A stretch of DNA of 64,000 bases from Paraflavitalea sp. CAU 1676 (GTDB lineage Bacteria; Bacteroidota; Bacteroidia; Chitinophagales; Chitinophagaceae), in assembly GCF_029223285.1 (NCBI RefSeq), contig NZ_JARHUJ010000003.1:558001-622000 (forward strand). The letters are read 5' to 3'. Positions 1-64,000 of the stretch are shown here, piece after piece. The notes under the pieces were generated by a model, which saw only the letters and a program-made list of their open reading frames with translations, had not been told where the DNA came from and did no database searches. The translations under genes were made by a program, and so were the position numbers. How positions within the stretch are numbered: the stretch's first letter is position 1; each line of letters begins with the position of its first letter.

Positions 1-1620
1 AGCCTACCTGTCTTGTATACGCTCATAGCCGTGGCAGGCTTTATCCTTATACTGGCTATTGTGAATTTTGTCAATTTGTCCACCGCCCAATCTATGCAAC
101 GAGCGAGAGAGATCGGCGTCCGAAAAGTACTGGGTGGCAACAAGTCGGGCATCGCCTTGCAGTTTTTTACCGAAACCCTGGTGTTGACGGTAGCAGCGGT
201 GGGCCTTGCGGTGCTGATGGTAAAGCCGGTGTTCAGCTGGTTTGCTGATCTGATACCAGCCGGCGTTCATTTCCAGGTGGATGGTGCTACACTTTTATTT
301 TTAGGGCTTGTAATCGTGGCGACTACACTGCTGGCGGGCTTTTATCCGGCTAAAGTACTAGGAAACTATCAGCCCACGGTGACCCTGAAAGGCATCGCTG
401 CGACATCAGGCGGCGGTAAAGGGGTGTTGCGCAGAGGACTTATCGTGTTCCAATTTACCATATCGCTGTTGTTCATTATAGCGTCTGTCGTCATTGGCTC
501 GCAGCTGCGGTACGCGCTGCGCGCGGACCTTGGTTTCAAAACGGATGCGATCCTCACGATCAGCCGTCCGCATGACAACAGAATGAGCGGAACGGGTTTC
601 TCGTCGGACAAAACACAGATCCGGCAACGGGCTACCGAAGAGCCGGGCAAGATAGCGGTACTGACGAATAAGATCCGGCAACTGGCTGGCGTAGAGAAGG
701 TGATCAAAGAGTGGAAGTCGCCGATGGGACAGGACCATAGAGGATTCGAAGGCGGCGGACTGAAAAACAGCGATGAGAAGCCGATCAATATTTCCTATCA
801 TTACGGCAATGAAGATTACGTGCCTTTTTATGAGATGAAGCTGGTGGCGGGGCGTAATTTGCTACCAAGCGACAATACCAGGGAATTGCTGATCAGTGAG
901 GCTTGTGCCCGCGCATTGGGCTTTTCCGATGTGAGCAAAGCCATTGGACACGAGTTGGTCATCAGCCCCTTCGAAACCTATCCGGTAGCCGGCGTGGTGG
1001 CCGATTTCTATGAGAACTCTTTTCACAAGACGACCTGGCCAATCATCATCCGGCACGACCCCACGCAGGAAACCACCATTGCGGTTAAGATCGCCGCAAA
1101 GAATATGACCGCCGGCGAGTTGAAGACCCTCATCGGCCATATGGAGACGGCCTGGAAGGCCATTTTCCCCGGGCAGCCGTTTAGCTATGCTTTCCTGGAC
1201 GAGAGCATCGCCAATATGTATGCCGACGATCTTCGGACCGAACGGTTGACCAATGTGGTGATGGGGATCACTGTTTTTATCTCTTGTTTAGGTCTGCTCG
1301 GTCTGGCCATTTTTTCTACGGAAAAAAGGACCAAAGAGATCGGCATCCGAAAGGTTTTAGGAGCCACTGTACCCGGTATTATGGTGATGCTTTGCAAAGA
1401 TATTGTGCTGCTGATCGGGATCGCCTTGCTGATTGCCAGCCCGCTGGCCTGGTATTTCATGCATGGCTGGCTGCAGGGCTTTGCCTACCGCACAGCGCTT
1501 AGCGGCTGGATGTTTGTAGCAGCAGGAGCGGCGGCCATTGGGATGGCGCTGCTTACTGTAGGATTTCAGGCGATGAGGGCAGCCAGGGCTAATCCTGTTA
1601 AATCATTGCGTACCGAATAA
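1..1620 (+). CDS. ABC transporter permease, MacB/FtsX type (5' end outside window)
   Basis: The frame is open from the first base, so the gene enters the window already started; about 539 codons are present of a family usually near 780-800. The visible part begins inside the first FtsX domain, with a membrane segment (AVAGFILILAIVNFVNLS) followed by the family signature REIGVRKVLGG. Next come two more helices, a MacB periplasmic core domain (about residues 140-410) opening with the helix LIVFQFTISLLFIIASVVI, and a second FtsX domain with the matching KEIGIRKVLGA loop and two final helices. Such permeases work with an ATPase to move lipoproteins, peptides or drugs across the envelope; no ATPase is in view. 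The substrate cannot be told from sequence. A strong terminator follows. Confidence 0.93.
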   Translation, partial: SLPVLYTLIAVAGFILILAIVNFVNLSTAQSMQRAREIGVRKVLGGNKSGIALQFFTETLVLTVAAVGLAVLMVKPVFSWFADLIPAGVHFQVDGATLLFLGLVIVATTLLAGFYPAKVLGNYQPTVTLKGIAATSGGGKGVLRRGLIVFQFTISLLFIIASVVIGSQLRYALRADLGFKTDAILTISRPHDNRMSGTGFSSDKTQIRQRATEEPGKIAVLTNKIRQLAGVEKVIKEWKSPMGQDHRGFEGGGLKNSDEKPINISYHYGNEDYVPFYEMKLVAGRNLLPSDNTRELLISEACARALGFSDVSKAIGHELVISPFETYPVAGVVADFYENSFHKTTWPIIIRHDPTQETTIAVKIAAKNMTAGELKTLIGHMETAWKAIFPGQPFSYAFLDESIANMYADDLRTERLTNVVMGITVFISCLGLLGLAIFSTEKRTKEIGIRKVLGATVPGIMVMLCKDIVLLIGIALLIASPLAWYFMHGWLQGFAYRTALSGWMFVAAGAAAIGMALLTVGFQAMRAARANPVKSLRTE

Positions 1621-1663
1621 CTTCAACGTCCTAAAAAGCGGTTCTAAAGGTGTTCAATCCGAA

Positions 1664-1695
1664 AGAGGTCATCGAAAGGTGACCTCTCCTTTTTT
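1664..1695 (+). terminator. Rho-independent terminator after the ABC permease
   Basis: An 8-bp perfect stem (agaggtca/tgacctct) with an 8-nt loop is followed by cctttttt. It lies 44 bp after the permease stop codon. Confidence 0.75.
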
Positions 1696-1831
1696 ACCAT
1701 TTGTAAAAATGAGATGATTTGTCGATACTTTGAGACTCCTTGTTGAAATCCGGAAGGTCAATTTAAATTAATCTTACAGATTCAATCGATAGCAATTTTA
1801 AAACGTATCTAAGTACCCTATCTGAAGACGA

Positions 1832-2944
1832 ATGAATCATAATTCACTTTCCACAAAGCCACATTACCTCATATTAGATGGATTACGTGGAGTCGCAGCC
1901 ATTATCGTTGTAACGTTTCACCTGACCGAGCCCTTAGGAACCGGGCACCTGGATATCCTGGTCAACCACGGCTACCTGGCCGTTGATTTTTTCTTTCTGC
2001 TGTCTGGCTATGTGATCGGTTATGCTTATGACGATCGCTGGCAAAAAATGACCATCGGCACATTCATGAAGCGACGGATCGAACGGCTTCATCCCATGGT
2101 GGTGTTGGGGATGACCCTTGGGGCAATCGGTTTCTATTTTACTGATTCAACGATCTGGCCGCTCATCCATACTATTCCCCTATGGAAAATGCTGCTGGTG
2201 CTGTTCATTGGCTATACTATACTGCCTGTTCCCTTATCCATGGATATACGGGGTTGGGAAGAAATGCACCCGCTCAATAGCGTGGGCTGGTCATTGTTCT
2301 TTGAATACATTGCCAATATCCTGTATGCCATTGGCATCCGGAAGTTGTCAAAAAAAGTGTTGGGTATTTTGGTGTTGATCGCGGCCGTAGCGCTCGCTCA
2401 CCTGGCCATTACCAGCCCCAATGGGGATGTCAGCGGCGGTTGGACACTAAACGCAGAACATCTGCGCGTGGGTTTTACCCGGACGATGTATCCCTTCTTT
2501 GCAGGTCTGCTGCTTTCAAGGATAGCCAAACCAACGCGCATAAAGCATGCCTTTTTATGGAGCAGCCTCCTGGTAGCCCTTGTTCTGTATATGCCACGCA
2601 TAGGCGGTGCTGAGCATCTGTGGATGAATGGGGTCTATGAATCAGTTTGTATCATCATTGTTTTTCCGCTTATTGTTTACCTGGGTGCCAGCGGCGTGGT
2701 ACATACAGAGAGCGAACGCAGGATATGCAAATTCTTAGGCGATATCTCCTATCCGCTTTACCTCGTACATTATCCGCTGGTATACTTTTATGTCGCCTGG
2801 ATCAGCAACCACAAAGGTGTCACCATCGCACAGGCATGGCCTTATGCATTGTCGATCTTAATAGGCTCTATTATCCTGGCGTATGCCACCTTGAAATGGT
2901 ATGATGAGCCGGTACGCAAATGGCTGAGGAAAAAACTGGGATAA
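1832..2944 (+). CDS. Acyltransferase 3 family membrane protein
   Basis: A 370-aa polytopic membrane protein of the OafA/YrhL acyltransferase-3 family. The N-terminal signature DGLRGVAAIIVVTFH carries the conserved DGLRG and the active-site His of the family. About ten hydrophobic segments follow, with the conserved SYPLYLVHYPL segment near residue 310 and a basic C-terminus. Members transfer acyl groups, often acetyl, onto sugars of surface polysaccharides, lipids or small molecules at the inner membrane. The start is the ATG giving MNHNSLSTKPHYLILDGLRG. The gene stands alone between a terminator and an HD-hydrolase gene with its own promoter, so context does not reveal the acceptor. Confidence 0.92.
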   Translation: MNHNSLSTKPHYLILDGLRGVAAIIVVTFHLTEPLGTGHLDILVNHGYLAVDFFFLLSGYVIGYAYDDRWQKMTIGTFMKRRIERLHPMVVLGMTLGAIGFYFTDSTIWPLIHTIPLWKMLLVLFIGYTILPVPLSMDIRGWEEMHPLNSVGWSLFFEYIANILYAIGIRKLSKKVLGILVLIAAVALAHLAITSPNGDVSGGWTLNAEHLRVGFTRTMYPFFAGLLLSRIAKPTRIKHAFLWSSLLVALVLYMPRIGGAEHLWMNGVYESVCIIIVFPLIVYLGASGVVHTESERRICKFLGDISYPLYLVHYPLVYFYVAWISNHKGVTIAQAWPYALSILIGSIILAYATLKWYDEPVRKWLRKKLG

Positions 2945-2965
2945 GCAAAAGGTATCCCGGGTAGG

Positions 2966-2998
2966 TTTAATAAACGACCTTATTATGACTTAATTTTG
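2966..2998 (+). promoter_or_regulatory. Bacteroidota-type promoter before the HD hydrolase gene
   Basis: The -7 box TAATTTTG (2991-2998) fits the consensus TAnnTTTG exactly. A TTTA at 2966-2969 lies 21 nt upstream as an imperfect -33 element. The start codon is 32 nt downstream of the -7 box. Confidence 0.5.
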
Positions 2999-3030
2999 CC
3001 TTATCGATCCACTCATCTAAAGCTCCGCGT

Positions 3031-3627
3031 ATGAATTTTGAGCAATTGCAGCAACAGGTAGATTTCATTCACGAAATCGATAAGGTAAAGTATATACAGC
3101 GCAGAACAAAGCTGTTTAACAGCGACCGCCCCGAAAATGATGCGGAGCATAGCTGGCACCTGTCCTTAATGGCCATCGTCCTGGCTGGCCACAGTAACGA
3201 ACCGATCGACCTGTTGAAAGTGATCAAGATGCTACTGATCCATGATGTGGTGGAGATTGATTCCGGCGACATCTTTTTGTATGATAACGTAGTCAGCCAC
3301 TCCAACACAGAAGCTGAAACCATAGCCGCCAGGCGGATATTTGGTTTACTTCCCGCTGATCAGGCCGAAGAGCTCATTGCCATCTGGGAAGAATTTGAAG
3401 CCGGAGAAACCGCTGAAGCTAAGTTCGCCCGTGCGATGGACCGCTTTGAACCGCTGCTCCAAAATAGGTCTAATAACGGCGGTACCTGGAAAGAATTCAA
3501 CGTAACGTATGACAAGGTCGTCCAAAAAAAGAGCATCATTAAAGAAGGTTCTGACCTGCTGTGGAGCTATGCTAAAACATTGATCGATAAAAGCGTAGAT
3601 GAAGGGATGCTGAAAAAAAATAGTTAA
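3031..3627 (+). CDS. HD-domain hydrolase (YfbR/HDDC2-like)
   Basis: A 198-aa soluble protein with a single HD metal-dependent phosphohydrolase domain. The metal ligands of the superfamily are visible in order: H40/H43 in AEHSWH, H71-D72 in LLIHDVVEID, and D137 in AMDRFEP. The layout (AEHSWH, then IHD.VE.D.GD) matches the HDDC2/YfbR group, known for 5'-deoxynucleotidase or nucleotide phosphatase activity; the substrate here is unproven. Length is normal. It is monocistronic, with its own promoter just upstream, and converges on a minus-strand membrane protein gene. Confidence 0.9.
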   Translation: MNFEQLQQQVDFIHEIDKVKYIQRRTKLFNSDRPENDAEHSWHLSLMAIVLAGHSNEPIDLLKVIKMLLIHDVVEIDSGDIFLYDNVVSHSNTEAETIAARRIFGLLPADQAEELIAIWEEFEAGETAEAKFARAMDRFEPLLQNRSNNGGTWKEFNVTYDKVVQKKSIIKEGSDLLWSYAKTLIDKSVDEGMLKKNS

Positions 3628-3709
3628 CAGGCAGCTTGTAGGGCCGCCTGCGCGGCGCTATATCCAACCGAATGCGATCATCAACAAACCCTCCTTAACT
3701 GGCTCCCAG

Positions 3710-4870
3710 TTATAGAAACTTCAGCCACCAGTGCTGGTGAGTGGCTTTGTATCGTCCATACCAGCAGCATGGCTTATAAAGCAAAGCCACGACAATTACC
3801 CAAACCAAATAAACCTGCCATAGCGCGAGGCCGTTTCTGATATCTACAGGTCTTCCGAAATTCCCGGAAGCAACATCCATCTGTTCCCAGGTGATGCCCT
3901 GTGCAAGCAGCACACCAAACATGATCAAATGAATGAGGTAGAAATGGAGCAGGAAATAAAACAGTGGCACTTTGCCATACCGGCATACAATCCTGGAAAG
4001 CCTTCCTGCCGCATTTTCGGCAAAAGCCAATATAAAAAACATGATTCCTAAAGTAGCGAGGCAAAACAACAGTGATGGTGGGTATTTGGTGATGTTCATG
4101 AACGAAAGAAAAGTATACAAAGCATTCTTTTGAGAAGACCACGGTACAGGATCGCCATAAACGTTGACAAAGCGGATAAGAACAAACAATAACAATCCGG
4201 CGCAGCCCAACCGCACAAACATTTTCTTCCTCTCCTGCCCCTCCCATTCAAAGCATTTCCCGGCTGCAAAACCAACCAGCATGATACCCAACCATGGTAT
4301 CGGTGGATAAGCAATGATCAGGGTACGTCCAAATACAGGAAAAGCACCGGGACCAAAGAATGGACTTAAAATAGCCCGCGCTATTGAATCTTCACCAAAA
4401 GGGACCAGGACGAATAGGTTGTGGCAAAACAGTATGACCAACCCGACAATGGCGATCGCTTTTGTCGACAACCTGCTCATCAGGCTAAGCAGGATGAAGC
4501 CAAATCCAATAGCTCCAATCACCTCAAAAATAAACGTATGAAAGCCAGGATCGAAATACAAGCCAAAGTTCACCAGGGTAAACTCCAGCAAGATCAGGTA
4601 CAAGCCGCGCTTCCATAAAAACCTCCTGCTTCTGCCAACATCCTTGCTGCTGCTGAGCGACAGGAAGGCCGATGTTCCCGATAAAAACACGAATATAGGG
4701 GCGCAAAGATGGGTTATCCATCGTGTAAAGAATAATTGAGGAGTAGTGGTAGTGAGATCGGTAGGACTTTGGGTAAGGCCATTTACATGAAGCAGATCAC
4801 GCACATGGTCGAGCGCCATGATAATCATTACAGTTCCTCTTGTAAAATCAATGCCAGGGATCCTTTTCAT
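3710..4870 (-). CDS. DUF1624/heparan-alpha-glucosaminide N-acetyltransferase-like membrane protein
   Basis: A 386-aa integral membrane protein with about ten helices. It starts RIPGIDFTRGTVMIIMALDHVRD, the typical opening of the DUF1624/HGSNAT-like family (R..S.D..RG..M..M..DH.RD). Further family marks are FFTRWITHLCAPIFVFLSGTSAF and YGKVPLFYFLLHFYLIH. Members are thought to move acetyl or acyl groups across the inner membrane onto sugars, by relation to lysosomal HGSNAT; bacterial substrates are mostly unknown. It is divergent from the LytS-like kinase gene, with about 175 bp between them. Confidence 0.88.
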   Translation of the reverse strand: MKRIPGIDFTRGTVMIIMALDHVRDLLHVNGLTQSPTDLTTTTPQLFFTRWITHLCAPIFVFLSGTSAFLSLSSSKDVGRSRRFLWKRGLYLILLEFTLVNFGLYFDPGFHTFIFEVIGAIGFGFILLSLMSRLSTKAIAIVGLVILFCHNLFVLVPFGEDSIARAILSPFFGPGAFPVFGRTLIIAYPPIPWLGIMLVGFAAGKCFEWEGQERKKMFVRLGCAGLLLFVLIRFVNVYGDPVPWSSQKNALYTFLSFMNITKYPPSLLFCLATLGIMFFILAFAENAAGRLSRIVCRYGKVPLFYFLLHFYLIHLIMFGVLLAQGITWEQMDVASGNFGRPVDIRNGLALWQVYLVWVIVVALLYKPCCWYGRYKATHQHWWLKFL

Positions 4871-5045
4871 GAAGGGACTATTTTTTTTGATTGAAGTCGC
4901 TGTTTGGCGAGATGCTCAAAATTGGTGGTAATAACTGTGTCGCGACGGAAGTACAACCTGCATTTTGCCGGGTTCATGGGGCAAATGGCCAGCCTGGCCG
5001 TTTTCTGGGGATTTTGGCTAATTTGGATGATTATTATTGCTATGA

Positions 5046-6071
5046 ATGAAAAGCCTGGCCGGTAAATATCGTTTGAAGGAAGGAGGTTTTATTGCGCTGT
5101 TTTTCCCGGCAGCCTTTGCGCTTTCCGACAGCAGCAGATCTACCACGGTGGTTCACTTTGTTTCTTCTTTTCTGATCATACTTTCGCTGTGGTGCATGAA
5201 TTTCGCCCTGATTGACTTCAGGACGAACAAATCGATGAAAGCAAAGAATAAGCCCAGGGCCCTCCATTACAAAATAGCAGTATCCTATATGTTGGCGATA
5301 CTGATCTATTTATCGGTCGGGCTATTGCTGAATACGCTATCGGGCCGGTTACTTTCCACGGCAAGGGGCAACTGGGGTCATTCTTTCAGCACCTGGTTTT
5401 TCATCTTCCTGCAAATATTTTTATTCAATACACTGATCTTATTGATCAAACATGCCTTCGACAGTGTTGCAGAAAAAAGGGACATCGCACTGGAGAATGA
5501 GATGCTAAAGCGGGAAAACCTGCATGCTGTACACGAAGCGTTGAAGCAACAGATCAATCCTCATTTCTTATTCAACTCGCTGACGACGTTACAATCATTA
5601 ACAAAATATGATCCCAGGCAGGCGGTTAGCTTTATCGGCGAGCTGGCTTCTGTGTATCGTTATATGCTGCAACACCAGGATAAAAATATGGTGACGCTGG
5701 GTGAAGAGCTGAACTTTATGCGCTCTTACCTGTACCTGTTAAAGATCCGGTTTGGGGATGCGATCTGCACCGACATACAGGTACCGGAGCAGGTGCTCAG
5801 TAACACGATGCCACCGAATACGCTGCAATTATTGGTGGAGAATGCAGTAAAGCATAACGGTCTTTCGTTAAAAAGGCCGTTGCACATTTCGATTTTCATG
5901 ACGAAAGAATACCTGGCGGTAAAGAACAACCTGCAGTCAAAACCGGTGGAACCGACCTCCTCCCGTTTGGGTTTAAGTAATATAAGCCGCCGTTATATGT
6001 TATTGAAGGGAAAAGATATTGTTGTCACAAAGAACGAACATGAATTTCAGGTTTTACTTCCCATAACTTAA
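5046..6071 (+). CDS. LytS-family sensor histidine kinase
   Basis: A 341-aa membrane kinase. Roughly residues 10-150 hold four hydrophobic segments and no extracellular domain. A short coiled coil (around residues 140-165) leads into a His_kinase (PF06580) domain with the phosphoacceptor H173 in QQINPHFLFNSL. An HATPase region follows with PPNTLQLLVENAVKHNG (N box) and a shortened C-terminus. The partner LytTR regulator starts 4 bp after the stop codon, so the two are co-transcribed. The signal is unknown; kinases of this shape usually sense the membrane or have an undefined ligand. The ATG used gives MKSLAGKYRLK; another ATG 4 bp upstream is in a different frame. Confidence 0.92.
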   Translation: MKSLAGKYRLKEGGFIALFFPAAFALSDSSRSTTVVHFVSSFLIILSLWCMNFALIDFRTNKSMKAKNKPRALHYKIAVSYMLAILIYLSVGLLLNTLSGRLLSTARGNWGHSFSTWFFIFLQIFLFNTLILLIKHAFDSVAEKRDIALENEMLKRENLHAVHEALKQQINPHFLFNSLTTLQSLTKYDPRQAVSFIGELASVYRYMLQHQDKNMVTLGEELNFMRSYLYLLKIRFGDAICTDIQVPEQVLSNTMPPNTLQLLVENAVKHNGLSLKRPLHISIFMTKEYLAVKNNLQSKPVEPTSSRLGLSNISRRYMLLKGKDIVVTKNEHEFQVLLPIT

Positions 6072-6075
6072 GTAT

Positions 6076-6846
6076 ATGAAAGTTTTGATCATAGAAGATG
6101 AAGTGCAAACGGCCAGAGACCTGCAACGGTCGATCAAGGCCTTACGTCCGGCCTTTCACATTGTTGACATTATCGACAGTGTTGAATCGGGACTTGAATG
6201 GTTCGATAAGAACCAGCAGCCCGACCTGATCTTTTCGGATATTCAACTGGGGGATGGTCTCGCATTCGATATCTTCAAGCGGGTCGATATTCAATGCCCG
6301 GTAGTCTTCTGTACCGCTTACGACCAATATGCTATCCAGGCTTTTCGTAATAACGGCATTGATTACTTATTAAAGCCGCTCGAGGAAGGTTTATTGGAAA
6401 AATGCCTGAACAAGTTACAGCACCTGTTAAAGAAACCGGCCAGTCAGGAAGAACGGCCTTTACTTACAGCGCTCCTGAAAGAGCTCCAGGGGACCCATAA
6501 GTCATACAAATCAACCTTCCTGGTAACCTACCGCGACAAGCTGATCCCTGTTAACGTAAACGATGTGCTATACTTTCGGGTAACCGGTGAAGTGGTAGAC
6601 CTGTGTACGAAAGACAATCAGCAATATCGCCTGGTTGATTCGCTGGATTACATTGAATCGCTGATTGATCCGTCACTTTTTTACCGGGCAAACCGGCAAT
6701 ACCTGGTGGCTTTTAAAGCGATCAGGGAAGTGGAAACATATATTGAACGGAAGCTGCTGGTGCACCTTATACAACCGGCAGCAGATCCTATTGTTGTCAG
6801 TAAAGCAAAATCGTCAGACTTCCTCGCCTGGATGGAAAGTCATTAA
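6076..6846 (+). CDS. LytTR-family response regulator
   Basis: A 256-aa two-domain regulator. The receiver domain (about 1-120) has the acidic pair E7/D8 in IIEDE, the phosphoacceptor D55 in LIFSDIQLGDG, and K101 in YLLKPL. The LytTR DNA-binding domain (about 150-250) contains YRDKLIPVNVNDVLYF and the late FYRANRQYLV motif. It sits immediately after the LytS-like kinase, so it should receive phosphate from it. Targets cannot be assigned. The convergent SSS symporter gene downstream is part of another transcription unit. Confidence 0.93.
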   Translation: MKVLIIEDEVQTARDLQRSIKALRPAFHIVDIIDSVESGLEWFDKNQQPDLIFSDIQLGDGLAFDIFKRVDIQCPVVFCTAYDQYAIQAFRNNGIDYLLKPLEEGLLEKCLNKLQHLLKKPASQEERPLLTALLKELQGTHKSYKSTFLVTYRDKLIPVNVNDVLYFRVTGEVVDLCTKDNQQYRLVDSLDYIESLIDPSLFYRANRQYLVAFKAIREVETYIERKLLVHLIQPAADPIVVSKAKSSDFLAWMESH

Positions 6847-6935
6847 CCCCTATTGCCGGCCTGATACAACAAATCTACACCAGGTTCCAATCCGCTTGTT
6901 TGCATTTGTGACGGGCGTCTCCAAAACCGGGGATG

Positions 6936-6958
6936 GGCTTCGGCAAAATGCCGTAGCC
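6936..6958. terminator. Possible hairpin between convergent genes
   Basis: An imperfect 10-bp stem (ggcttcggca/tgccgtagcc, one T-T mismatch) with a 3-nt loop lies between the convergent lytT-like and symporter genes. There is no good T-run, so the terminator role is weakly supported. Confidence 0.3.
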
Positions 6959-6974
6959 TATGCAATATGAATTA

Positions 6975-8573
6975 TCATCGGGCCAACCCCAACGGCGAAA
7001 ACAATACAAACAGGAACACCGCCATCAGCACCAGTAGAAATGTATAAAAATGCCTGTTCTTCCAGGGCTTTATATCAACCATGCTATTGCCAGCCAGGCG
7101 AAAGGGAACAGGTACAGGCTTCCATTTTCCGATTAATAACATGATCAGCGTTGTCATTACAAACAAAATGGCAAGTACATGCAAAAAGTGAACCTGTACA
7201 TCAAATACCAGTTGCGTACACGCATAACATACCACAAAAAAGAACAACCCAACTTTAGCAGCTAACGGCGGAACCCTGGTCGTCAGCAGCCCCACCACCA
7301 GTATAGTAAATATGGGCACGCTGAATAAGCCACCAATCTTCTGCAGGTAGGTATAAAGTCCTCCTTTCGCAAACATCATAAACGGAGCAATGCAGATGGC
7401 CACCAGGCAAATAAGCATTTCAAAGCGCTTGGCAGCCCGCAGGTAGTCCCGTTCGTTCACATCCCATTTTCTTTTTATAGCCAATGGCTTGTAGATATTC
7501 AAGGTAAACAAGGTCGCCGAACTGTTTAACCCGGCATTGAAGGTCGTAATGGCTGCGCCGAACATCAGTGCAGCCATAAAGCCGCTATAAACAGGAGAGG
7601 AAACATCGGCCACCAGTCTTGGAAACACCTCCACGGTATTCGACAATCCGCTGTACAGGTGTACCGCAATAATGCCGGGAATATTGATCAATAATGGCAA
7701 TAGTAATTTGCCAACACAAGCAAGCGCAATCCCTTTTTGACAATCAGCCAGGCTCCTGGAGCCAAGCACCTGTTGTACAATATACTGCTCAGTGCCCCAA
7801 TAATACAGGTTGATGAGCGCCATACCCGTAAAGATGGTTCCAAACGGGATGGCATCGCCCGAACGTCCCATGCTGTTGAAATGATCAGTATGGGAAGACA
7901 ACACCTTAGCCAGGCCCGCTTGCAAACTACCATCCCCCAGATGCTTTAAGGCAAAAAAAGGAAGCAATAGTCCGCCGGTAAACATCCCGATCCCCAGCAA
8001 TACATCCGACACGGCGATCGCTTTGAGACCGCCCAGTAGAGAATACAAGCCACCAATAATTCCCATCACCCACACCAATAGCCAGATGGTAGTCCAATAA
8101 CCGATCTGGTAATGTTCAGAAAAATGAAAAAGCCCGTTGAAGGCAACAGCACCGCTATACAAAACAGAGGGCAGCAGGTTGATGATATAGTTCAGCAGGA
8201 AAATAATCGATACAATTGTCTTCGTGCTATTGTCATAGCGAAGGGCCAAAAACTCAGGCGTCGTGGAAATGCCCATTTTCAGGTACACAGGAATAATAAA
8301 CTCCGAAACCACCAGCATGGCTAAAACAGAAGTAACGCCCCAGGCCATTACACTCATGTTGTTGATATAAGTAAGCTCGTTCTCACCAACAAACAAAGCA
8401 GTATTGATATTGGCAAACAACAAGCCGCACCCCACGGCAACAAACCCCAGCTTACGATTGGCAAAAAACAGACCCGATAAAGTATGCAATTGCTCCTTCC
8501 TCGTTTTGATCCACGACAACAAAGCCACACAAATGGTAAGGGCCAGGAAAGTCAGGAGAGCAATCGTATTCAT
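6975..8573 (-). CDS. SSS-family sodium:solute symporter
   Basis: A 532-aa polytopic protein of the sodium:solute symporter family, with about 14 hydrophobic segments. Family traits include the early GLFFANRKLGFVAVGCGLLFANINT segment and YYWGTEQYIVQQVLGSRSLADCQKG around residues 255-280, which matches the WYWGTDQ..QR.L.A....A.KG signature of sugar symporters such as SGLT relatives. It is the last gene of the minus-strand carbohydrate locus, 17 bp after the second glycosidase-like gene. This suggests it imports the sugar released by the locus across the inner membrane with sodium. The substrate is inferred from position only. Confidence 0.92.
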   Translation of the reverse strand: MNTIALLTFLALTICVALLSWIKTRKEQLHTLSGLFFANRKLGFVAVGCGLLFANINTALFVGENELTYINNMSVMAWGVTSVLAMLVVSEFIIPVYLKMGISTTPEFLALRYDNSTKTIVSIIFLLNYIINLLPSVLYSGAVAFNGLFHFSEHYQIGYWTTIWLLVWVMGIIGGLYSLLGGLKAIAVSDVLLGIGMFTGGLLLPFFALKHLGDGSLQAGLAKVLSSHTDHFNSMGRSGDAIPFGTIFTGMALINLYYWGTEQYIVQQVLGSRSLADCQKGIALACVGKLLLPLLINIPGIIAVHLYSGLSNTVEVFPRLVADVSSPVYSGFMAALMFGAAITTFNAGLNSSATLFTLNIYKPLAIKRKWDVNERDYLRAAKRFEMLICLVAICIAPFMMFAKGGLYTYLQKIGGLFSVPIFTILVVGLLTTRVPPLAAKVGLFFFVVCYACTQLVFDVQVHFLHVLAILFVMTTLIMLLIGKWKPVPVPFRLAGNSMVDIKPWKNRHFYTFLLVLMAVFLFVLFSPLGLAR

Positions 8574-8589
8574 TGGCTAAAACTATACA

Positions 8590-10563
8590 TTACAACACAA
8601 AACGCAACGGCTTAACGCCATTCCAGTCAATAATTTTTGCCGGCTTGCCCGCCTCCTGTACCCGCACACGGTATCTGCCTCCAAGGCGAACCACCGACAT
8701 ATCGAACAGCGTATTAAAAGCATAAACATTATTCAACGACATTTCCTTCCATCTCTTCGGCAGCCTCGGACAAATGGCGAACTCCCTGAGTCCAACCGGT
8801 TCGAAACCCCAGAGGCCCTCAACAACCGAACGGCAGTAAAGACCGCTTTCGGCCGACAAATGACGCTGGTCTCCCTCCGGCCAGGCTTCAATGGCATAGG
8901 GAACATGATCGCCCAGTAACCTTTTAGCAGAGTAGTAGGCAAAATAAGGGTAAGTGGTATCGGTTGCACCAGACCTGAATAAGCCGCGGAATCCGTATAA
9001 GGTCGAGCGATCCCAGAACGTAGTTGATCCCGATTGCGTAAGCAGGCCATTGATCGTCCATAAACGGGGAGATAATAAGGCATTCTTCGTTTGCTCCTTG
9101 CGCTCGTCGATATCCATCACCAGCGGCAGGCAGATCCACGAACGCAACTTATCATTACCATCATAGTATCGATAGGTCTCATATCCCTCCACCGACGATC
9201 CGAAGTATCGGTTGATACTACTTTTCAATGCTGCCGCCTCCTTCATCCAGGCTTCAGCCACAGCAGGCTTACCCAATGAAGAAGCGAGCTGTGCCCCATA
9301 TCGAAAGGAAGCATAAGCCAGCACATTCGTAGAAAGATTTATTTTCCCCGCCGGGAACCTGCCTTCCAATTCGTCCGATTCGGAAGCGATCACCCCCTCC
9401 GGAGATTTTTTTCCAAGCAGGTAAGCATTACACCAATCGATCAATGGCCAAAGAGAGGTAGCCATCGAAGTATCCCCACAGGTCAAGGCGAAAAAAGAGG
9501 CGCCATACCCGATCATTGCCTGATCGCCCCGATCACCTGCACCATTCCAGAATCCCGCCCCCTCTGCAATGATAGAACTGGGAATAGGTTGAAAAGAAGG
9601 GTTCATATAGCCGGCAAACAGCCGGAAACTATTAAGGGCCGATGCTACACCTGCAGGATATCCAAGATAGGCAAAGAACGGGTTGATGTATTCGGCCTGG
9701 TCATTGGCCCAGATGGCGGCATAATACTCTCCGCCGCCAGGGCCATGCATCAGTCCCTGTTTGGTATCGTAGATACTTTCACCCGCCCTGATCTTGGCAA
9801 AGGCAAACATGCGGTTTATTGTGTCGTTAGGCGTTTTCAACACCAGTTTCTCCTGCAGTTGATCCACCAGCATAAGCCGCTTTTCCCATTCGTACCGGGC
9901 GGCGTAGTAATAAGGTTCCTCAGTTACTTTCCGTGCCGATATCACTACCGAAAATTGAAGTGCCTCATGACTGGCAAGCTTTTTAAGGCCACCATCATAC
10001 ACTTTATAATTTACATTGTACGCACCATACACTCCCTTTTGGGCATCCGTGATCTCGCTTCGGTCAATTTCGGGAATGTCTACTTCGATAGCCTTATCCC
10101 CGTTATTACGGATCGTGTAGCTTTCAATAAAGGCAGGTTTATCGACAGCAGGAAATAGCCTTTTGTGTATACTGACGCTTTTACCCAACAGCGACTCACC
10201 TTCCAATACCCCTTTGATGTAGTACCATTGAGGAACGTCCTGCCCCAATTGGCCTCCTATCATAATGGAATCCGTAATATTTCCGTTAAACTCCCTGATC
10301 AGATTGCCTCTTGTATCATTGGGTATGGTGCGCAGCATGGGAAATACCAGCTTACGGCTATAAATCCTTTTCCCCGAATGGTCTACTCCATAACGAACAA
10401 TCACGGAGATCTGTTTTCCACTCATTTCGATATGATCCGCATGCGCCTGGTTTGCTTCCACGTTCCATCGAATGCCGCCATCCTTGCTCAATTGCCAGTA
10501 TTGCTGTTGGGCGTACATAGTGGTACCTGCCAGCAAAAATGCCAGCAACATCATTTGTTTCAT
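8590..10563 (-). CDS. Secreted six-hairpin glycosidase-like protein
   Basis: A 657-aa exported protein starting MKQMMLLAFLLAGTTMYAQQ, a clear signal peptide. An upstream in-frame start at 10617 would overlap the regulator gene and bury the signal peptide, so 10563 is preferred. The first ~250 residues look like a beta-rich domain. The rest (RAGESIYDTKQGLMHGPGGGEY, then many Trp/Tyr-rich helical repeats, WNGAGDRGDQAMIGYG, IEAWPEGDQRHLSAESGLYCRSVVEGLWG) reads as an (alpha/alpha)6 barrel of the six-hairpin glycosidase superfamily. Acidic residues in EGDQRHLSAESG and SESDELEGRFP are candidate catalytic residues, but no CAZy family could be assigned. It lies between the GntR/LacI-like regulator and the symporter in the susCD locus. 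Confidence 0.82.
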   Translation of the reverse strand: MKQMMLLAFLLAGTTMYAQQQYWQLSKDGGIRWNVEANQAHADHIEMSGKQISVIVRYGVDHSGKRIYSRKLVFPMLRTIPNDTRGNLIREFNGNITDSIMIGGQLGQDVPQWYYIKGVLEGESLLGKSVSIHKRLFPAVDKPAFIESYTIRNNGDKAIEVDIPEIDRSEITDAQKGVYGAYNVNYKVYDGGLKKLASHEALQFSVVISARKVTEEPYYYAARYEWEKRLMLVDQLQEKLVLKTPNDTINRMFAFAKIRAGESIYDTKQGLMHGPGGGEYYAAIWANDQAEYINPFFAYLGYPAGVASALNSFRLFAGYMNPSFQPIPSSIIAEGAGFWNGAGDRGDQAMIGYGASFFALTCGDTSMATSLWPLIDWCNAYLLGKKSPEGVIASESDELEGRFPAGKINLSTNVLAYASFRYGAQLASSLGKPAVAEAWMKEAAALKSSINRYFGSSVEGYETYRYYDGNDKLRSWICLPLVMDIDERKEQTKNALLSPRLWTINGLLTQSGSTTFWDRSTLYGFRGLFRSGATDTTYPYFAYYSAKRLLGDHVPYAIEAWPEGDQRHLSAESGLYCRSVVEGLWGFEPVGLREFAICPRLPKRWKEMSLNNVYAFNTLFDMSVVRLGGRYRVRVQEAGKPAKIIDWNGVKPLRFVL

Positions 10564-10588
10564 GTGTTTGATTTTTATAGGGCTGTCA

Positions 10589-11602
10589 TCAAAGTGAAGT
10601 TCTACGGGCCAGCACAACGGGCAGGGTAACCTGTATATTCTCTTTATTCAGTATTGTTTGAGCGGCCATTGTTCCCATTAATCCAAAGTCGGCAGAATAG
10701 GTAGTAATTCCCACAAATTCCTTCGCCGGCTCATCGTTGTGCGACAGGATACCAACATCCTTGCCCACCTTTAATTTTTTTGCTTTGCATTCCTTCAATA
10801 TTTCCCACATGGCAAAGTTGTCGAGGGTAAAATAAACCTTACCCTTTTCAATGCTGCCCGGAACAAACTCGGAGATCACCCGCCCTTTTACTTTGTACGC
10901 TTTGAGGAATTTCCGGAATGCCTTTACGATCTCTTTGGGATCAAGTGAGTCGGGAGAATGATAGAAGATGAATTCGTCAAACCGTTTGATCTCCTCAGCC
11001 AGTTCGGCAAATATTTTATACGACGATTGTTCAAATTCCTGTGTTATATGATTAAACTCCCCATCCAACTGCTCAAACCGGTCAAACATCAGGAACTTTT
11101 GAGTGGGTATACTCTCCAGCAATTCCTTTGATTTAGGATCGGGGATCGGAGCGATCACATACATACCAAACTTTCCTTTGATGCGCTGAAGGATCGTTTC
11201 AAATACTTCAATATTGCCGTGGTGGAAGAAGGTCTGGAGGTCAACCGAAGCTCCCAGGGTATTTCGGAAATTCCGGTAAAACTGCTCTTCAAAACTATCC
11301 AGGTTATACATCAGCAGCGCAACATGCAGCATTTGACCGGTATTACCATTCGCAACATAATAGCCCAGCCTGTTCTTTGACTCAATAATCCCCCTGCTCA
11401 CCAGTTCATGATATCCTTTTATGATCGTTTCCCTGGAAAAGCGAAGCTCCCGGATCATGGTATTCACAGAGGGTAAAGTATCGTCAGGAACAAGGATCTT
11501 TTCATTGATAGCGTTGATGATTCCCTGCACCAAACGATCATGTTTGGAATAGGCCGCTACTTTTTCAAGTTCTCTTATCTTTTCATAGAACATTTTCATC
11601 AT
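10589..11602 (-). CDS. GntR-type regulator with LacI/periplasmic-binding-protein-like sensor domain
   Basis: About 337 aa. The N-terminal ~75 residues form a GntR winged helix-turn-helix (HDRLVQGIINAI, LPSVNTMIRELRFSRETI, YHELVSRGIIESKNRLGYYV). The remaining ~250 residues resemble a sugar-binding (LacI-like) domain, ending LMGTMAAQTILNKENIQVTLP, typical of Peripla_BP_3. This is the architecture of Bacillus AraR and of many Bacteroidota sugar regulators. An in-frame TTG exists at 11629, but the ATG cluster MMKM at 11602/11599 is more likely. It sits within the glycan locus and probably represses it until a sugar ligand binds (inference). Confidence 0.88.
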   Translation of the reverse strand: MMKMFYEKIRELEKVAAYSKHDRLVQGIINAINEKILVPDDTLPSVNTMIRELRFSRETIIKGYHELVSRGIIESKNRLGYYVANGNTGQMLHVALLMYNLDSFEEQFYRNFRNTLGASVDLQTFFHHGNIEVFETILQRIKGKFGMYVIAPIPDPKSKELLESIPTQKFLMFDRFEQLDGEFNHITQEFEQSSYKIFAELAEEIKRFDEFIFYHSPDSLDPKEIVKAFRKFLKAYKVKGRVISEFVPGSIEKGKVYFTLDNFAMWEILKECKAKKLKVGKDVGILSHNDEPAKEFVGITTYSADFGLMGTMAAQTILNKENIQVTLPVVLARRTSL

Positions 11603-11639
11603 CCAACTTCTGTTTACTACAATAGGCAATTAACGTACC

Positions 11640-13082
11640 CTAACTTTTCTTATAACCCGCTACCAGTTTCTTTCCAGGCGGCACACGCACATCCACGTAA
11701 GAAATAAAATTACCCATAATTCCGCACTCCCGGGTAGCTTTCATTTTTCGCCCGGCCACCTCTATAAAGGGTATCTCCCCATTAAACGCTACCCGCCAGG
11801 TGATCGCTTTCTTACCCTCATTCAACAATGAACTTCCGTTTTGCCAGTGCTCAACAGTGACGGTCGAAGACAAAACCGGCAAGTGAAACAAGGAACTACG
11901 ATCGGCACTGCGGCTCCGGTAAAGCGTCGATACCCGGTTAAACCTTGCATCGGCCTCCACGCCCATCAGCCCCTGTACGATCCCTTCTATCGCCCCAAAC
12001 GACACTTCCGGATAATCCCTTCTTTTGGTCGCCGGATTCGTAAGATACAGGATATAACTATAGGCTTTATCCCAATAACCGTACCTGTACAACTGGTAAG
12101 CCTGGTATGATAAATTCTCAACATTCCAGTCATTATTCACCAGATGCCCGATCGTGCTTCGTATTCTTGCACTGTCTTTTAAAGCATCGAACCACAACAG
12201 AAAGGTTTCCCCCTCCCCTCTACCAAATACACCATTATTGGTTACATGGGTATAATACCGTTCGAGCTGTGGATCCCACCAGGCCGATTCCAGTTGATGG
12301 CGATAAGCGGCTGCTTTCCGGGCATACAGATCAGCCGCTTTCTTATTGCCCCTCCATGCCTCCGCTGCCGACCATGCTTCAGCTCCCCGATAGAGGGCAG
12401 CTACCAGGTCGACCCCCATTTTCAGATCGGCCACATTCTCTGTATAAGAAGGTAATCCCCGGCAACGGTGAAAATAATCGATTATATTAAAGGGAACCGG
12501 CGCGTTGGGATAAGCTGGCCTTGCAAGCAGCGAATCGGCCTGCAAGGTCCAACGATCAATGAATTCATTCAATGAGCGCAGGTGAAAAGATTCAAAAGCA
12601 GGATGCCTGATATAGTCGGTGTCGCCTGTCCACAAATACAATCGCCAGCAGGCGTAAATAAGATCGAAATTGGCGTTGAGGTTGTACCAGAACGCTGTAT
12701 CGTTACGATAGTCTTCAGGCGCGGGTTTGCCGAGGTAATTCATTTCCCAATACGTACACCAATCTTTTTTAGCAGAGATGTTCGACACGAACTGAAGGAA
12801 CATATTCTTGTTCTCACCACTCATGCCCAGCGATTCCGCCGCCAGGCACTGATGCGAAACATCCCTGATACAAAAAGCCCGCCGGGAGGGTAATGCGGCC
12901 TCGTACCACGGGCCTACCGGGTCAGCAGCGCTTCCCCGGTAAGACAATGCCATTTGCCGGGCATTACTGAATGCTGTTTGCAGCGCGGTATCTGTAGAGG
13001 TAAACCCAATAGGCCTCGCCTGGGCGCCGGCTGTAAAGCTTGCCCATAAGAACAACACTAACAAAATAACAGTTCTGTTCAT
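11640..13082 (-). CDS. Secreted six-hairpin glycosidase-like protein (shorter)
   Basis: A 480-aa exported protein with signal peptide MNRTVILLVLFLWASFTAGAQA. The body shows repeated Trp-rich helical hairpins, RRAFCIRDVSHQCLAAESLGM near the start, then FWYNLNANFDLIYACWRLYLWTGD, all characteristic of (alpha/alpha)6 glycosidases of the six-hairpin superfamily (GH78/GH63-like folds). R-D-V-S-H in the opening loop is often part of the active site in this group. The family number and substrate are unknown. It ends with a TAG codon that acts as a normal stop, and follows susD by about 100 bp in the same direction, so it is part of the same utilisation locus. Confidence 0.8.
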   Translation of the reverse strand: MNRTVILLVLFLWASFTAGAQARPIGFTSTDTALQTAFSNARQMALSYRGSAADPVGPWYEAALPSRRAFCIRDVSHQCLAAESLGMSGENKNMFLQFVSNISAKKDWCTYWEMNYLGKPAPEDYRNDTAFWYNLNANFDLIYACWRLYLWTGDTDYIRHPAFESFHLRSLNEFIDRWTLQADSLLARPAYPNAPVPFNIIDYFHRCRGLPSYTENVADLKMGVDLVAALYRGAEAWSAAEAWRGNKKAADLYARKAAAYRHQLESAWWDPQLERYYTHVTNNGVFGRGEGETFLLWFDALKDSARIRSTIGHLVNNDWNVENLSYQAYQLYRYGYWDKAYSYILYLTNPATKRRDYPEVSFGAIEGIVQGLMGVEADARFNRVSTLYRSRSADRSSLFHLPVLSSTVTVEHWQNGSSLLNEGKKAITWRVAFNGEIPFIEVAGRKMKATRECGIMGNFISYVDVRVPPGKKLVAGYKKS

Positions 13083-13184
13083 ACTGATTGCATTTATTCG
13101 AAAACCAACTGCCTACCCAAACCCTCCTCCTCCTTACGAATGTACAGATTACAAATAGATTGGATAGGCAGCAGGTTATTGATC

Positions 13185-14855
13185 TTAATTATAACCCGGA
13201 TTCTGTGGCAAACCCGTCCTTTCAATCTCTGTTCTCGGGATTGGCAACAGGTAATTGCCCGGCTTGAAATAACGTTGCTCCAGGTCCTTATACTGGTAAG
13301 TTTTAGTGCCATTCTGTGCACGGGTAATGATCACCTGGCCAATGGGCAGGTTCTGCGTAACATCCGCAACCTTCCAGCGGCGCACATCATAATAGCGGTG
13401 TCCTTCAAAACACAATTCCACCTGCCTTTCATTACGTATCCTTTTTTCAAGATCAGTGCCGCTTTCAGTAAGACCAACCCCTATCCCCGCCCTGTTTCGC
13501 AACAGGTTGAGGTACTGCCGCGCGGTTGCTTCATGCCCCAGGTAAAACTCAGCCTCTGCATAGTTGAGGTAGATCTCCGACAACCTGGACAGGATCCAGA
13601 ACTTATTGGTTTGGGTAGTTGCATTAAAATCGTAGGTCGTGTCCATGTACTTCCGGAAAGTATACCTTGTTTCGCTGTTGTTCCAGGTATCGATGCCCTG
13701 GGGAGAATCCAGGCCGCCTTCAAAAAACTCCGCCAGCGTTCCATCAGGATTATTACTGCTTTTTCTCCAGTCTACATATGCCGGATTCCCCAATGAACGG
13801 CCATCAAATACAATATTCGCATAGAACCTCGCATCCCGGTTCTGGTAAGGTCGTTGCGGATCATAACCTGAGGCTGCATCGGAAATATACTTGCCATTGG
13901 CAGTACCAAAAGCATCCACCAGGTTTTGCGTGGGCGCAAATGCCGCCCAACCGTGATACCCGCTGGGATAGTTCATCATTTCTACACCGGCAAATGCACT
14001 CCAGTTATATTGTTTGTTTGATAGTCTTACGCCGATCAATTCCGGGTTGAAGGTGGTAAAAATATCTGCGTAGTTGCCGCTATAGAGACTGAACTTGTTC
14101 AGATCAAGAACGGCTTTCGCGGCAGCGGACGCAGCCGCCCACTTAGCCTGGTCGTTGGTCGGATTCCATTGCGGACTGGCAGCATACAGCAACATCCTCG
14201 ACTTGATCGCCAGCGCCAGTGGGCCAGTGATCCGTCCGGTAGCCGTTCCTCCACCAGTTGCAGTCAACAAACCTGCAGCAAGATCCAGTTCCGAAACGAT
14301 AAACTTCACCGTTTCCTCGAACGAACTGCGTGGCACCTTGAAATCGGAATTCAATTCAAAGGGCGTTTTGATCAGGGGCACGCCACCATAATCACTAACC
14401 AGTTGAAAATAGGCGTACGCACGCAGAAAAGTAACCTCGCCTTTAAGGCGCTTACGAAATGCTTCATCGCCCGGAATAGCATCTATCTTCGACAGGAAGA
14501 TATTGGCATTTTGGATATGGCTGTAATTCTTTGCCCAAATATCAAAGTCCCCGGCATTATCGGGCGATAGTATCCCCTTTGTAATTACGCTCCGTATACC
14601 CGCATAATCGAACTTATTATAGCCTTCATCGACCGCACACGACAGCAGGAAACTCCTGTTGATAGATTTACCCCAATCGTAGGTACAGGTAGGAAGTACA
14701 TTATAAATATTGTTCGCAAAAGCCTCTGCCAGTTTCAGATCGCTCCAAACAGACTGATCAGTATAAGAATCCAGGGGTGCTTTATCCAGCACCTTCGAAC
14801 AAGAGAATAAAATGGTATTGCTGAGAAAGATTCCAGCCAGTATTTTGAGTTTCAT
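13185..14855 (-). CDS. SusD/RagB-family outer-membrane lipoprotein
   Basis: A 556-aa SusD homologue. The lipoprotein signal MKLKILAGIFLSNTILFSCS has its lipobox Cys at position 19. TPR-like helices typical of SusD follow, with LKGEVTFLRAYAYFQLVSDYGGVPLI (the conserved RA..Y..L...YG.VPL), and the RagB/SusD C-terminal domain has FWILSRLSEIYLNYAEA and IRNERQVELCFEGHRYYDVRRWK. SusD proteins sit on the cell surface as the lid of the SusC transporter and bind glycan. The gene starts 29 bp after the stop codon of the upstream susC. Since that susC has a nonsense codon, this SusD may lack a partner. Confidence 0.95.
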   Translation of the reverse strand: MKLKILAGIFLSNTILFSCSKVLDKAPLDSYTDQSVWSDLKLAEAFANNIYNVLPTCTYDWGKSINRSFLLSCAVDEGYNKFDYAGIRSVITKGILSPDNAGDFDIWAKNYSHIQNANIFLSKIDAIPGDEAFRKRLKGEVTFLRAYAYFQLVSDYGGVPLIKTPFELNSDFKVPRSSFEETVKFIVSELDLAAGLLTATGGGTATGRITGPLALAIKSRMLLYAASPQWNPTNDQAKWAAASAAAKAVLDLNKFSLYSGNYADIFTTFNPELIGVRLSNKQYNWSAFAGVEMMNYPSGYHGWAAFAPTQNLVDAFGTANGKYISDAASGYDPQRPYQNRDARFYANIVFDGRSLGNPAYVDWRKSSNNPDGTLAEFFEGGLDSPQGIDTWNNSETRYTFRKYMDTTYDFNATTQTNKFWILSRLSEIYLNYAEAEFYLGHEATARQYLNLLRNRAGIGVGLTESGTDLEKRIRNERQVELCFEGHRYYDVRRWKVADVTQNLPIGQVIITRAQNGTKTYQYKDLEQRYFKPGNYLLPIPRTEIERTGLPQNPGYN

Positions 14856-14884
14856 ATAGCATGTTTTAAAAGTAAAAAAAGGAA

Positions 14885-17800
14885 CTACAGTCCGACATTA
14901 ACACCTGCCCTGAATATCCTCGACTGAGGATAATTAACCCCGGTAATATTATTCGTTTCCGGATCGATACCATACTGCTTCGTATTATCGAACGACAGGA
15001 GGTTATAGCCACTGGCATATACACGCAGACTGGAAATCCCAAATCTTGAATAAACCTGAACCGGCAGGGAATAAGAAACCTCCACCGATTTCAATCGCAG
15101 AAAAGCAGCGCTCTTCAGCCAGAAGTCAGCGTAAATGCTGTTATAGCTATCATTGCTATTGAACGCCCTTGGATATTGCGCCTGGGGATTATCTGTAGTC
15201 GACCTGCCATCATACAACCACTTTGGAGGTGCTATCAGAGAGCCCTGCATTTGAGACAGGATCATTTGTTTGGCCATTGCCTGGCCAGAAAGGAGAATAT
15301 TAACACCAATTCCTTTATAAGCAGCACCCAGGTTAAGGCCGTAAACCAGCTTGGGAGTAGCCGACTCGAATTTCCTTACCCGGTCATTGCTCGTTATACT
15401 TTTGTTACCGTCTGTGTCTTTGATCCATAGGTCGCCGATCCTGGCGCCAGGCAAATGTACCGATCCGTCAAGCTCCTCTTTGGTATGATAAATACCGTTT
15501 GTTTCATACACCAGCCAGGAATCGATGGGGTGCCCCTCCGATCTTTGCCATGCCGGCACATTGGCTGCCTCATCGCGAAACAACACCTTGCTTTTAGCGT
15601 AGGTAAGGTTTACGCCGATATTGTATTGCAGCGCCCCTTTCCGGTTATTGTACACGGCAGAAAAGTCAATACCCCTGTTAAGTGACTTTCCGATATTCTC
15701 TGCTGGCAACGACATGCCCGTATACAAGGGTATCGAGGCACTACGCTGGGCAAGGATATCTTTCCGCAGATAACGGAAATAGTCGGCAGTAATATTCAGT
15801 TTGCCCTCCAAAAAGGTGACATCGAAGCCAATATTCCTGGTATCCTGTTTTTCCCAGGTAATGTCGGGATTGGGCGTACTGGACAATATCAAAGAGGGGG
15901 CCAGCGCATAATCGTTGCCAAAATAAGTATAGTAGTTCTTATTGCTTACCAGCTGATACCTGGTCAGGAACAGGTATTGCGCCACCGCATCGCTACCCAT
16001 CAAACCCCAGGAAGCCCTAACCTTTAATTGGTTTATGAAATTGATATTGTTTTTAAAGAACTTCTCCTCCGAGATCCTCCAGCCTGCAGTTACGGCGGGA
16101 AATAATCCCCACCGGTTATTCGAAGGAAAATTGAAGGAACCATTGTAGCGAAAAGACAGCTCGGCAAGATACCTGTTGTCAAAATTGTAGGCGAGCCTGC
16201 CCAGATAGCTGGCCCGGCCATCCTGCGCAGAGGCGCCGGTTGCGAGTTGACCTTCGGCATTCCCCGTGAATATCTGGTCTATCTGATCGCTCAGCAGATC
16301 TTTCCGGTAGGCGTAAGTCTGGGAATAATTGGAAGACGTTTGTTCATAGGCAGCAAAAGCGTTGATATTATGGGCACCAAATTGCCGGTCGTAAGCCAGC
16401 TTGATAAAATAAGTGCTCGCATAAGTTAACCGGTCGTCCTGTGTAATACTCGTAATAGCGGTTGATGTTTTCTGATTGGCATATTCGCCGGTGGTGCGGT
16501 TAAAGGAAAAAGCATCCCAGGGTTTATTAAATATTTTTTCATTGCGCAGGTTGATATCATACGAAGCATATCCGCTCACCGACAAACCCGGGGTCACAAA
16601 GGGTAATTGCCAATCAAATCCGGCCAGCGGAGTGAGCGCATAATTCTTTATTTTATCATATCCCGGGTCGCCTGTTACCAGGATGACAGGATTCCTTCCG
16701 TTCGACACGCCTGCACTAAGTGATCCGTTGGGCCAGCGAACAGGAATAAAAGGATACAGAGACCTGGCTTCATGAAGAATACTGTTAACACCATAAGTAG
16801 GATAAACACGGTCTTCCCGGCGCGCTGCCAGGTCAAGGTTTACCTTCAGGTTTTTCGATACCCTTGCATCGATATTGGAGCGAATATTGAACTGCTTATA
16901 ATGCTCAATACTGTTGCTGAAATTGCTTGATTGATCCAGGTACTGGCCCGAGAAATAGTATTTAATATTATCACCTCCGCCACTTACCGACACCGAATGC
17001 GCGGTTTGCGGAGCGTTTTTCCGGAATACTTCATGGATCCAGTCTGTGCTGGTGTAGCTGGGATCATTTCCCGCTTTGTACTTATCGATATCGGCCTGAG
17101 TATAGGTATTGGGCTTGATCTCGTTGTAGTAGGTCATGTACTGCCAGGCATTCACCACTTCGGGCAGGCGGGTCAGTTGCTGAACACCCAAAGAACCATC
17201 ATACTGAATGGTGGGCTTTCCCGTTTTACCTCTTTTGGTGGTCACCAATATAACACCGTTGGCAGAACGCACCCCATAAATAGCAGCAGAAGCATCTTTC
17301 AGCACAGTGATATTTTCAATATCGGCAGGGTTGATACGGGTGAAATCCCTGTCGGGAACACCATCCACAACTACCAGCGGACTGGTTCCGCCACCAAATG
17401 AATTAAATCCCCTGATCAGGATAGTAGACGCGTCATCGCCCGGGCGACCCGAACGGTTATTGGCGATTACACCTGGGATGCGCCCCGCAATGGCATTTGA
17501 AATATTGGCCGAACTGCTTTGTACAATATCACTCCCTTTTACAGAAGCGACAGCGCCGGTCACAGACGCCTTCTACTGCGCACCATATCCCACCACCACG
17601 ACTTCATTCAACCCTTTGTTTTCAAGAGACAGGACGACATCCTGCGTATTGTTATTGCCTGCAGCAATTTCCTGCGGCACGTATCCGGTATAAGTGATGA
17701 CCAGGATGACATTTTTGCCAGCAACGCTGATACTGAACCTGCCCTCTTCGGAAGTAACAACACCGTTGGTAGCTCCTTTTTCCATAACAGTTGCACCTGA

Positions 17801-17977
17801 TACAGGTTCGTCCTTATAGTTCCGGACTATGCCGGTTATTACCCGGCGCACAGTTTGGGCTTGCGAAGCCATTTGAAGCCCAGGCATGAAAGGCAAAAGC
17901 AAAAAGGTAATCAGCAGGCATTTCGTTAAGACAGGGCACGCAAAGGCCAGGCCCCGTGAAGAACATTTTTTCATCAT
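14885..17977 (-). pseudogene. SusC/RagA TonB-dependent transporter with in-frame UAG at codon 135
   Basis: Read through, the frame is 1,031 codons, a normal SusC length. The N-terminal part (14885-strand start at 17977 to stop at 17573) has a signal peptide, a carboxypeptidase-regulatory-like domain and the SusC signature NEVVVVGYGAQ. Codon 135 is TAG (17575-17573), directly followed in the same frame by KASVTGAVASVKGSD and the plug (AGRIPGVIANN, LIRGFNSFGGG, VLKDASAAIYGVRSANGVILVTTK). The 22-strand barrel follows, ending NVGL and a second TAG that is the real stop. Homologues normally read GYGxQKK at this point, so TAG most simply replaces a Lys AAG by one A-to-T change. Without suppression the product is a useless 134-aa stub. 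A sequencing error cannot be ruled out. Confidence 0.9.
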
Positions 17978-18255
17978 TAGCTTTTTTGGTAATAATCAGA
18001 TAGAGATAAAATAATTAGCAGGTATGGTAGCAGGTTCGCTAACTACTGTCGTGCGGGATACAGCAAGTAATGAATGGCATAGCAGTCGTTTTACGTTTGA
18101 ACTAATAGCACTCCCTCATCGGCCCGTCATGGAGAATAACAAAACCGGGGAAGTAGTAGATGATTGGTCTGGTCTGGTCTATTCTGTTTCAAATATAGAA
18201 CAATTGCTTATCCCGGGAAAAATATTTTTGGAGTCGGGCCCGGGATGACTAAATA
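17978..18255. other. Leader and promoter region of the minus-strand susC locus
   Basis: No convincing coding sequence is present. On the minus strand it holds the promoter at 18190-18220, giving an untranslated leader of roughly 200 nt before susC. Three perfect tandem copies of GGTCT (18166-18180) lie just downstream of the predicted transcription start. Confidence 0.6.
18190..18220 (-). promoter_or_regulatory. Bacteroidota-type promoter for the susC/susD glycan locus
   Basis: On the minus strand the -7 box is TATATTTG (18197-18190), a perfect TAnnTTTG. TTTC (18220-18217), one base off the TTTG -33 element, lies 19 nt upstream of it. Transcription should start near 18183. Confidence 0.55.
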
Positions 18256-18289
18256 GATAAAGGGCCGTGCGATGTGCCGGCCCTTTATC
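18256..18289 (-). terminator. Terminator of the ridA-like gene
   Basis: A perfect 12-bp stem (gataaagggccg/cggccctttatc) with a 10-nt loop lies 85 bp after the ridA-like stop codon. The T-run is weak on the minus side (tatttag), but the stem is very stable. Confidence 0.6.
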
Positions 18290-18373
18290 CAGTATACTTC
18301 AACCAGGTAATGCTACCAATTAGTTCGCCATGATCTTCCCCACAGCCAATTTGGTGATGAATTATTGTCTTTT

Positions 18374-18883
18374 TCAGCTGGCAGGCACGAAGGCTACTGC
18401 ATCCACTTCCAGTAAGAAATCAGGATTGCCGAATCCGGCTACATATACAACAGTAACCACCGGAGGTTTCGTCATCCCTTTCATTTCGGATTGCGCTGCT
18501 TTAAACGCTCCCCCCGCATCCTGACCTTGCTTCAAAAAGATGTTGAGCTTGACTACATCCTTCCAACCCCCACCGGCAGCTTCCAACGCTATCCGGATAT
18601 TCTTCATCACCTGTACCGTCTGGGCATTCAGGTCACCCCTACCAACCAGTTCATTATTCGACAGCACAGCATCCTGACCGCCTATATAGATCGTTTTACC
18701 GCCGCCCTCCACAGTAACAGCCTGCGAAAAGGCCGGGCTTTTCAATAAGCTGTCCGGATTGATATGTTCGATCATTGTTGCCATAGTCTCCTTTTTAGAA
18801 TTATCAAGTTTATTAACGCGATCGCTATCCGAACAGGATAGCATACCAATAACAGTAAGTACCACAAGTGTTGGCCTTATCAT
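18374..18883 (-). CDS. RidA/YjgF/UK114-family protein with lipoprotein signal
   Basis: About 169 aa. A RidA-type domain (residues ~45-165) is recognised by GKTIYIGGQDAV, LNAQTVQVMKNIRIALEAAGGGW, DVVKLNIFL and the final PDFLLEVDAVAFVP. RidA enzymes hydrolyse reactive imines and enamines made by PLP enzymes and are normally cytosolic. Here the ATG at 18883 adds MIRPTLVVLTVIGMLSCSDSD, which looks like a lipoprotein signal with Cys at position 17. A TTG start at 18928 is possible but less likely, and a start at the internal Met before IEHINPD would give a plain cytosolic RidA. The canonical active-site Arg of RidA (usually in an R..V loop near the end) is not obvious; the equivalent segment reads GMTKPPVVTVVYVAGFG. 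Confidence 0.85.
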   Translation of the reverse strand: MIRPTLVVLTVIGMLSCSDSDRVNKLDNSKKETMATMIEHINPDSLLKSPAFSQAVTVEGGGKTIYIGGQDAVLSNNELVGRGDLNAQTVQVMKNIRIALEAAGGGWKDVVKLNIFLKQGQDAGGAFKAAQSEMKGMTKPPVVTVVYVAGFGNPDFLLEVDAVAFVPAS

Positions 18884-19120
18884 AACAAAGGTTTTGTTGA
18901 CCCTTACGAAAATAGTGCCACCAGCCAACTGACAGCCCTGACCGATATCGCTTTCAATCCCTTATACAAAGCGGCTTTCACCTATTAACGCAAGAAGGCT
19001 GCTTTAAATAGCAGATAACCGTCCCGGTTCCTCCACATTCGCGGACCAGGTTCCCATTCGGAGCCCAATCGCCGGCGCCTCTTTTTTATTTTGAATAATA
19101 CTTCGAACTTTGCAGTAATA

Positions 19121-19579
19121 ATGTACACACGGGAAGAGATTTCCAGGTTAAAGCAAGCCTTCTGGACGGCTTTTGGGAAATATATGCAACCGGTCCTGTC
19201 GGCCGAAGGAATACCGGCAAACTGGATAAACTATAAAACGGGCGCCCCAGGCATTCAGTTCAAAATGGATGCCGACCGGGATCAGGCCGTCATCATGATC
19301 CTGCTTTCCCATAAAAACGCCGACGTTCAACTATCCCACTACGATCAATTGGTGCAATTGAAAGCCATGCTCGAAGAAGCCCTGGGAGAAAACGATTGGG
19401 TGTGGCAGGAAGCAGCCGTGGATAGCTCAGGCAGGCTGACCAGCGCTGTCAGCAAAACGCTGCCCGGTGTTAATGTATTGAAACAGGCCGACTGGCCGAC
19501 TATTATATCCTTCCTCAAGCCGCGCATCCTCGCACTGGATGAATTTTGGAGTATGGTGAAGCATTCTTTTGAACAGTAA
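19121..19579 (+). CDS. DUF4268 domain-containing protein
   Basis: A 152-aa cytosolic protein. Start MYTREEISRLKQAFWTAFGKYMQP with FWTAFG and the later LDEFWSMVKHSF matches the DUF4268 family, common in Bacteroidota as a single-domain protein and elsewhere fused to restriction-related or helicase proteins. The fold is thought to relate to PD-(D/E)XK-like or nuclease-associated domains, but this copy has no clear catalytic signature and its function is unknown. The ATG at 19121 is preferred over an upstream in-frame TTG (19091), because 19087-19093 (TATTTTG) looks like a -7 box. It is divergent from the ridA-like gene. Confidence 0.85.
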   Translation: MYTREEISRLKQAFWTAFGKYMQPVLSAEGIPANWINYKTGAPGIQFKMDADRDQAVIMILLSHKNADVQLSHYDQLVQLKAMLEEALGENDWVWQEAAVDSSGRLTSAVSKTLPGVNVLKQADWPTIISFLKPRILALDEFWSMVKHSFEQ

Positions 19580-19664
19580 TGGCCAATCAGCGAACCGTGC
19601 AGGGGCATGTACGACGGCACCTATGCATTGGAGAAGAACAGCGTGCGCTGATAAGTGCCCCCGG

Positions 19665-20579
19665 CTAGTTGAACGATTGCCGGAACTCCAGCGGCGACAA
19701 CTTTGTCTTTATCTTGAATAATTTGCTAAAGGATTGAGGATGTTCAAAGCCCAGTTCGTAGGCTATTTCACTTACGGAGAGATTGGTCGTGGATAGTTTT
19801 TCTTTCGCCTTCTCTATTAATTTTTCGTGGATGTGCTGCTGGGCATTTTGTCCGGTAAGGGATCGCAGCATATCGCTTAAGTAGCGGGGCGATAAATGCA
19901 GCTGCTCTGCCAGGTATTCTACCGTAGGAAGTCCCTTATTCAACGCGTGCGCGGTTTCAAAATACTCATTCAGCAACTGTTCCATTTTCGACAACAGATC
20001 GTGGTTAACCGCTTTGCGGGTAATGAACTGCCGCTTATAGAAACGGTTGCTGTAGTTGAGCAACACTTCTAGGTACGACAACAATACATCCTGACTAAAA
20101 TCATCGATGGGATTATTCAGTTCCCGCTCGATGTGCTGCAACACTTCCAGAATGGTCGTTCGTTCTTTTTCAGACAGGTGCAGCGCTTCATTGGCTTCAT
20201 AAGAAAAGAAGCCGTATTTACCAATCGTTTTACCCAATGGATGGTTGCGCAGGAAATCGGGATGTATCAGCAGCGTAGCGCCAAAGAACTCCGCATCTTT
20301 ATCGATCGCAATGACCTGATGAGGGGCGGTGAATACCAAACCGCCCTCATCATAATCATAATATCCTTGCCCGTACCCTATTCTGCCTTTCAACAATTTC
20401 TTGAAAGAGATCTTATAAAAGCCCAATATGAAGGTTTCCGGCAGTAAATGGACATCCACCGCAATTTTTGTATTGTCGATCAGGCTCACCAATGGATGCA
20501 GCGGTCCGGGTAACCCCAATTGCTTGTGCAATCCGGAGATAGTTTCAATATTATATGGTACAGGAGCACTTCTTTTCAT
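19665..20579 (-). CDS. AraC-family transcriptional regulator
   Basis: A 304-aa regulator. Residues ~1-180 form a cupin-like/N-terminal sensing region. Residues ~195-304 are two helix-turn-helix motifs: VEYLAEQLHLSPRYLSDMLRSLTGQ and NLSVSEIAYELGFEHPQSFSKLFK, ending with TKLSPLEFR, the AraC signature. It starts 17 bp after the stop of the SDR gene, on the same strand, so the two form an operon. AraC/SDR pairs are frequent in Bacteroidota, and the regulator probably controls the reductase gene, perhaps in response to an aldehyde or a similar small molecule (inference). Confidence 0.93.
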   Translation of the reverse strand: MKRSAPVPYNIETISGLHKQLGLPGPLHPLVSLIDNTKIAVDVHLLPETFILGFYKISFKKLLKGRIGYGQGYYDYDEGGLVFTAPHQVIAIDKDAEFFGATLLIHPDFLRNHPLGKTIGKYGFFSYEANEALHLSEKERTTILEVLQHIERELNNPIDDFSQDVLLSYLEVLLNYSNRFYKRQFITRKAVNHDLLSKMEQLLNEYFETAHALNKGLPTVEYLAEQLHLSPRYLSDMLRSLTGQNAQQHIHEKLIEKAKEKLSTTNLSVSEIAYELGFEHPQSFSKLFKIKTKLSPLEFRQSFN

Positions 20580-20596
20580 GTAACCTGCTTTACTGT

Positions 20597-21391
20597 TTAC
20601 AAACCTAGAACATTTTTGCCCATTTCTCTCCTGAAGGCCTCATTGCCCACCTCCAGCCGCCTTGCATACAGTGCTTTGGCATCTTCACCGGCCACATACC
20701 TCACCTGGTCTTTGCCATCGGTGGCGGCTTCATAAACGACGGCCGCAATCTGTTCGGCAGAGGAGAACTTGTCGACATCAAACAACGACCACAGCTTTTG
20801 CATGGCATCGTCGTACGCGGCATGCGTAGGGGCATCGATCGACCTGCCGCCAAAATCGGTGGCGATACCACCCGGGGCAACCGTTTTTACGCCGATGTTA
20901 AACAATCCCAACTCAAAAGAGAGACTTTCGCTCCAGCCTTCCAGCGCAAATTTGGTAGCGTGATAAATAGATCCCAGTGGAAATGCAAACAATCCGCCCA
21001 TAGAAGTCGTGGTGATAAACAGCCCTTTTCTCCTTTTCCGGAAATAAGGAATAAATGCCTGCGTAACCCGCATCACCCCCAGCAGGTTGGTTTCCAGCTG
21101 GCGTACGATCTTTTCATCGCTGATGGCTTCCATGGGGCCTACCAATCCGTAGCCAGCATTGTTGAATACCACATCTACGCCTTGCTCAATAGCCTGCTGT
21201 ACGGTATTGGCGATCTCTTCCGGTTTGGTTACATCCAGGGGCAATAAGGTTACATTATCCAACATCCTCAGCTCAGTATCTTTTTCCGGGTTGCGCATAG
21301 TGGCAATCACCTTCCATCCCTGCTGTTGAAACAATTTCGCGGTGGCTTTTCCTAAACCGGTCGAAGCGCCGGTAATAAAGATGGTGCTCAT
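20597..21391 (-). CDS. Short-chain dehydrogenase/reductase
   Basis: A 264-aa classical SDR. The Rossmann motif TGASTGLGKA lies at residues 7-16, LPLDVTKPE binds the adenine side, NNAGYG is the structural motif, and the catalytic set is Ser in TTTSMGG, then Tyr and Lys in YHATK. The Arg in ATMRNPE after the second strand favours NADP(H). Many close relatives are annotated only as oxidoreductases; the substrate is unknown. It is the first gene of an operon with the AraC regulator. Confidence 0.94.
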   Translation of the reverse strand: MSTIFITGASTGLGKATAKLFQQQGWKVIATMRNPEKDTELRMLDNVTLLPLDVTKPEEIANTVQQAIEQGVDVVFNNAGYGLVGPMEAISDEKIVRQLETNLLGVMRVTQAFIPYFRKRRKGLFITTTSMGGLFAFPLGSIYHATKFALEGWSESLSFELGLFNIGVKTVAPGGIATDFGGRSIDAPTHAAYDDAMQKLWSLFDVDKFSSAEQIAAVVYEAATDGKDQVRYVAGEDAKALYARRLEVGNEAFRREMGKNVLGL

Positions 21392-21934
21392 TTTTATTTG
21401 TTTTTGTTAGCACAAAACTCGGGCACCCACTACGGGCCGGTGTAACCAAATTGCAGATGGTTGTAGCCAAAATGACATAGGCGACCTTTAACATACAAGT
21501 TTATAAGGGGAATACAACTTTTCCTGTTTATGCACCTGCTCAGCAAAGACCCACTTGAAAAGTTGCCCGCTATGCGTATCCGAACGGTATTCAACAAATT
21601 ATCAAGTCTGATACGATCATCCATCTCATTTGCCACTTAAACTATCCTACCGGTCATTCCAAGTCTACTGTACCGATAGGCTTTACATTTTCAATTATCT
21701 TCGCCGCTCATCAACTAACCAACACAGGGCAACAACTATATTATCACCCCCGATAAAAGTTGCATTGCCTGAAGTGCCCGTACCCTTGCTGCCATCGATC
21801 TGGTTACGACCCTTTTTACACTTAACTAAAAACATTCTACAGGCCCTTACAAAGGGTTTGCATGGATTGCATTGCGCCATCATCAATGATCGGCGGCGCA
21901 GCGATGACCGTGTCTATTAACAATTACCATAAGT
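21392..21934. other. Divergent intergenic region (543 bp) between SDR and susC
   Basis: No credible gene: the short frames here lack family similarity and codon bias. It must hold the SDR promoter on the minus strand and the susC promoter on the plus strand. A candidate for the latter is at 21760-21788. Confidence 0.5.
21760..21788 (+). promoter_or_regulatory. Candidate promoter for the second susC/susD pair
   Basis: TTG (21760-21762), an 18-nt spacer and TAcccTTG (21781-21788), one base off TAnnTTTG. The resulting leader would be about 140 nt, as is common for susC genes. Confidence 0.35.
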
Positions 21935-24900
21935 ATGCTACAAAAACAAAACTTGCTCGCACTGCTATTACTATTCAGTACCGGGCTATTGGCACAAACC
22001 AGGCAGGTACGCGGCGTAGTACTGACTGCCGAGACCAGGCAACCCCTCGAGGGCGCAACCATCGCCGTGAGCAAATCAACCCGCTCAACCGTTACCAACA
22101 CCCAGGGACAATTCCAATTGGAATTGCCCGATGACAAAGCCGTACTGACCATTTCATTTGTGGGAAGAGAAAATGCCGAACTGGAAGTAAAGGCAGGTCA
22201 AACAGACATTACGATCCTCCTGAAGACCGGCAACAACACCCTGGATGAAGTAGTAGCCGTTGCCTACACCACGGTGAAGCGCTCCGGCTATCCGGGTGCC
22301 GTGACCACCATTGCTGCCGACAAGGTAAACAACCGGCTTACCCCCAACATCACCAATGCCCTGCAAGGGCTGGCGCCCGGCATTCAAACTACTTCGGCCA
22401 ACGGGCAGCCCGGCAACAGTTCCACCATCCGCATTCGGGGTGTAGGGAGTATCAATGCATCGAGCGCGCCGCTGTTTGTAGTGGATGGCGCTCCTTATGA
22501 AGGCGATATCAATGCGCTTGATCCCGCCGATATAGCCACCATCAATATTCTTAAAGATGCCACGGCCGCCAACCTCTATGGATCGCGTGCCGCCAATGGG
22601 GTGATCCTTATCACGACCAAACAAGGCAAAAAAGGCAGCGACGTGGCCATCAATGCAACCATCAACCAGGGATGGAGCAGCCGCGCCGTCAAGGATTATG
22701 ACAAGCTTGGCACTGACCAGTATTTTGAACTGTACTGGGAGGCCTTGCGCAACAAAGCGCTGACCAACGGACAAACAGCAGCACAGGCTGCCGCCACCGC
22801 GAGCGGTAAGATTGTTGCTGATCTCGGCATCAACCCTTATGGCACCACCTTTCCGCAGCCCGTAGGCGCCGATGGAAAGATCGTAGCCGGCGCACGCCCA
22901 TTGTGGAACGACGATTGGGAAGAAGGCATGCTGCAGAATGCACAGTATACGCAGGCTCAGTTGAGCTTTGCAGGAGGCAGCGACAAATCGACCTACTATA
23001 TAGGCGGCGGCTATACGAACAACCAGGGGGCTTACCTCGCGTCGGGATTTAAGCGCTACAATTTCAGGAGTAACCTAACCCTGCAGGCGAAGCCCTGGCT
23101 GAAGATCGGCCTCAACCTCAGTGGCGCCAGCACTGCACAGGACTACCCTACGTCTGCCGACTCCAGGCAAACCAACGTGGTACTGTTTGGCCGCACCATA
23201 CCCAGCTTCTACCCCATTTACCAGCGCAATGCCGATGGCACGTTCAAGCTCGATGCCAGTGGTCAAAAGCAATTTGACTATGGTGCATACCGGCCAAACG
23301 CAGCGCTTACCCGCTACAACCTGATCGGTTCGCTTCCGTTGAACAAATCACGGAATACGAATGAGAACCTGTCTGCCAGAACTTTTCTGGAAGTAGCCGT
23401 CACCAAAGCATTGAAAGTAAAGACCAGCTTCAACCTGGATTATATCAACAGCAACTCATTGTATTATACCAATCCATTGGTGGGAGAAGATGCTGCTATC
23501 GGCGGAACGGTGAGCAAAAGCAGTAACCGTTTTCTCTCCTATACCTGGAACAATATCGCAACGTATGACTTCGACATCCAATCGGTCCACCATATCAGCT
23601 TGCTCGCCGGTCAGGAATATTACAAGTTAAATAACAGCGGGCTCAGTGGAAGCCGGCAGAAATTTGCCCTGCCCGATCTGTATGAACCCGTCGCGGCATC
23701 GCAACTGATCGATTTCTCGGGCAATGCAGACAATTATGCCAAGCTGAGCTTCTTTGGCCAGGGACAATACAATTACCTGGGCAAATACTTCTTCACCGCT
23801 TCTGTACGTCGCGATGGATCATCCCGCTTTTCGCCCGATTCGCGCTGGGGCACCTTCTGGTCGGCCGGTGCCTCCTGGCGCCTGTCGGAAGAAGATTTCC
23901 TGAAATCGGTGAATTGGTTAAACGCCTTGACGCTGAAGACGAGTTACGGCGCCTCCGGCAACGATAATATTTCCGGCTACTATGCCTATCTCGCATTGCA
24001 CAGTATCAAGAACAACCTTGGCAACGGTGGCGTCATCACCTCCCGCCTGCCCACACCTGGCTTGAAATGGGAAAGCAACCTCAACCTCAACGTAGGCATC
24101 GACTTTGGCATACTCAAGAACCGCATTTACGGTACCGTCAATTATTACAGAAGAACCAGTAAAGACCTGCTGTATTCCAGACCGCTCGCCGGCTCTACCG
24201 GCTTCACCTCCGTAAGCGCCAACATCGGCGAGTTGCGCAATACCGGTGCAGAGCTGGAACTGAATGTAGTACCCGTTAGCAACCGCGACTGGAGATGGAC
24301 GCTGGGCATCAACGTGGCACACAACAAAAACGAGATCACCTCGCTGCCGCAAAAGGAGATCATCAGCGGCAGCAAAAAGCTGATGGTTGGCACCTCCGTG
24401 TATGATTTCTTCCTGCGCGAATGGGCAGGCGTGGATCCCAACACCGGAAATCCTTTGTGGTACCGCACCACGGCCGATGGCAAAAAAGAAACCACCACGA
24501 CATACGCACAGGGCACGCAGTACTATGCAGGCTCTTCCCTGCCCGACGTAACGGGCGGCATCACCAATTCGCTACAATATAAACAATTGGAATTATCGTT
24601 CGTGCTTTCATACAGCCTGGGCGGCAAGGTGCTCGATGCCGATTACATTTCACTGTTGACCGGTGGTCCATCACCGGGCCGCAACTGGTCTACAGAATTG
24701 CTTAACCGGTGGACACCCGACAACAAGAATACCAATGTGCCCCGCGTTACGACCGACGATCTGGCCTGGACCTCCACCTCAACGCGGTTCCTTTACGATG
24801 CCACTTATGCGCGCTTGAAGCAGGTATCGCTGGGATACAATGTACCGGCCAGCCTGCTGTCGAAGATCGGACTCAAGACTGCCAAAGTATATGGATTGGC

Positions 24901-25024
24901 CGAGAACCTGCTCACCTTCTATGGTCACCAGGGTATGGACCCCGAACAGTCGGTCGATGGCACCACCTATTACCAGTACCCGCAAATGAAAACCATCTCT
25001 GTAGGCCTGCAGGTTGGCCTGTAA
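21935..25024 (+). CDS. SusC/RagA-family TonB-dependent outer-membrane transporter
   Basis: A complete 1,029-aa SusC homologue. Signal peptide MLQKQNLLALLLLFSTGLLAQ, then a carboxypeptidase-regulatory-like domain (about 22-105: VRGVVLTAETRQPLEGATIAV), and the SusC signature appears as LDEVVAVAYTTVKRSGYPGAV, a divergent form of VVGYG. The plug domain follows (IRIRGVGSINASSAPLFVVDGAPY, ILKDATAANLYGSRAANGVILITTK), then the barrel, ending TISVGLQVGL. It forms the outer-membrane channel under the SusD lid, driven by TonB. The cognate susD begins 24 bp downstream. No glycosidase or regulator belongs to this pair, so the substrate may be a small oligomer or peptide rather than a polysaccharide (inference). 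Confidence 0.97.
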   Translation: MLQKQNLLALLLLFSTGLLAQTRQVRGVVLTAETRQPLEGATIAVSKSTRSTVTNTQGQFQLELPDDKAVLTISFVGRENAELEVKAGQTDITILLKTGNNTLDEVVAVAYTTVKRSGYPGAVTTIAADKVNNRLTPNITNALQGLAPGIQTTSANGQPGNSSTIRIRGVGSINASSAPLFVVDGAPYEGDINALDPADIATINILKDATAANLYGSRAANGVILITTKQGKKGSDVAINATINQGWSSRAVKDYDKLGTDQYFELYWEALRNKALTNGQTAAQAAATASGKIVADLGINPYGTTFPQPVGADGKIVAGARPLWNDDWEEGMLQNAQYTQAQLSFAGGSDKSTYYIGGGYTNNQGAYLASGFKRYNFRSNLTLQAKPWLKIGLNLSGASTAQDYPTSADSRQTNVVLFGRTIPSFYPIYQRNADGTFKLDASGQKQFDYGAYRPNAALTRYNLIGSLPLNKSRNTNENLSARTFLEVAVTKALKVKTSFNLDYINSNSLYYTNPLVGEDAAIGGTVSKSSNRFLSYTWNNIATYDFDIQSVHHISLLAGQEYYKLNNSGLSGSRQKFALPDLYEPVAASQLIDFSGNADNYAKLSFFGQGQYNYLGKYFFTASVRRDGSSRFSPDSRWGTFWSAGASWRLSEEDFLKSVNWLNALTLKTSYGASGNDNISGYYAYLALHSIKNNLGNGGVITSRLPTPGLKWESNLNLNVGIDFGILKNRIYGTVNYYRRTSKDLLYSRPLAGSTGFTSVSANIGELRNTGAELELNVVPVSNRDWRWTLGINVAHNKNEITSLPQKEIISGSKKLMVGTSVYDFFLREWAGVDPNTGNPLWYRTTADGKKETTTTYAQGTQYYAGSSLPDVTGGITNSLQYKQLELSFVLSYSLGGKVLDADYISLLTGGPSPGRNWSTELLNRWTPDNKNTNVPRVTTDDLAWTSTSTRFLYDATYARLKQVSLGYNVPASLLSKIGLKTAKVYGLAENLLTFYGHQGMDPEQSVDGTTYYQYPQMKTISVGLQVGL

Positions 25025-25048
25025 TGTTCACCTCAAATCAACTCTTTT

Positions 25049-26557
25049 ATGAAACTATATAGATCACACTTGTTCATAGCCCTGCTGGCCATCGGCTCAA
25101 CAGCCTGCAATAAGCAGCTCGATACCTCCCCCTCCAACGCCGTTCCGGAAGAGATCGTGCTGAAATCCGTTGCTAACCTCACCGCCCTGTCCGAAGGTAC
25201 CTGGGCAGCCATGATGGACGATTTCTACGGCGGCACCTTTGGCAATCCCGGCTATAAGACCATTACCCTGGTCAGTGAAGCGATGGGCAACGACGTAGCA
25301 TTGATCACTACCAAATACAGCTTTGCGCCGGTATACCGGTTCACCCAAATGAGCGACAAGACCCAAAGCCGGTTGAACGCCATCTGGAACCAGTTGTACC
25401 GCATCATCAATAACAACAACATTATCATCGCCAACGTTGACAAGGTAACAGGCGATGCGGCGGCGAAGAAGGTATTGAAGGGCCAGGCGCTGGCACTAAG
25501 GGCCAATACCTATCTTACGATTGCCTCCTTCTATCAGTTCTCCTACCTGAAGGATTCATTGACCAAAACGGCGCCGATCTATACCACCCCCACTACGGAT
25601 ACCACAAGGGGTAATGCGAAAGCAACGTTGAAAGAGATCTATGCACAGGTTTTTGCCGATCTCATCGAAGCAAAAGGGTTACTGGAAGGTTACCAGCGCG
25701 TTGCCAAATACAAGATCAATGCCGATGTAGTGAACGGATTGCTGGCACGTGCTTACCTGAATACTGGCCGGTGGACACTCGCGGCCGAAGCAGCCAACAC
25801 TGCCCTGAAGAGCTACCCATTGATGCCACAGGCCGATTATGGCAAGGGATTCAATGATGTCAATAATTCAGAGTGGATCTGGGGGCATCCGGAAATTCCC
25901 AGTCAGAGTGATGGCAGCTACAGCTTTCACTTCCTCGACGTATCCTCTGCATCGTCTTATTACTACAGCTTTATGGCCGATCCTTTCTTCGGTGAGTTGT
26001 TTGAAGCTGGCGATATCCGCAAAACACTGTTCTCGTGGGATGGAAATCCCGGCCGGGAAGGATGGCTCCAATACAAGAAATTCAAGTTCCGGGCCGACCA
26101 AACGGGTGACCTCGTGCTGATGAGAAGCGCAGAGGCACACCTGATAAAAGCTGAAGGCTATGCCCGCGAAGGCAATATCACCGATGGGGCTGCTGCGCTC
26201 AACGTGCTGCGTACTGCCCGTGGAGCCAGCGCCTTCGATCCTGCCGGCGCCAGCAAGGAACAATTGATCGAAGCAATACTGGTAGAACGCCGGAAAGAAT
26301 TGTGGGGCGAGGGGTTTGCATTGGCCGACATCATCCGCAACCAGTTGCCGGTTGTTCGCAAGCCCTATGTAGATGCTGGCGGTGCCGACCGTATTGTAAC
26401 AGTCACCACACCCGACGGAAAAACCAAACAGGTACCGGCTAAATACCACTCGGCGTTCAAATTTGCAGATGGCAAAGACTTTACCGCCAATAGCACTAAC
26501 TATATTTTCGTGGTACCGCAGGCAGAAGAACAAAACAATCCCAACCTGCTCAAATAA
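25049..26557 (+). CDS. SusD/RagB-family outer-membrane lipoprotein
   Basis: A 502-aa SusD homologue with lipoprotein signal MKLYRSHLFIALLAIGSTAC (Cys 20). It has ALALRANTYLTIASFYQFSY in the N-terminal helices and LMRSAEAHLIKAEGYARE with VERRKELWGEGFALADIIR in the C-terminal domain. It should be the surface lid of the SusC encoded just upstream. The last 12 codons and the stop (26521-26557) are part of an 83-bp sequence that recurs at 34177-34258, beyond the next three genes. A strong terminator follows at 26609. Confidence 0.95.
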   Translation: MKLYRSHLFIALLAIGSTACNKQLDTSPSNAVPEEIVLKSVANLTALSEGTWAAMMDDFYGGTFGNPGYKTITLVSEAMGNDVALITTKYSFAPVYRFTQMSDKTQSRLNAIWNQLYRIINNNNIIIANVDKVTGDAAAKKVLKGQALALRANTYLTIASFYQFSYLKDSLTKTAPIYTTPTTDTTRGNAKATLKEIYAQVFADLIEAKGLLEGYQRVAKYKINADVVNGLLARAYLNTGRWTLAAEAANTALKSYPLMPQADYGKGFNDVNNSEWIWGHPEIPSQSDGSYSFHFLDVSSASSYYYSFMADPFFGELFEAGDIRKTLFSWDGNPGREGWLQYKKFKFRADQTGDLVLMRSAEAHLIKAEGYAREGNITDGAAALNVLRTARGASAFDPAGASKEQLIEAILVERRKELWGEGFALADIIRNQLPVVRKPYVDAGGADRIVTVTTPDGKTKQVPAKYHSAFKFADGKDFTANSTNYIFVVPQAEEQNNPNLLK

Positions 26558-26603
26558 CAGTCATCACCCAGGACGATGTAAAAAACTTACAGTAACCGGT
26601 TCC
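26521..26603 (+). repeat. Left copy of direct repeat (3' end of susD plus downstream)
   Basis: Bases 26521-26560 are identical over 40 of 40 positions to 34177-34216. After a diverged 15-nt stretch, 26576-26603 matches 34231-34258 at 27 of 28 positions. The copy includes the C-terminal codons EEQNNPNLLK and the stop of susD. Confidence 0.95.
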
Positions 26604-26608
26604 TCCCC

Positions 26609-26643
26609 AAAAAGGGTGTCTCACTTTTGAGACACCCTTTTTT
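26609..26643 (+). terminator. Terminator of the susC/susD pair
   Basis: A perfect 13-bp stem (aaagggtgtctca/tgagacacccttt) with a 4-nt loop (cttt) and a following T-run. It starts 6 bp after the left repeat. The right repeat copy is also followed by a terminator, but with a different stem sequence. Confidence 0.85.
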
Positions 26644-26958
26644 CAGTCGGCTCCAATAAGCCCTTGCAGCGGAGACAGGATCGATATGCGGGGAATAATG
26701 CCTGGTGTATATTTTGTAAAAATCTACAGCCCTGGCGGCAAAATCAACACCACGTTTCAGGTTGTGAAAAGATAACCGTCTTGCACACTTATCGGCCAAA
26801 ACTGCACGGTTTCCACCCAAATCTGCACACTTACGCATTGAAGGCTGGTTTTACGGGTATAACCTGATGGGGTCTAAAACGTTTAACCTTTCCGGGTATG
26901 CAAAATAATACCTGTAACAAGTTCGTTGTTATGAACTTACCGTTATTTTCACTTATTA
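26644..26958. other. Intergenic region holding a 21-bp tandem repeat; otherwise no gene
   Basis: No credible coding sequence. The minus-strand frame of 83 codons crosses the terminator and repeat and is likely chance or a relic. The three-copy TGCAC repeat lies at 26782-26844. A weak TTG/TAttTTc pair (26926-26949) could be the promoter of the MORN-repeat gene. Confidence 0.5.
26782..26844 (-). repeat. Three imperfect 21-bp tandem repeats, IS21-terminus-like
   Basis: TGCAC occurs at 26782, 26803 and 26824, exactly 21 nt apart. Units 1 and 2 share TGCAC...CCAAAnC and units 1 and 3 share TGCACACTTA. Read on the minus strand it is a series of GTGCA...TTTGG blocks. IS21-family elements carry several repeated ~20-bp blocks at their ends, so this may be an IS relic; no istA/istB gene is present. 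The identity with IS21 is from memory of the family, not from a search. Confidence 0.55.
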
Positions 26959-26973
26959 ATGCCCGTAATCGTA

Positions 26974-29900
26974 ATGAAACCACGAATAACCCTGTTGAGT
27001 CTACTCTGTACTATCGGCCTTTTCGCAAAAGCACAAAACAAGGCCAAACTCATTAACTCTGGCGAAATCATCCAAACCGGGGTCAAATTATACGATGACG
27101 GAAAGTATAAAGAAGCGCTCAGAGAATTTCAAAAGGTACCCCTGGGCGATACAAATTATGTAATGGCTTTATATGAAAGCGCCCTGACCTGCTCTGCCGA
27201 TAGCCAGTTCACCGCCGGCATTCGATACTGCGAAGAAGCGCTTTCATTAAAAACAGAACGTGAGCGTTGCCCCGAACTATTGGCACAGTATGCGTCCTTA
27301 TTGGATTATTCAGGTCAGCAGGCACGTTCCCTGCAAATTTTCGACTCCGCCATTGCCCTTTACCCCGTTTATGTAAGTCTTCATATCAATAAAGGAACCA
27401 CGCTTCTGCGGATGAAAAAATACGCAGAAGCTGAAAAAGTATTTCAGCAGGCACTACTGATCAACCCATATGCCTCCAGTGCCCATTATAAATTGGGCAT
27501 CAGTGCCGTCAACCAGGGAAAGATCATTCCCGCCTTTTTCGGTATGCTGGGTAACCTGACGGTTGATCCAGACGGCAAATTCGCTAAAAACGCCATCAAC
27601 ATGCTTAGTGAAATAGCAAAGAGTAAGGATGATATTATGGAATTGGTCAATAAACGCCAGGAAGATCCCTCCGACAACTTCCGGTTGATCGAGCAAATTG
27701 TACTCTCGAAAATCGCATTGGATAAGAACTATAAGGCCACCATCGACCTGGATGATCCCATCCCCAGGCAAATGCAGGTTGTTTTCGAGAAACTATCTTA
27801 CGATGAGTCCGACAAGGATTTCTCCATGCAATTTTATGTTCCGTTGTACAAAAAGATCTTTGACGACAAGAATTTTGAGCATCTCGTGAACTATATGTTC
27901 TCTGATGTTAACATCCCGGCTATCCAGAATTATAACAAGAAAAAGAAAAAAGATATTGAGTCCTTAAAATCCGATATCATTAGTTACCTGAACCAGATAA
28001 GGGCCACCCGCCAACTACAAGTTTCAAAACGTACCGCCAATGGCGCTATCTACCACTTCGTCGATGGCCGGCTGTTTGGAAAAGGCGTTGCCCCTAACAA
28101 GGACCTGCTCACAGGCCCCTGGGTGTTCTATTACGGCACAGGCAATAAAAAGGGAGAAGGCACCTATAATGAAAAGGGAGAAAAGGAAGACACATTCAAC
28201 TATTACTATTTCAACGGTCAACTGAAAGGTCAGGAAATTTATAAGGGCGGCAAACAGGAAGGAGCAGAAACCTACTACTACGAGAATGGGATCGTTTCAT
28301 CGCGTGCTACCTATAAAAATGGCGAAGCCCACGGAGAACATACCGCTTATTATGAAGAAGGCAACATCAAAATGATCCAGCACTTTTCGAATGGCAAACT
28401 GAACGGAACCAAGAAAACCTTCTTCGAGTCGGGCATAACCCAGTTGGAAGAAAAATATACTGACAACAAACGTAACGGGCCCGCCAGGACCTTCTACGAA
28501 AATGGCCAGCTCGAAACCGAGGGTAGCTACACGGATGATGAACTGAGCGGGCCATTTAAAGTATGGTACAATGACGGTACATTATCGATCGAAGGGAACT
28601 ATGGTCAGGGTAAATTGACCGGCCTCTTGAAACGTTACGACGAAAATGGCAAACTTAAAGCCACTGAAAATTACAACAATGGCATACTGGAGGGGGAATA
28701 CGTTAGCTATTATGATAACGGGCAGGTAAATGCCCGGTATATCAATAAGAAAGGTAAAACTTCAGGAGATGTACAATACTTCGACAAGGACGGGAAACTT
28801 TATTCCACGCTCACATTTGATGAAGATGTGGTGAAGACAGGCCGTTACTTCGACAAAACCGGCAAACAGATCAGTATGTCGGAAATGAGCAAAGGGAAAA
28901 TGGAGATGCTCACCCTCAACCCCGATGGCACCAAAAAGATGTTAACCGTCTACAATTCAAAGGGAGAAATAGATGGCAACCGAACCTACTTTTTTGGTTC
29001 CGGTAAAGAACGAGCCCAGGAAGTATATAGCAAGGGTGAAATGAACGGAACGTCGGTTTCTTTTCATCCAAATGGACAGAAGCGGAATTCAGAACCCTAT
29101 GAACACAATGAAAAAACGGGCTACTATACATCCTGGTATATCCATGGCGCTACGCAGGAAGAAGGTTGGTACGGAGAGAGCATGTTGCAGGGAGAATGGC
29201 TCAACTACGACGAACTCGGCAACCTGACCAACCGCAGCTGGTACCTGAACGGGAAAATAAACGGACTTAAAACATCCTACTGGCCAAACGGGAAAAAGCA
29301 TACCGATTATGTCTACGAAATGGGCAAATTACTGGGCTTCAGTGAATACGATACAACAGGTAAGCTTATTAATGTGATGCAATTCAAAAATGGCAATGGA
29401 AAATACACTACACACAATGCCACAGGCAAGAAATCGGGTGAGTGTGTTTTTGTGAACGGCAACATAAACGGACAGTTCAGATCCTATTATTTCGATGGTT
29501 CGCCCATGACCGTTCAATACTACAAAAACGGACTGCTGGATAGCACCTATACCGTATATAATTATAGTGGAAAAGTGCAAACAGAAGGCAAGTATAAATT
29601 GAACGAGAAAGTAGGCTCCTGGAAATATTACCGCGCAGACGGAAGCCTGTCCTACACAGAAGAATATAAAGCCGGAAAATTGCACGGAAAGGCCATTTTC
29701 TATTACAAAAATGGGAAGCCAGATACCGAAATAACGAACGAAAACGGCGAGCGCCATGGCCTCTATAAACGATTTGCCCAAAGCGGTGAGTTAATGTACC
29801 AATTGCGCTATGAAGAAGGAGCACAAATGGGTTACAGCTACCTCGACAAAAACGGCCAGCTGGTACCGGAAATTCCTTTCCTGCAGGGCAATGGTAAACT

Positions 29901-30264
29901 AAAAGCCTACTTTGCCAATGGTACGGTCTCTGCTATCATGGAATATGTAGACGGTGTTCAAAATGGCCCTTTCACCCTTTATCACACCAATGGCCAGGTA
30001 GCAGTAAACGACAACGAGGTTTTCGGAGTTACAGAAGGGCTCCGCAATGAATATTACCCCGATGGGAAGCCCAGGTCGGTATATAATAACCTGCACGATA
30101 ATTATCATGGCGCTTACAAAGAGTATAACACAAAGGGCATTGTAGTTGAAGAAGGAAATTACTACAACGGCGACCTGCACGGCGAACAACGTTTCTATGA
30201 TGAAACCGGAAAGCTTAAACAGGTTAGAATTTTTTATTACGGTCAATTGTTGGAGGTAAAATGA
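26974..30264 (+). CDS. Secreted TPR and MORN-repeat (YwqK-like) protein
   Basis: About 1,096 aa. The ATG at 26974 gives MKPRITLLSLLCTIGLFAKAQ, a signal peptide; an ATG at 26959 is also in frame. Residues ~30-180 are TPR units (YKEALREFQKVPLGD, EKVFQQALLINPYASSAHYKLG), and residues ~180-350 are of unknown fold. From ~360 to the end there are about 25-30 tandem 22-24-aa MORN-2-type repeats (YYENGIVSSRATYKNGEAHG, FYENGQLETEGSYTDDELSG). This repeat type is annotated as 'toxin-antitoxin YwqK antitoxin', but no toxin gene is nearby and this protein is exported. Its stop overlaps the next start (ATGA), so it is translationally coupled to the DUF3857 transglutaminase. The base composition looks more AT-rich than the flanking susC/susD genes. 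Confidence 0.93.
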   Translation: MKPRITLLSLLCTIGLFAKAQNKAKLINSGEIIQTGVKLYDDGKYKEALREFQKVPLGDTNYVMALYESALTCSADSQFTAGIRYCEEALSLKTERERCPELLAQYASLLDYSGQQARSLQIFDSAIALYPVYVSLHINKGTTLLRMKKYAEAEKVFQQALLINPYASSAHYKLGISAVNQGKIIPAFFGMLGNLTVDPDGKFAKNAINMLSEIAKSKDDIMELVNKRQEDPSDNFRLIEQIVLSKIALDKNYKATIDLDDPIPRQMQVVFEKLSYDESDKDFSMQFYVPLYKKIFDDKNFEHLVNYMFSDVNIPAIQNYNKKKKKDIESLKSDIISYLNQIRATRQLQVSKRTANGAIYHFVDGRLFGKGVAPNKDLLTGPWVFYYGTGNKKGEGTYNEKGEKEDTFNYYYFNGQLKGQEIYKGGKQEGAETYYYENGIVSSRATYKNGEAHGEHTAYYEEGNIKMIQHFSNGKLNGTKKTFFESGITQLEEKYTDNKRNGPARTFYENGQLETEGSYTDDELSGPFKVWYNDGTLSIEGNYGQGKLTGLLKRYDENGKLKATENYNNGILEGEYVSYYDNGQVNARYINKKGKTSGDVQYFDKDGKLYSTLTFDEDVVKTGRYFDKTGKQISMSEMSKGKMEMLTLNPDGTKKMLTVYNSKGEIDGNRTYFFGSGKERAQEVYSKGEMNGTSVSFHPNGQKRNSEPYEHNEKTGYYTSWYIHGATQEEGWYGESMLQGEWLNYDELGNLTNRSWYLNGKINGLKTSYWPNGKKHTDYVYEMGKLLGFSEYDTTGKLINVMQFKNGNGKYTTHNATGKKSGECVFVNGNINGQFRSYYFDGSPMTVQYYKNGLLDSTYTVYNYSGKVQTEGKYKLNEKVGSWKYYRADGSLSYTEEYKAGKLHGKAIFYYKNGKPDTEITNENGERHGLYKRFAQSGELMYQLRYEEGAQMGYSYLDKNGQLVPEIPFLQGNGKLKAYFANGTVSAIMEYVDGVQNGPFTLYHTNGQVAVNDNEVFGVTEGLRNEYYPDGKPRSVYNNLHDNYHGAYKEYNTKGIVVEEGNYYNGDLHGEQRFYDETGKLKQVRIFYYGQLLEVK

Positions 30265-32186
30265 AACCATTTAAAAGAATAGCATCCATCCTGCTAATGG
30301 TTGGGTTGGGAGGCGCCCTGCCGGTTGCCGCCCAAGAGGTAGAAGAATTGAAGAGCAAATATCCGGGCCACGAAGCGGTATTACTTCATGCATCCACCCA
30401 ATTCAGGATATCACTCAAAGACGGAGAACCCTATGTGGAAAGCAAAGAAAGCGAGCAGGTGATGTTCCTGTCGTCCGATGCAGCCGCCTATCTCGGCCGA
30501 TATGGATTCACGACCAGCAGCTTTCATGAGGTAACGGAATATGAAGCCTTTACCCGCACCGCTGAAAACAAAAAAGTAAAAGTTACCAGTTTCAGAACCG
30601 GCGACATGCAATCGGGCAGCGTATTCTACGACGATGTAAAACAAACCGTATTCGATTTCCCCGCCATCGGGCCAGGGGCTATCGGCGTATTGAACCAGAA
30701 GGCTATTCACAAAAAGGCCTACCTGCTTTCTCCGCAGTATTTTGCGCGCAGCATCCCGGTAATAAATAATGAGCTCACGATCTCCTTTCCAAAAGATATG
30801 TCGGTTAAGTATGTCTTTAAAGGATTGGACACCGATAAGATCCTTTTTACCCAAGATAAAAAAGGCGGGGAGATCACCTACAAATTCCAGGCAAAGGACC
30901 TGGCCCCGCTCCAAAAATATCCCGACGCTCCCGGCAGATCCTATTATGCACCCCACGTAATCTTTTATATTGAAAAGTATAAGAATGACAAAGGAGTGGA
31001 CGTAACCTATCTCGCAGACACCAGCGCACTCTACAAACTGAATAGTAGTTTCGTAAAGGAAATCAACAAAGAGGTGGGCCCTGAATTGAAAAGACTTGTA
31101 GACTCATTGACCAGGGGCATCAATTCGAAGGAAGAAAAAGCACGCCGTATCTACCAATGGGTACAGGGGCATATCAAGTATATTGCCTTCGAGAATGGCA
31201 TGGAAGGTTTTATACCCCGCGATGCAAATTTTGTATGCAGTCGGCGATACGGTGATTGTAAGGACATGAGTAGTATCCTCACCATGATGCTGAACACTGC
31301 CGGAGTACCTGCCTACTATACCTGGATCGGAACACGGGACCTCCCCTATTCCTACCGCGAAACACCGCTGCCGCTGGTCAGCAATCACATGATCTGCACC
31401 ATACAGCTAAAAGAAGGAGAGTTCATATTTTTAGATGGAACCGACCCTACCTGTATTTTTGGAATTCCATCCGAAGGCATTCAGGATAAAGAGGCCATGA
31501 TTGGGATGGGCCCGGATCAATTCCGGATTGTAAAAGTGCCCTCTGCGACAGGGCCGGTTAGTATAAAAACCGATTCCACCTTCCTGCAAATCACCGACAA
31601 GGGAATAACAGGCACCATCAAGCAGCATGTAACAGGTTATTTCGCGATGAATACCCACGGCCTGTTAAACTATTACAATGCCAGGGATAAGGAAGAATAT
31701 ATGAAAAGCCGCTTTTCCCGCGGCTCTAACAAATTTCACCTTACCGGATACGAGATCACCGATCAGTCGAGCAAAGAATATGTCACGCTCACCGCAAAAT
31801 TTGACTTACAGGATTATGCCCGCAAATTGGGAGACGAGTGGTACATGAATATGAACCTGCTCAAGCATTATGAACATGAAGAGATCGATTACCCAAAGCG
31901 AAAGATGCCTGTCAAGCTCGATTTCCGGTTTATTGACCGGTATGTGACCGTACTTACCATTCCCGATGGCTACCAGGTGAGTCATCTGCCGAAGGGAAGA
32001 TCTTTCCGGAATAATGCCTGGGGGTTTGCCCTCAATTATGAACAAAAGGGTAATGCCATCATCCTGACCCAGGAATTTTACAACGACCACCTGATGGTAG
32101 AACCCAGTCAATTCAAAGAGTGGAATGAGGTTCTCGAACGCCTTTTTCCCCAATACAAAGAATCCATAAGCATCTCTAAAAAATAG
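30261..32186 (+). CDS. DUF3857 transglutaminase-like protein with intact catalytic triad
   Basis: A 641-aa exported protein (signal MKPFKRIASILLMVGLGGALPVAAQ). The N-terminal half is a DUF3857 beta-rich domain (about 50-260). Residues ~285-395 are a transglutaminase/protease-like core: the family motif RRYGDCKDMS gives catalytic Cys333, SNHMI gives His376, and FLDGTDP gives Asp392, in the usual order and spacing. A DUF3858-like C-terminal region follows. Enzymes of this fold cleave or crosslink amide bonds; the true activity of Bacteroidota DUF3857 proteins is not known. The start overlaps the MORN-gene stop by 4 bp and the next gene begins 3 bp after its TAG stop. Confidence 0.93.
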   Translation: MKPFKRIASILLMVGLGGALPVAAQEVEELKSKYPGHEAVLLHASTQFRISLKDGEPYVESKESEQVMFLSSDAAAYLGRYGFTTSSFHEVTEYEAFTRTAENKKVKVTSFRTGDMQSGSVFYDDVKQTVFDFPAIGPGAIGVLNQKAIHKKAYLLSPQYFARSIPVINNELTISFPKDMSVKYVFKGLDTDKILFTQDKKGGEITYKFQAKDLAPLQKYPDAPGRSYYAPHVIFYIEKYKNDKGVDVTYLADTSALYKLNSSFVKEINKEVGPELKRLVDSLTRGINSKEEKARRIYQWVQGHIKYIAFENGMEGFIPRDANFVCSRRYGDCKDMSSILTMMLNTAGVPAYYTWIGTRDLPYSYRETPLPLVSNHMICTIQLKEGEFIFLDGTDPTCIFGIPSEGIQDKEAMIGMGPDQFRIVKVPSATGPVSIKTDSTFLQITDKGITGTIKQHVTGYFAMNTHGLLNYYNARDKEEYMKSRFSRGSNKFHLTGYEITDQSSKEYVTLTAKFDLQDYARKLGDEWYMNMNLLKHYEHEEIDYPKRKMPVKLDFRFIDRYVTVLTIPDGYQVSHLPKGRSFRNNAWGFALNYEQKGNAIILTQEFYNDHLMVEPSQFKEWNEVLERLFPQYKESISISKK

Positions 32187-32189
32187 TAC

Positions 32190-34163
32190 ATGTCAAACTC
32201 GCTACAGAAACTATTGACCCTCGGCCTGCTGGCTTGCCAGCTACAGGCATTTTCCCAAACCACTCCCTCCATTGAACGGGAACAATGGAGTGGCAGTAAC
32301 GTCATTCAAAAGCTCGACAGCAAGTACAACAACGAATCGGCCGTTATACTACTCGACAAACGCCGCGTAGAATTCATAGACGGGAAAGATGAAGTGACCT
32401 CCTATAAAACATTACACAAGCGCATCCATATTAATGACGACAAGGGTATTGAAAGGTTCAATAAAGTGTACCTGCCCGTGAGCTCAAGCAATGAGATCGT
32501 CGACATCATGGCACGTACCATCCTGCCCAACGGTAAGATCATAACGGTCGACAGTAAGAATATCCGGGATTTGCAGGAGGGCGAACAACGCTATAAGATC
32601 TTTGCTATGGAAGGTTTGGAAAAAGGCTGTGAGGTCGAGTTCTACTATACCTATAAAGCATTTGTCTCTTACTTTGGCAGGGAAATTATTCAAAACAATT
32701 ATCCCGTTTTAGCGGCGCAGGTGATCGTGGTATCCCCCGCCCGGTTGATCTTTGAAACAAAAGGCTATAACCAGGTAAATGCAGCAAGCGACACCACGAT
32801 CGTTGACAAACGGATCATTACCGTTAACCAGGCGGATATTACCGGCGTGGATGAAGAAAAATATGCTAACTACACGGCCAATCTCAAAAGGGTTGAGTAC
32901 AAGTTATCGTACAACGCCAGCCGTAGCAAAACAGAAAGAGTATTTACCTGGAATGAGTTGGCAAAAAGGGCTTTCTCCATCTATGGAACCTACTCGGACA
33001 AGGAAATAAAACGGGTAAATGATCTGATCAGCAGTAATAACTGGAAGAAAATTGAAGGGAACGATGCCACCGTTGTGGTCGCTGTTGAAAACCACCTGAA
33101 AAAGAACTTCAGCACAGAGGAGAACCTCAACGACGAATCGGCTGAGAACCTGGAAATGATCATCAGGAACAAGATATCGAGCCATCGGGGCATCCTGCGA
33201 CTTTATGGTGCGGTTTTCAAGCAATTGAACATCGAACATGAATTTGTAATGTGTGGATCAAGAGAAAACTTCGAAGTCGACAGAACTTTTGAGAACTGGA
33301 ACAATTGCGATAACCAGGTGATCTATTTCCCGAAGCTGAAAAAATATATTGCCCCTACCCTATTGGGTATGCGTTACCCGCTCATTGACCCTTCGTGGGT
33401 AGGCACCAACGGCATTTTTTGTAAAGGAACTACCATCGGCAACTTCACAACAGCACTGGCCGATATCCGTCGCATACAGGGGGAAGATTATAACTGGTCA
33501 TACAACAATATTGAAGCGAAGGTTCGCCTCGATGCCTCTCTGGATACCCTTATCGTTCAAAGCAAGCAATTGTATGCCGGTTATTCCGCTGTTTATTATC
33601 GACTCAGCTTTAACTATGGCCCCGCCGAACAACAACAGGAGATGCTCAAGGAAATGGCAAAATTCGGCACCAATTCCGAGCGGGTGATCACTTCAAAAGT
33701 GGAGAACAAGGAAATGGAAAGCATCCGGGAGAATAAACCTTTTGTGCTCGACCTGCAAGTGAATGCCAGTGAACTGGTAGACAGAGCCGGCAATAAAGTA
33801 CTGGTCAAGATCGGTGAGATCATTGGGCCACAAGCCCAAATGTACCAGGAAAAGCCCCGGCAATTTGCGATGGACGTTAACTATCCACACGTGCTGCACC
33901 GAACCATTGAGTTCGTACTACCGGCTGGCTATAGGGTAAAAAACCTGAATGACCTCAATATCAGCAAAGTTTACCGGGAAAACGACCAGGTAACGATGGG
34001 TTTTGAATCATCTTATAAATTGGAAGGTAATGTGGTAAAAGTAGATGTCATGGAGGAATACCGGAATATCCATTACCCGATAACACAATACGAAGAATTT
34101 AAAAAGATCATCAATGCAGCGGCAGACTTCAATAAGGTGACGCTGGTATTGGAACCTCAATAA
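32190..34163 (+). CDS. DUF3857 transglutaminase-fold protein lacking the catalytic residues
   Basis: A 657-aa exported protein (signal MSNSLQKLLTLGLLACQLQAFSQ) with the same order as its neighbour: DUF3857 domain, transglutaminase-like core, C-terminal beta region (YPHVLHRTIEFVLPAGYRVKNLNDL). At the place of the neighbour's GDC333KD the sequence is ISSH332RGIL; there is no Cys there. The His segment is replaced by NCDNQVIYFP, and the Asp segment by APTLLGMRYPLIDPSW. By this alignment it is a pseudoenzyme, perhaps a structural or regulatory partner of the active paralogue. It is the last gene of the operon; 13 bp after its stop begins the right direct repeat. Confidence 0.9.
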   Translation: MSNSLQKLLTLGLLACQLQAFSQTTPSIEREQWSGSNVIQKLDSKYNNESAVILLDKRRVEFIDGKDEVTSYKTLHKRIHINDDKGIERFNKVYLPVSSSNEIVDIMARTILPNGKIITVDSKNIRDLQEGEQRYKIFAMEGLEKGCEVEFYYTYKAFVSYFGREIIQNNYPVLAAQVIVVSPARLIFETKGYNQVNAASDTTIVDKRIITVNQADITGVDEEKYANYTANLKRVEYKLSYNASRSKTERVFTWNELAKRAFSIYGTYSDKEIKRVNDLISSNNWKKIEGNDATVVVAVENHLKKNFSTEENLNDESAENLEMIIRNKISSHRGILRLYGAVFKQLNIEHEFVMCGSRENFEVDRTFENWNNCDNQVIYFPKLKKYIAPTLLGMRYPLIDPSWVGTNGIFCKGTTIGNFTTALADIRRIQGEDYNWSYNNIEAKVRLDASLDTLIVQSKQLYAGYSAVYYRLSFNYGPAEQQQEMLKEMAKFGTNSERVITSKVENKEMESIRENKPFVLDLQVNASELVDRAGNKVLVKIGEIIGPQAQMYQEKPRQFAMDVNYPHVLHRTIEFVLPAGYRVKNLNDLNISKVYRENDQVTMGFESSYKLEGNVVKVDVMEEYRNIHYPITQYEEFKKIINAAADFNKVTLVLEPQ

Positions 34164-34176
34164 TTTAGAAAACCAG

Positions 34177-34258
34177 GGCAGAAGAACAAAACAATCCCAA
34201 CCTGCTCAAATAACAGGTACAATCCCGACCATGTAAAAAACTTACAATAACCGGTTCC
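34177..34258 (+). repeat. Right copy of direct repeat (orphan susD 3' end)
   Basis: Matches 26521-26603 (see left copy): 40/40 identical, then 14 diverged bases, then 27/28 identical. Here the segment is non-coding: it is not in frame with the preceding gene, which stops at 34163. It is therefore a scar carrying the last codons of a susD gene. Confidence 0.95.
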
Positions 34259-34261
34259 GCT

Positions 34262-34294
34262 AAAAAAGCTTCACTATACAGTGAAGCTTTTTTT
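34262..34294 (+). terminator. Terminator of the MORN/DUF3857 operon
   Basis: A perfect 13-bp stem (aaaaagcttcact/agtgaagcttttt) with a 4-nt loop, ending in a run of T. It starts 4 bp after the right repeat. Confidence 0.85.
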
Positions 34295-34454
34295 GTTGAT
34301 CGTTATCTCCCGGCCCCCCTTCAAGCTACATAAAGTGCGTTCTATCCGATTGTGCTATAAAAAACAACCAAAACAATATTCATTTGCGGAAAGGATAGTA
34401 CCGACAATGTCGATGACTATTTTTTATTTGAACCAATTCAAAATCCCACTACTA

Positions 34455-36392
34455 ATGAAGAACCAGCAACGAGTTTTAGCGATGGTTGCAATACCTGTTC
34501 TTGCACTAACGGCAATTATAGGGTGCAACAAAAAAGACAAGACAGCTCCGGACGCTGTTCCGACACCACCCGTCATAACGAGCTTCACACCCACAGAAGC
34601 ACAGGTAGGTACCACTGTCATCATCACCGGTCAGCATTTTTCAGATGACAAATCCAAAAACACCGTAAAATTCAATGGTATTACTGCCGAAGTTTCCAAG
34701 GCTACCACCACAGAACTTTCCGTTACCGTGCCGGAAGAGGCGTTAACGGGCCGGATCACGGTGAAGGTTGGCGACAGCACCGCCACGTCCCTCACCGACT
34801 TCAAGGTAAACCCAACAGCTCCTTCCATCACAAACATCAGCCCTACACATGGCAAACCGGGCATCGAGGTTACCATCACCGGCACCCGCTTTGCGAACGA
34901 TAGCAAGGTGTATTTTGGAAGCGCACAGGCCACCGAAGTCACTTTTGTAAGTGCAACCAGCCTCAAAGCCAAAGTACCTGAAGCTGCATTGAACGGAAAG
35001 CTGAAGGTAACGGCCGGCAGCCTGGAAACGATCAGTGTACCTGACTTTTGGGTTAAACCTACCATTACCGGCTTTACACCTGCCAAAGCGAAAGAAGGAG
35101 AAGTGATTACCATTACGGGCACCAATTTCTCCGACGACAAAACACTCGACACAGTTTGGTTTGGCAATATCAAAACATCCGATATCGTAGAAGCCACCAC
35201 TACCACTATTCGTGTAAAAGTGCCTTCCTTCAGCGGTAATGCAACCATCGCCGTGATGCTGAAAGACAGTACCCAAAGCCCTACCCCTTTTAGTATGTTG
35301 CCCAACATCACGTCTTATACACCTGGCTTCGGGGCCCGATCGACCCTCGTTACCATCAACGGCAAGAACTTTTCGTCGGATGCCACCGTAACGCTCAATG
35401 GCACAGTAGTACCCATTGAAGCTGGCCGTACTTCCACTTCCCTCCAATTCAAAGTTCCTGCAGATGGGATCGGAGGCAACATCGTGCTGAAACAAGCAGG
35501 CACCGATCACCTTATCGGCTCCTTCGAAGTAACCAATATCTGGGTACCCATTTCAGCAAAACACGGAGGTTATTATGTCGATGGCATGTCATTCGTTTAC
35601 AACAACAAAATATACATAGGCCTTGGTCGAAATGGCAGCGGCAACCTGAACAATGGCTTTCAGATCTTTGACCCATCCACAAAGACATGGTCACCGGGCG
35701 CTACATTGCCAGGCTTTGTCAACGCAAGGGCATTGCCATCGTTTACCATGTTGAACAACAAAGTATACATCGGCCAGGGCAATGCCTCATCCGGTGCCCG
35801 CAATGACTGGTGGGAATATGACCCGTCTGTACCCGGCGATGCAGCCTGGATCAGCAAAACGTACTTCCCAGTTGCCGGCTATGGTGGCGTTGGGTTCACG
35901 ATCAACAACAGGGTGTACAATGGGAACTTCTACCATGGATCGGGTATTTATGAATACATAACTGCCACCAACACCTGGTCATTGTCGGTAGCCCGCGACT
36001 ATACCGTGCAGAGTGCCCTGTACAGTACTTATTTTGTGCTGAACAACAAGTGTTACATCGGGGGTGGTCTTACCTCAGGATTGGGTTATACCCAAAAAAT
36101 GTACGTTTTTGATCCGGCAAACGCTTCACTGGGTGTTAAAGAACTTACCGGCGTAAGTATGCCATTCACAGTACAAAGCAGCGCCAGTACGTTCGTAATG
36201 AATGGTAAAGCCTATGCCCTTATGCAGGCGTATATGTATGAATTCGATCCTGCAGCCGCACCAGCTTCCGCCTGGAAAACAATTACCACCACGCCCGAAA
36301 GTATCCCTGAAAGCAGCGCTGCTGTCATAGGAGGCATTGCTTACTGCTGGGGTCCGGATGGCATCGTATATAAATACATTCCTAATCGATAA
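34455..36392 (+). CDS. IPT/TIG-domain and kelch-type lipoprotein
   Basis: About 645 aa. The ATG at 34455 gives MKNQQRVLAMVAIPVLALTAIIGC, a lipoprotein signal with Cys 24; an upstream in-frame start at 34281 lies in the terminator and is rejected. Residues ~35-370 hold four IPT/TIG immunoglobulin-like domains, each opening with a variant of PxITSFTPTxAxxGTxVTITGxxF. Residues ~370-645 are kelch/galactose-oxidase-type beta-propeller blades (NNKIYIGLGRNGSG, NNKVYIGQGNASSG, NNKCYIGGGL). Such proteins are surface-exposed binding or adhesion factors. It follows the operon terminator, so it is a separate unit. Confidence 0.93.
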   Translation: MKNQQRVLAMVAIPVLALTAIIGCNKKDKTAPDAVPTPPVITSFTPTEAQVGTTVIITGQHFSDDKSKNTVKFNGITAEVSKATTTELSVTVPEEALTGRITVKVGDSTATSLTDFKVNPTAPSITNISPTHGKPGIEVTITGTRFANDSKVYFGSAQATEVTFVSATSLKAKVPEAALNGKLKVTAGSLETISVPDFWVKPTITGFTPAKAKEGEVITITGTNFSDDKTLDTVWFGNIKTSDIVEATTTTIRVKVPSFSGNATIAVMLKDSTQSPTPFSMLPNITSYTPGFGARSTLVTINGKNFSSDATVTLNGTVVPIEAGRTSTSLQFKVPADGIGGNIVLKQAGTDHLIGSFEVTNIWVPISAKHGGYYVDGMSFVYNNKIYIGLGRNGSGNLNNGFQIFDPSTKTWSPGATLPGFVNARALPSFTMLNNKVYIGQGNASSGARNDWWEYDPSVPGDAAWISKTYFPVAGYGGVGFTINNRVYNGNFYHGSGIYEYITATNTWSLSVARDYTVQSALYSTYFVLNNKCYIGGGLTSGLGYTQKMYVFDPANASLGVKELTGVSMPFTVQSSASTFVMNGKAYALMQAYMYEFDPAAAPASAWKTITTTPESIPESSAAVIGGIAYCWGPDGIVYKYIPNR

Positions 36393-36413
36393 TATATTCA
36401 ATTCTTACATTTC

Positions 36414-36455
36414 AACGCAGGCGTCCCGGTATTCCGGGATGCCTGCGTTAATTTT
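36414..36455 (+). terminator. Terminator of the IPT/kelch gene
   Basis: A 16-bp stem (36414-36429 with 36434-36449, one G-T pair), loop tatt, followed by aatttt. It starts 21 bp after the stop codon. Confidence 0.85.
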
Positions 36456-36476
36456 ATCAGCTAAAGAATATCTAAC

Positions 36477-36902
36477 ATGAAAAAGAGTATACTGACCGCA
36501 GCCCTTGCCGTAGTCATTCTATCGATGGGAAATAGTTGTCAATCGAAGAAAAAACCACCCGAAGACGAAGCCAAACAATGGCTGAAACAGTTTTACACCG
36601 ATTATATTACAGCCTGCTCTAAAGGCGCCTCCAATGAGGAGATGGCTGTCATTGAAAAGAAGTATTGCACGGCCGCCCTTATCAAAGAGATCAAGTCCGA
36701 TGAAGAAATGGATGTCAACCCTTACCTGAACGCACAGGACTGCGATACCAGTACCCTGAAGACCCTGCAGGTGGAAAAGGTACCGCAACAGAAAGATCAG
36801 TACAAGGTCTCGTACAAATGGTCGCCCGATGGAGTAGCAACAACCATTCATGTAACGCTGGTGCGGCAGCAGAACGAATACAAAATCAATAAGCTACAAT
36901 AA
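36477..36902 (+). CDS. Small lipoprotein of unknown function
   Basis: A 141-aa protein with lipoprotein signal MKKSILTAALAVVILSMGNSC (Cys 21), then a Lys/Pro-rich linker and a compact alpha+beta domain (AKQWLKQFYTDYITACSK, KVSYKWSPDGVATTIHVTLV). The outline (helix, then strands, about 110 aa) resembles the NTF2-like or DUF4878-type lipoproteins common in Bacteroidota, but no firm family can be named. It is preceded by a terminator, so it has its own promoter. A stable hairpin (36917-36940) without a T-run follows. Confidence 0.8.
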   Translation: MKKSILTAALAVVILSMGNSCQSKKKPPEDEAKQWLKQFYTDYITACSKGASNEEMAVIEKKYCTAALIKEIKSDEEMDVNPYLNAQDCDTSTLKTLQVEKVPQQKDQYKVSYKWSPDGVATTIHVTLVRQQNEYKINKLQ

Positions 36903-36916
36903 ATCTTTTAGCGTCC

Positions 36917-36940
36917 CGCCCCGCCAATTGGCAGGGCGGA
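36917..36940. other. GC-rich hairpin between lipoprotein and sugar transporter genes
   Basis: ccgccc-c-gcc / ggc-a-gggcgg with loop aatt: a stem of nine pairs with one mismatch. No T-run follows, so whether it terminates or is a leader structure is unclear. Confidence 0.4.
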
Positions 36941-37062
36941 TGCCTGGGGCGCAATCGTTTGTTTCCCTTTCCTGGATTTTGCGCAACCGATTGGACAGCC
37001 TGGTCACCATATCCCCTGCCGTGTTATCGCTATCTTCATAGCGAACCATCATCAACGGCAAT

Positions 37063-38352
37063 ATGACAAAGACATCCGGCAACCGCAGCGCCATGATCAT
37101 CATCGGGATCCTGTTCTTCGTATTCGGCTTTGTAACCTGGCTGAACGGCACCCTGATTCCTTTTCTTAAATTAACCTGTCAGCTGGAAACGGTAACGGAA
37201 GCGTTTTTCGTCACGTTTGCTTTTTACATGGCCTACTTCTTCCTGGCTATACCATCGGCCCGTATACTGCAAGGCACGGGGTTTAAAAACGGTATGGCAC
37301 TCGGTCTGCTCATCATGGCTGCCGGATCACTGATATTTATACCAGCTGCGCAAACCAGGAACTTCGCCTTATTCCTGACCGGCTTATTTGTACAAGGTAC
37401 CGGTCTGGCTCTGTTACAAACAGCCTCCAATCCCTATATCAGTATCATTGGGCCTATTGAAAGCGCCGCCCAGCGCATCAGCATCATGGGTATTTGTAAC
37501 AAGGGAGCAGGAGCACTTAGTCCGCTCATTCTTGGCGCACTGATCCTGGGCAATGCCGGAGAGCTGGAGAAGAAAATAAACGAAACCACTGATGCAGCTG
37601 CCAAAGCAACCATGCTCGATGAGCTGGCAGGCCGTGTCATTGGCCCTTATATCGTGATGGCCGTTATACTGGCCATACTGGCATTCCTGGTAAGGAGAAG
37701 CAACCTGCCCAATATCGATACATCGAAGAGCAGCGAAGAGGCAGTGGCCACCGCAGATCAGCATAAGAGCATATTCCAGTTCCCGCATCTCTGGCTCGGC
37801 GTACTTTGTTTGTTCTTATACGTTGGTGTAGAGGTGATGGCAGGCGACGCGATCGGTGTATTTGGCAATGCCGCAGGCATCAGCCTCGATACGACACGCT
37901 ATTTCACGACATTCACGCTCATCGCTATGTTGGTGGGTTATGTTATCGGCATCTTTACTATTCCAAAATATATCAGTCAGCAAAACGCTTTGAAGATATC
38001 GGCCCTTACAGGCATCGCATTCAGCCTCGGCATCTACCTCAGCAGCGGCTATGTAGCCATCGTATTTATTGCACTGCTGGGGTTATCCAACGCCTTGATG
38101 TGGCCTGCCATCTTTCCGCTGGCCATTAAAGGGCTGGGCCGGCATACACAGATGGGATCGGCCCTGCTGGTAATGGGCATTGCCGGAGGCGCGATCCTGC
38201 CACTGCTGTACGGCTTTTTGAAAGACAGCTGGCATATTCCCAATGCAACTGCCTTTACATTATGTACCCTCCCCTGCTACCTCTACATATGCTATTATGC
38301 AATTAAAGGGCATAAAGCGGGCGAAACGACCGGTCAGCTGGCAACGGCCTGA
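37063..38352 (+). CDS. FucP-family sugar MFS transporter
   Basis: A 429-aa 12-helix transporter of the FHS (fucose/glucose/galactose:proton symporter) group. Diagnostic features are GILFFVFGFVTWLNGTLIPFLK at the first helix, FYMAYFFLAIPSARILQGTGFKNGMALGL, and GTGLALLQTASNPYISIIGP, all typical of FucP/GluP/NagP proteins. The C-terminal half has FPLAIKGLGRHTQMGSALLVMGIAGGAILPLLYG. It imports a hexose or N-acetylhexosamine with protons. The exact sugar is not deducible, and no catabolic gene is adjacent. Confidence 0.95.
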   Translation: MTKTSGNRSAMIIIGILFFVFGFVTWLNGTLIPFLKLTCQLETVTEAFFVTFAFYMAYFFLAIPSARILQGTGFKNGMALGLLIMAAGSLIFIPAAQTRNFALFLTGLFVQGTGLALLQTASNPYISIIGPIESAAQRISIMGICNKGAGALSPLILGALILGNAGELEKKINETTDAAAKATMLDELAGRVIGPYIVMAVILAILAFLVRRSNLPNIDTSKSSEEAVATADQHKSIFQFPHLWLGVLCLFLYVGVEVMAGDAIGVFGNAAGISLDTTRYFTTFTLIAMLVGYVIGIFTIPKYISQQNALKISALTGIAFSLGIYLSSGYVAIVFIALLGLSNALMWPAIFPLAIKGLGRHTQMGSALLVMGIAGGAILPLLYGFLKDSWHIPNATAFTLCTLPCYLYICYYAIKGHKAGETTGQLATA

Positions 38353-38437
38353 TCCAAGACCATACGATCACCGTTAACATTGTCCTAATTATGGCCCGTT
38401 AAAACGCGCCATCCTCCAAATAGGCGGATGACAGCTA

Positions 38438-38467
38438 TTGCTAAACGCCTAAAAGGAAATAAGTTTG
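38438..38467 (+). promoter_or_regulatory. Bacteroidota-type promoter before the secreted unknown
   Basis: TTG (38438-38440), a 19-nt spacer and TAAGTTTG (38460-38467), a perfect TAnnTTTG. The start codon follows 25 nt later. Confidence 0.6.
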
Positions 38468-38492
38468 TAGCACACCTAAACCGGAAAGCTAC

Positions 38493-39263
38493 ATGATCCG
38501 TTTCCAGTTAGCAATATTGCTGCTTTTATCCGTCAACCTCCAGGCCAGGCAGGCTGAACCTTTCGACACAACGCTGATCAACGCAAAGTCGAAACTGATT
38601 GGCTGGACGAGGATCGAAAACACCAGAGACAAAGTAAGCTTCATCCTCGACCAGCCCGAAGACATCAAAAAGGTAATGCCGCTCCTCACAAGTGGCCCCG
38701 AGGTCAACCTCCGGTTAACACACGAACCGTATTACATCAGCCTGGTTCAAAACAACCGGGAAATAAGGGTTTGGAAGGTCAACATCCCGGGCAACCGCAT
38801 CATGAGTAACAACAACTGTTACTGGTTCGATGCCAGTATCATCTCCAAACTGGCCAAAGAAAATCCCTTCCGCTTCAAAAGCGAAAAGAAGATCTTCATC
38901 ACCAATGGCGATGCCCAGGAATTCCTGCGGAAAGAATCGCTGAACCGCAATTTTCTGTTCGCCAGGATCCCGTCGGGTCTCTATGAAGGGATCTTTGACA
39001 TACCGGTACCCCGCAACGTACAATACAAACATCCCGACACCATAGCCAATTATTTGCGAACGCAGATAGAAAGGATCGTGCCACAGGGCGCTTATGACTT
39101 TTACGATTTTCAGCGGTCGAGGGACCCCCAAAGCAAGATCCAATACATCATCACGATCTGCGGCAGCCGGGAACTTTTTGATAAACTCGACGCGGGCGAC
39201 CTCACCAAAGAGAACTGGAAGTCGCTGACGGAGCCCTCCTATTTTTACTACCGTAAGTATTAA
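38493..39263 (+). CDS. Secreted protein of unknown function
   Basis: A 256-aa protein with signal peptide MIRFQLAILLLLSVNLQARQA. The mature part is polar and alpha+beta in appearance, with no repeat, no membrane helix and no family that I recognise. Notable stretches are SNNNCYWFDASIISKLAKENPFRF in the middle and a C-terminus rich in aromatic residues (EPSYFYYRKY). A promoter of strong consensus precedes it, and the neighbours are the sugar transporter upstream and a convergent membrane protein gene. The function is open. Confidence 0.8.
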   Translation: MIRFQLAILLLLSVNLQARQAEPFDTTLINAKSKLIGWTRIENTRDKVSFILDQPEDIKKVMPLLTSGPEVNLRLTHEPYYISLVQNNREIRVWKVNIPGNRIMSNNNCYWFDASIISKLAKENPFRFKSEKKIFITNGDAQEFLRKESLNRNFLFARIPSGLYEGIFDIPVPRNVQYKHPDTIANYLRTQIERIVPQGAYDFYDFQRSRDPQSKIQYIITICGSRELFDKLDAGDLTKENWKSLTEPSYFYYRKY

Positions 39264-39339
39264 AGTTGCCGTATAGAGCACACCAGCCTGCACGAAGTGA
39301 TGAGCCGATCATCCTGTGCCAACTGGCCTGCACCAGCTG

Positions 39340-39828
39340 CTACCAGCGCCGGCGATAAAGGCCTGTCATTCCCCATAGTCCCGCGATCATCGCTAGCGCC
39401 AGGGGTACAGCCAGGCACAGATACAGGGCAAAATACCTTGAATGGAACAGGTACCCTTTTTCTGTGCGCGCCAGGAACCAATAGCCCGCCGCCAAAATAA
39501 AGGCGGCAATCAGCCAGAGGCCCGGCACTACCACTTTCGCCATCGATCTACCGCAACGCAATAAAGCAACAGCCCATAAAGTGATCACCATACCCAATAC
39601 GCCTGCCAGCAGACCGGAGAGCACCAGTTTTTTGTTGAGGTGATGTATGATGCTTGGATCAAAAGAATTGGGCACAGCCTGCAACTGCCGGTTCATGACA
39701 TAGCAGCTAAAGCCGATCTGTCCCAGACAGGCTAGTAGAAAAGCGAACAGGAAAACCAGTACCAGTTTGTTCGAAGGATCAATGCCATGCCGGGAATACG
39801 TTTGCGCCATAGAGGTATTTGGAGCCAT
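39340..39828 (-). CDS. Four-helix membrane protein of unknown function
   Basis: A 162-aa protein with four hydrophobic segments (around residues 22-45, 68-92, 100-120 and 132-155) and an Arg-rich C-terminus (LYRRRW). No conserved family motif is seen. An ATG lies at the stated start; the hydrophilic first 20 residues put the N-terminus in the cytosol or make a later start possible. It ends in TAG. The neighbours give no hint of its role. Confidence 0.7.
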   Translation of the reverse strand: MAPNTSMAQTYSRHGIDPSNKLVLVFLFAFLLACLGQIGFSCYVMNRQLQAVPNSFDPSIIHHLNKKLVLSGLLAGVLGMVITLWAVALLRCGRSMAKVVVPGLWLIAAFILAAGYWFLARTEKGYLFHSRYFALYLCLAVPLALAMIAGLWGMTGLYRRRW

Positions 39829-39990
39829 AATACAATGCTATAGGTGTCAGATTATTTGTCACCTGAAAACGAAGGTCATTGCTGCCTTATTTTGGCCCAG
39901 GATCAGCAATCGGCCTAACTGACTAATCTGATACACCAAAGCACATTAACAGCGGATCAACTGCCATGGAGCTAAACGCCTGTCATCGCT

Positions 39991-40770
39991 TTATTTCCCA
40001 AAGGCGGCTTTCACCTGGGCACGCACGGCTTTGTCCATTTTGTCGGCCGTAATACCATCGAGCTCGGCCACCACGCGGGTTTCCTTTTCAAACTGCATAT
40101 GTAAAGGAGAACTGTTCAACTTCAGATCGGGAACATGCTCCTTGAATCGATACAACAGGACCTTTACTTTGGGCAGGTCTTTTTCGGTGATCGCATCACC
40201 GGGTATCCTTACATTGAAATCGAAACTCGGCAGAATGGAGATATGGTGGCCAGCGCGCGCCTTATCCTCGGGATGCGGAAAGCTTCGCTGCTCTCCAAAA
40301 TCGGGCACAGAGGCTATGCTGAGACGTTGCTCGAGCAAGGTAGCTTCGTAGGTCAAACCACCTTGCACAATCCCCTCTTCGCGCAGTAGTTCGCTATCAA
40401 CCCTTTTGCATGCCTCAACAGTCATTTCCCCATTTTGCACATGCATCCGGAATACCAGGTAGAAATCACCGGCCGTTTTGCGCGTCGCTTTCGGCTTCAT
40501 GTCGCCCACAGGCGGCGACATCTTTACTTTCTCTTTGGGATCGAAAGCGCCCATCGCCTTGCCCGCCTGGATGTCTTTTTTGGTAGCCTTCGCATCACCC
40601 TCTTTCGCAGCACCCATTATCAACGCATTTTTAGCTTGCTTTGGCAAGGGCGCAGCTTGCTTACTGTCGACCGCCTCCATGCGGGGCAGCTTACTATTTT
40701 CAATCACCGGATCGGTAGCCTGGGCATCCATGGCCTTGCCAAAAATGCCTTTCGTTGATTTACGTGTCAT
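39991..40770 (-). CDS. Unknown protein downstream of the M64 peptidase
   Basis: A 259-aa protein with no signal peptide or membrane segment. Residues 1-95 are low-complexity and rich in Lys, Ala, Met and Pro (probably disordered). Residues ~100-259 form a folded part with a strand-rich start (DFYLVFRMHVQNGEM), EATLLEQRLSIASVPDFGEQRSFPHPED and a helical end. It begins 18 bp after the M64 peptidase stop, so the two are co-transcribed. Its link with the peptidase (substrate, inhibitor or chaperone) is speculation. No family was recognised. Confidence 0.75.
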   Translation of the reverse strand: MTRKSTKGIFGKAMDAQATDPVIENSKLPRMEAVDSKQAAPLPKQAKNALIMGAAKEGDAKATKKDIQAGKAMGAFDPKEKVKMSPPVGDMKPKATRKTAGDFYLVFRMHVQNGEMTVEACKRVDSELLREEGIVQGGLTYEATLLEQRLSIASVPDFGEQRSFPHPEDKARAGHHISILPSFDFNVRIPGDAITEKDLPKVKVLLYRFKEHVPDLKLNSSPLHMQFEKETRVVAELDGITADKMDKAVRAQVKAAFGK

Positions 40771-40788
40771 AGCTTACCTCAATTATTT

Positions 40789-42849
40789 TTACCAGTTCCT
40801 ACCATGACGGTAGTTGTGGATCCATTTAAAATAAAGTTTCTGCAGGCTGAGGGTGGGCGTGGCTTTGATCATGCCAAACCAGTTCGTGTTGTGCACAAAC
40901 AGGTCACGTTTACCGGCGGCTCCCTCAAAGTTACACGGAATAAAGCGGTCTACCCGGCCGAGGTTCCACTCCCCTACCCAGTCCTCTTTCCAGGCGCACG
41001 AAAGCGTAGTTCCGTTCGAAGCCATCGTACCCAGGTATTCCGTGCTCCAATCCAGGCAATTGAAGACGAACAGATCTTCCCGGCTATCACCCTTGATGTT
41101 GCATACATAATGCTGATCGTTGCGCCGCATTTGCCAGCCTGGTGCATTGCCATCGTAACGGCGCACCATCGACAAAGCCGTACCCGACGAGCTCAGCATG
41201 CCCAAATAGGCCATCACCCAGTTCTCGCCATTGAACAAATAGATATCTTTTTTTCCATCGCCGTTAAAATCGGCCACATAGAACTTATCACCTTTTGTCA
41301 TTTGCCAGCCCGGCAGGTTTTGATCATACCGTTTCACCATACGATAAGCAGTACCGGTACTTTGCAACATACCCAGGTAAGGAAAGGCCCAGTTATCGCC
41401 ATTAAAAACGAAGAGGTCCTCTTTACCATCACCATTGAAGTCGCCCACATAGAACTTGTCCCCCTTTGTCATTTGCCAGCCCGGCAGGTTTTGATCGTAC
41501 CGTTTCACCAACGAAAAGCCGGTGCCAGACGAGCGCAGCATGCCGAGGTAGGGAAACACCCAGCTAGTGCCATTGAAAACGATCAGGTCCTTTTTACCAT
41601 CGCCGTTGAAGTCGGCTACGAAGAACTGGTCGTCTTTTTTGAAATCCCACCCAGGCATTGAATTATCGTAACGGGCAATAAGCCTTAATCCATTGTTGCC
41701 ATCGTCGGCGAGTAAACCGAGGTATTCCATCACCCAATCGGTGCCATTGAATACAGCCACCTCATCTTTGCCATCGCCATTGAAATCACCAATATAAAAA
41801 CGGTCGTTGGGCTGAAACTGCCACGAGCCGGGCACGCGTTCTACCGTACTGAACACCACATCCAGCTGCGTACCATTACTGCGATAGATCATGATGGAAT
41901 TGCCATTGTGCACCAGCAGGTCCGATTTGCCATCGCCATTAAAATCACCCGCATAACATTTCAGGAAATTGCGCCCCGTATAAGTGTGCATCCTGTTTTT
42001 CATTTCGGTATAACACACCGGGCAAAACTCCGGCGTATTGCCCCGCATGCGGCAATTGATCACCGGGCGGTACATGCCAGTACTGTTCGTACCCCCGCCT
42101 TCAAACAAACCGGCGTCGTGTGCATCACTCCAGCCGGGCGGCTTTACGCCGCCGGTATAACCCGCACAGTTACCTGTACCGGTAGGGACCGGGGTTGCCG
42201 GAGCTACGAATTTTTTCCACTTGAGTGTATTGCGATTGGTATTGGTGGTCAGGTTCGCCACGCCTGGCTCGGGGCCCGAGTAAACACGAGAAGTACAATA
42301 TTCATCGGCCAGGCCTCCGGTGCCGTGGCCAAACTCATGCGCCAGCACCGGCCAGGTCACCCCACGGGGTATGATTTGAAAACCACCACCACCACAGCCG
42401 CCATAGTTGGGGTTGTTGAGAATAACAACCACCAGGTCATAGTCCGGTACCCAGGTGGTCAGCGCAGCATTTACCAGCGTACCCGTTGTCGCCGTACCTT
42501 CCAGCCAGCAATGCGCCCACGATCCGCTGAAAATATACTTCAGGGCCGTATCGCGCAGCGTGGTACTAATGATCGTATCATCCGAAGCATCGTCGGGCGT
42601 ACCATGCTCATCATATTGCCGCGTGCTCACCCCCGAGTCATTGGAAATGAGGTTGACGCGGAATACATTGAAAGCCTGCTTGTCTTCGTAAAAATAATCG
42701 TGACCGAAAACCCCATCCATCAGCAAGGATTGAACCGTGTCATTGTACAGGGTTTGATCAGCCGCTGCAAACCCATCGCCGAGGATAGCGATATTCAGCT
42801 TGGTACCAACCGGTCCAGCTTTTTGGATCTGAGTTACACTGTCTGGCAT
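40789..42849 (-). CDS. M64-type metallopeptidase with VCBS/FG-GAP repeats
   Basis: A 686-aa protein. Residues ~10-290 are an M64 (IgA-peptidase-like) catalytic domain: LNIAILGDGFAAAD near the start is the family opening, and HEFGHGTGGLADEY (His171, Glu172, His175, Asp182) is the zinc motif HExxHxxGxxxD. From ~300 there are six or more 57-aa VCBS/FG-GAP repeats, each with a calcium-type DFNGDGKxD loop. Odd point: no signal peptide. In-frame codons upstream read AIAGIQLVF before Met1 but have no start codon before a stop, so the N-terminus may be mutated, or the protein may stay in the cell or leave by another route. No T9SS C-terminal domain is visible. Confidence 0.88.
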   Translation of the reverse strand: MPDSVTQIQKAGPVGTKLNIAILGDGFAAADQTLYNDTVQSLLMDGVFGHDYFYEDKQAFNVFRVNLISNDSGVSTRQYDEHGTPDDASDDTIISTTLRDTALKYIFSGSWAHCWLEGTATTGTLVNAALTTWVPDYDLVVVILNNPNYGGCGGGGFQIIPRGVTWPVLAHEFGHGTGGLADEYCTSRVYSGPEPGVANLTTNTNRNTLKWKKFVAPATPVPTGTGNCAGYTGGVKPPGWSDAHDAGLFEGGGTNSTGMYRPVINCRMRGNTPEFCPVCYTEMKNRMHTYTGRNFLKCYAGDFNGDGKSDLLVHNGNSIMIYRSNGTQLDVVFSTVERVPGSWQFQPNDRFYIGDFNGDGKDEVAVFNGTDWVMEYLGLLADDGNNGLRLIARYDNSMPGWDFKKDDQFFVADFNGDGKKDLIVFNGTSWVFPYLGMLRSSGTGFSLVKRYDQNLPGWQMTKGDKFYVGDFNGDGKEDLFVFNGDNWAFPYLGMLQSTGTAYRMVKRYDQNLPGWQMTKGDKFYVADFNGDGKKDIYLFNGENWVMAYLGMLSSSGTALSMVRRYDGNAPGWQMRRNDQHYVCNIKGDSREDLFVFNCLDWSTEYLGTMASNGTTLSCAWKEDWVGEWNLGRVDRFIPCNFEGAAGKRDLFVHNTNWFGMIKATPTLSLQKLYFKWIHNYRHGRNW
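40955..41840 (-). repeat. 171-bp tandem coding repeats in the M64 peptidase gene
   Basis: The anchor encoding GWQM (seen as tttgcc on the plus strand) recurs at 41130, 41301 and 41472, and related versions at about 41643 and 41814: a period of 171 bp (57 codons). Units at 41301 and 41472 are nearly identical in DNA over about 60 bp, which suggests recent duplication or gene conversion. Confidence 0.85.
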
Positions 42850-43142
42850 AAATACAAGTTGTATCCCGGCGATCGCGCATACGTAGACGGATGCCCGGGA
42901 GGGTTAAATAATAAGTGTCTTGTAAGCGCAGGGATCCTAAGGAATGAAAATGCAATGCGATAACTAATCAGCAGGCCAGGTAGAGTTTCGGGATTATCTG
43001 GTAGGATTCATCAATGGCGTGATACATTAACGTAAGCAAGGTAACATGATCCAGGAGGTAAAACAATACCACTTTAGTAGTACGAAGCGCCGGCAGGTAC
43101 GATGCCGGCGGGATAAAAGTTGAGCCCTCCGCCTTCCGCAAT
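42850..43142. other. Non-coding stretch upstream of the M64 gene
   Basis: No credible gene. It contains the upstream region of the M64 peptidase gene and an 8-bp GC-rich hairpin at 43088-43110 (cgccggca/tgccggcg, 7-nt loop), whose role is unclear. Confidence 0.4.
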
Positions 43143-43144
43143 AG

Positions 43145-43171
43145 AAAAAGCCGGTCACACAGGACCGGCTT
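43145..43171 (-). terminator. Terminator of the NPP-family gene
   Basis: A 9-bp stem (aagccggtc/gaccggctt) with a 6-nt loop; on the minus strand it is followed by tttct. It lies 24 bp after the stop of the phosphodiesterase gene. Confidence 0.7.
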
Positions 43172-43194
43172 GCATGCAGCGATTGTTGTTTAAA

Positions 43195-44541
43195 TTATTT
43201 TATCAGAACGCCATTGAGCAGCAGGCCATCACCTGCAGGCATATCGAACTTGAGCAGTTTGCTGATCAGCGGTGCAATATCGACCAGCCCCATACGAGGT
43301 ACCACAGCGCCTTTCCTGATATTCTTGCCAAAGGCAACAAAACCCGTCTGTATCTCTTTGAAATCGGGAAAGAAACCATGCGTGCCGCCTTTGCCGGCAC
43401 GGATCAGTTCGCCGGTAGCTGCACCACTAAAGGTATAACCCTGCTGGCCTGCCAGGGCAAAAGCCGCAGAGCCATCGGCGCCTACAGCGTCCAGTTCTTC
43501 GCGCGATTTAATGATAAAGGTATTCCGTTGTGCAGCCGGCAACCCATTCAGCAACTGCAATACTTTTTCTTTGGTTTGCTTGTCATTCTTGTCTCTTAGT
43601 TGCAGGAAGGCTGCACCACCCGATTGATGAAAATAGGCCTTCCAGTTCTCCGGCTTCTGCGGATCGTACAAACCCGCCTTCGCCAGCAGTACATTCGGTG
43701 CAATGGCATCATGGATGTCAACAAAACCATGATCGCCGGTAACGATGAAAGTCGTTTTATCGGCAATGCCTGCTTTCTGTACCGCTTCGCGGATGGTTTT
43801 GATAGCCCGGTCTACGCCTGCGATTGCCGCCCTTACCTTATCGCCATCACGCCCCTGCTCATGCTCGAAGTGATCGACCGTTACCAGGTGCACCGCCAAT
43901 AGGGAAGGCTTATACTGGCGGATGAGATAAGCGCTCATGCGGGCCAGGTTTTCATCGATGCCCAGGTAGTCGCCATTGAAGTCCAACTCATCCAGTTTAC
44001 CGGTGGCTTTTTGCTCCAGCTCCTCAAACAAACCGGGCGGATTGGCATGCTCCTGCAAGGCTTTAGCCATCGTACGCTCCTGCCCTTTTTCCTTGGGCAA
44101 ATACCAATACTCGGGAATATTATAAGTAGCCGGGCCACCTACCGATACGGGCCAGAATACGGAAGCCGTCTTCAATCCTTTCTCTTTGGCTACACTGAAC
44201 AGCGTGGGCACTTTGATGTTCTCATATTGCCAGATCCAGTTGCCGGTAACACCCAGCGGTTCCGAAGGCGTGTTGTAATAGATGCCATGTTTCAAGGGCT
44301 TCACGCCAGAGATCATGGTCGTATGCGAAGGATAGGTAACAGTTGGGAAAACGCCATCCACCCCATCGGCATAAGCGCCTTCTTCCATCACCTGGCGCAG
44401 GTGCACCATATTCCACGAAGCATCTTTGTAAAATTCAGGACGAAGACCATCTATGCTGATCAGGATCACATGCTGATCCTGGGCACGGAGCGTGAGCTGG
44501 CCCAGGGCAAGCGCAGCAGCAAGGACAAGAGTTTTGTTCAT
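43195..44541 (-). CDS. Secreted nucleotide pyrophosphatase/phosphodiesterase (alkaline phosphatase superfamily)
   Basis: A 448-aa exported enzyme (signal MNKTLVLAAALALGQLTLRAQ). The NPP-type metal and nucleophile motifs are complete: D31 in LISIDGLRPEF, the nucleophile Thr67 in FPTVTYPSHTTMISG, HLVTVDHFEHEQG for the second zinc site, TGDHGFVDI, and GTHGF near the end. Such enzymes hydrolyse phosphodiester or pyrophosphate bonds in nucleotides or phospholipid head groups outside the inner membrane. The length matches bacterial NPPs. It is followed by a terminator. The MHS transporter gene lies about 100 bp upstream in the same direction. Confidence 0.94.
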   Translation of the reverse strand: MNKTLVLAAALALGQLTLRAQDQHVILISIDGLRPEFYKDASWNMVHLRQVMEEGAYADGVDGVFPTVTYPSHTTMISGVKPLKHGIYYNTPSEPLGVTGNWIWQYENIKVPTLFSVAKEKGLKTASVFWPVSVGGPATYNIPEYWYLPKEKGQERTMAKALQEHANPPGLFEELEQKATGKLDELDFNGDYLGIDENLARMSAYLIRQYKPSLLAVHLVTVDHFEHEQGRDGDKVRAAIAGVDRAIKTIREAVQKAGIADKTTFIVTGDHGFVDIHDAIAPNVLLAKAGLYDPQKPENWKAYFHQSGGAAFLQLRDKNDKQTKEKVLQLLNGLPAAQRNTFIIKSREELDAVGADGSAAFALAGQQGYTFSGAATGELIRAGKGGTHGFFPDFKEIQTGFVAFGKNIRKGAVVPRMGLVDIAPLISKLLKFDMPAGDGLLLNGVLIK

Positions 44542-44644
44542 AGTAGTAAGTGTCAGATTGAGTTTTATTCCATAAACCGGGCGCGAATGTACAGGTTAAG
44601 GCAGCTGTACGACGCCCCGCAATATGAACTTTACGTTAAGCCCA

Positions 44645-45940
44645 TCAAACTTCTTCATTCAACTTCGACGTCTGCTTCGTATCTTTCATCAGCACGTACA
44701 CCAACAGCGAAACGCCGATGCAAGCGGTGATATACCAGTAAAACCACGACTCATGCCCACTATCCTTCAACCACAACGCTACATACTCAGCGCTGCCGCC
44801 AAAGATGGCCACTGTCAACGCATAAGGCAGGCCAACACCCAGCGCACGCACTTCGGCCGGAAACAGTTCGGCCTTGACCACCGCATTGATACTCGTATAG
44901 CCGCTCACGATCAAAAGCGCAGCCATTAGCAACAGGAAGGCAGCGAACAAGGAAGTCGTGGCGCTCAGAGCCGTCAGCAAAGGCACCGTACACAACACGC
45001 CCAACACACCAAAGGAGATCAGCAAAGGCCGCCGGCCGATTCGATCGCTCAGTGATCCCAGAAAAGGCTGGAGCAAGGCAAACAACAACAGCGAGATAAA
45101 TGACAACATGGTACTTTGCTCCTTACTAAGGTGCACCGTGTTCACCAGGAACTTTTGCATGTAGGTGGTGTACGTATAGAAAGCGAGGGTGCCGCCCAGC
45201 GTAAGCCCTACAACGGTCAATACAGCCCGCGGATGCTTCAGCAATTCTTTTACCGACCCCTTCTTAACGGATTGATTCGCTTCAGCGATTTCGAATGAAG
45301 GCGTTTCCTGCAGACTGCTGCGCAGGTACAGGGCCACTACCGACAGGATGGCGCCGATCACAAAGGGAATGCGCCAGCCCCAGGCATGCAATTGCTCGCT
45401 CGTGAGCAGCTTCTGTAAAATGAGTTGGATACCCAAAGCGATCAGCTGACCGCCGATCAGGGTCACGTATTGAAAACTGGAATAAAAACCTCGCCGGTTG
45501 CGGGTGGCCATTTCACTGAGGTAAGTAGCCGACACCCCGTACTCGCCGCCCACACTGAGCCCTTGCAGCAACCGCGCCAGCAATAAGATCACCGGAGCCA
45601 GGATGCCTATGCTGGCATACGTGGGTGTACAGGCTATGAGCAGGGAGCCCAGCGACATCAGCAATACCGACCAGGTCATGGAGATCTTCCGTCCGCGTTT
45701 ATCGGCGAGATAGCCAAAGAGCCAACCCCCGATGGGGCGCATTAAAAAACCCAACGCAAACACACCCGCCGTATTCAGCAGCTGCGCTGTGGCATTGCCT
45801 TTGGGAAAGAAAGACCCTGAAAAATACAGGGCAAAGGCAGCATAAGCATACCAGTCGTACCATTCCACCAGGTTACCGATAGAGCCGCCAATGATCGCTT
45901 TCAGTCTTGTCAGGGAGATCTTTTCAGTGGGTTGCGCCAT
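44645..45940 (-). CDS. MHS-family MFS transporter (ProP/KgtP-like)
   Basis: A 431-aa 12-helix transporter of the metabolite:H+ symporter group. The signature GNLVEWYDWYAYAAFALYF opens helix 1. RPIGGWLFGYLADKRGRK is the loop-2 motif, LLQGLSVGGEYGVSATYLSEM is helix 4, and SDRIGRRPLL the matching loop in the second half. MHS proteins take up citrate, 2-oxoglutarate, proline/betaine or similar small acids. It is downstream of the glutamate decarboxylase gene, but a strong terminator separates the two, so they are probably not co-transcribed. Confidence 0.94.
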   Translation of the reverse strand: MAQPTEKISLTRLKAIIGGSIGNLVEWYDWYAYAAFALYFSGSFFPKGNATAQLLNTAGVFALGFLMRPIGGWLFGYLADKRGRKISMTWSVLLMSLGSLLIACTPTYASIGILAPVILLLARLLQGLSVGGEYGVSATYLSEMATRNRRGFYSSFQYVTLIGGQLIALGIQLILQKLLTSEQLHAWGWRIPFVIGAILSVVALYLRSSLQETPSFEIAEANQSVKKGSVKELLKHPRAVLTVVGLTLGGTLAFYTYTTYMQKFLVNTVHLSKEQSTMLSFISLLLFALLQPFLGSLSDRIGRRPLLISFGVLGVLCTVPLLTALSATTSLFAAFLLLMAALLIVSGYTSINAVVKAELFPAEVRALGVGLPYALTVAIFGGSAEYVALWLKDSGHESWFYWYITACIGVSLLVYVLMKDTKQTSKLNEEV

Positions 45941-45979
45941 AAGTCTTCAAAAATAACCCCTGGGCGCAACAACACAAAG

Positions 45980-46005
45980 GGGCTCCTGGTAAAAACCAGG
46001 AGCCC
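45980..46005 (-). terminator. Terminator of the glutamate decarboxylase gene
   Basis: A perfect 11-bp stem (gggctcctggt/accaggagccc) with loop aaaa; the minus side continues ctttg. It lies about 100 bp after the decarboxylase stop. Confidence 0.7.
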
Positions 46006-46101
46006 GCCTTAACCTATACTTGTACATAAGAAAAACCTGGTTGAATACAGCTCCACACGTTCACGCCACCCGCAAAATCCTGCAAAGACAAGCGTGCATC
46101 A

Positions 46102-47490
46102 TCAGTGATGGAAACCGCCGCCCTCGGCCTGGTTCAAAGGTGAAGTGACCGGATGCTTTTCAAAATGGTCCACACAACGCTTGTAATCCTCGATCAGCAT
46201 ATCGGCCATATCACGGCTAAACCCATGACGGATCAATACTCTTTGCACCACGATATTACTCGCTGAGCCCGTTAAAGGATAAGAAGCGATCTGCCATCCG
46301 CGCGAGCGGATCTTATCGGTAATATCATATAAACTAAAAGGATGATCGCCTTGCTTCAACGTCCAGCAGGCGCCGGGCAAACCGCCCCGCCCGTTATACA
46401 GGATATCGAAATGCCCCATTTGCGAAATGGCATCGGCGATGTAGGCCGCGTGATCGAGGCAGGCCTGCTGGATCTTCGCATATCCTTCCTTGCCATGCCG
46501 CAACAGGTTGTAGTATTGCGCTACGATCTGCCCACCAGGCCGTGAAAAATTAAGCGCAAAGGTGGGCATATCGCCGCCGAGGTAATTCACCCTGAAAACC
46601 AGTTCCTCCGGCAGGTCGTGCTTCTCACGCCAAACCACCCACCCAACACCCAGCGGACTCAATCCATATTTATGCCCCGAACAGTTGATCGACTTCACAC
46701 GGGGTATCCTGAAATCCCACACCAGGTTGGGATCCACAAAAGGAGCAATGAAACCGCCACTGGCAGCATCCACATGAATAGGTATATCCAGTCCTTTTTC
46801 CTGCTGCAGTTTATCCAGCGCATCGGCAATGGCTTTCACCGGCTCATAGGTAAGCGTAAACGTGAGGCCGAAGGTGGGCACTACACCAATGGTATTTTCG
46901 TCTGCCAGTTCCAAAACCTTTTCGGGTGTTAGCTCCAGCCTGCCATGCTCCATCCCTACTTCGCGCAACTCAACATCGAAATAGCGGGCAAACTTATGCC
47001 AGCATACCTGCACGGCGCCGCAGATCAGGTTGGGCTTATCGACCGGCTTGCCTTCTTTCAATCTTTTCAGGCGCCAGCGCCATTTCATGGCGAGGCCGCC
47101 CAGCATGGCCGCCTCACTGGAACCGGTGGTGCTGCAGCCGATCGTTTCGGCACTTTCGGGCGAGTTCCACAAGTCGGCGAGTATATGCACGCAACGGTTC
47201 TCGATCTCGGCCGTCTGCGGATATTCGTCTTTATCGATCATGTTCTTGTCGAGGCATTCATCCATTAGCTAGTGTACGTACTCGTCGAGCCAGGTCTGAC
47301 AAAAAGTGGCCAGGTTCATGCGCGAATTGCCATCCAGCATCAACTCATCATGCACGAGGTGATAAATGGTTCGCATATCCTGCGCATCATCGGGCATGGT
47401 GTATTTGGGAATGCTGTGGGTCGAGCTGTCCATCGCATACATACCGATCACCAGGCGGCTGGCATCCTTTTTCTTTGTGTAAAGAGACAT
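46102..47490 (-). pseudogene. gadB: Glutamate decarboxylase with in-frame UAG at codon 74
   Basis: Read through, this is 463 codons, almost the length of E. coli GadB (466). The first part, [20 protein letters not shown] to [14 protein letters not shown], is followed by TAG (47271-47269) and in the same frame by [19 protein letters not shown]. coli GadB reads ...ENVHKLMD... here, so the TAG replaces a conserved Lys. Everything after is intact: [23 protein letters not shown], and the PLP lysine in [18 protein letters not shown]. The enzyme makes GABA from glutamate and consumes a proton (acid resistance). Unless the UAG is suppressed or is a sequencing error, no full enzyme is made; a restart at the Met two codons downstream of the stop would lack the N-terminal segment. 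Confidence 0.9.
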
Positions 47491-47728
47491 GTGCAAACAT
47501 TTAGTGAGTAGAATAGAAACGATCACCTTGGGATGGAAGCAGCAGGAAGCATTGTCTTACGCAGCGGGAGAATATCAATAGTCGATAGTTGAAAGTTACA
47601 CCCAATGTCATTCACAAATAATTCCAAGTTGCTCAATATTCTAAAAACTGAACGGGCACCGTTTTCATCTACAGAAAATAGAGTAACTTGATGCATCCCC
47701 GCCGAGTCATCACCAAACAGCGCGATCG

Positions 47729-48922
47729 ATGAACAGGCTTTACATGACCATACTGCTGCTCTTCACCTGCAATACATTATTGGCCCAGGAGCAGCCACCG
47801 GAAAAAGAAAAAGGCAAAGGCATTACCCGCAACGATATCGAAAGTGGCTCCTACGAAGGGTTGGTGTTTACCGATGTGCGGGGCATCCGGCTTCGCTTTA
47901 ACGGATTTGTCCAGGCCGACTTCATCCACGACTTCAACGACATGGCCAATAAGTATGGGTTTCAACCGTCCACCATAACAGTACCAACACTGCATGATGC
48001 GAATACGGTGTTCAGCTATCGCCAGTCGCGATTTGCCTTCACGGCGTTGGGCCCCGTAGATCGCCGGGGACGCTTTTTAAAAGCAGTACTTGAATTTGAC
48101 CTGTGGGGCAACAATACCGGTAACCCGCGCCTCCGCCATGCCTATATCGAGCATGGCAAGTGGATACTGGGACAAACCTTTAGTAACTTTATGAATGCGA
48201 ATATCTGGCCCAATATCGTCGACTTCTGGGGGCCTAACGCGATCATTTCAATACGGCAGCCGCAGCTACGCTTCACCCAAAAATTGCCGAAGCAATACAC
48301 GTTGTCAGTTTCAGTAGAGCAGCCTGGCAGCGATATCATACTGCCGCTCACCTGGGAAAAAAGAACAGTGTATCCGGATGTAACGGCAGCCCTGCAGAAA
48401 AACTTCGGACAGGAAGTTGCCAGCCACCTTCGCCTGGCTGCACTATTGCATCCTATTGATTACAAAAACGGCCAGGCTGTCAAGAAGACAAGCTTCGGGT
48501 ATGCCGGCAGTTTTTCCGGCAGCATCGCCCTGCACGGCAAAGACGATATTCGCTTCCAGGTAAATTATGGAAAGGGATTCTCAAAATTCAACGAAGGGAT
48601 CAGCGGCCAGGGATACGATGCCTACGCAAAAGACCTCAGCATAGAACCGCTGGAGATGCTCAACTACTGGGCATACTACGACCGTTACTGGAATGATAAA
48701 TGGGGATCGGCCATCGGATGGAGCAGCATCCGGTTATTCAATACCGGCAGCATGGGCAACGCGGCCCTGCGTTATTCCAGCTACACCTCCTTCAACACCA
48801 CTTATTATTTTACCCGCTATTTCAAGCTCGCCGGGGAAGTACTGTATGGTGAAAGAAAGATCAATACGGGCGAGCGGGGTAACAATGTGCGGTTACAATT
48901 CACCGGTTTTATCCGGTTCTAA
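47729..48922 (+). CDS. DcaP/OprO-like outer-membrane porin
   Basis: A 397-aa outer-membrane protein with signal peptide MNRLYMTILLLFTCNTLLAQ. A short charged segment (PPEKEKGKGITRNDIESGSY) is followed by an antiparallel barrel pattern with alternating aromatics: RFNGFVQADFIHDFNDM, RQSRFAFTALGP, AVLEFDLWG and the final VRLQFTGFIRF with terminal Phe. The opening is typical of DcaP-like trimeric porins of Bacteroidota and Proteobacteria. Such porins pass small, often anionic solutes. No partner transporter is adjacent on the same strand. Confidence 0.87.
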   Translation: MNRLYMTILLLFTCNTLLAQEQPPEKEKGKGITRNDIESGSYEGLVFTDVRGIRLRFNGFVQADFIHDFNDMANKYGFQPSTITVPTLHDANTVFSYRQSRFAFTALGPVDRRGRFLKAVLEFDLWGNNTGNPRLRHAYIEHGKWILGQTFSNFMNANIWPNIVDFWGPNAIISIRQPQLRFTQKLPKQYTLSVSVEQPGSDIILPLTWEKRTVYPDVTAALQKNFGQEVASHLRLAALLHPIDYKNGQAVKKTSFGYAGSFSGSIALHGKDDIRFQVNYGKGFSKFNEGISGQGYDAYAKDLSIEPLEMLNYWAYYDRYWNDKWGSAIGWSSIRLFNTGSMGNAALRYSSYTSFNTTYYFTRYFKLAGEVLYGERKINTGERGNNVRLQFTGFIRF

Positions 48923-48943
48923 ACCGGGCAATTTCAGAGTACA

Positions 48944-49657
48944 TTAAACGCTTACCCCTTTCACAACAGACTTGATGAAATCTTCCACACCCCCAAAGAG
49001 GATCTGACCACCGATACAAAGCAGGATAAACGCAAAGATCTTCATGATCACCTTGCGCATCTGGAGCGACAGGCGGCCCAGCACATAGTCTGTACTGCCG
49101 TAGCAGACATACACAGTGATCGCGATGAGCACGATGGCGGTAATGGCGCCGGCAAATTGCAGTACGCTGTTGGTGCTGTTGCCCCGGTGCACCAGCGATT
49201 CGGCACTGATGGTAAGCGCCACAGAGATGGTACCGGGGCCTACCGTAAAAGGGAAAGTGAAAGGATAGAACAACTTGCTTTTGTAAGCCTCGAAACCCCG
49301 GATGCTGTTGGCCAGCTTCATCTTCTCGTCGCTGTCGTTGGAATCATCATCCTTGGTCAGCGAACGCCAGCCCATCGCCAGGATCACCATGCCCCCGCAT
49401 ATTTTAACGATGGGAACGGTAATACCAAACAGCTTCAGGATATAGATGCCTCCCAGCAGCACCACGATGAGCATGATACAGGCATTAAGGGCGATCTTGC
49501 GGGCCATCAGACGCCGCTCGCGCCCATCGGCGCCGGGCGTGATATTATAGAACAATACCCCCGACCCGATCGGATTAATTACATGAAACAACGCTACATA
49601 AGTAAGCGGAATGATGCTGGCAAAATATTCCAGCTGCGCGATAAAGTTTTCGGGCAT
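48944..49657 (-). CDS. MarC-family integral membrane protein
   Basis: A 237-aa protein with six hydrophobic segments. Family marks are FHVINPIGSGVLFYNIT near the N-terminus (usual NPxG), a central KSKLFYPFTFPFTVGPGTISVALTI (the MarC P-x-T-x-GPG motif), and a short C-terminus. MarC proteins were named after multiple antibiotic resistance, but their function is unknown; they are not efflux pumps of known type. It is convergent with the porin gene and divergent from the large kinase gene. Confidence 0.92.
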   Translation of the reverse strand: MPENFIAQLEYFASIIPLTYVALFHVINPIGSGVLFYNITPGADGRERRLMARKIALNACIMLIVVLLGGIYILKLFGITVPIVKICGGMVILAMGWRSLTKDDDSNDSDEKMKLANSIRGFEAYKSKLFYPFTFPFTVGPGTISVALTISAESLVHRGNSTNSVLQFAGAITAIVLIAITVYVCYGSTDYVLGRLSLQMRKVIMKIFAFILLCIGGQILFGGVEDFIKSVVKGVSV

Positions 49658-49769
49658 GGCCCAAACCTACCAAAAATGCAGTAACCGGCAAGCAGTTGTC
49701 TCAAAAAACAACCAGGTTGAACAGTAACCTTCCAACGCCTCACCGAAAAGCACCATTCGCAAGGTAGAC

Positions 49770-49800
49770 TTGAAAAAACCAGGCCGGTAAACTAAATTCG
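49770..49800 (+). promoter_or_regulatory. Candidate promoter directly before the large sensor kinase
   Basis: TTG (49770-49772), a 20-nt spacer and TAaaTTcG (49793-49800), one base off TAnnTTTG. It ends only 4 bp before the annotated ATG, so the transcript would be almost leaderless if both calls are right. Confidence 0.35.
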
Positions 49801-49804
49801 GGAT

Positions 49805-52800
49805 ATGAGGAAGCCGATCCTTTTATGTTGCTGGCTGCTTGCAGCAACCTGGCCGGTTGGTGCACAAAATAACTTGTGGGCCACCTTCGAACAATTTGGA
49901 CAAAAGGAGGGCTACCAAAACTACAGCAGTCCGGGTAAGATCACCCGCGATAAGGAAGGGCTGCTTTGGATCGGCAGCGACAACGGACTCTATAGTTTCG
50001 ACGGCACCCACTTTACCAATTACCGGCATATTGCCGGTAACGACAGCAGCCTCCCCCGCAATGTGGTGTCTTTTAACTACCAGGACAAACAGGGCCAGTA
50101 CTGGACAGCACTGCCCAACGCGGGTTTGTACCGGTTCAATCCAATCACCCGCGCATTCCGCCGATTTACCTATCAGGGAATAGAGCAGTTCAACATCCAC
50201 CAGCAAAGAATATACGACATCTACGAGGAGGGCGAAAAACTATGGTTCATACTGCCCGGTTATGGATTGGCCTGCTGGGATCGCACAACGGCCACGATGA
50301 AGCACTACCCGAACCGGATGGCCGGCAGCGGCGCCACCTATTATTCGACATCGTGGATAACCACTATGGTCAAAAGCAAAACGGATAATACCTATTGGAT
50401 AGGCAGCAACGATGGCCTGTTGCAATTTGATCCCGCAACCGGTAGCTGGCAGACCTTTCGCCCCGACCCGCTATCTACCATCGATGGCAGAAACATGGGT
50501 AGTATCTTCAACCAGCTTTACCTGGAAGCCGACGGAACCCTTTGGTGCGGCAGCTGGGGCCGGGGACTGCTACGATTCAACACCCGTGAAAAAAAGTTCA
50601 CCGCCTCGTATACCTGGAAACAAGGCATTGCAGGTTCGCGAAATATCTGTAGTGGTCTTTGGAAGGCCAACGAACACCAGCTATGGGTTTGTACGCTCGA
50701 TTACGGATTGTTATTGTTCGACAAACGTTCCGCATCCTTTCGCAAAACCAGGAGCATCGAAAAACCTGATGGTGCATTGGCCGTCAACAGCAGCTACCCA
50801 ACGTCTCCTTACAATATGTGGGTGGTGGATAACAAAAATCTGTACAGGATCAATGTCGATACCACCCGGTTCCGTTGGTACCAGGTCATAGATCAGGCAA
50901 GTCAGCCCACGACACCTGGTGGCATCTACAATTTCATACGCCAGGGCTACAAGGTATATACCGGCGCATTCTATGATGGCCACTTTGGCTATTATGACCT
51001 GCAGCAACAGCGGTTTGTAAAGCGGCAGTTAAGCACAACACGCGACAACGAGGCCCCTTTGCACCTTTCCCAGGATCGTCAGGGCATAATCTGGGTATGT
51101 ACCCAACAGGGCACTTATTGGTACGATCCATACCAGGAGCGGCTGTTGACGCCTCCCCTTATCGATAGCAGCGACCAGTATTTCCGCTCACACGGGCGAA
51201 GATCGCTCCACGCCCGCAATGGCAGCCACTGGCTCGCTACCAACAAAGGTTTACTGTACTATGATCCCGTAAAACGAACAACCACCGTATTCGATTCCCT
51301 GCAACCTCCCCGCCATCGCATCCGCTCACAGTGGGTTTATGAATTATACGAAGATTCGAAAGGAAGGATTTGGATCGGCACCCTCACTGAAGGTGTTTTC
51401 TGCTATTTACCGCAACAGGATACACTCATCAATATCCGGCAGCCCAACTTGCCCAGTGAAAAATGTATTGCCGTGCGCGAAGACAAAGCGGGCAATATCC
51501 TCTATATACTGGAATCAACAGGACTGGTAGTGCTCGAACAGCCATTTACCGCTCAGCAACGGTCCTATTTATACAACAGCAGCAACGACCTGCCCACCGA
51601 TTACATCAACAGTATCCATATCGATACTAAAGGCAGGGTATGGTTAAACACCGCCAATGGGCTCGTCCTGTTCAACCCAGCCACCCGATCGCATATAGCC
51701 TTCCGCCGGCAGGACGGGCTATGGGACAATGCCATCGACTCCCGGCTGTACCAGGATAGCAGCGGATTGATGTACATAGGATTCAATTATGGATACCAGA
51801 CCTTCCATCCCGATACATTGTTGAAGCACACCGATCAGCCATTCTATGTGCGCCTGAGCTCGCTGGAGATCGACGGGCAGCAGCAGGCCCTGCATGCGGC
51901 CTACAACAACGGCATTACCCTGGCCCCTACCCAAAACAACATCAGTTTTTCGTTTGCAGCAATAAGCCCTTCGCTAACGGGACAATACAAGTATGCTTAC
52001 CTGCTCGAAGGGGTCGACAAAGACTGGAACCAAACGGGCAGTGCCACCACCGGCCAGTACAGCTACCTGCCCCCTGGGAATTACCGGTTGCGCATCAGGG
52101 CGGCTGGCAACAACGAAGCATGGTCGGTCAATGAATGGCAAATGCCTTTCGTCGTGCTGCCTGCCTGGTACCAGACTACCTGGTTCAGGATACTGGCAGC
52201 AGCCTTATTGGCAGGCCTGGTGTATGCCTTGTTCCGCTACCGTCTTAAAAAAGTACGCCTGGAAGCGGCACTCACAGAAAATTACCACAAACGCATCAAG
52301 GAACTCGAAATACGATCACTGCGGGCACAGATGAATCCGCATTTCATCTTCAACAGCCTTAGCAGCATCAACCGCTACATCGTGAAGAGCGATCATAAGA
52401 TGGCATCCAACTACCTCACCCGGTTTTCGCGGCTCATCCGGCAAATACTGGACAATTCTGCTGCAGACAGCATCAGCCTGGAAACCGAACTGGAAACCCT
52501 CGAACTGTATATTGAAATGGAAAAGCTCCGCTTTGATGAGGCATTCACCTACGAGATCATTGTCGACGAACGGATACATGCCGCCGACACCTTTATACCG
52601 CCCATGCTCCTGCAACCCTATGTGGAAAATGCCATCTGGCATGGGCTCCTGCACCGGGAAGACGGGCACGGGAAACTAACGATCCGCCTGTTGCACAAGT
52701 CCGACGCCCTGCTCGAAGCACAGATCGAAGACAATGGCGTGGGTCGTCAAAAGGCCATGGAAATGAAGAGCCGCGAAGCCATCCGCACCAAATCCTATGG

Positions 52801-52948
52801 CATGCAATTGAGCCAGGACAGGCTACAGCTACTCGGCCAGCAAAAGGATAGCGCATCGGTCGTGATCGATGACCTCACGGATGCCGCTGGCAAGCCCGGC
52901 GGTACCCGGGTAATTTTGTATATTCCTATTCAAAACATCACCGCGTAA
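49805..52948 (+). CDS. One-piece sensor kinase: beta-propeller, Y_Y_Y, transmembrane, LytS-type kinase
   Basis: A 1,047-aa protein with signal peptide MRKPILLCCWLLAATWPVGAQ. About 20-700 is a two-component regulator propeller (blades such as GLLWIGSDNGLYSFDG, TYWIGSNDGLLQFDP, GRIWIGTLTEGVFCY). It is followed by a Y_Y_Y domain (about 700-780: YKYAYLLEGVDKDWNQTG, PGNYRLRIRAAGNN) and one membrane helix (FRILAAALLAGLVYALFRY). The His_kinase domain has phosphoacceptor His846 in RAQMNPHFIFNSL, and an HATPase follows (PPMLLQPYVENAIWHG, DNGVGRQKAME). This is a sensor for an outside ligand, often a glycan breakdown product in this phylum. Its LytTR partner begins 10 bp after the stop. Confidence 0.95.
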   Translation: MRKPILLCCWLLAATWPVGAQNNLWATFEQFGQKEGYQNYSSPGKITRDKEGLLWIGSDNGLYSFDGTHFTNYRHIAGNDSSLPRNVVSFNYQDKQGQYWTALPNAGLYRFNPITRAFRRFTYQGIEQFNIHQQRIYDIYEEGEKLWFILPGYGLACWDRTTATMKHYPNRMAGSGATYYSTSWITTMVKSKTDNTYWIGSNDGLLQFDPATGSWQTFRPDPLSTIDGRNMGSIFNQLYLEADGTLWCGSWGRGLLRFNTREKKFTASYTWKQGIAGSRNICSGLWKANEHQLWVCTLDYGLLLFDKRSASFRKTRSIEKPDGALAVNSSYPTSPYNMWVVDNKNLYRINVDTTRFRWYQVIDQASQPTTPGGIYNFIRQGYKVYTGAFYDGHFGYYDLQQQRFVKRQLSTTRDNEAPLHLSQDRQGIIWVCTQQGTYWYDPYQERLLTPPLIDSSDQYFRSHGRRSLHARNGSHWLATNKGLLYYDPVKRTTTVFDSLQPPRHRIRSQWVYELYEDSKGRIWIGTLTEGVFCYLPQQDTLINIRQPNLPSEKCIAVREDKAGNILYILESTGLVVLEQPFTAQQRSYLYNSSNDLPTDYINSIHIDTKGRVWLNTANGLVLFNPATRSHIAFRRQDGLWDNAIDSRLYQDSSGLMYIGFNYGYQTFHPDTLLKHTDQPFYVRLSSLEIDGQQQALHAAYNNGITLAPTQNNISFSFAAISPSLTGQYKYAYLLEGVDKDWNQTGSATTGQYSYLPPGNYRLRIRAAGNNEAWSVNEWQMPFVVLPAWYQTTWFRILAAALLAGLVYALFRYRLKKVRLEAALTENYHKRIKELEIRSLRAQMNPHFIFNSLSSINRYIVKSDHKMASNYLTRFSRLIRQILDNSAADSISLETELETLELYIEMEKLRFDEAFTYEIIVDERIHAADTFIPPMLLQPYVENAIWHGLLHREDGHGKLTIRLLHKSDALLEAQIEDNGVGRQKAMEMKSREAIRTKSYGMQLSQDRLQLLGQQKDSASVVIDDLTDAAGKPGGTRVILYIPIQNITA

Positions 52949-52958
52949 ACCGGCAGCC

Positions 52959-53717
52959 ATGAACGAGATCAAAGCAGTATTGGTAGATGATGAAAAGAAT
53001 ACCCTCGAATTGCTCGAGTGGCAGCTGCAAACCTATTGTCCGCAGGTGAAGGCCGTAGCGCTTTGCACCAACGCCGATGACGGCATTGCGGCCATCCGCA
53101 CACACGATCCCCAATTGGTATTCCTCGATATCGAAATGCCCCGCAAGAATGGGTTCGAGCTCCTCTTGTCGTTTCCCGAGCCCAACTTCGAAGTCATCTT
53201 TACCACGGCCTACAACCAATTTGCCCTGAAGGCCTTCAAGTTTGCAGCACTCGATTACCTGCTGAAGCCGGTTGATGCCGACGACCTGATGGTGGCGGTG
53301 ACACGCTATGAGAAACACCGCCGCAATATCGACTTCCGTACACAGCTCGATATATTATTACAGCAATACCAGCAACCGAGAGCACTTCCCGGCAAGATCC
53401 CCCTGGCTACCCAGGAAGGCATCCTCTTCGCCGATCCCCATCAGATCGTGCATTGCGAAGCTTCCAGCAACTATTGCGTGGTGCACTTTGCAGATAAAAC
53501 AAAGCTGATCCTTTCCAGGCCACTGAAAGAAATGGAAGACCTTTTATTGCCCTTTAACTTCCTGCGCGTACATCACTCCCACCTCATCAACCTCAGCCAT
53601 GTAAAACGGTATGTAAAGGCCGATGGCGGCTTTATCGAAATGAGCACCGGCGATCAGGTCACCATCTCCCGTCAGCGACGCGAAATGATCGTTGAGATAC
53701 TGATGAAGAAACTTTAA
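52959..53717 (+). CDS. LytTR-family response regulator
   Basis: A 252-aa regulator. The receiver has D10/D11 in VLVDDEKN, the phosphoacceptor Asp57 in LVFLDIEMPRKNGFE, and Lys in DYLLKPVD. The C-terminal LytTR DNA-binding domain (about 148-250) has ILFADPHQIVHCEASSNYCVV and FLRVHHSHLINLSHVKRY. It is co-transcribed with the large sensor kinase 10 bp upstream and should be phosphorylated by it. The next genes downstream (TPR protein, membrane spermidine-synthase-like) are about 200 bp away and could be targets (inference). Confidence 0.94.
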   Translation: MNEIKAVLVDDEKNTLELLEWQLQTYCPQVKAVALCTNADDGIAAIRTHDPQLVFLDIEMPRKNGFELLLSFPEPNFEVIFTTAYNQFALKAFKFAALDYLLKPVDADDLMVAVTRYEKHRRNIDFRTQLDILLQQYQQPRALPGKIPLATQEGILFADPHQIVHCEASSNYCVVHFADKTKLILSRPLKEMEDLLLPFNFLRVHHSHLINLSHVKRYVKADGGFIEMSTGDQVTISRQRREMIVEILMKKL

Positions 53718-53915
53718 AGGATCAGCCACCGACACGAGCGCCGATTCAGCGCTGGCGGCAACCTGCCGCCAACACCAGCCCCGGTACTACCACAAGCCCG
53801 CCTCTCCTTGCCGCCCGTCACGCCCGCATTGCCAATCGCTCGTTGGCGCCCGCCAACCGCTCATCCGGCCGGGAATCGCCTCCCGGGTGCTATAACTTGG
53901 TACAAAACCCTCCAC

Positions 53916-55628
53916 ATGCCATCCTCCACCAAAGCCCGCCTGTTCACCGGCGCCATGGCCGCATTACTCATCGTAACCCTGGTACAGTGGAATCCTCAAC
54001 CCGTACCGACTTACACCGGCAACCAGGAATGGCTCAACGTTCGCAGCAGGTACGCCGTTCGCTGTCTGCCACCCGCTTATGTACCGGAAGATTTTCTGCA
54101 AAAGCCTATCTCTTTAAAGAAAGGGATCGGACAGGTTAGCTATCCCATACAAACAACTTCTCCTAAGGCCCAGATCTTCTTCAACCAGGGTATGACCTAC
54201 CTCTACAACTTCGAATGGGTGCAGGCGGCGCGGTCCTTCTTCGAAGCAAAACGATTTGACTCTACCTCGGCCATGATCAGCTTTGGACTCGCCAACGCTT
54301 ATGCCAACATGATTGATAGTAACGAGGCAAGAAGGTTTGGTCAATTGGCACTGCAACAAAGCAAGACGCCCTATGAAGGATCAATAACCCGCCTTCATGC
54401 CACCATGCTCGCGCCGGCACACGACCCGTCGACAGCCACCGCCAATAAACTATTAGCATACCGCCAGATCGATTCGTTGGTAGCAGCAAACGCCCACAAT
54501 GCCGAAGCCTGGATGTTTGCCGGCAACTGTTATGCAGAGCTCAAATGGAAAGAAGGAGAAACAGAACAGGAGCATTACAAACAGGCAGGCACCTACTTTC
54601 ACAAAGCCCTCGATATACTACCCAAACATTTCGGGGCCTGGCACTTGCTGATACACATCAACGAAGGATTGTCCAACTTCGGGGCTTGCCTCACCTATGG
54701 CAACCTATACACGCAGGCAGCGCCCGAAATACCCCACGCATGGCATATGTATGCCCACGACCTGATGAAGACTGGACGAGTCGATGAAGCCATCGAAAAA
54801 TTCAACCATGCATTTCTGCTCGAACAGAAGAAGTATAAAGAAGAACAAATGCCCACGCACTATGACTGGCACCATACACACAACCTCGAACTGCTGGCAT
54901 ACAGTCACCAGTACAAAGGGCAACTTGCCAAAGCAGAGGCCATCTTTGCCAAACTCGACACCATCAAAGCTTTTTCCGTCCAGGCTACCGGCCAGATCAG
55001 GAAAGGATACCCCGAATACCTGTTGCAGAACGGACGCTATCTCGATGCAGTACGTATTGCACAGACCATGAAAGGCAGTCAGTATTCGGCAGGCATAGCC
55101 TATTCGCTGGCGGGATTGGGCTACCTCCTCGCGAAAGACACAGCAAACGCACGCCACGAAGCGACGCTATACGGGAAGCGGCTGGATTCCGTATTGCTGC
55201 AAAGGCTAAAAGAAGGATACACAAAGGAAGAAGCAGTAAGAATGCAATCGATCGGCAGGGGCTTATTAACACTGGTGGAGTCCGGTATCTCATTGCAGGC
55301 CGATCCGGAAAACAGCGGGCTACGGCAACAATTCACGAAAGTACAAACGGCCATGTTGAAACAAACGGGGCCCGACGCCTGGATAGCTGCTTTGTATTTT
55401 CTGCAGCTCGTTACCAATATCACCTGGTCGGGCGGCAATATGGAACTCGCCGAAACCAGCGCCCGCACCATGTTGCAGCACGATCCCAATTACGGCGGTG
55501 GCCATTGGTGGCTCGCGAAGATCCTGCATCGGCAAGGAAAGCTGGTTGAGGCCAATGCCGAACTGGATAAAGCCAGGAAAGCTTATGAAGACGCAGATCC
55601 GGCATTCTTACGAACTTTGACACTGTAA
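53916..55628 (+). CDS. TPR-containing, His-rich exported or membrane-anchored protein
   Basis: About 570 aa. The ATG at 53916 gives MPSSTKARLFTGAMAALLIVTLVQ, a signal anchor or signal peptide; a longer in-frame start at 53808 adds only Pro/Arg-rich residues and is rejected. The body is tetratricopeptide repeats (IFFNQGMTYLYNFEWVQAARSF, AGTYFHKALDILPKHFGAW, HWWLAKILHRQGKLVEA). Between them is a His-rich group: HLLIHINE, HAWHMYAHDL and HYDWHHTHNLELLAYSH. The histidines suggest metal binding, but this is unproven. The membrane spermidine-synthase-like gene begins 66 bp downstream, so the two may be co-transcribed. Confidence 0.87.
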   Translation: MPSSTKARLFTGAMAALLIVTLVQWNPQPVPTYTGNQEWLNVRSRYAVRCLPPAYVPEDFLQKPISLKKGIGQVSYPIQTTSPKAQIFFNQGMTYLYNFEWVQAARSFFEAKRFDSTSAMISFGLANAYANMIDSNEARRFGQLALQQSKTPYEGSITRLHATMLAPAHDPSTATANKLLAYRQIDSLVAANAHNAEAWMFAGNCYAELKWKEGETEQEHYKQAGTYFHKALDILPKHFGAWHLLIHINEGLSNFGACLTYGNLYTQAAPEIPHAWHMYAHDLMKTGRVDEAIEKFNHAFLLEQKKYKEEQMPTHYDWHHTHNLELLAYSHQYKGQLAKAEAIFAKLDTIKAFSVQATGQIRKGYPEYLLQNGRYLDAVRIAQTMKGSQYSAGIAYSLAGLGYLLAKDTANARHEATLYGKRLDSVLLQRLKEGYTKEEAVRMQSIGRGLLTLVESGISLQADPENSGLRQQFTKVQTAMLKQTGPDAWIAALYFLQLVTNITWSGGNMELAETSARTMLQHDPNYGGGHWWLAKILHRQGKLVEANAELDKARKAYEDADPAFLRTLTL

Positions 55629-55694
55629 AGCATCCCGCCACAGCAATCCGCGCCCATACGTTCTGCCCTATACCCAACAATTAAACCAACCACC

Positions 55695-58106
55695 ATGCGC
55701 AAGCCCAATCATTTTGCCGGCATTTTCCTGCTATCGCTGGCCACCTTGTTACTGGAACTTTCGCTTACCCGTGTAATGAGTGTTTCCCTCTGGTACCATT
55801 TTGGTTTTCTGGTGATATCGACAGCGCTGCTGGGCTTTGGCACGGCAGGCGTGGTATTGGCCTGCTGGCGAAACTTGCTCGAAAAAGCGAACCTCGATCA
55901 GGCACTTGCCTGGCTCTCGTTGTTGTTCGGGTTGGTGACGATCGGCTCGTATTGGCTATTGCAGCAGCTGCCCTTCAATCCCTTTTCCATCGCAACCGAT
56001 CCCAGGCAATGGTGGATCATGTTGCTTTACTATATTATCATCGCGGCACCTTTCTTCGTTTCGGGCCTGGCTTTATCCTTACTGTTTACCCGTTCATCGC
56101 AACACATGAGCCGGTTATATGCCTGGGACCTGGCGGGTGCCGCCATGGGATGCCTGCTCATCGCCTGGGTGATGCCCTCACTGGGTGGCAGCGGATCGGT
56201 GGTGATGGCGGCGGCACTGGGCACTACTGCGACCTTCTTTTTCTGCAGCCAAAACATACTGCGCTTTTCCGGACTCGCCCTGTTCCTCCTCCTCGCCACC
56301 CTGGCCACATTGGCCGACCGCTGGCTGCCCATCAAGATCACTGAAAATAAAAGACCCGCTACTTTTAAGGCGAAGCCAATACTTACCCAATGGAATACCT
56401 TTTCCTTTATTGAACTCTTCGAGCGAAAGGCCGATTCCGCCACCGGGAACCTGGCATTGAGACGGTTTATGATCGACGGAGGCACCGCGGCAACGGGAAT
56501 GGTGCAACTCTCGCCCGATGTTAGAAGCTATTTGGAAGCACATCCCCACGACTCTGTGTACGAAACCAGTGCAGCCTACGTACAATTGAATCACCCGGCA
56601 GTATTGAATATCGGCAGCGGGGCCGGACAGGAAGTACTCGACGCCCTGCACCACAAAGCCCGCCGGGTGGTATCCGTAGAGATCAACCCCATCATTAACC
56701 ATACAGTCAAAGAGAGCATGAATGAGTTCTGGGGCAACCTGTTTCGCCAGCCGGGAGTTGAGCTCGTTACAGAAGAAGGCAGGAGTTATATCAACCGAAG
56801 CCGCGATCAGTTCGACGTGATCCTCTCTTCGCATACCATCAGCAATGCTGCAGTAGCTTCAGGGGCACTAAGCCTCGCCGAAAATTATGTGCTCACCAAA
56901 GAAGCATTTAATGCCTACTACAACCACCTCTCCGATACTGGTGTGATCTTTTTTTCCCGTCCCGAATCACAGTTGCCCCGATTGGTAACAACAGCGCGGG
57001 AAGTACTGGCCGACCATGACGTGGCCGATTTCTCCCGGCACTTTTACCTCTATAGATTGCCGCCGCCCAAAAACCAGCACAACCGGTCCTTCGTGGCCTG
57101 TTTCATGATGCGTAAGTCGCCCTTTACCAAAGAGCAGATAGACCTGATCGATAGCCAGGTGCTAACCCGCCATACATTCACCGATTCCATTTGGCAGCCT
57201 GTTCAAAAGCTATATGCCCCTTATGCCGGAAGGATCCCCAATGTATACGACACCATATTGACCACCCCCGACCTGAAAGCATTTTATGCCGGCTATGCAG
57301 CACAGGTAGCCCCGGCTACCGACGACAAACCCTTCTTCAACCAACACGCACGCTGGTCGGATATTGGCATACGCACGATCCGCGACGTGTTTTCACAAGA
57401 TGATCCCACCGCCGCGAGATTGGCCCTCGAAAACAAACCGGTAGCAGAAGTAACCCTTACGATCATCCTGGTGCAGTCGATACTGCTGGCCACCATCCTC
57501 ATCTTGTTTCCGCTGTATCGCTTCAACAGATCGGGCGTAATATTTGCCGGCCGCTGGCGCTACCTGGGTTATTTCGCCATGCTGGGCCTGGGTTTCATCA
57601 TGATAGAAATATCCTTTATCCAACGGTTCACACTCTACCTCGGACAGCCGGTGTATACACTGGCTGTCATTATAGCGGGCTTGCTGCTGTTTACCGGGAT
57701 AGGTTCCTGGCTTACGGAAAAGCTGGCGATATCGCCGGCATCCCTCACCAAACGCTGGATACCGGTATTACTCGCCGTATTACTACTCACCTCTTTGCTC
57801 ACACCATTATTATTCAATAGTACGATCCACTGGCTTTTAGGATGGCGCATTGCACTAACCTTGTTGCTATTGGCGCCATTGGGCATCCTCCTGGGTATGC
57901 CCTTCCCTACGGGCATTAAAGCAGTGAGCTATTCATCGAAATCCTTTATCCCCTGGGCCTGGGGCGTCAATGGCTTCTTTACCGTAATTGGCTCCGTTAC
58001 GGCATTGATCGCCGGTATGATCGCCGGATTTAAAGTAGTGATCCTGCTGGCAGCCTGTTGCTATTTGCTGGCGATGGTACTGCTGCCGAAAAAGGCGTCT
58101 TCCTGA
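55695..58106 (+). CDS. Polytopic spermidine-synthase-like (SAM-fold) membrane protein
   Basis: An 803-aa protein in three parts. Six or seven membrane helices come first (residues 1-215, starting MRKPNHFAGIFLLSLATLLLE). A soluble Rossmann domain of the spermidine synthase/SAM-methyltransferase type covers about 230-590: LNIGSGAGQEVLDAL is the nucleotide loop, VVSVEINPIINHTVKE the acidic strand, EGRSYINRSRDQFDVILSS the later active-site region. Then come about six more helices (595-800). Related membrane proteins are common in Bacteroidota and Deltaproteobacteria, with no proven reaction. Whether it makes polyamines or modifies a lipid or quinone is open. It ends at a bidirectional terminator. 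Confidence 0.9.
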   Translation: MRKPNHFAGIFLLSLATLLLELSLTRVMSVSLWYHFGFLVISTALLGFGTAGVVLACWRNLLEKANLDQALAWLSLLFGLVTIGSYWLLQQLPFNPFSIATDPRQWWIMLLYYIIIAAPFFVSGLALSLLFTRSSQHMSRLYAWDLAGAAMGCLLIAWVMPSLGGSGSVVMAAALGTTATFFFCSQNILRFSGLALFLLLATLATLADRWLPIKITENKRPATFKAKPILTQWNTFSFIELFERKADSATGNLALRRFMIDGGTAATGMVQLSPDVRSYLEAHPHDSVYETSAAYVQLNHPAVLNIGSGAGQEVLDALHHKARRVVSVEINPIINHTVKESMNEFWGNLFRQPGVELVTEEGRSYINRSRDQFDVILSSHTISNAAVASGALSLAENYVLTKEAFNAYYNHLSDTGVIFFSRPESQLPRLVTTAREVLADHDVADFSRHFYLYRLPPPKNQHNRSFVACFMMRKSPFTKEQIDLIDSQVLTRHTFTDSIWQPVQKLYAPYAGRIPNVYDTILTTPDLKAFYAGYAAQVAPATDDKPFFNQHARWSDIGIRTIRDVFSQDDPTAARLALENKPVAEVTLTIILVQSILLATILILFPLYRFNRSGVIFAGRWRYLGYFAMLGLGFIMIEISFIQRFTLYLGQPVYTLAVIIAGLLLFTGIGSWLTEKLAISPASLTKRWIPVLLAVLLLTSLLTPLLFNSTIHWLLGWRIALTLLLLAPLGILLGMPFPTGIKAVSYSSKSFIPWAWGVNGFFTVIGSVTALIAGMIAGFKVVILLAACCYLLAMVLLPKKASS

Positions 58107-58124
58107 ACAGAACTTCATAACAAC

Positions 58125-58157
58125 AAGGCCCGGCAACCATTCAGTTGCCGGGCCTTT
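58125..58157. terminator. Bidirectional terminator between convergent units
   Basis: A perfect 13-bp GC-rich stem (aaggcccggcaac/gttgccgggcctt), loop 7 nt, T-run on the plus side and a weaker one on the minus side. It lies between the spermidine-synthase-like gene and leuB. Confidence 0.8.
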
Positions 58158-58189
58158 ATCATTTAACCCATATGGGCTCTATTCAACGC

Positions 58190-59263
58190 TTAGAGGAACT
58201 TCAACACTTCCGCACCGATTGCGTCCGTATTAAGTACTTTATCAGCAGGCGTAGTACCATCGGCGATATCGCGCGTACGGAAGCCAGCTTTCAATACTTT
58301 ATCAACAGCAGCTATCACAGCTTCAGACTCTGCCTTCATACCGAAGGAGATGTCGAGCAGCAGGGCAGCAGACAAAATAGAAGCCAGCGGGTTGGCAACA
58401 CCTTTACCAGTGATATCGTGGGCCGAACCGTGGATAGGCTCATACACACCAGTACCATCACCAATAGAAGCAGAAGCCAGCATACCCATAGAACCGGCGA
58501 TCTGAGAAGCCTCATCGGTCAGGATGTCACCAAACAGGTTGGCAGTTACCACTACGTCGAAACGGCGGGGATCCTTGATCAGCAGCATCGCGGCAGCATC
58601 CACAAACTGGTGTTCCAGCTCCACGTCGGGATACTCCAGCGCTACCTTCTGTACCACTTCTCTCCACAGGCGGGAAGTTTCAATAACGTTGGCTTTGTCT
58701 ACACTGCACAGCTTCTTACGGCGCGTGCGGGCAGCATCGAAAGCCTTGCGGGCAATACGCTCTACTTCGAAGCGGCTGTATTCGGCAATATCGTACGCCG
58801 TGTCGCCATTGTTCTTACGGCCTTTTTCGCCGAAGTAGATATCTCCGGTCAGTTCACGGAAGAACAGGATATCGGCGCCTTTCAGTATTTCGGGCTTGAT
58901 GCTGGAAGCACCGAGCAATTCATCAAACAGCTTAATAGGGCGCAGGTTGGCATACAGGCCCAGCTCCTTGCGCATCTTCAGCAAACCCTGCTCAGGACGC
59001 ACCTTAGCAGAAGGATCGTTATCATATTTAGGGTGGCCTACTGCACCAAACAACACCGCGTCGGATGTACGCATCTTCTCCAGCGACTCATCGGGTAAGG
59101 GAACACCGGTAGCTTCGATGGCCACGTGACCGATCAATGCTTCATCATAAGTAAAAGTATGTCCAAACTTCGCAGCGATCTTGTCCAGCACCTTTTTACC
59201 AACTGCAGTTACTTCCTGTCCGATACCATCACCAGGAACGATTAGAATGTGCTTAGTAGCCAT
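58190..59263 (-). CDS. leuB: 3-isopropylmalate dehydrogenase
   Basis: A 357-aa enzyme of full length. The opening ILIVPGDGIGQEV, AVLFGAVGHPKYD, the substrate Arg set in RPEQGLLKMRKELGLYANLRPIK, REL-TGDIYFGEKG, the metal Asp residues in VVTANLFGDILTDEASQIAGS, and the NAD-binding EPIHGSAHDITGKGVANPLA all fit LeuB. It oxidatively decarboxylates 3-isopropylmalate to 2-ketoisocaproate in leucine synthesis, and many LeuB also act on 3-methylmalate (isoleucine via citramalate). It is the last gene of the minus-strand operon, 111 bp after the leuA/cimA gene. Confidence 0.97.
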   Translation of the reverse strand: MATKHILIVPGDGIGQEVTAVGKKVLDKIAAKFGHTFTYDEALIGHVAIEATGVPLPDESLEKMRTSDAVLFGAVGHPKYDNDPSAKVRPEQGLLKMRKELGLYANLRPIKLFDELLGASSIKPEILKGADILFFRELTGDIYFGEKGRKNNGDTAYDIAEYSRFEVERIARKAFDAARTRRKKLCSVDKANVIETSRLWREVVQKVALEYPDVELEHQFVDAAAMLLIKDPRRFDVVVTANLFGDILTDEASQIAGSMGMLASASIGDGTGVYEPIHGSAHDITGKGVANPLASILSAALLLDISFGMKAESEAVIAAVDKVLKAGFRTRDIADGTTPADKVLNTDAIGAEVLKFL

Positions 59264-59374
59264 TAGATTTTATTATGTTGTAAAAATATCAGGGTTGAAA
59301 AATATTGGAGCCGCAAATTACTGTATTCAGCGTACAAGTAAGGAGCAGCAGATCGACCAGGGCCGGTGAAGCCG

Positions 59375-60898
59375 CTAAATCTGGTTCAGCATCTTTTGCG
59401 TAGCCTTGATCGCCGACACAGTCTGGTCGCTGTCGAGACCGCGGGTAATGAACTCCTTGCCATGCTGCGACCACGTGATGATCGTTTCACACAAGGCATC
59501 CGTTTTACCACCGGGCGGAATACGCACCGTATAATCTGTCAGCAGGGGAAGTTCCCGCTTCAGTTGTTTATAGATCTTCTTCAACGCATTCATGAACGCA
59601 TCGTATTGACCATCACCCTGCGAATGTTCCTCATACAACTCCCCGTCGATGCAGATCTTGATCGTAGCGGAAGGATGCAGGTTTTTCGAATGAGTGAGCA
59701 CATAGTTTTCGATGCTCACTTTCTCCTCGATCGCATTGCTGTTCAAAACGTCGGCGATGATATAAGGCAGATCAGCCTGCGTCACCACTTCTTTGCGGTC
59801 GCCCAGCTCGATGATGCGTTGCGTTACTTTCTTCAGGTCGGCATCGGCCAGGTGAATACCCAGCTGCGCCAGGTTGTTCTCGATATTGGCCTTGCCACTG
59901 GTTTTACCAAGGGCATATTTACGCTGACGACCGAAGCGCTCGGGCATCAGGTCGCTGAAGTAAAGTTTGTTTTTCTTATCGCCATCAGCATGAATGCCGG
60001 CCGTTTGGGTGAACACGTTCTCTCCTACCACCGGCTTGTTCACCGGTACGCGGAAACCCGAGAAGGATTCTACCAGCTTGCTCACCGTGTACAAAGACTT
60101 CTCCACCACTTTGGTCTTTACCTCGGGTAAAAAGTCGTTCATCACCGCGATGGCGCTGGCCAACGGTGCATTGCCCGCTCTTTCTCCCATACCATTGATG
60201 GTAAGGTGAATACCATGAGCGCCCGCCTTGATGCCTTCGAGTACGTTGGCCGTACCCAGGTCGTAGTCGTTGTGCGCATGGAAATCGAAATGCAGCTTGG
60301 GATAACGCTTCACGATCGCGGAGATAAATTCATATACTTCCGAAGGAATCAGCACACCCAGCGTATCGGGCAGCATCACTCTTTTTACCGGCTGGTGTTG
60401 CAGGAAATCGAGGTATTGGTAAACATACTCCTGCGAATGGCGCATACCATTGCTCCAGTCTTCGAGGTATACATTGCACTCGAGTCCTTTTTTACGGGCG
60501 AGGGCAATCACGGCAGCGATCTCGGCGAAATGCTGCTCGGGCTTTTTCTTCAACTGGTGCGTGAGGTGATTGAGCGAGCCTTTGGTAAGCAGGTTCATCA
60601 CTTTGGCGCCGGCTTTCTGCATCCATTGTACAGACACATCGCCATCCACAAAAGTGAGTACCTCTACTTTATTAAGAAACCCGTTGGCCTTGGCCCATTT
60701 GGTAATGGCCTTCACGGCGGCGAATTCACCATCCGAAACACGGGCAGAAGCGATCTCGATACGGTCAACCTTTACGTCGGTGAGCAAAAGTTGGGCAATC
60801 GTAAGCTTTTCAGAAGCTGAAAACGAAACTCCGCTGGTTTGTTCACCGTCACGGAGTGTCGTATCCATTATTTCAATGTAGCGCTGGGCTGAAGACAT
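59375..60898 (-). CDS. 2-isopropylmalate synthase/(R)-citramalate synthase family enzyme
   Basis: About 507 aa; the ATG at 60898 gives MSSAQRYIEIMDTTLRDGEQT. An upstream in-frame start at 60937 would overlap the leuD stop and is less likely. HMGL-type TIM barrel: metal Asp and Arg in MDTTLRDGEQ, HFDFHAHNDYDLGTANVLEGIKAG with the two metal His, and TINGMGERAGNAPL; the C-terminal LeuA dimer (regulatory) domain covers about 380-507. The divergent sequence (SARVSDGEF, MQKAGAKVMNLLTKGS) is nearer the LeuA2/CimA-like group than standard LeuA. It may condense acetyl-CoA with pyruvate (isoleucine route) as well as, or instead of, 2-ketoisovalerate. Its position in the leu operon does not decide this. 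Confidence 0.93.
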   Translation of the reverse strand: MSSAQRYIEIMDTTLRDGEQTSGVSFSASEKLTIAQLLLTDVKVDRIEIASARVSDGEFAAVKAITKWAKANGFLNKVEVLTFVDGDVSVQWMQKAGAKVMNLLTKGSLNHLTHQLKKKPEQHFAEIAAVIALARKKGLECNVYLEDWSNGMRHSQEYVYQYLDFLQHQPVKRVMLPDTLGVLIPSEVYEFISAIVKRYPKLHFDFHAHNDYDLGTANVLEGIKAGAHGIHLTINGMGERAGNAPLASAIAVMNDFLPEVKTKVVEKSLYTVSKLVESFSGFRVPVNKPVVGENVFTQTAGIHADGDKKNKLYFSDLMPERFGRQRKYALGKTSGKANIENNLAQLGIHLADADLKKVTQRIIELGDRKEVVTQADLPYIIADVLNSNAIEEKVSIENYVLTHSKNLHPSATIKICIDGELYEEHSQGDGQYDAFMNALKKIYKQLKRELPLLTDYTVRIPPGGKTDALCETIITWSQHGKEFITRGLDSDQTVSAIKATQKMLNQI

Positions 60899-60914
60899 AA
60901 TCGTTACTGGCTGT

Positions 60915-61511
60915 TTAGTATGGGCTGTTAGCAGCAAAAGCCTGGATCTCGGTTTTCAGAGATTGCAGGTAATCGATATCATCAAATCCGTTTTGCATGT
61001 TGTGCTTCTTATAGCCATTGATATCGAAAGATTCCTTTTCACCGGTCGCGAGGATGGTGATGGTTTGCGCAGGCAGACTCACTTCCAGCTCGGCCTTAGG
61101 ATCGGCTTCGATCGCTTTAAAGATCTTATCGAGGAACTCCGGACTCACCTGCACGGGCAGGATGCCGATGTTCAGTGAGTTGTTCTTGAAGATATCAGCA
61201 AAGAAGCTCGATACTACGCAACGGAAACCGTAGTCATAAATAGCCCAGGCGGCGTGCTCACGGCTACTGCCGCTACCGAAGTTTCTGCCCCCAACGAGTA
61301 TTTTGCCGGAATAGATAGCGTTGTTAAGAACAAAGTCTTGCTTGGGCGTATCATCGCCATTAAAACGCCAGTCGCGGAACAGGTTGTCACCAAAACCTTT
61401 CCGTTCCGTAGCTTTTAAGAAACGGGCAGGAATGATCTGGTCGGTATCCACGTTTTCAATCGGCATAGGAACAGCCGAACTCTTCAATATGGTGAATTTA
61501 TCGTAAGCCAT
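60915..61511 (-). CDS. leuD: 3-isopropylmalate dehydratase small subunit
   Basis: A 198-aa LeuD of normal length, with [18 protein letters not shown], the swivel-domain signature [23 protein letters not shown], and the hinge [20 protein letters not shown]. It pairs with LeuC to isomerise 2- to 3-isopropylmalate (or citramalate to 3-methylmalate). It is 32 bp after leuC and 16 bp before the leuA/cimA start. Confidence 0.97.
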
Positions 61512-61543
61512 GATTGTAAATAATTGAGATGAACGGTAAAAGG

Positions 61544-62947
61544 TTAAATAAGTTCGCGGGGGTCAGTTACCACACCGGTTACGGCAGCAGCAGCAGCTAC
61601 GAGCGGACTCGCGAGCATGGTGCGCGCGCCGGGCCCCTGACGGCCTTCGAAGTTGCGGTTGCTGGTGCTCACGGCGTATTTGCCGGCGGGGATCTTGTCG
61701 TCGTTCATCGCCAGGCAGGCCGAACAGCCGGGTTGACGCAGTTGGAAACCTGCAGCGGTAAGGATATCCAGGATACCCTCGTCCTTGATCTGTTGTTCTA
61801 CGATGTGCGAACCGGGTACGATCCACGCAGTAACATGCTCAGCCTTCTTACGTCCTTTAATGATAGAGGCAAAAGCGCGGAAGTCTTCGATACGGCCATT
61901 GGTACAGCTGCCAATGAAAACGTAATCTACTTTCTTGCCGATCATCACGTCATCTTCATGGAAGCCCATGTAGTCGAGCGATTTGTCGTAGCTGGCCTTG
62001 CTGCCACCTACTTCTTTCGCTGTGGGGATATGCTTGGTGATACCCATGCCCATACCGGGGTTGGTACCGTAAGTGATCATGGGTTCAATGTCTGCCGCGT
62101 CGTAATTGTGTTCCACATCGAAAGTAGCGCCGGCATCAGTTTTCAACGTCTTCCAGTAAGCGAGTGCTTTATCCCAGGCAGCGCCTTGGGGAGCTTTCTC
62201 ACGTCCTTTGATATAAGCGAAAGTCGTTTCATCGGGAGCGATCATACCGCCACGGGCACCCATCTCGATGCTCATGTTACAAACCGTCATACGGCCTTCC
62301 ATGCTCATTTGCTCGAACACCTGTCCGGCAAACTCCACGAAGTAACCGGTAGCGCCGGCTGCGGTGAGTTTCGAGATGATATAGAGAACAACATCTTTAG
62401 GAGTGATGCCTTTGCCCAGCTGGCCATGCACGTTGATGCGCATTTTCTTGGGTTTGGGTTGCATGATACACTGAGAAGACAACACCATCTCTACTTCAGA
62501 AGTACCGATACCGAACGCAATAGCGCCGAAGGCACCGTGGGTAGAAGTGTGCGAGTCGCCGCAAACGATGGTCATACCCGGCAGGGTGATACCGTTTTCT
62601 GGTCCTACTACGTGCACGATACCGTTCTTGGGGTTACCAAGACCCCAGTGCGAAATACCGTATTTGGCAGAGTTGGACTCCAGGGCCTTCAACTGGTTGG
62701 CCGACAGGGGGTCCTGAACGGGCAGGTGCTGATTGATGGTGGGCGTGTTATGATCTGCAGTTGCAAAAGTCTTTTCGGGGAAAATAACCTTCAAACCACG
62801 GCTCTCGAGGCCCAGGAAGGCCACGGGGCTCGTAACCTCGTGAATAAAGTGACGATCAATGAAAAACACATCAGGACCATCTTCAATCTTCTTGACCACA
62901 TGGGAGTCCCATACTTTGTCAAATAACGTAGCAGGCGTCTTGCTCAT
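61544..62947 (-). CDS. leuC: 3-isopropylmalate dehydratase large subunit
   Basis: A 467-aa LeuC. The iron-sulfur ligands are Cys in [13 protein letters not shown] and in [10 protein letters not shown], the aconitase-family pattern. Substrate and family motifs include [45 protein letters not shown], and [10 protein letters not shown] near the end. First gene of the leuC-leuD-leuA/cimA-leuB operon. The promoter is not well defined; TATATTTT (62990-62983, minus strand) is one base from the -7 consensus. A long antisense frame on the plus strand is a coding shadow. Confidence 0.97.
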
Positions 62948-63185
62948 TTTGTATAATTTAAAACGGAATTGCGAATTTCTTAAAATATATCCGGAAAAAC
63001 AGGTTTTAACCCTCCTTTTTCCTAACCTAAGTCATAAAATCGTGAAAATTATTCCACCCTGAAAATCAGCCGGTCCGGCATCCTGCCCCATCGGTTAACC
63101 CGGGAAAATAGGCCCGGGATCGTTAAATTGGAGCGCTTTCCGCAAATGTAACTCAATTTATCAGACCCTAAATCAATAGCAATCA

Positions 63186-64000
63186 GTGGATAATCGCTAC
63201 GACCTGGATTATAGTGCGGTGATCGAAGAAGCAAAACGGCAGGCCCTGGCCTGCGCGCACGATATAGTGAGCACTGACCACTACCTGCTGGCCATGCTCC
63301 ACCTCGATTGTTTGGCCAACCCTTACTTGTCCAGCCTCGACCAAGCACATTTTCAAGCCTGGACCTGCGAGAACTTTCCCCAGGCTAAAGCCTTACCTGA
63401 TGAAAACAAGATCCCCACTGCCTGGTATGCAAGCCGGATAACCTGGCATGCCGCCTGGGTCGCCCAACAGGCTGACGCTGGCGATCCCACCAGCATACAC
63501 CTGCTACTGGCAATCTTGAGTTACGATAACCATGTTTCTGAAAAACTGAAACAGGCCGGGATCATTTTCGAGGATGTTGCTTCCGCCATAGGCCTTCAGT
63601 CATTCCCAAGAAAGGGGCCTCAAATAAACCGTAGGGAAATAAAACCAGCCACCGGCTGGTCTAAACTATTTGGACGGGGGCCTTCAATCGATGAGCTGGG
63701 CGAAGAGCTGTATGGCCACGCCTATGAATTATTCCATTTTCAGCAATATGATGATTGCATCGCGGTTTGTACAGGAGGACTCAGTTGGCTGCCTGCATTC
63801 GATAGATTACGGGACCTGCTGGCCCAGAGTTATTTGTATAAGAGAGATTTTGTCAAAGCGCTGCCTGCATACCAGGAACTGGTACAGCTGTATCCCGAAG
63901 GCTTTAATTACAGGTACAGTCTTTCCTGCACACATGCGGAATTGGGCGAGTCCGGAAAAGCCGACACTTTATTCAATCAACTGCTGTTGCAATATCCCGA
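63186..64000 (+). CDS. Clp_N-like and TPR protein (3' end outside window)
   Basis: A frame open from GTG 63186 to the window end (271 codons), with an in-frame stop just upstream, so GTG is the earliest possible start. Residues ~1-140 look like a Clp-N-type double repeat: AVIEEAKRQALACAHDIVSTDHYLLAML resembles the ClpA/ClpC amino-terminal repeat (A...A...H..I...H.LLALL), and PTSIHLLLAIL may be the second. Residues ~170-271 are TPR-like (ELYGHAYELFHFQQYDDCIAVC, LYKRDFVKALPAYQELVQLYPEG). No signal peptide. It may be a Clp-type adaptor or an unrelated helical-repeat protein; the ATPase domains, if any, lie beyond the window. Confidence 0.75.
   Translation, partial: MDNRYDLDYSAVIEEAKRQALACAHDIVSTDHYLLAMLHLDCLANPYLSSLDQAHFQAWTCENFPQAKALPDENKIPTAWYASRITWHAAWVAQQADAGDPTSIHLLLAILSYDNHVSEKLKQAGIIFEDVASAIGLQSFPRKGPQINRREIKPATGWSKLFGRGPSIDELGEELYGHAYELFHFQQYDDCIAVCTGGLSWLPAFDRLRDLLAQSYLYKRDFVKALPAYQELVQLYPEGFNYRYSLSCTHAELGESGKADTLFNQLLLQYP

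Follow-up and report, generated by a model that had tools for sequence, protein, structure and literature searches.

Where genomic islands and integrative mobilisable elements sit at the end of a gene, the direct repeats that frame them include the 3' end of that gene. This anatomy, in which an intact gene end is followed by cargo and then by a displaced gene end, is common to site-specific integration and to single crossovers through truncated homology. For E. coli, PMC3240628 describes single-crossover integration with truncated homology that left gene-end duplications of 109-950 bp, and PMC2884548 assigns much of the diversity of small variable segments to illegitimate recombination. PMC3784515 treats duplications made by transformation.

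We analysed a window of 64,000 nucleotides from Paraflavitalea sp. CAU 1676 (contig NZ_JARHUJ010000003.1), in which a three-gene operon (O1-O2-O3; Table 1) stands between two copies of a repeat taken from the end of the susD-like gene in the preceding nutrient-uptake pair. As in genomic islands and integrative mobilisable elements, the repeats contain the 3' end of the gene at the insertion point; unlike in those elements, no integrase or mobilisation genes were found in the segment, and no recurrence at the site was found. The locus is also like the Campbell-type insertion with partial gene-end duplication in PMC3240628, in that direct repeats of a gene end frame an insert with no element-borne recombinase; that case, however, concerned a selected plasmid and the longer duplications given above, whereas here the event is deduced from one genome and 83 bp. 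A further likeness is to homology-facilitated illegitimate recombination, which brings in foreign DNA through homology on one side and an arbitrary junction on the other. That process generally yields an insertion with a similar-sized deletion, according to PMC3240628, whereas here there is a duplication instead. Taken as a whole, the repeat-framed operon looks like a one-off scar left by ordinary recombination; it does not resemble a mobile element.

Results

The two copies of the repeat match at 40 of 40 positions between 26521-26560 and 34177-34216, and over their full extent (83 and 82 bp) they align at 89% identity (106 bits, E 5e-26), in agreement with the preliminary description of this DNA, which had reported a 40-position identity within direct repeats of ~83 bp; its reading of the left copy as coding (the susD end) and of the right copy as non-coding behind the operon likewise holds. 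The best score in a cross-genome control of 462 left-flank/right-flank pairs, each drawn from different genomes, was 38.3 bits. The repeat occurs at two sites only in the 8.84-Mb genome at E<=0.001, on which count an interspersed element was rejected. The idea that susD genes are commonly followed by this repeat as a conserved 3' element was rejected as well: recurrence of the repeat after many unrelated susD genes, named in the preliminary description as part of what would speak against insertion, was not seen, and outside the window genome the coding end alone matches, in 2 of the 293 other family genomes. The search for a known RNA element in 26400-34600 gave a single Rfam match, which at 25 bits fell short of the cut-off of 55 and was rejected.

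Table 1. Features of the repeat-framed operon and its flanks, in window coordinates.
Feature	Position	Strand	Basis or detail
susC-like TonB-dependent receptor, upstream neighbour	21935..25024	+	Pfam Plug, CarbopepD_reg_2
susD-like lipoprotein gene, 3' end duplicated	25049..26557	+	Pfam SusD_RagB, SusD-like_3
Left repeat copy	26521..26603	+	Last susD codons, stop, ~45 bp of 3' UTR
Left terminator hairpin	26609..26642	+	15-bp stem, T tail
Probable truncated gene 3' end, T9SS type A sorting domain-like	26677..26775	+	TIGR04183
Three 9-bp direct repeats (CACNNTTNN), 21-bp spacing, upstream of operon	26784..26834	+	Pattern search
O1, TPR plus MORN_2 repeat protein, 1101 aa	26959..30264	+	Pfam
O2, DUF3857 plus transglutaminase-like protein, 641 aa	30261..32186	+	Pfam
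O3, DUF3857 protein, 657 aa	32190..34163	+	Pfam
Right repeat copy	34177..34258	+	Non-coding; begins 13 bp past O3 stop
Right terminator hairpin	34262..34293	+	14-bp stem, T tail; now behind operon
IPT/TIG plus kelch lipoprotein, downstream neighbour	34455..36392	+	Pfam TIG

Eight of the nine columns in which the copies differ are among columns 41-57 of the gapped alignment, immediately past the 40-bp block. If the differences were evenly spread, at least 7 of 9 would fall within a 16-column block with p ~8e-5, the block having been picked post hoc with the pattern already visible. The difference block of the right copy is also readable as a single templated patch (ACAATCCCGACC versus ACAATCCCAACC nearby upstream), a match equalled in 3 of 5000 shuffles in a test devised after the pattern had been seen. 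Behind each copy there is, as had been claimed, a terminator with its own stem: both are strong hairpin-plus-T structures, their stems are unrelated to each other, and the left stem is matched in 12 other family genomes. A simple consensus terminator scan listed neither hairpin.

The segment between the copies measures 7.6 kb. Pfam assigns its three genes to TPR/MORN_2, transglutaminase-like and DUF3857 families only, and no recombinase, transposase or relaxase domain was found among the 30 window proteins scanned with Pfam, those of the operon included; nor did the operon proteins match any phage family in PHROG. This lack of an element-borne recombinase in both searches is a feature of single-crossover insertion. 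The earlier statement that these 7.6 kb hold only the operon and no integrase agrees with the recombinase search but needs refinement: a sorting domain-like frame also lies inside. The final 42 codons of this frame, upstream of O1, resemble the end of a T9SS type A sorting domain (profile positions 43-71 of 72 in TIGR04183, E 0.0018, 18.2 bits, under the curated cut-off of 23), and a Pfam search of it gave no match. It is likely that this stub at the left junction came as a passenger of the insertion. As to its source, just one (L098) of 24 other operon loci was found to have, no more than 1.2 kb upstream, a same-strand end of this pattern that is not interrupted. The 9-bp repeats, which we take from their spacing to be LytTR-like, also precede the operon of G004, a MAG of the same genus, and are, by the same pattern, absent in 20 other loci; DNA similar to this region is found at other places in the genus.

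We compared the flanking genes with those of relatives. The susC-like receptor shares 84-89% identity with its counterparts in Longitalea arenae, G003 and G004, and where the upstream side was read, the susCD pair is kept in all 22 other loci (G003 and 21 loci from a named scan of 22, the weak match L046 having been dropped; L026 is the same MAG as G004). Five further loci were read from susD onward, giving 27 other susD loci in all, and in none of them does the following DNA (~10 kb at most, and less in L036, L037 and L045) hold the operon or an orthologue of the IPT/kelch gene, part of the comparison being limited to matches above 35% identity, or a second susD 3' end. Outside the window genome, the best match to a susD end was one of 30 bp in L044 (83%, 32.8 bits), located downstream of that end. 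For the IPT/kelch protein, whose start was picked by eye at a lipoprotein-like signal, no orthologue at E<=1e-190 was found in the other 293 family genomes, and a susD gene with a single repeat copy and the IPT/kelch gene right behind it, the arrangement that the preliminary description had proposed looking for, was seen in no relative examined. G288 has a partial 34% match to this protein on the opposite strand.

The three-gene operon is accessory and sporadic. With a threshold of E<=1e-150, O2 is present in 23 of the 294 genomes of the family, the window genome counted. It was also found in 5 of the 20 genomes reached through susD loci, G004 among them; operon positions were read in four of these five, all but G305. 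Among the five genomes of the genus, including the one studied here, O1 and O2 were found at the same threshold in the window genome and G004 only. We read 21 operon loci from the 22 other genomes (20 plus G004, with G185 left out): O2 adjoins O3 in all 21 and O1 lies alongside in 20, the exception being L089. Among 72,556 plasmid records 17 matched O2, and among 50,697 phage records 1 did, all below 60% identity; a literature search on this operon type returned nothing relevant. Direct repeats above the cross-genome level do not flank the operon in any of 24 other loci (these 21 plus 3 more), with 2-kb flanks compared save for three short right flanks of 150, 629 and 480 bp; the best of these loci reached 34.6 bits, against 106 bits in the window.

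In G004 the operon lies between a tRNA-Lys gene and an ABC-permease gene, 26.6 kb upstream of susCD, in a region collinear with the DNA immediately left of the window, where the window genome has other genes. The tRNA-Lys slot exists in the window genome too, and a 47-bp terminator-like match there was rejected as an operon remnant because it also follows the tRNA in G002, a genome in which the operon was not found. Behind the operon of G286, too, stands an ABC permease, with 32% identity to that of G004. In three Niastella genomes (L131-L133) the operon adjoins a cluster named PorP/SprF-like by eye from translations. L083, L086 and L088 share operon neighbours (listed for 7 of 20 loci), so the position is stable in some genera. 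The operon thus stands at other places in relatives and behind susD in 0 of 27 loci, so its place behind susD is particular to the lineage of the window.

In a 13-row tree of O2 (13 of 22 loci, with the 9 at the end of the locus numbering omitted), G004 groups with G232, from another genus, at 100/100, and the window copy falls outside them. A clade of window and G004, a test named after the O2 identity table had been seen, was rejected with AU p 0.00018. A second tree of 11 rows, to which the three Niastella were added, gave the same grouping at 100/100 and AU p 5e-5. Window and G004 O2 share 72% identity, and other reciprocal best pairs in the region range over 54-96%, with one 25% pair set aside. 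Vertical descent of the operon in the genus, with transfer into G232, is possible, and we therefore claim no horizontal origin for the window operon, only its particular placement behind susD. The 21-bp-spaced repeats upstream of both operons would fit vertical descent. The O2 tree informs on descent and not on how the segment was inserted.

Discussion

We tentatively favour a single ectopic insertion of the 7.6-kb segment behind susD in the lineage of this genome, through ordinary recombination instead of a dedicated mobile element and most simply by a Campbell-type single crossover. The incoming segment would have comprised the O1-O2-O3 operon, its upstream region and the stub of its former upstream gene, carried on a circular or tandemly joined fragment in which a truncated susD 3' end adjoined the operon. 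A crossover between donor and chromosomal susD within the exactly shared 40 bp would leave susD intact and now followed by the 3' UTR, terminator and operon of the donor, while the resident susD 3' end and the terminator belonging to it would come to lie beyond the operon. The two repeat copies would then be the incoming and resident alleles, which would explain their exact agreement over the coding part, the block of differences in the UTR and the unlike terminators. That a crossover took place, that the donor was circular or joined, and in which direction the events ran are all inferred.

We count in favour of a single insertion the two lone sites of the repeat in the genome and the lack of its recurrence in relatives, the sporadic operon with its other positions elsewhere, the O2 trees, which place the copy of the congener with another genus and not with the window, and the probable truncated gene end at the left junction. 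On the other side, no strain with an empty site, donor arrangement or circle was found, the nearest genomes compared being other species of the genus, and 83 bp of homology is short for efficient RecA recombination. The templated-patch reading of the right copy also weighs against two alleles: it fits one simple duplication, so two alleles are not needed. That reading belongs with a rather unlikely alternative, a break-repair or copy-paste insertion in which a staggered break in the susD 3' UTR took up a fragment with the operon, 83 bp of target being duplicated, and the right copy later acquired one templated patch and one substitution. The copies end sharply on both sides, their cluster of differences is explicable as one templated event, and the insert bears a probable truncated end of a neighbouring gene, all of which fit; but the inserted fragment would have to start with a terminator exactly where susD needs one, and an 83-bp stagger, which is unusual without a transposase, is needed. 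A tandem duplication running from operon through susD, followed by loss of all but one operon and one susCD pair so that the remnant is the last 82 bp of a second susD, strikes us as unlikely. G004, with its operon at the tRNA-Lys slot upstream of susCD, has the gene order required, the permease behind the operon in G286 is a weak hint that this place is old, and the spaced upstream repeats are common to the operons of G004 and the window. Yet the O2 trees separate the two operons, the upstream neighbours in G004 do not match the truncated gene end, the old slot yields only the terminator-like match shared with operon-less G002, and several precise deletions, and so more steps, are required.

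A site-specific element at the susD 3' end, dependent on an integrase and possibly mobilised in trans, with the repeats as attL and attR, would fit the anatomy of a restored gene end, a displaced copy at the far end and cargo between, and repeats holding the gene end are present at both ends, imperfectly, over 83 columns. We nevertheless prefer a single crossover to such integration because no recombinase was found in the segment or among the scanned window proteins and no recurrence was seen: the site is reused in none of the 27 susD loci, repeats frame the same cargo in none of the 24 operon loci, and the operon proteins lack phage-family matches. We regard site-specific integration as very unlikely, and the earlier suggestions of an element using the susD 3' end as its attachment site and of a passive, cis-mobilised cassette find no support in these comparisons. 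Still more doubtful is the idea that an enzyme encoded elsewhere in the genome acts in trans on the 83-bp susD tail as its recombination site, which would make the operon a non-autonomous cassette swappable behind susCD pairs. An assembly artefact is scarcely credible, given copies that differ in nine columns, unrelated and well-formed terminators, and a contig of 944 kb. The alternative proposal of a recombination footprint was right in kind, with a placement behind susD that is particular to this lineage and repeats for which no recurrence was found in the loci compared.

Insertion of the operon behind susD would be ordinary genome plasticity. The locus provides a useful negative example, in that cargo framed by att-like repeats is not in itself evidence of an integrative element. 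It illustrates a way in which a three-gene accessory operon of Chitinophagaceae can come to stand at a new site, apparently with no mobile element involved and with the upstream gene and the operon each retaining a terminator after the insertion.

Sequence Variation at the tRNA-Lys Site

The sequence 3' of tRNA-Lys varies among the five Paraflavitalea genomes compared, the window genome included. In two of them part of the tRNA gene is matched a second time, about 4.6-4.9 kb downstream across the pair: in G003 it is the 3' end together with its terminator, in G001 the DNA of the 5' part. These repeated matches might be the trace of an integration, or a second tRNA. In the congeneric metagenome-assembled genome that carries the operon at this site (G004; operon locus L011), O3 is split into two overlapping frames (L011:11463-13450), reflecting a frameshift in the assembly, a pseudogene, or a sequencing error.

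Repeated Sequences in the Window and in Other Genomes

Features located in the window and at the tRNA-Lys site
Feature	Position	Remarks
Three 9-bp direct repeats (CACNNTTNN)	window 26784-26834	21-bp period
tRNA-Lys site	G000:C17 ~554100 (L054:16102-16176); also L108, L111	
FG-GAP repeats	window 41055-41956	~171-bp period; within peptidase M64 gene

The CACNNTTNN repeats, which from their spacing we take to be LytTR-like, are also present 5' of the operon in G004; DNA resembling them occurs in 10 genomes, counting the window genome, and in Niastella soli and N. vici a reverse-oriented likeness can be recognized by eye 5' of the operon. The FG-GAP repeats are ordinary protein repeats.

In Chitinophaga filiformis ZLX-1 one and the same susCD appears at two scaffold places (L033 and L034), followed in both by the same 150 bases, either a recent duplication or an assembly artefact. 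The stem GGGTGTCTC..GAGACACCC of the left terminator (26609-26642), behind susD, is found again in 12 other Chitinophagaceae genomes, a terminator sequence in reuse.
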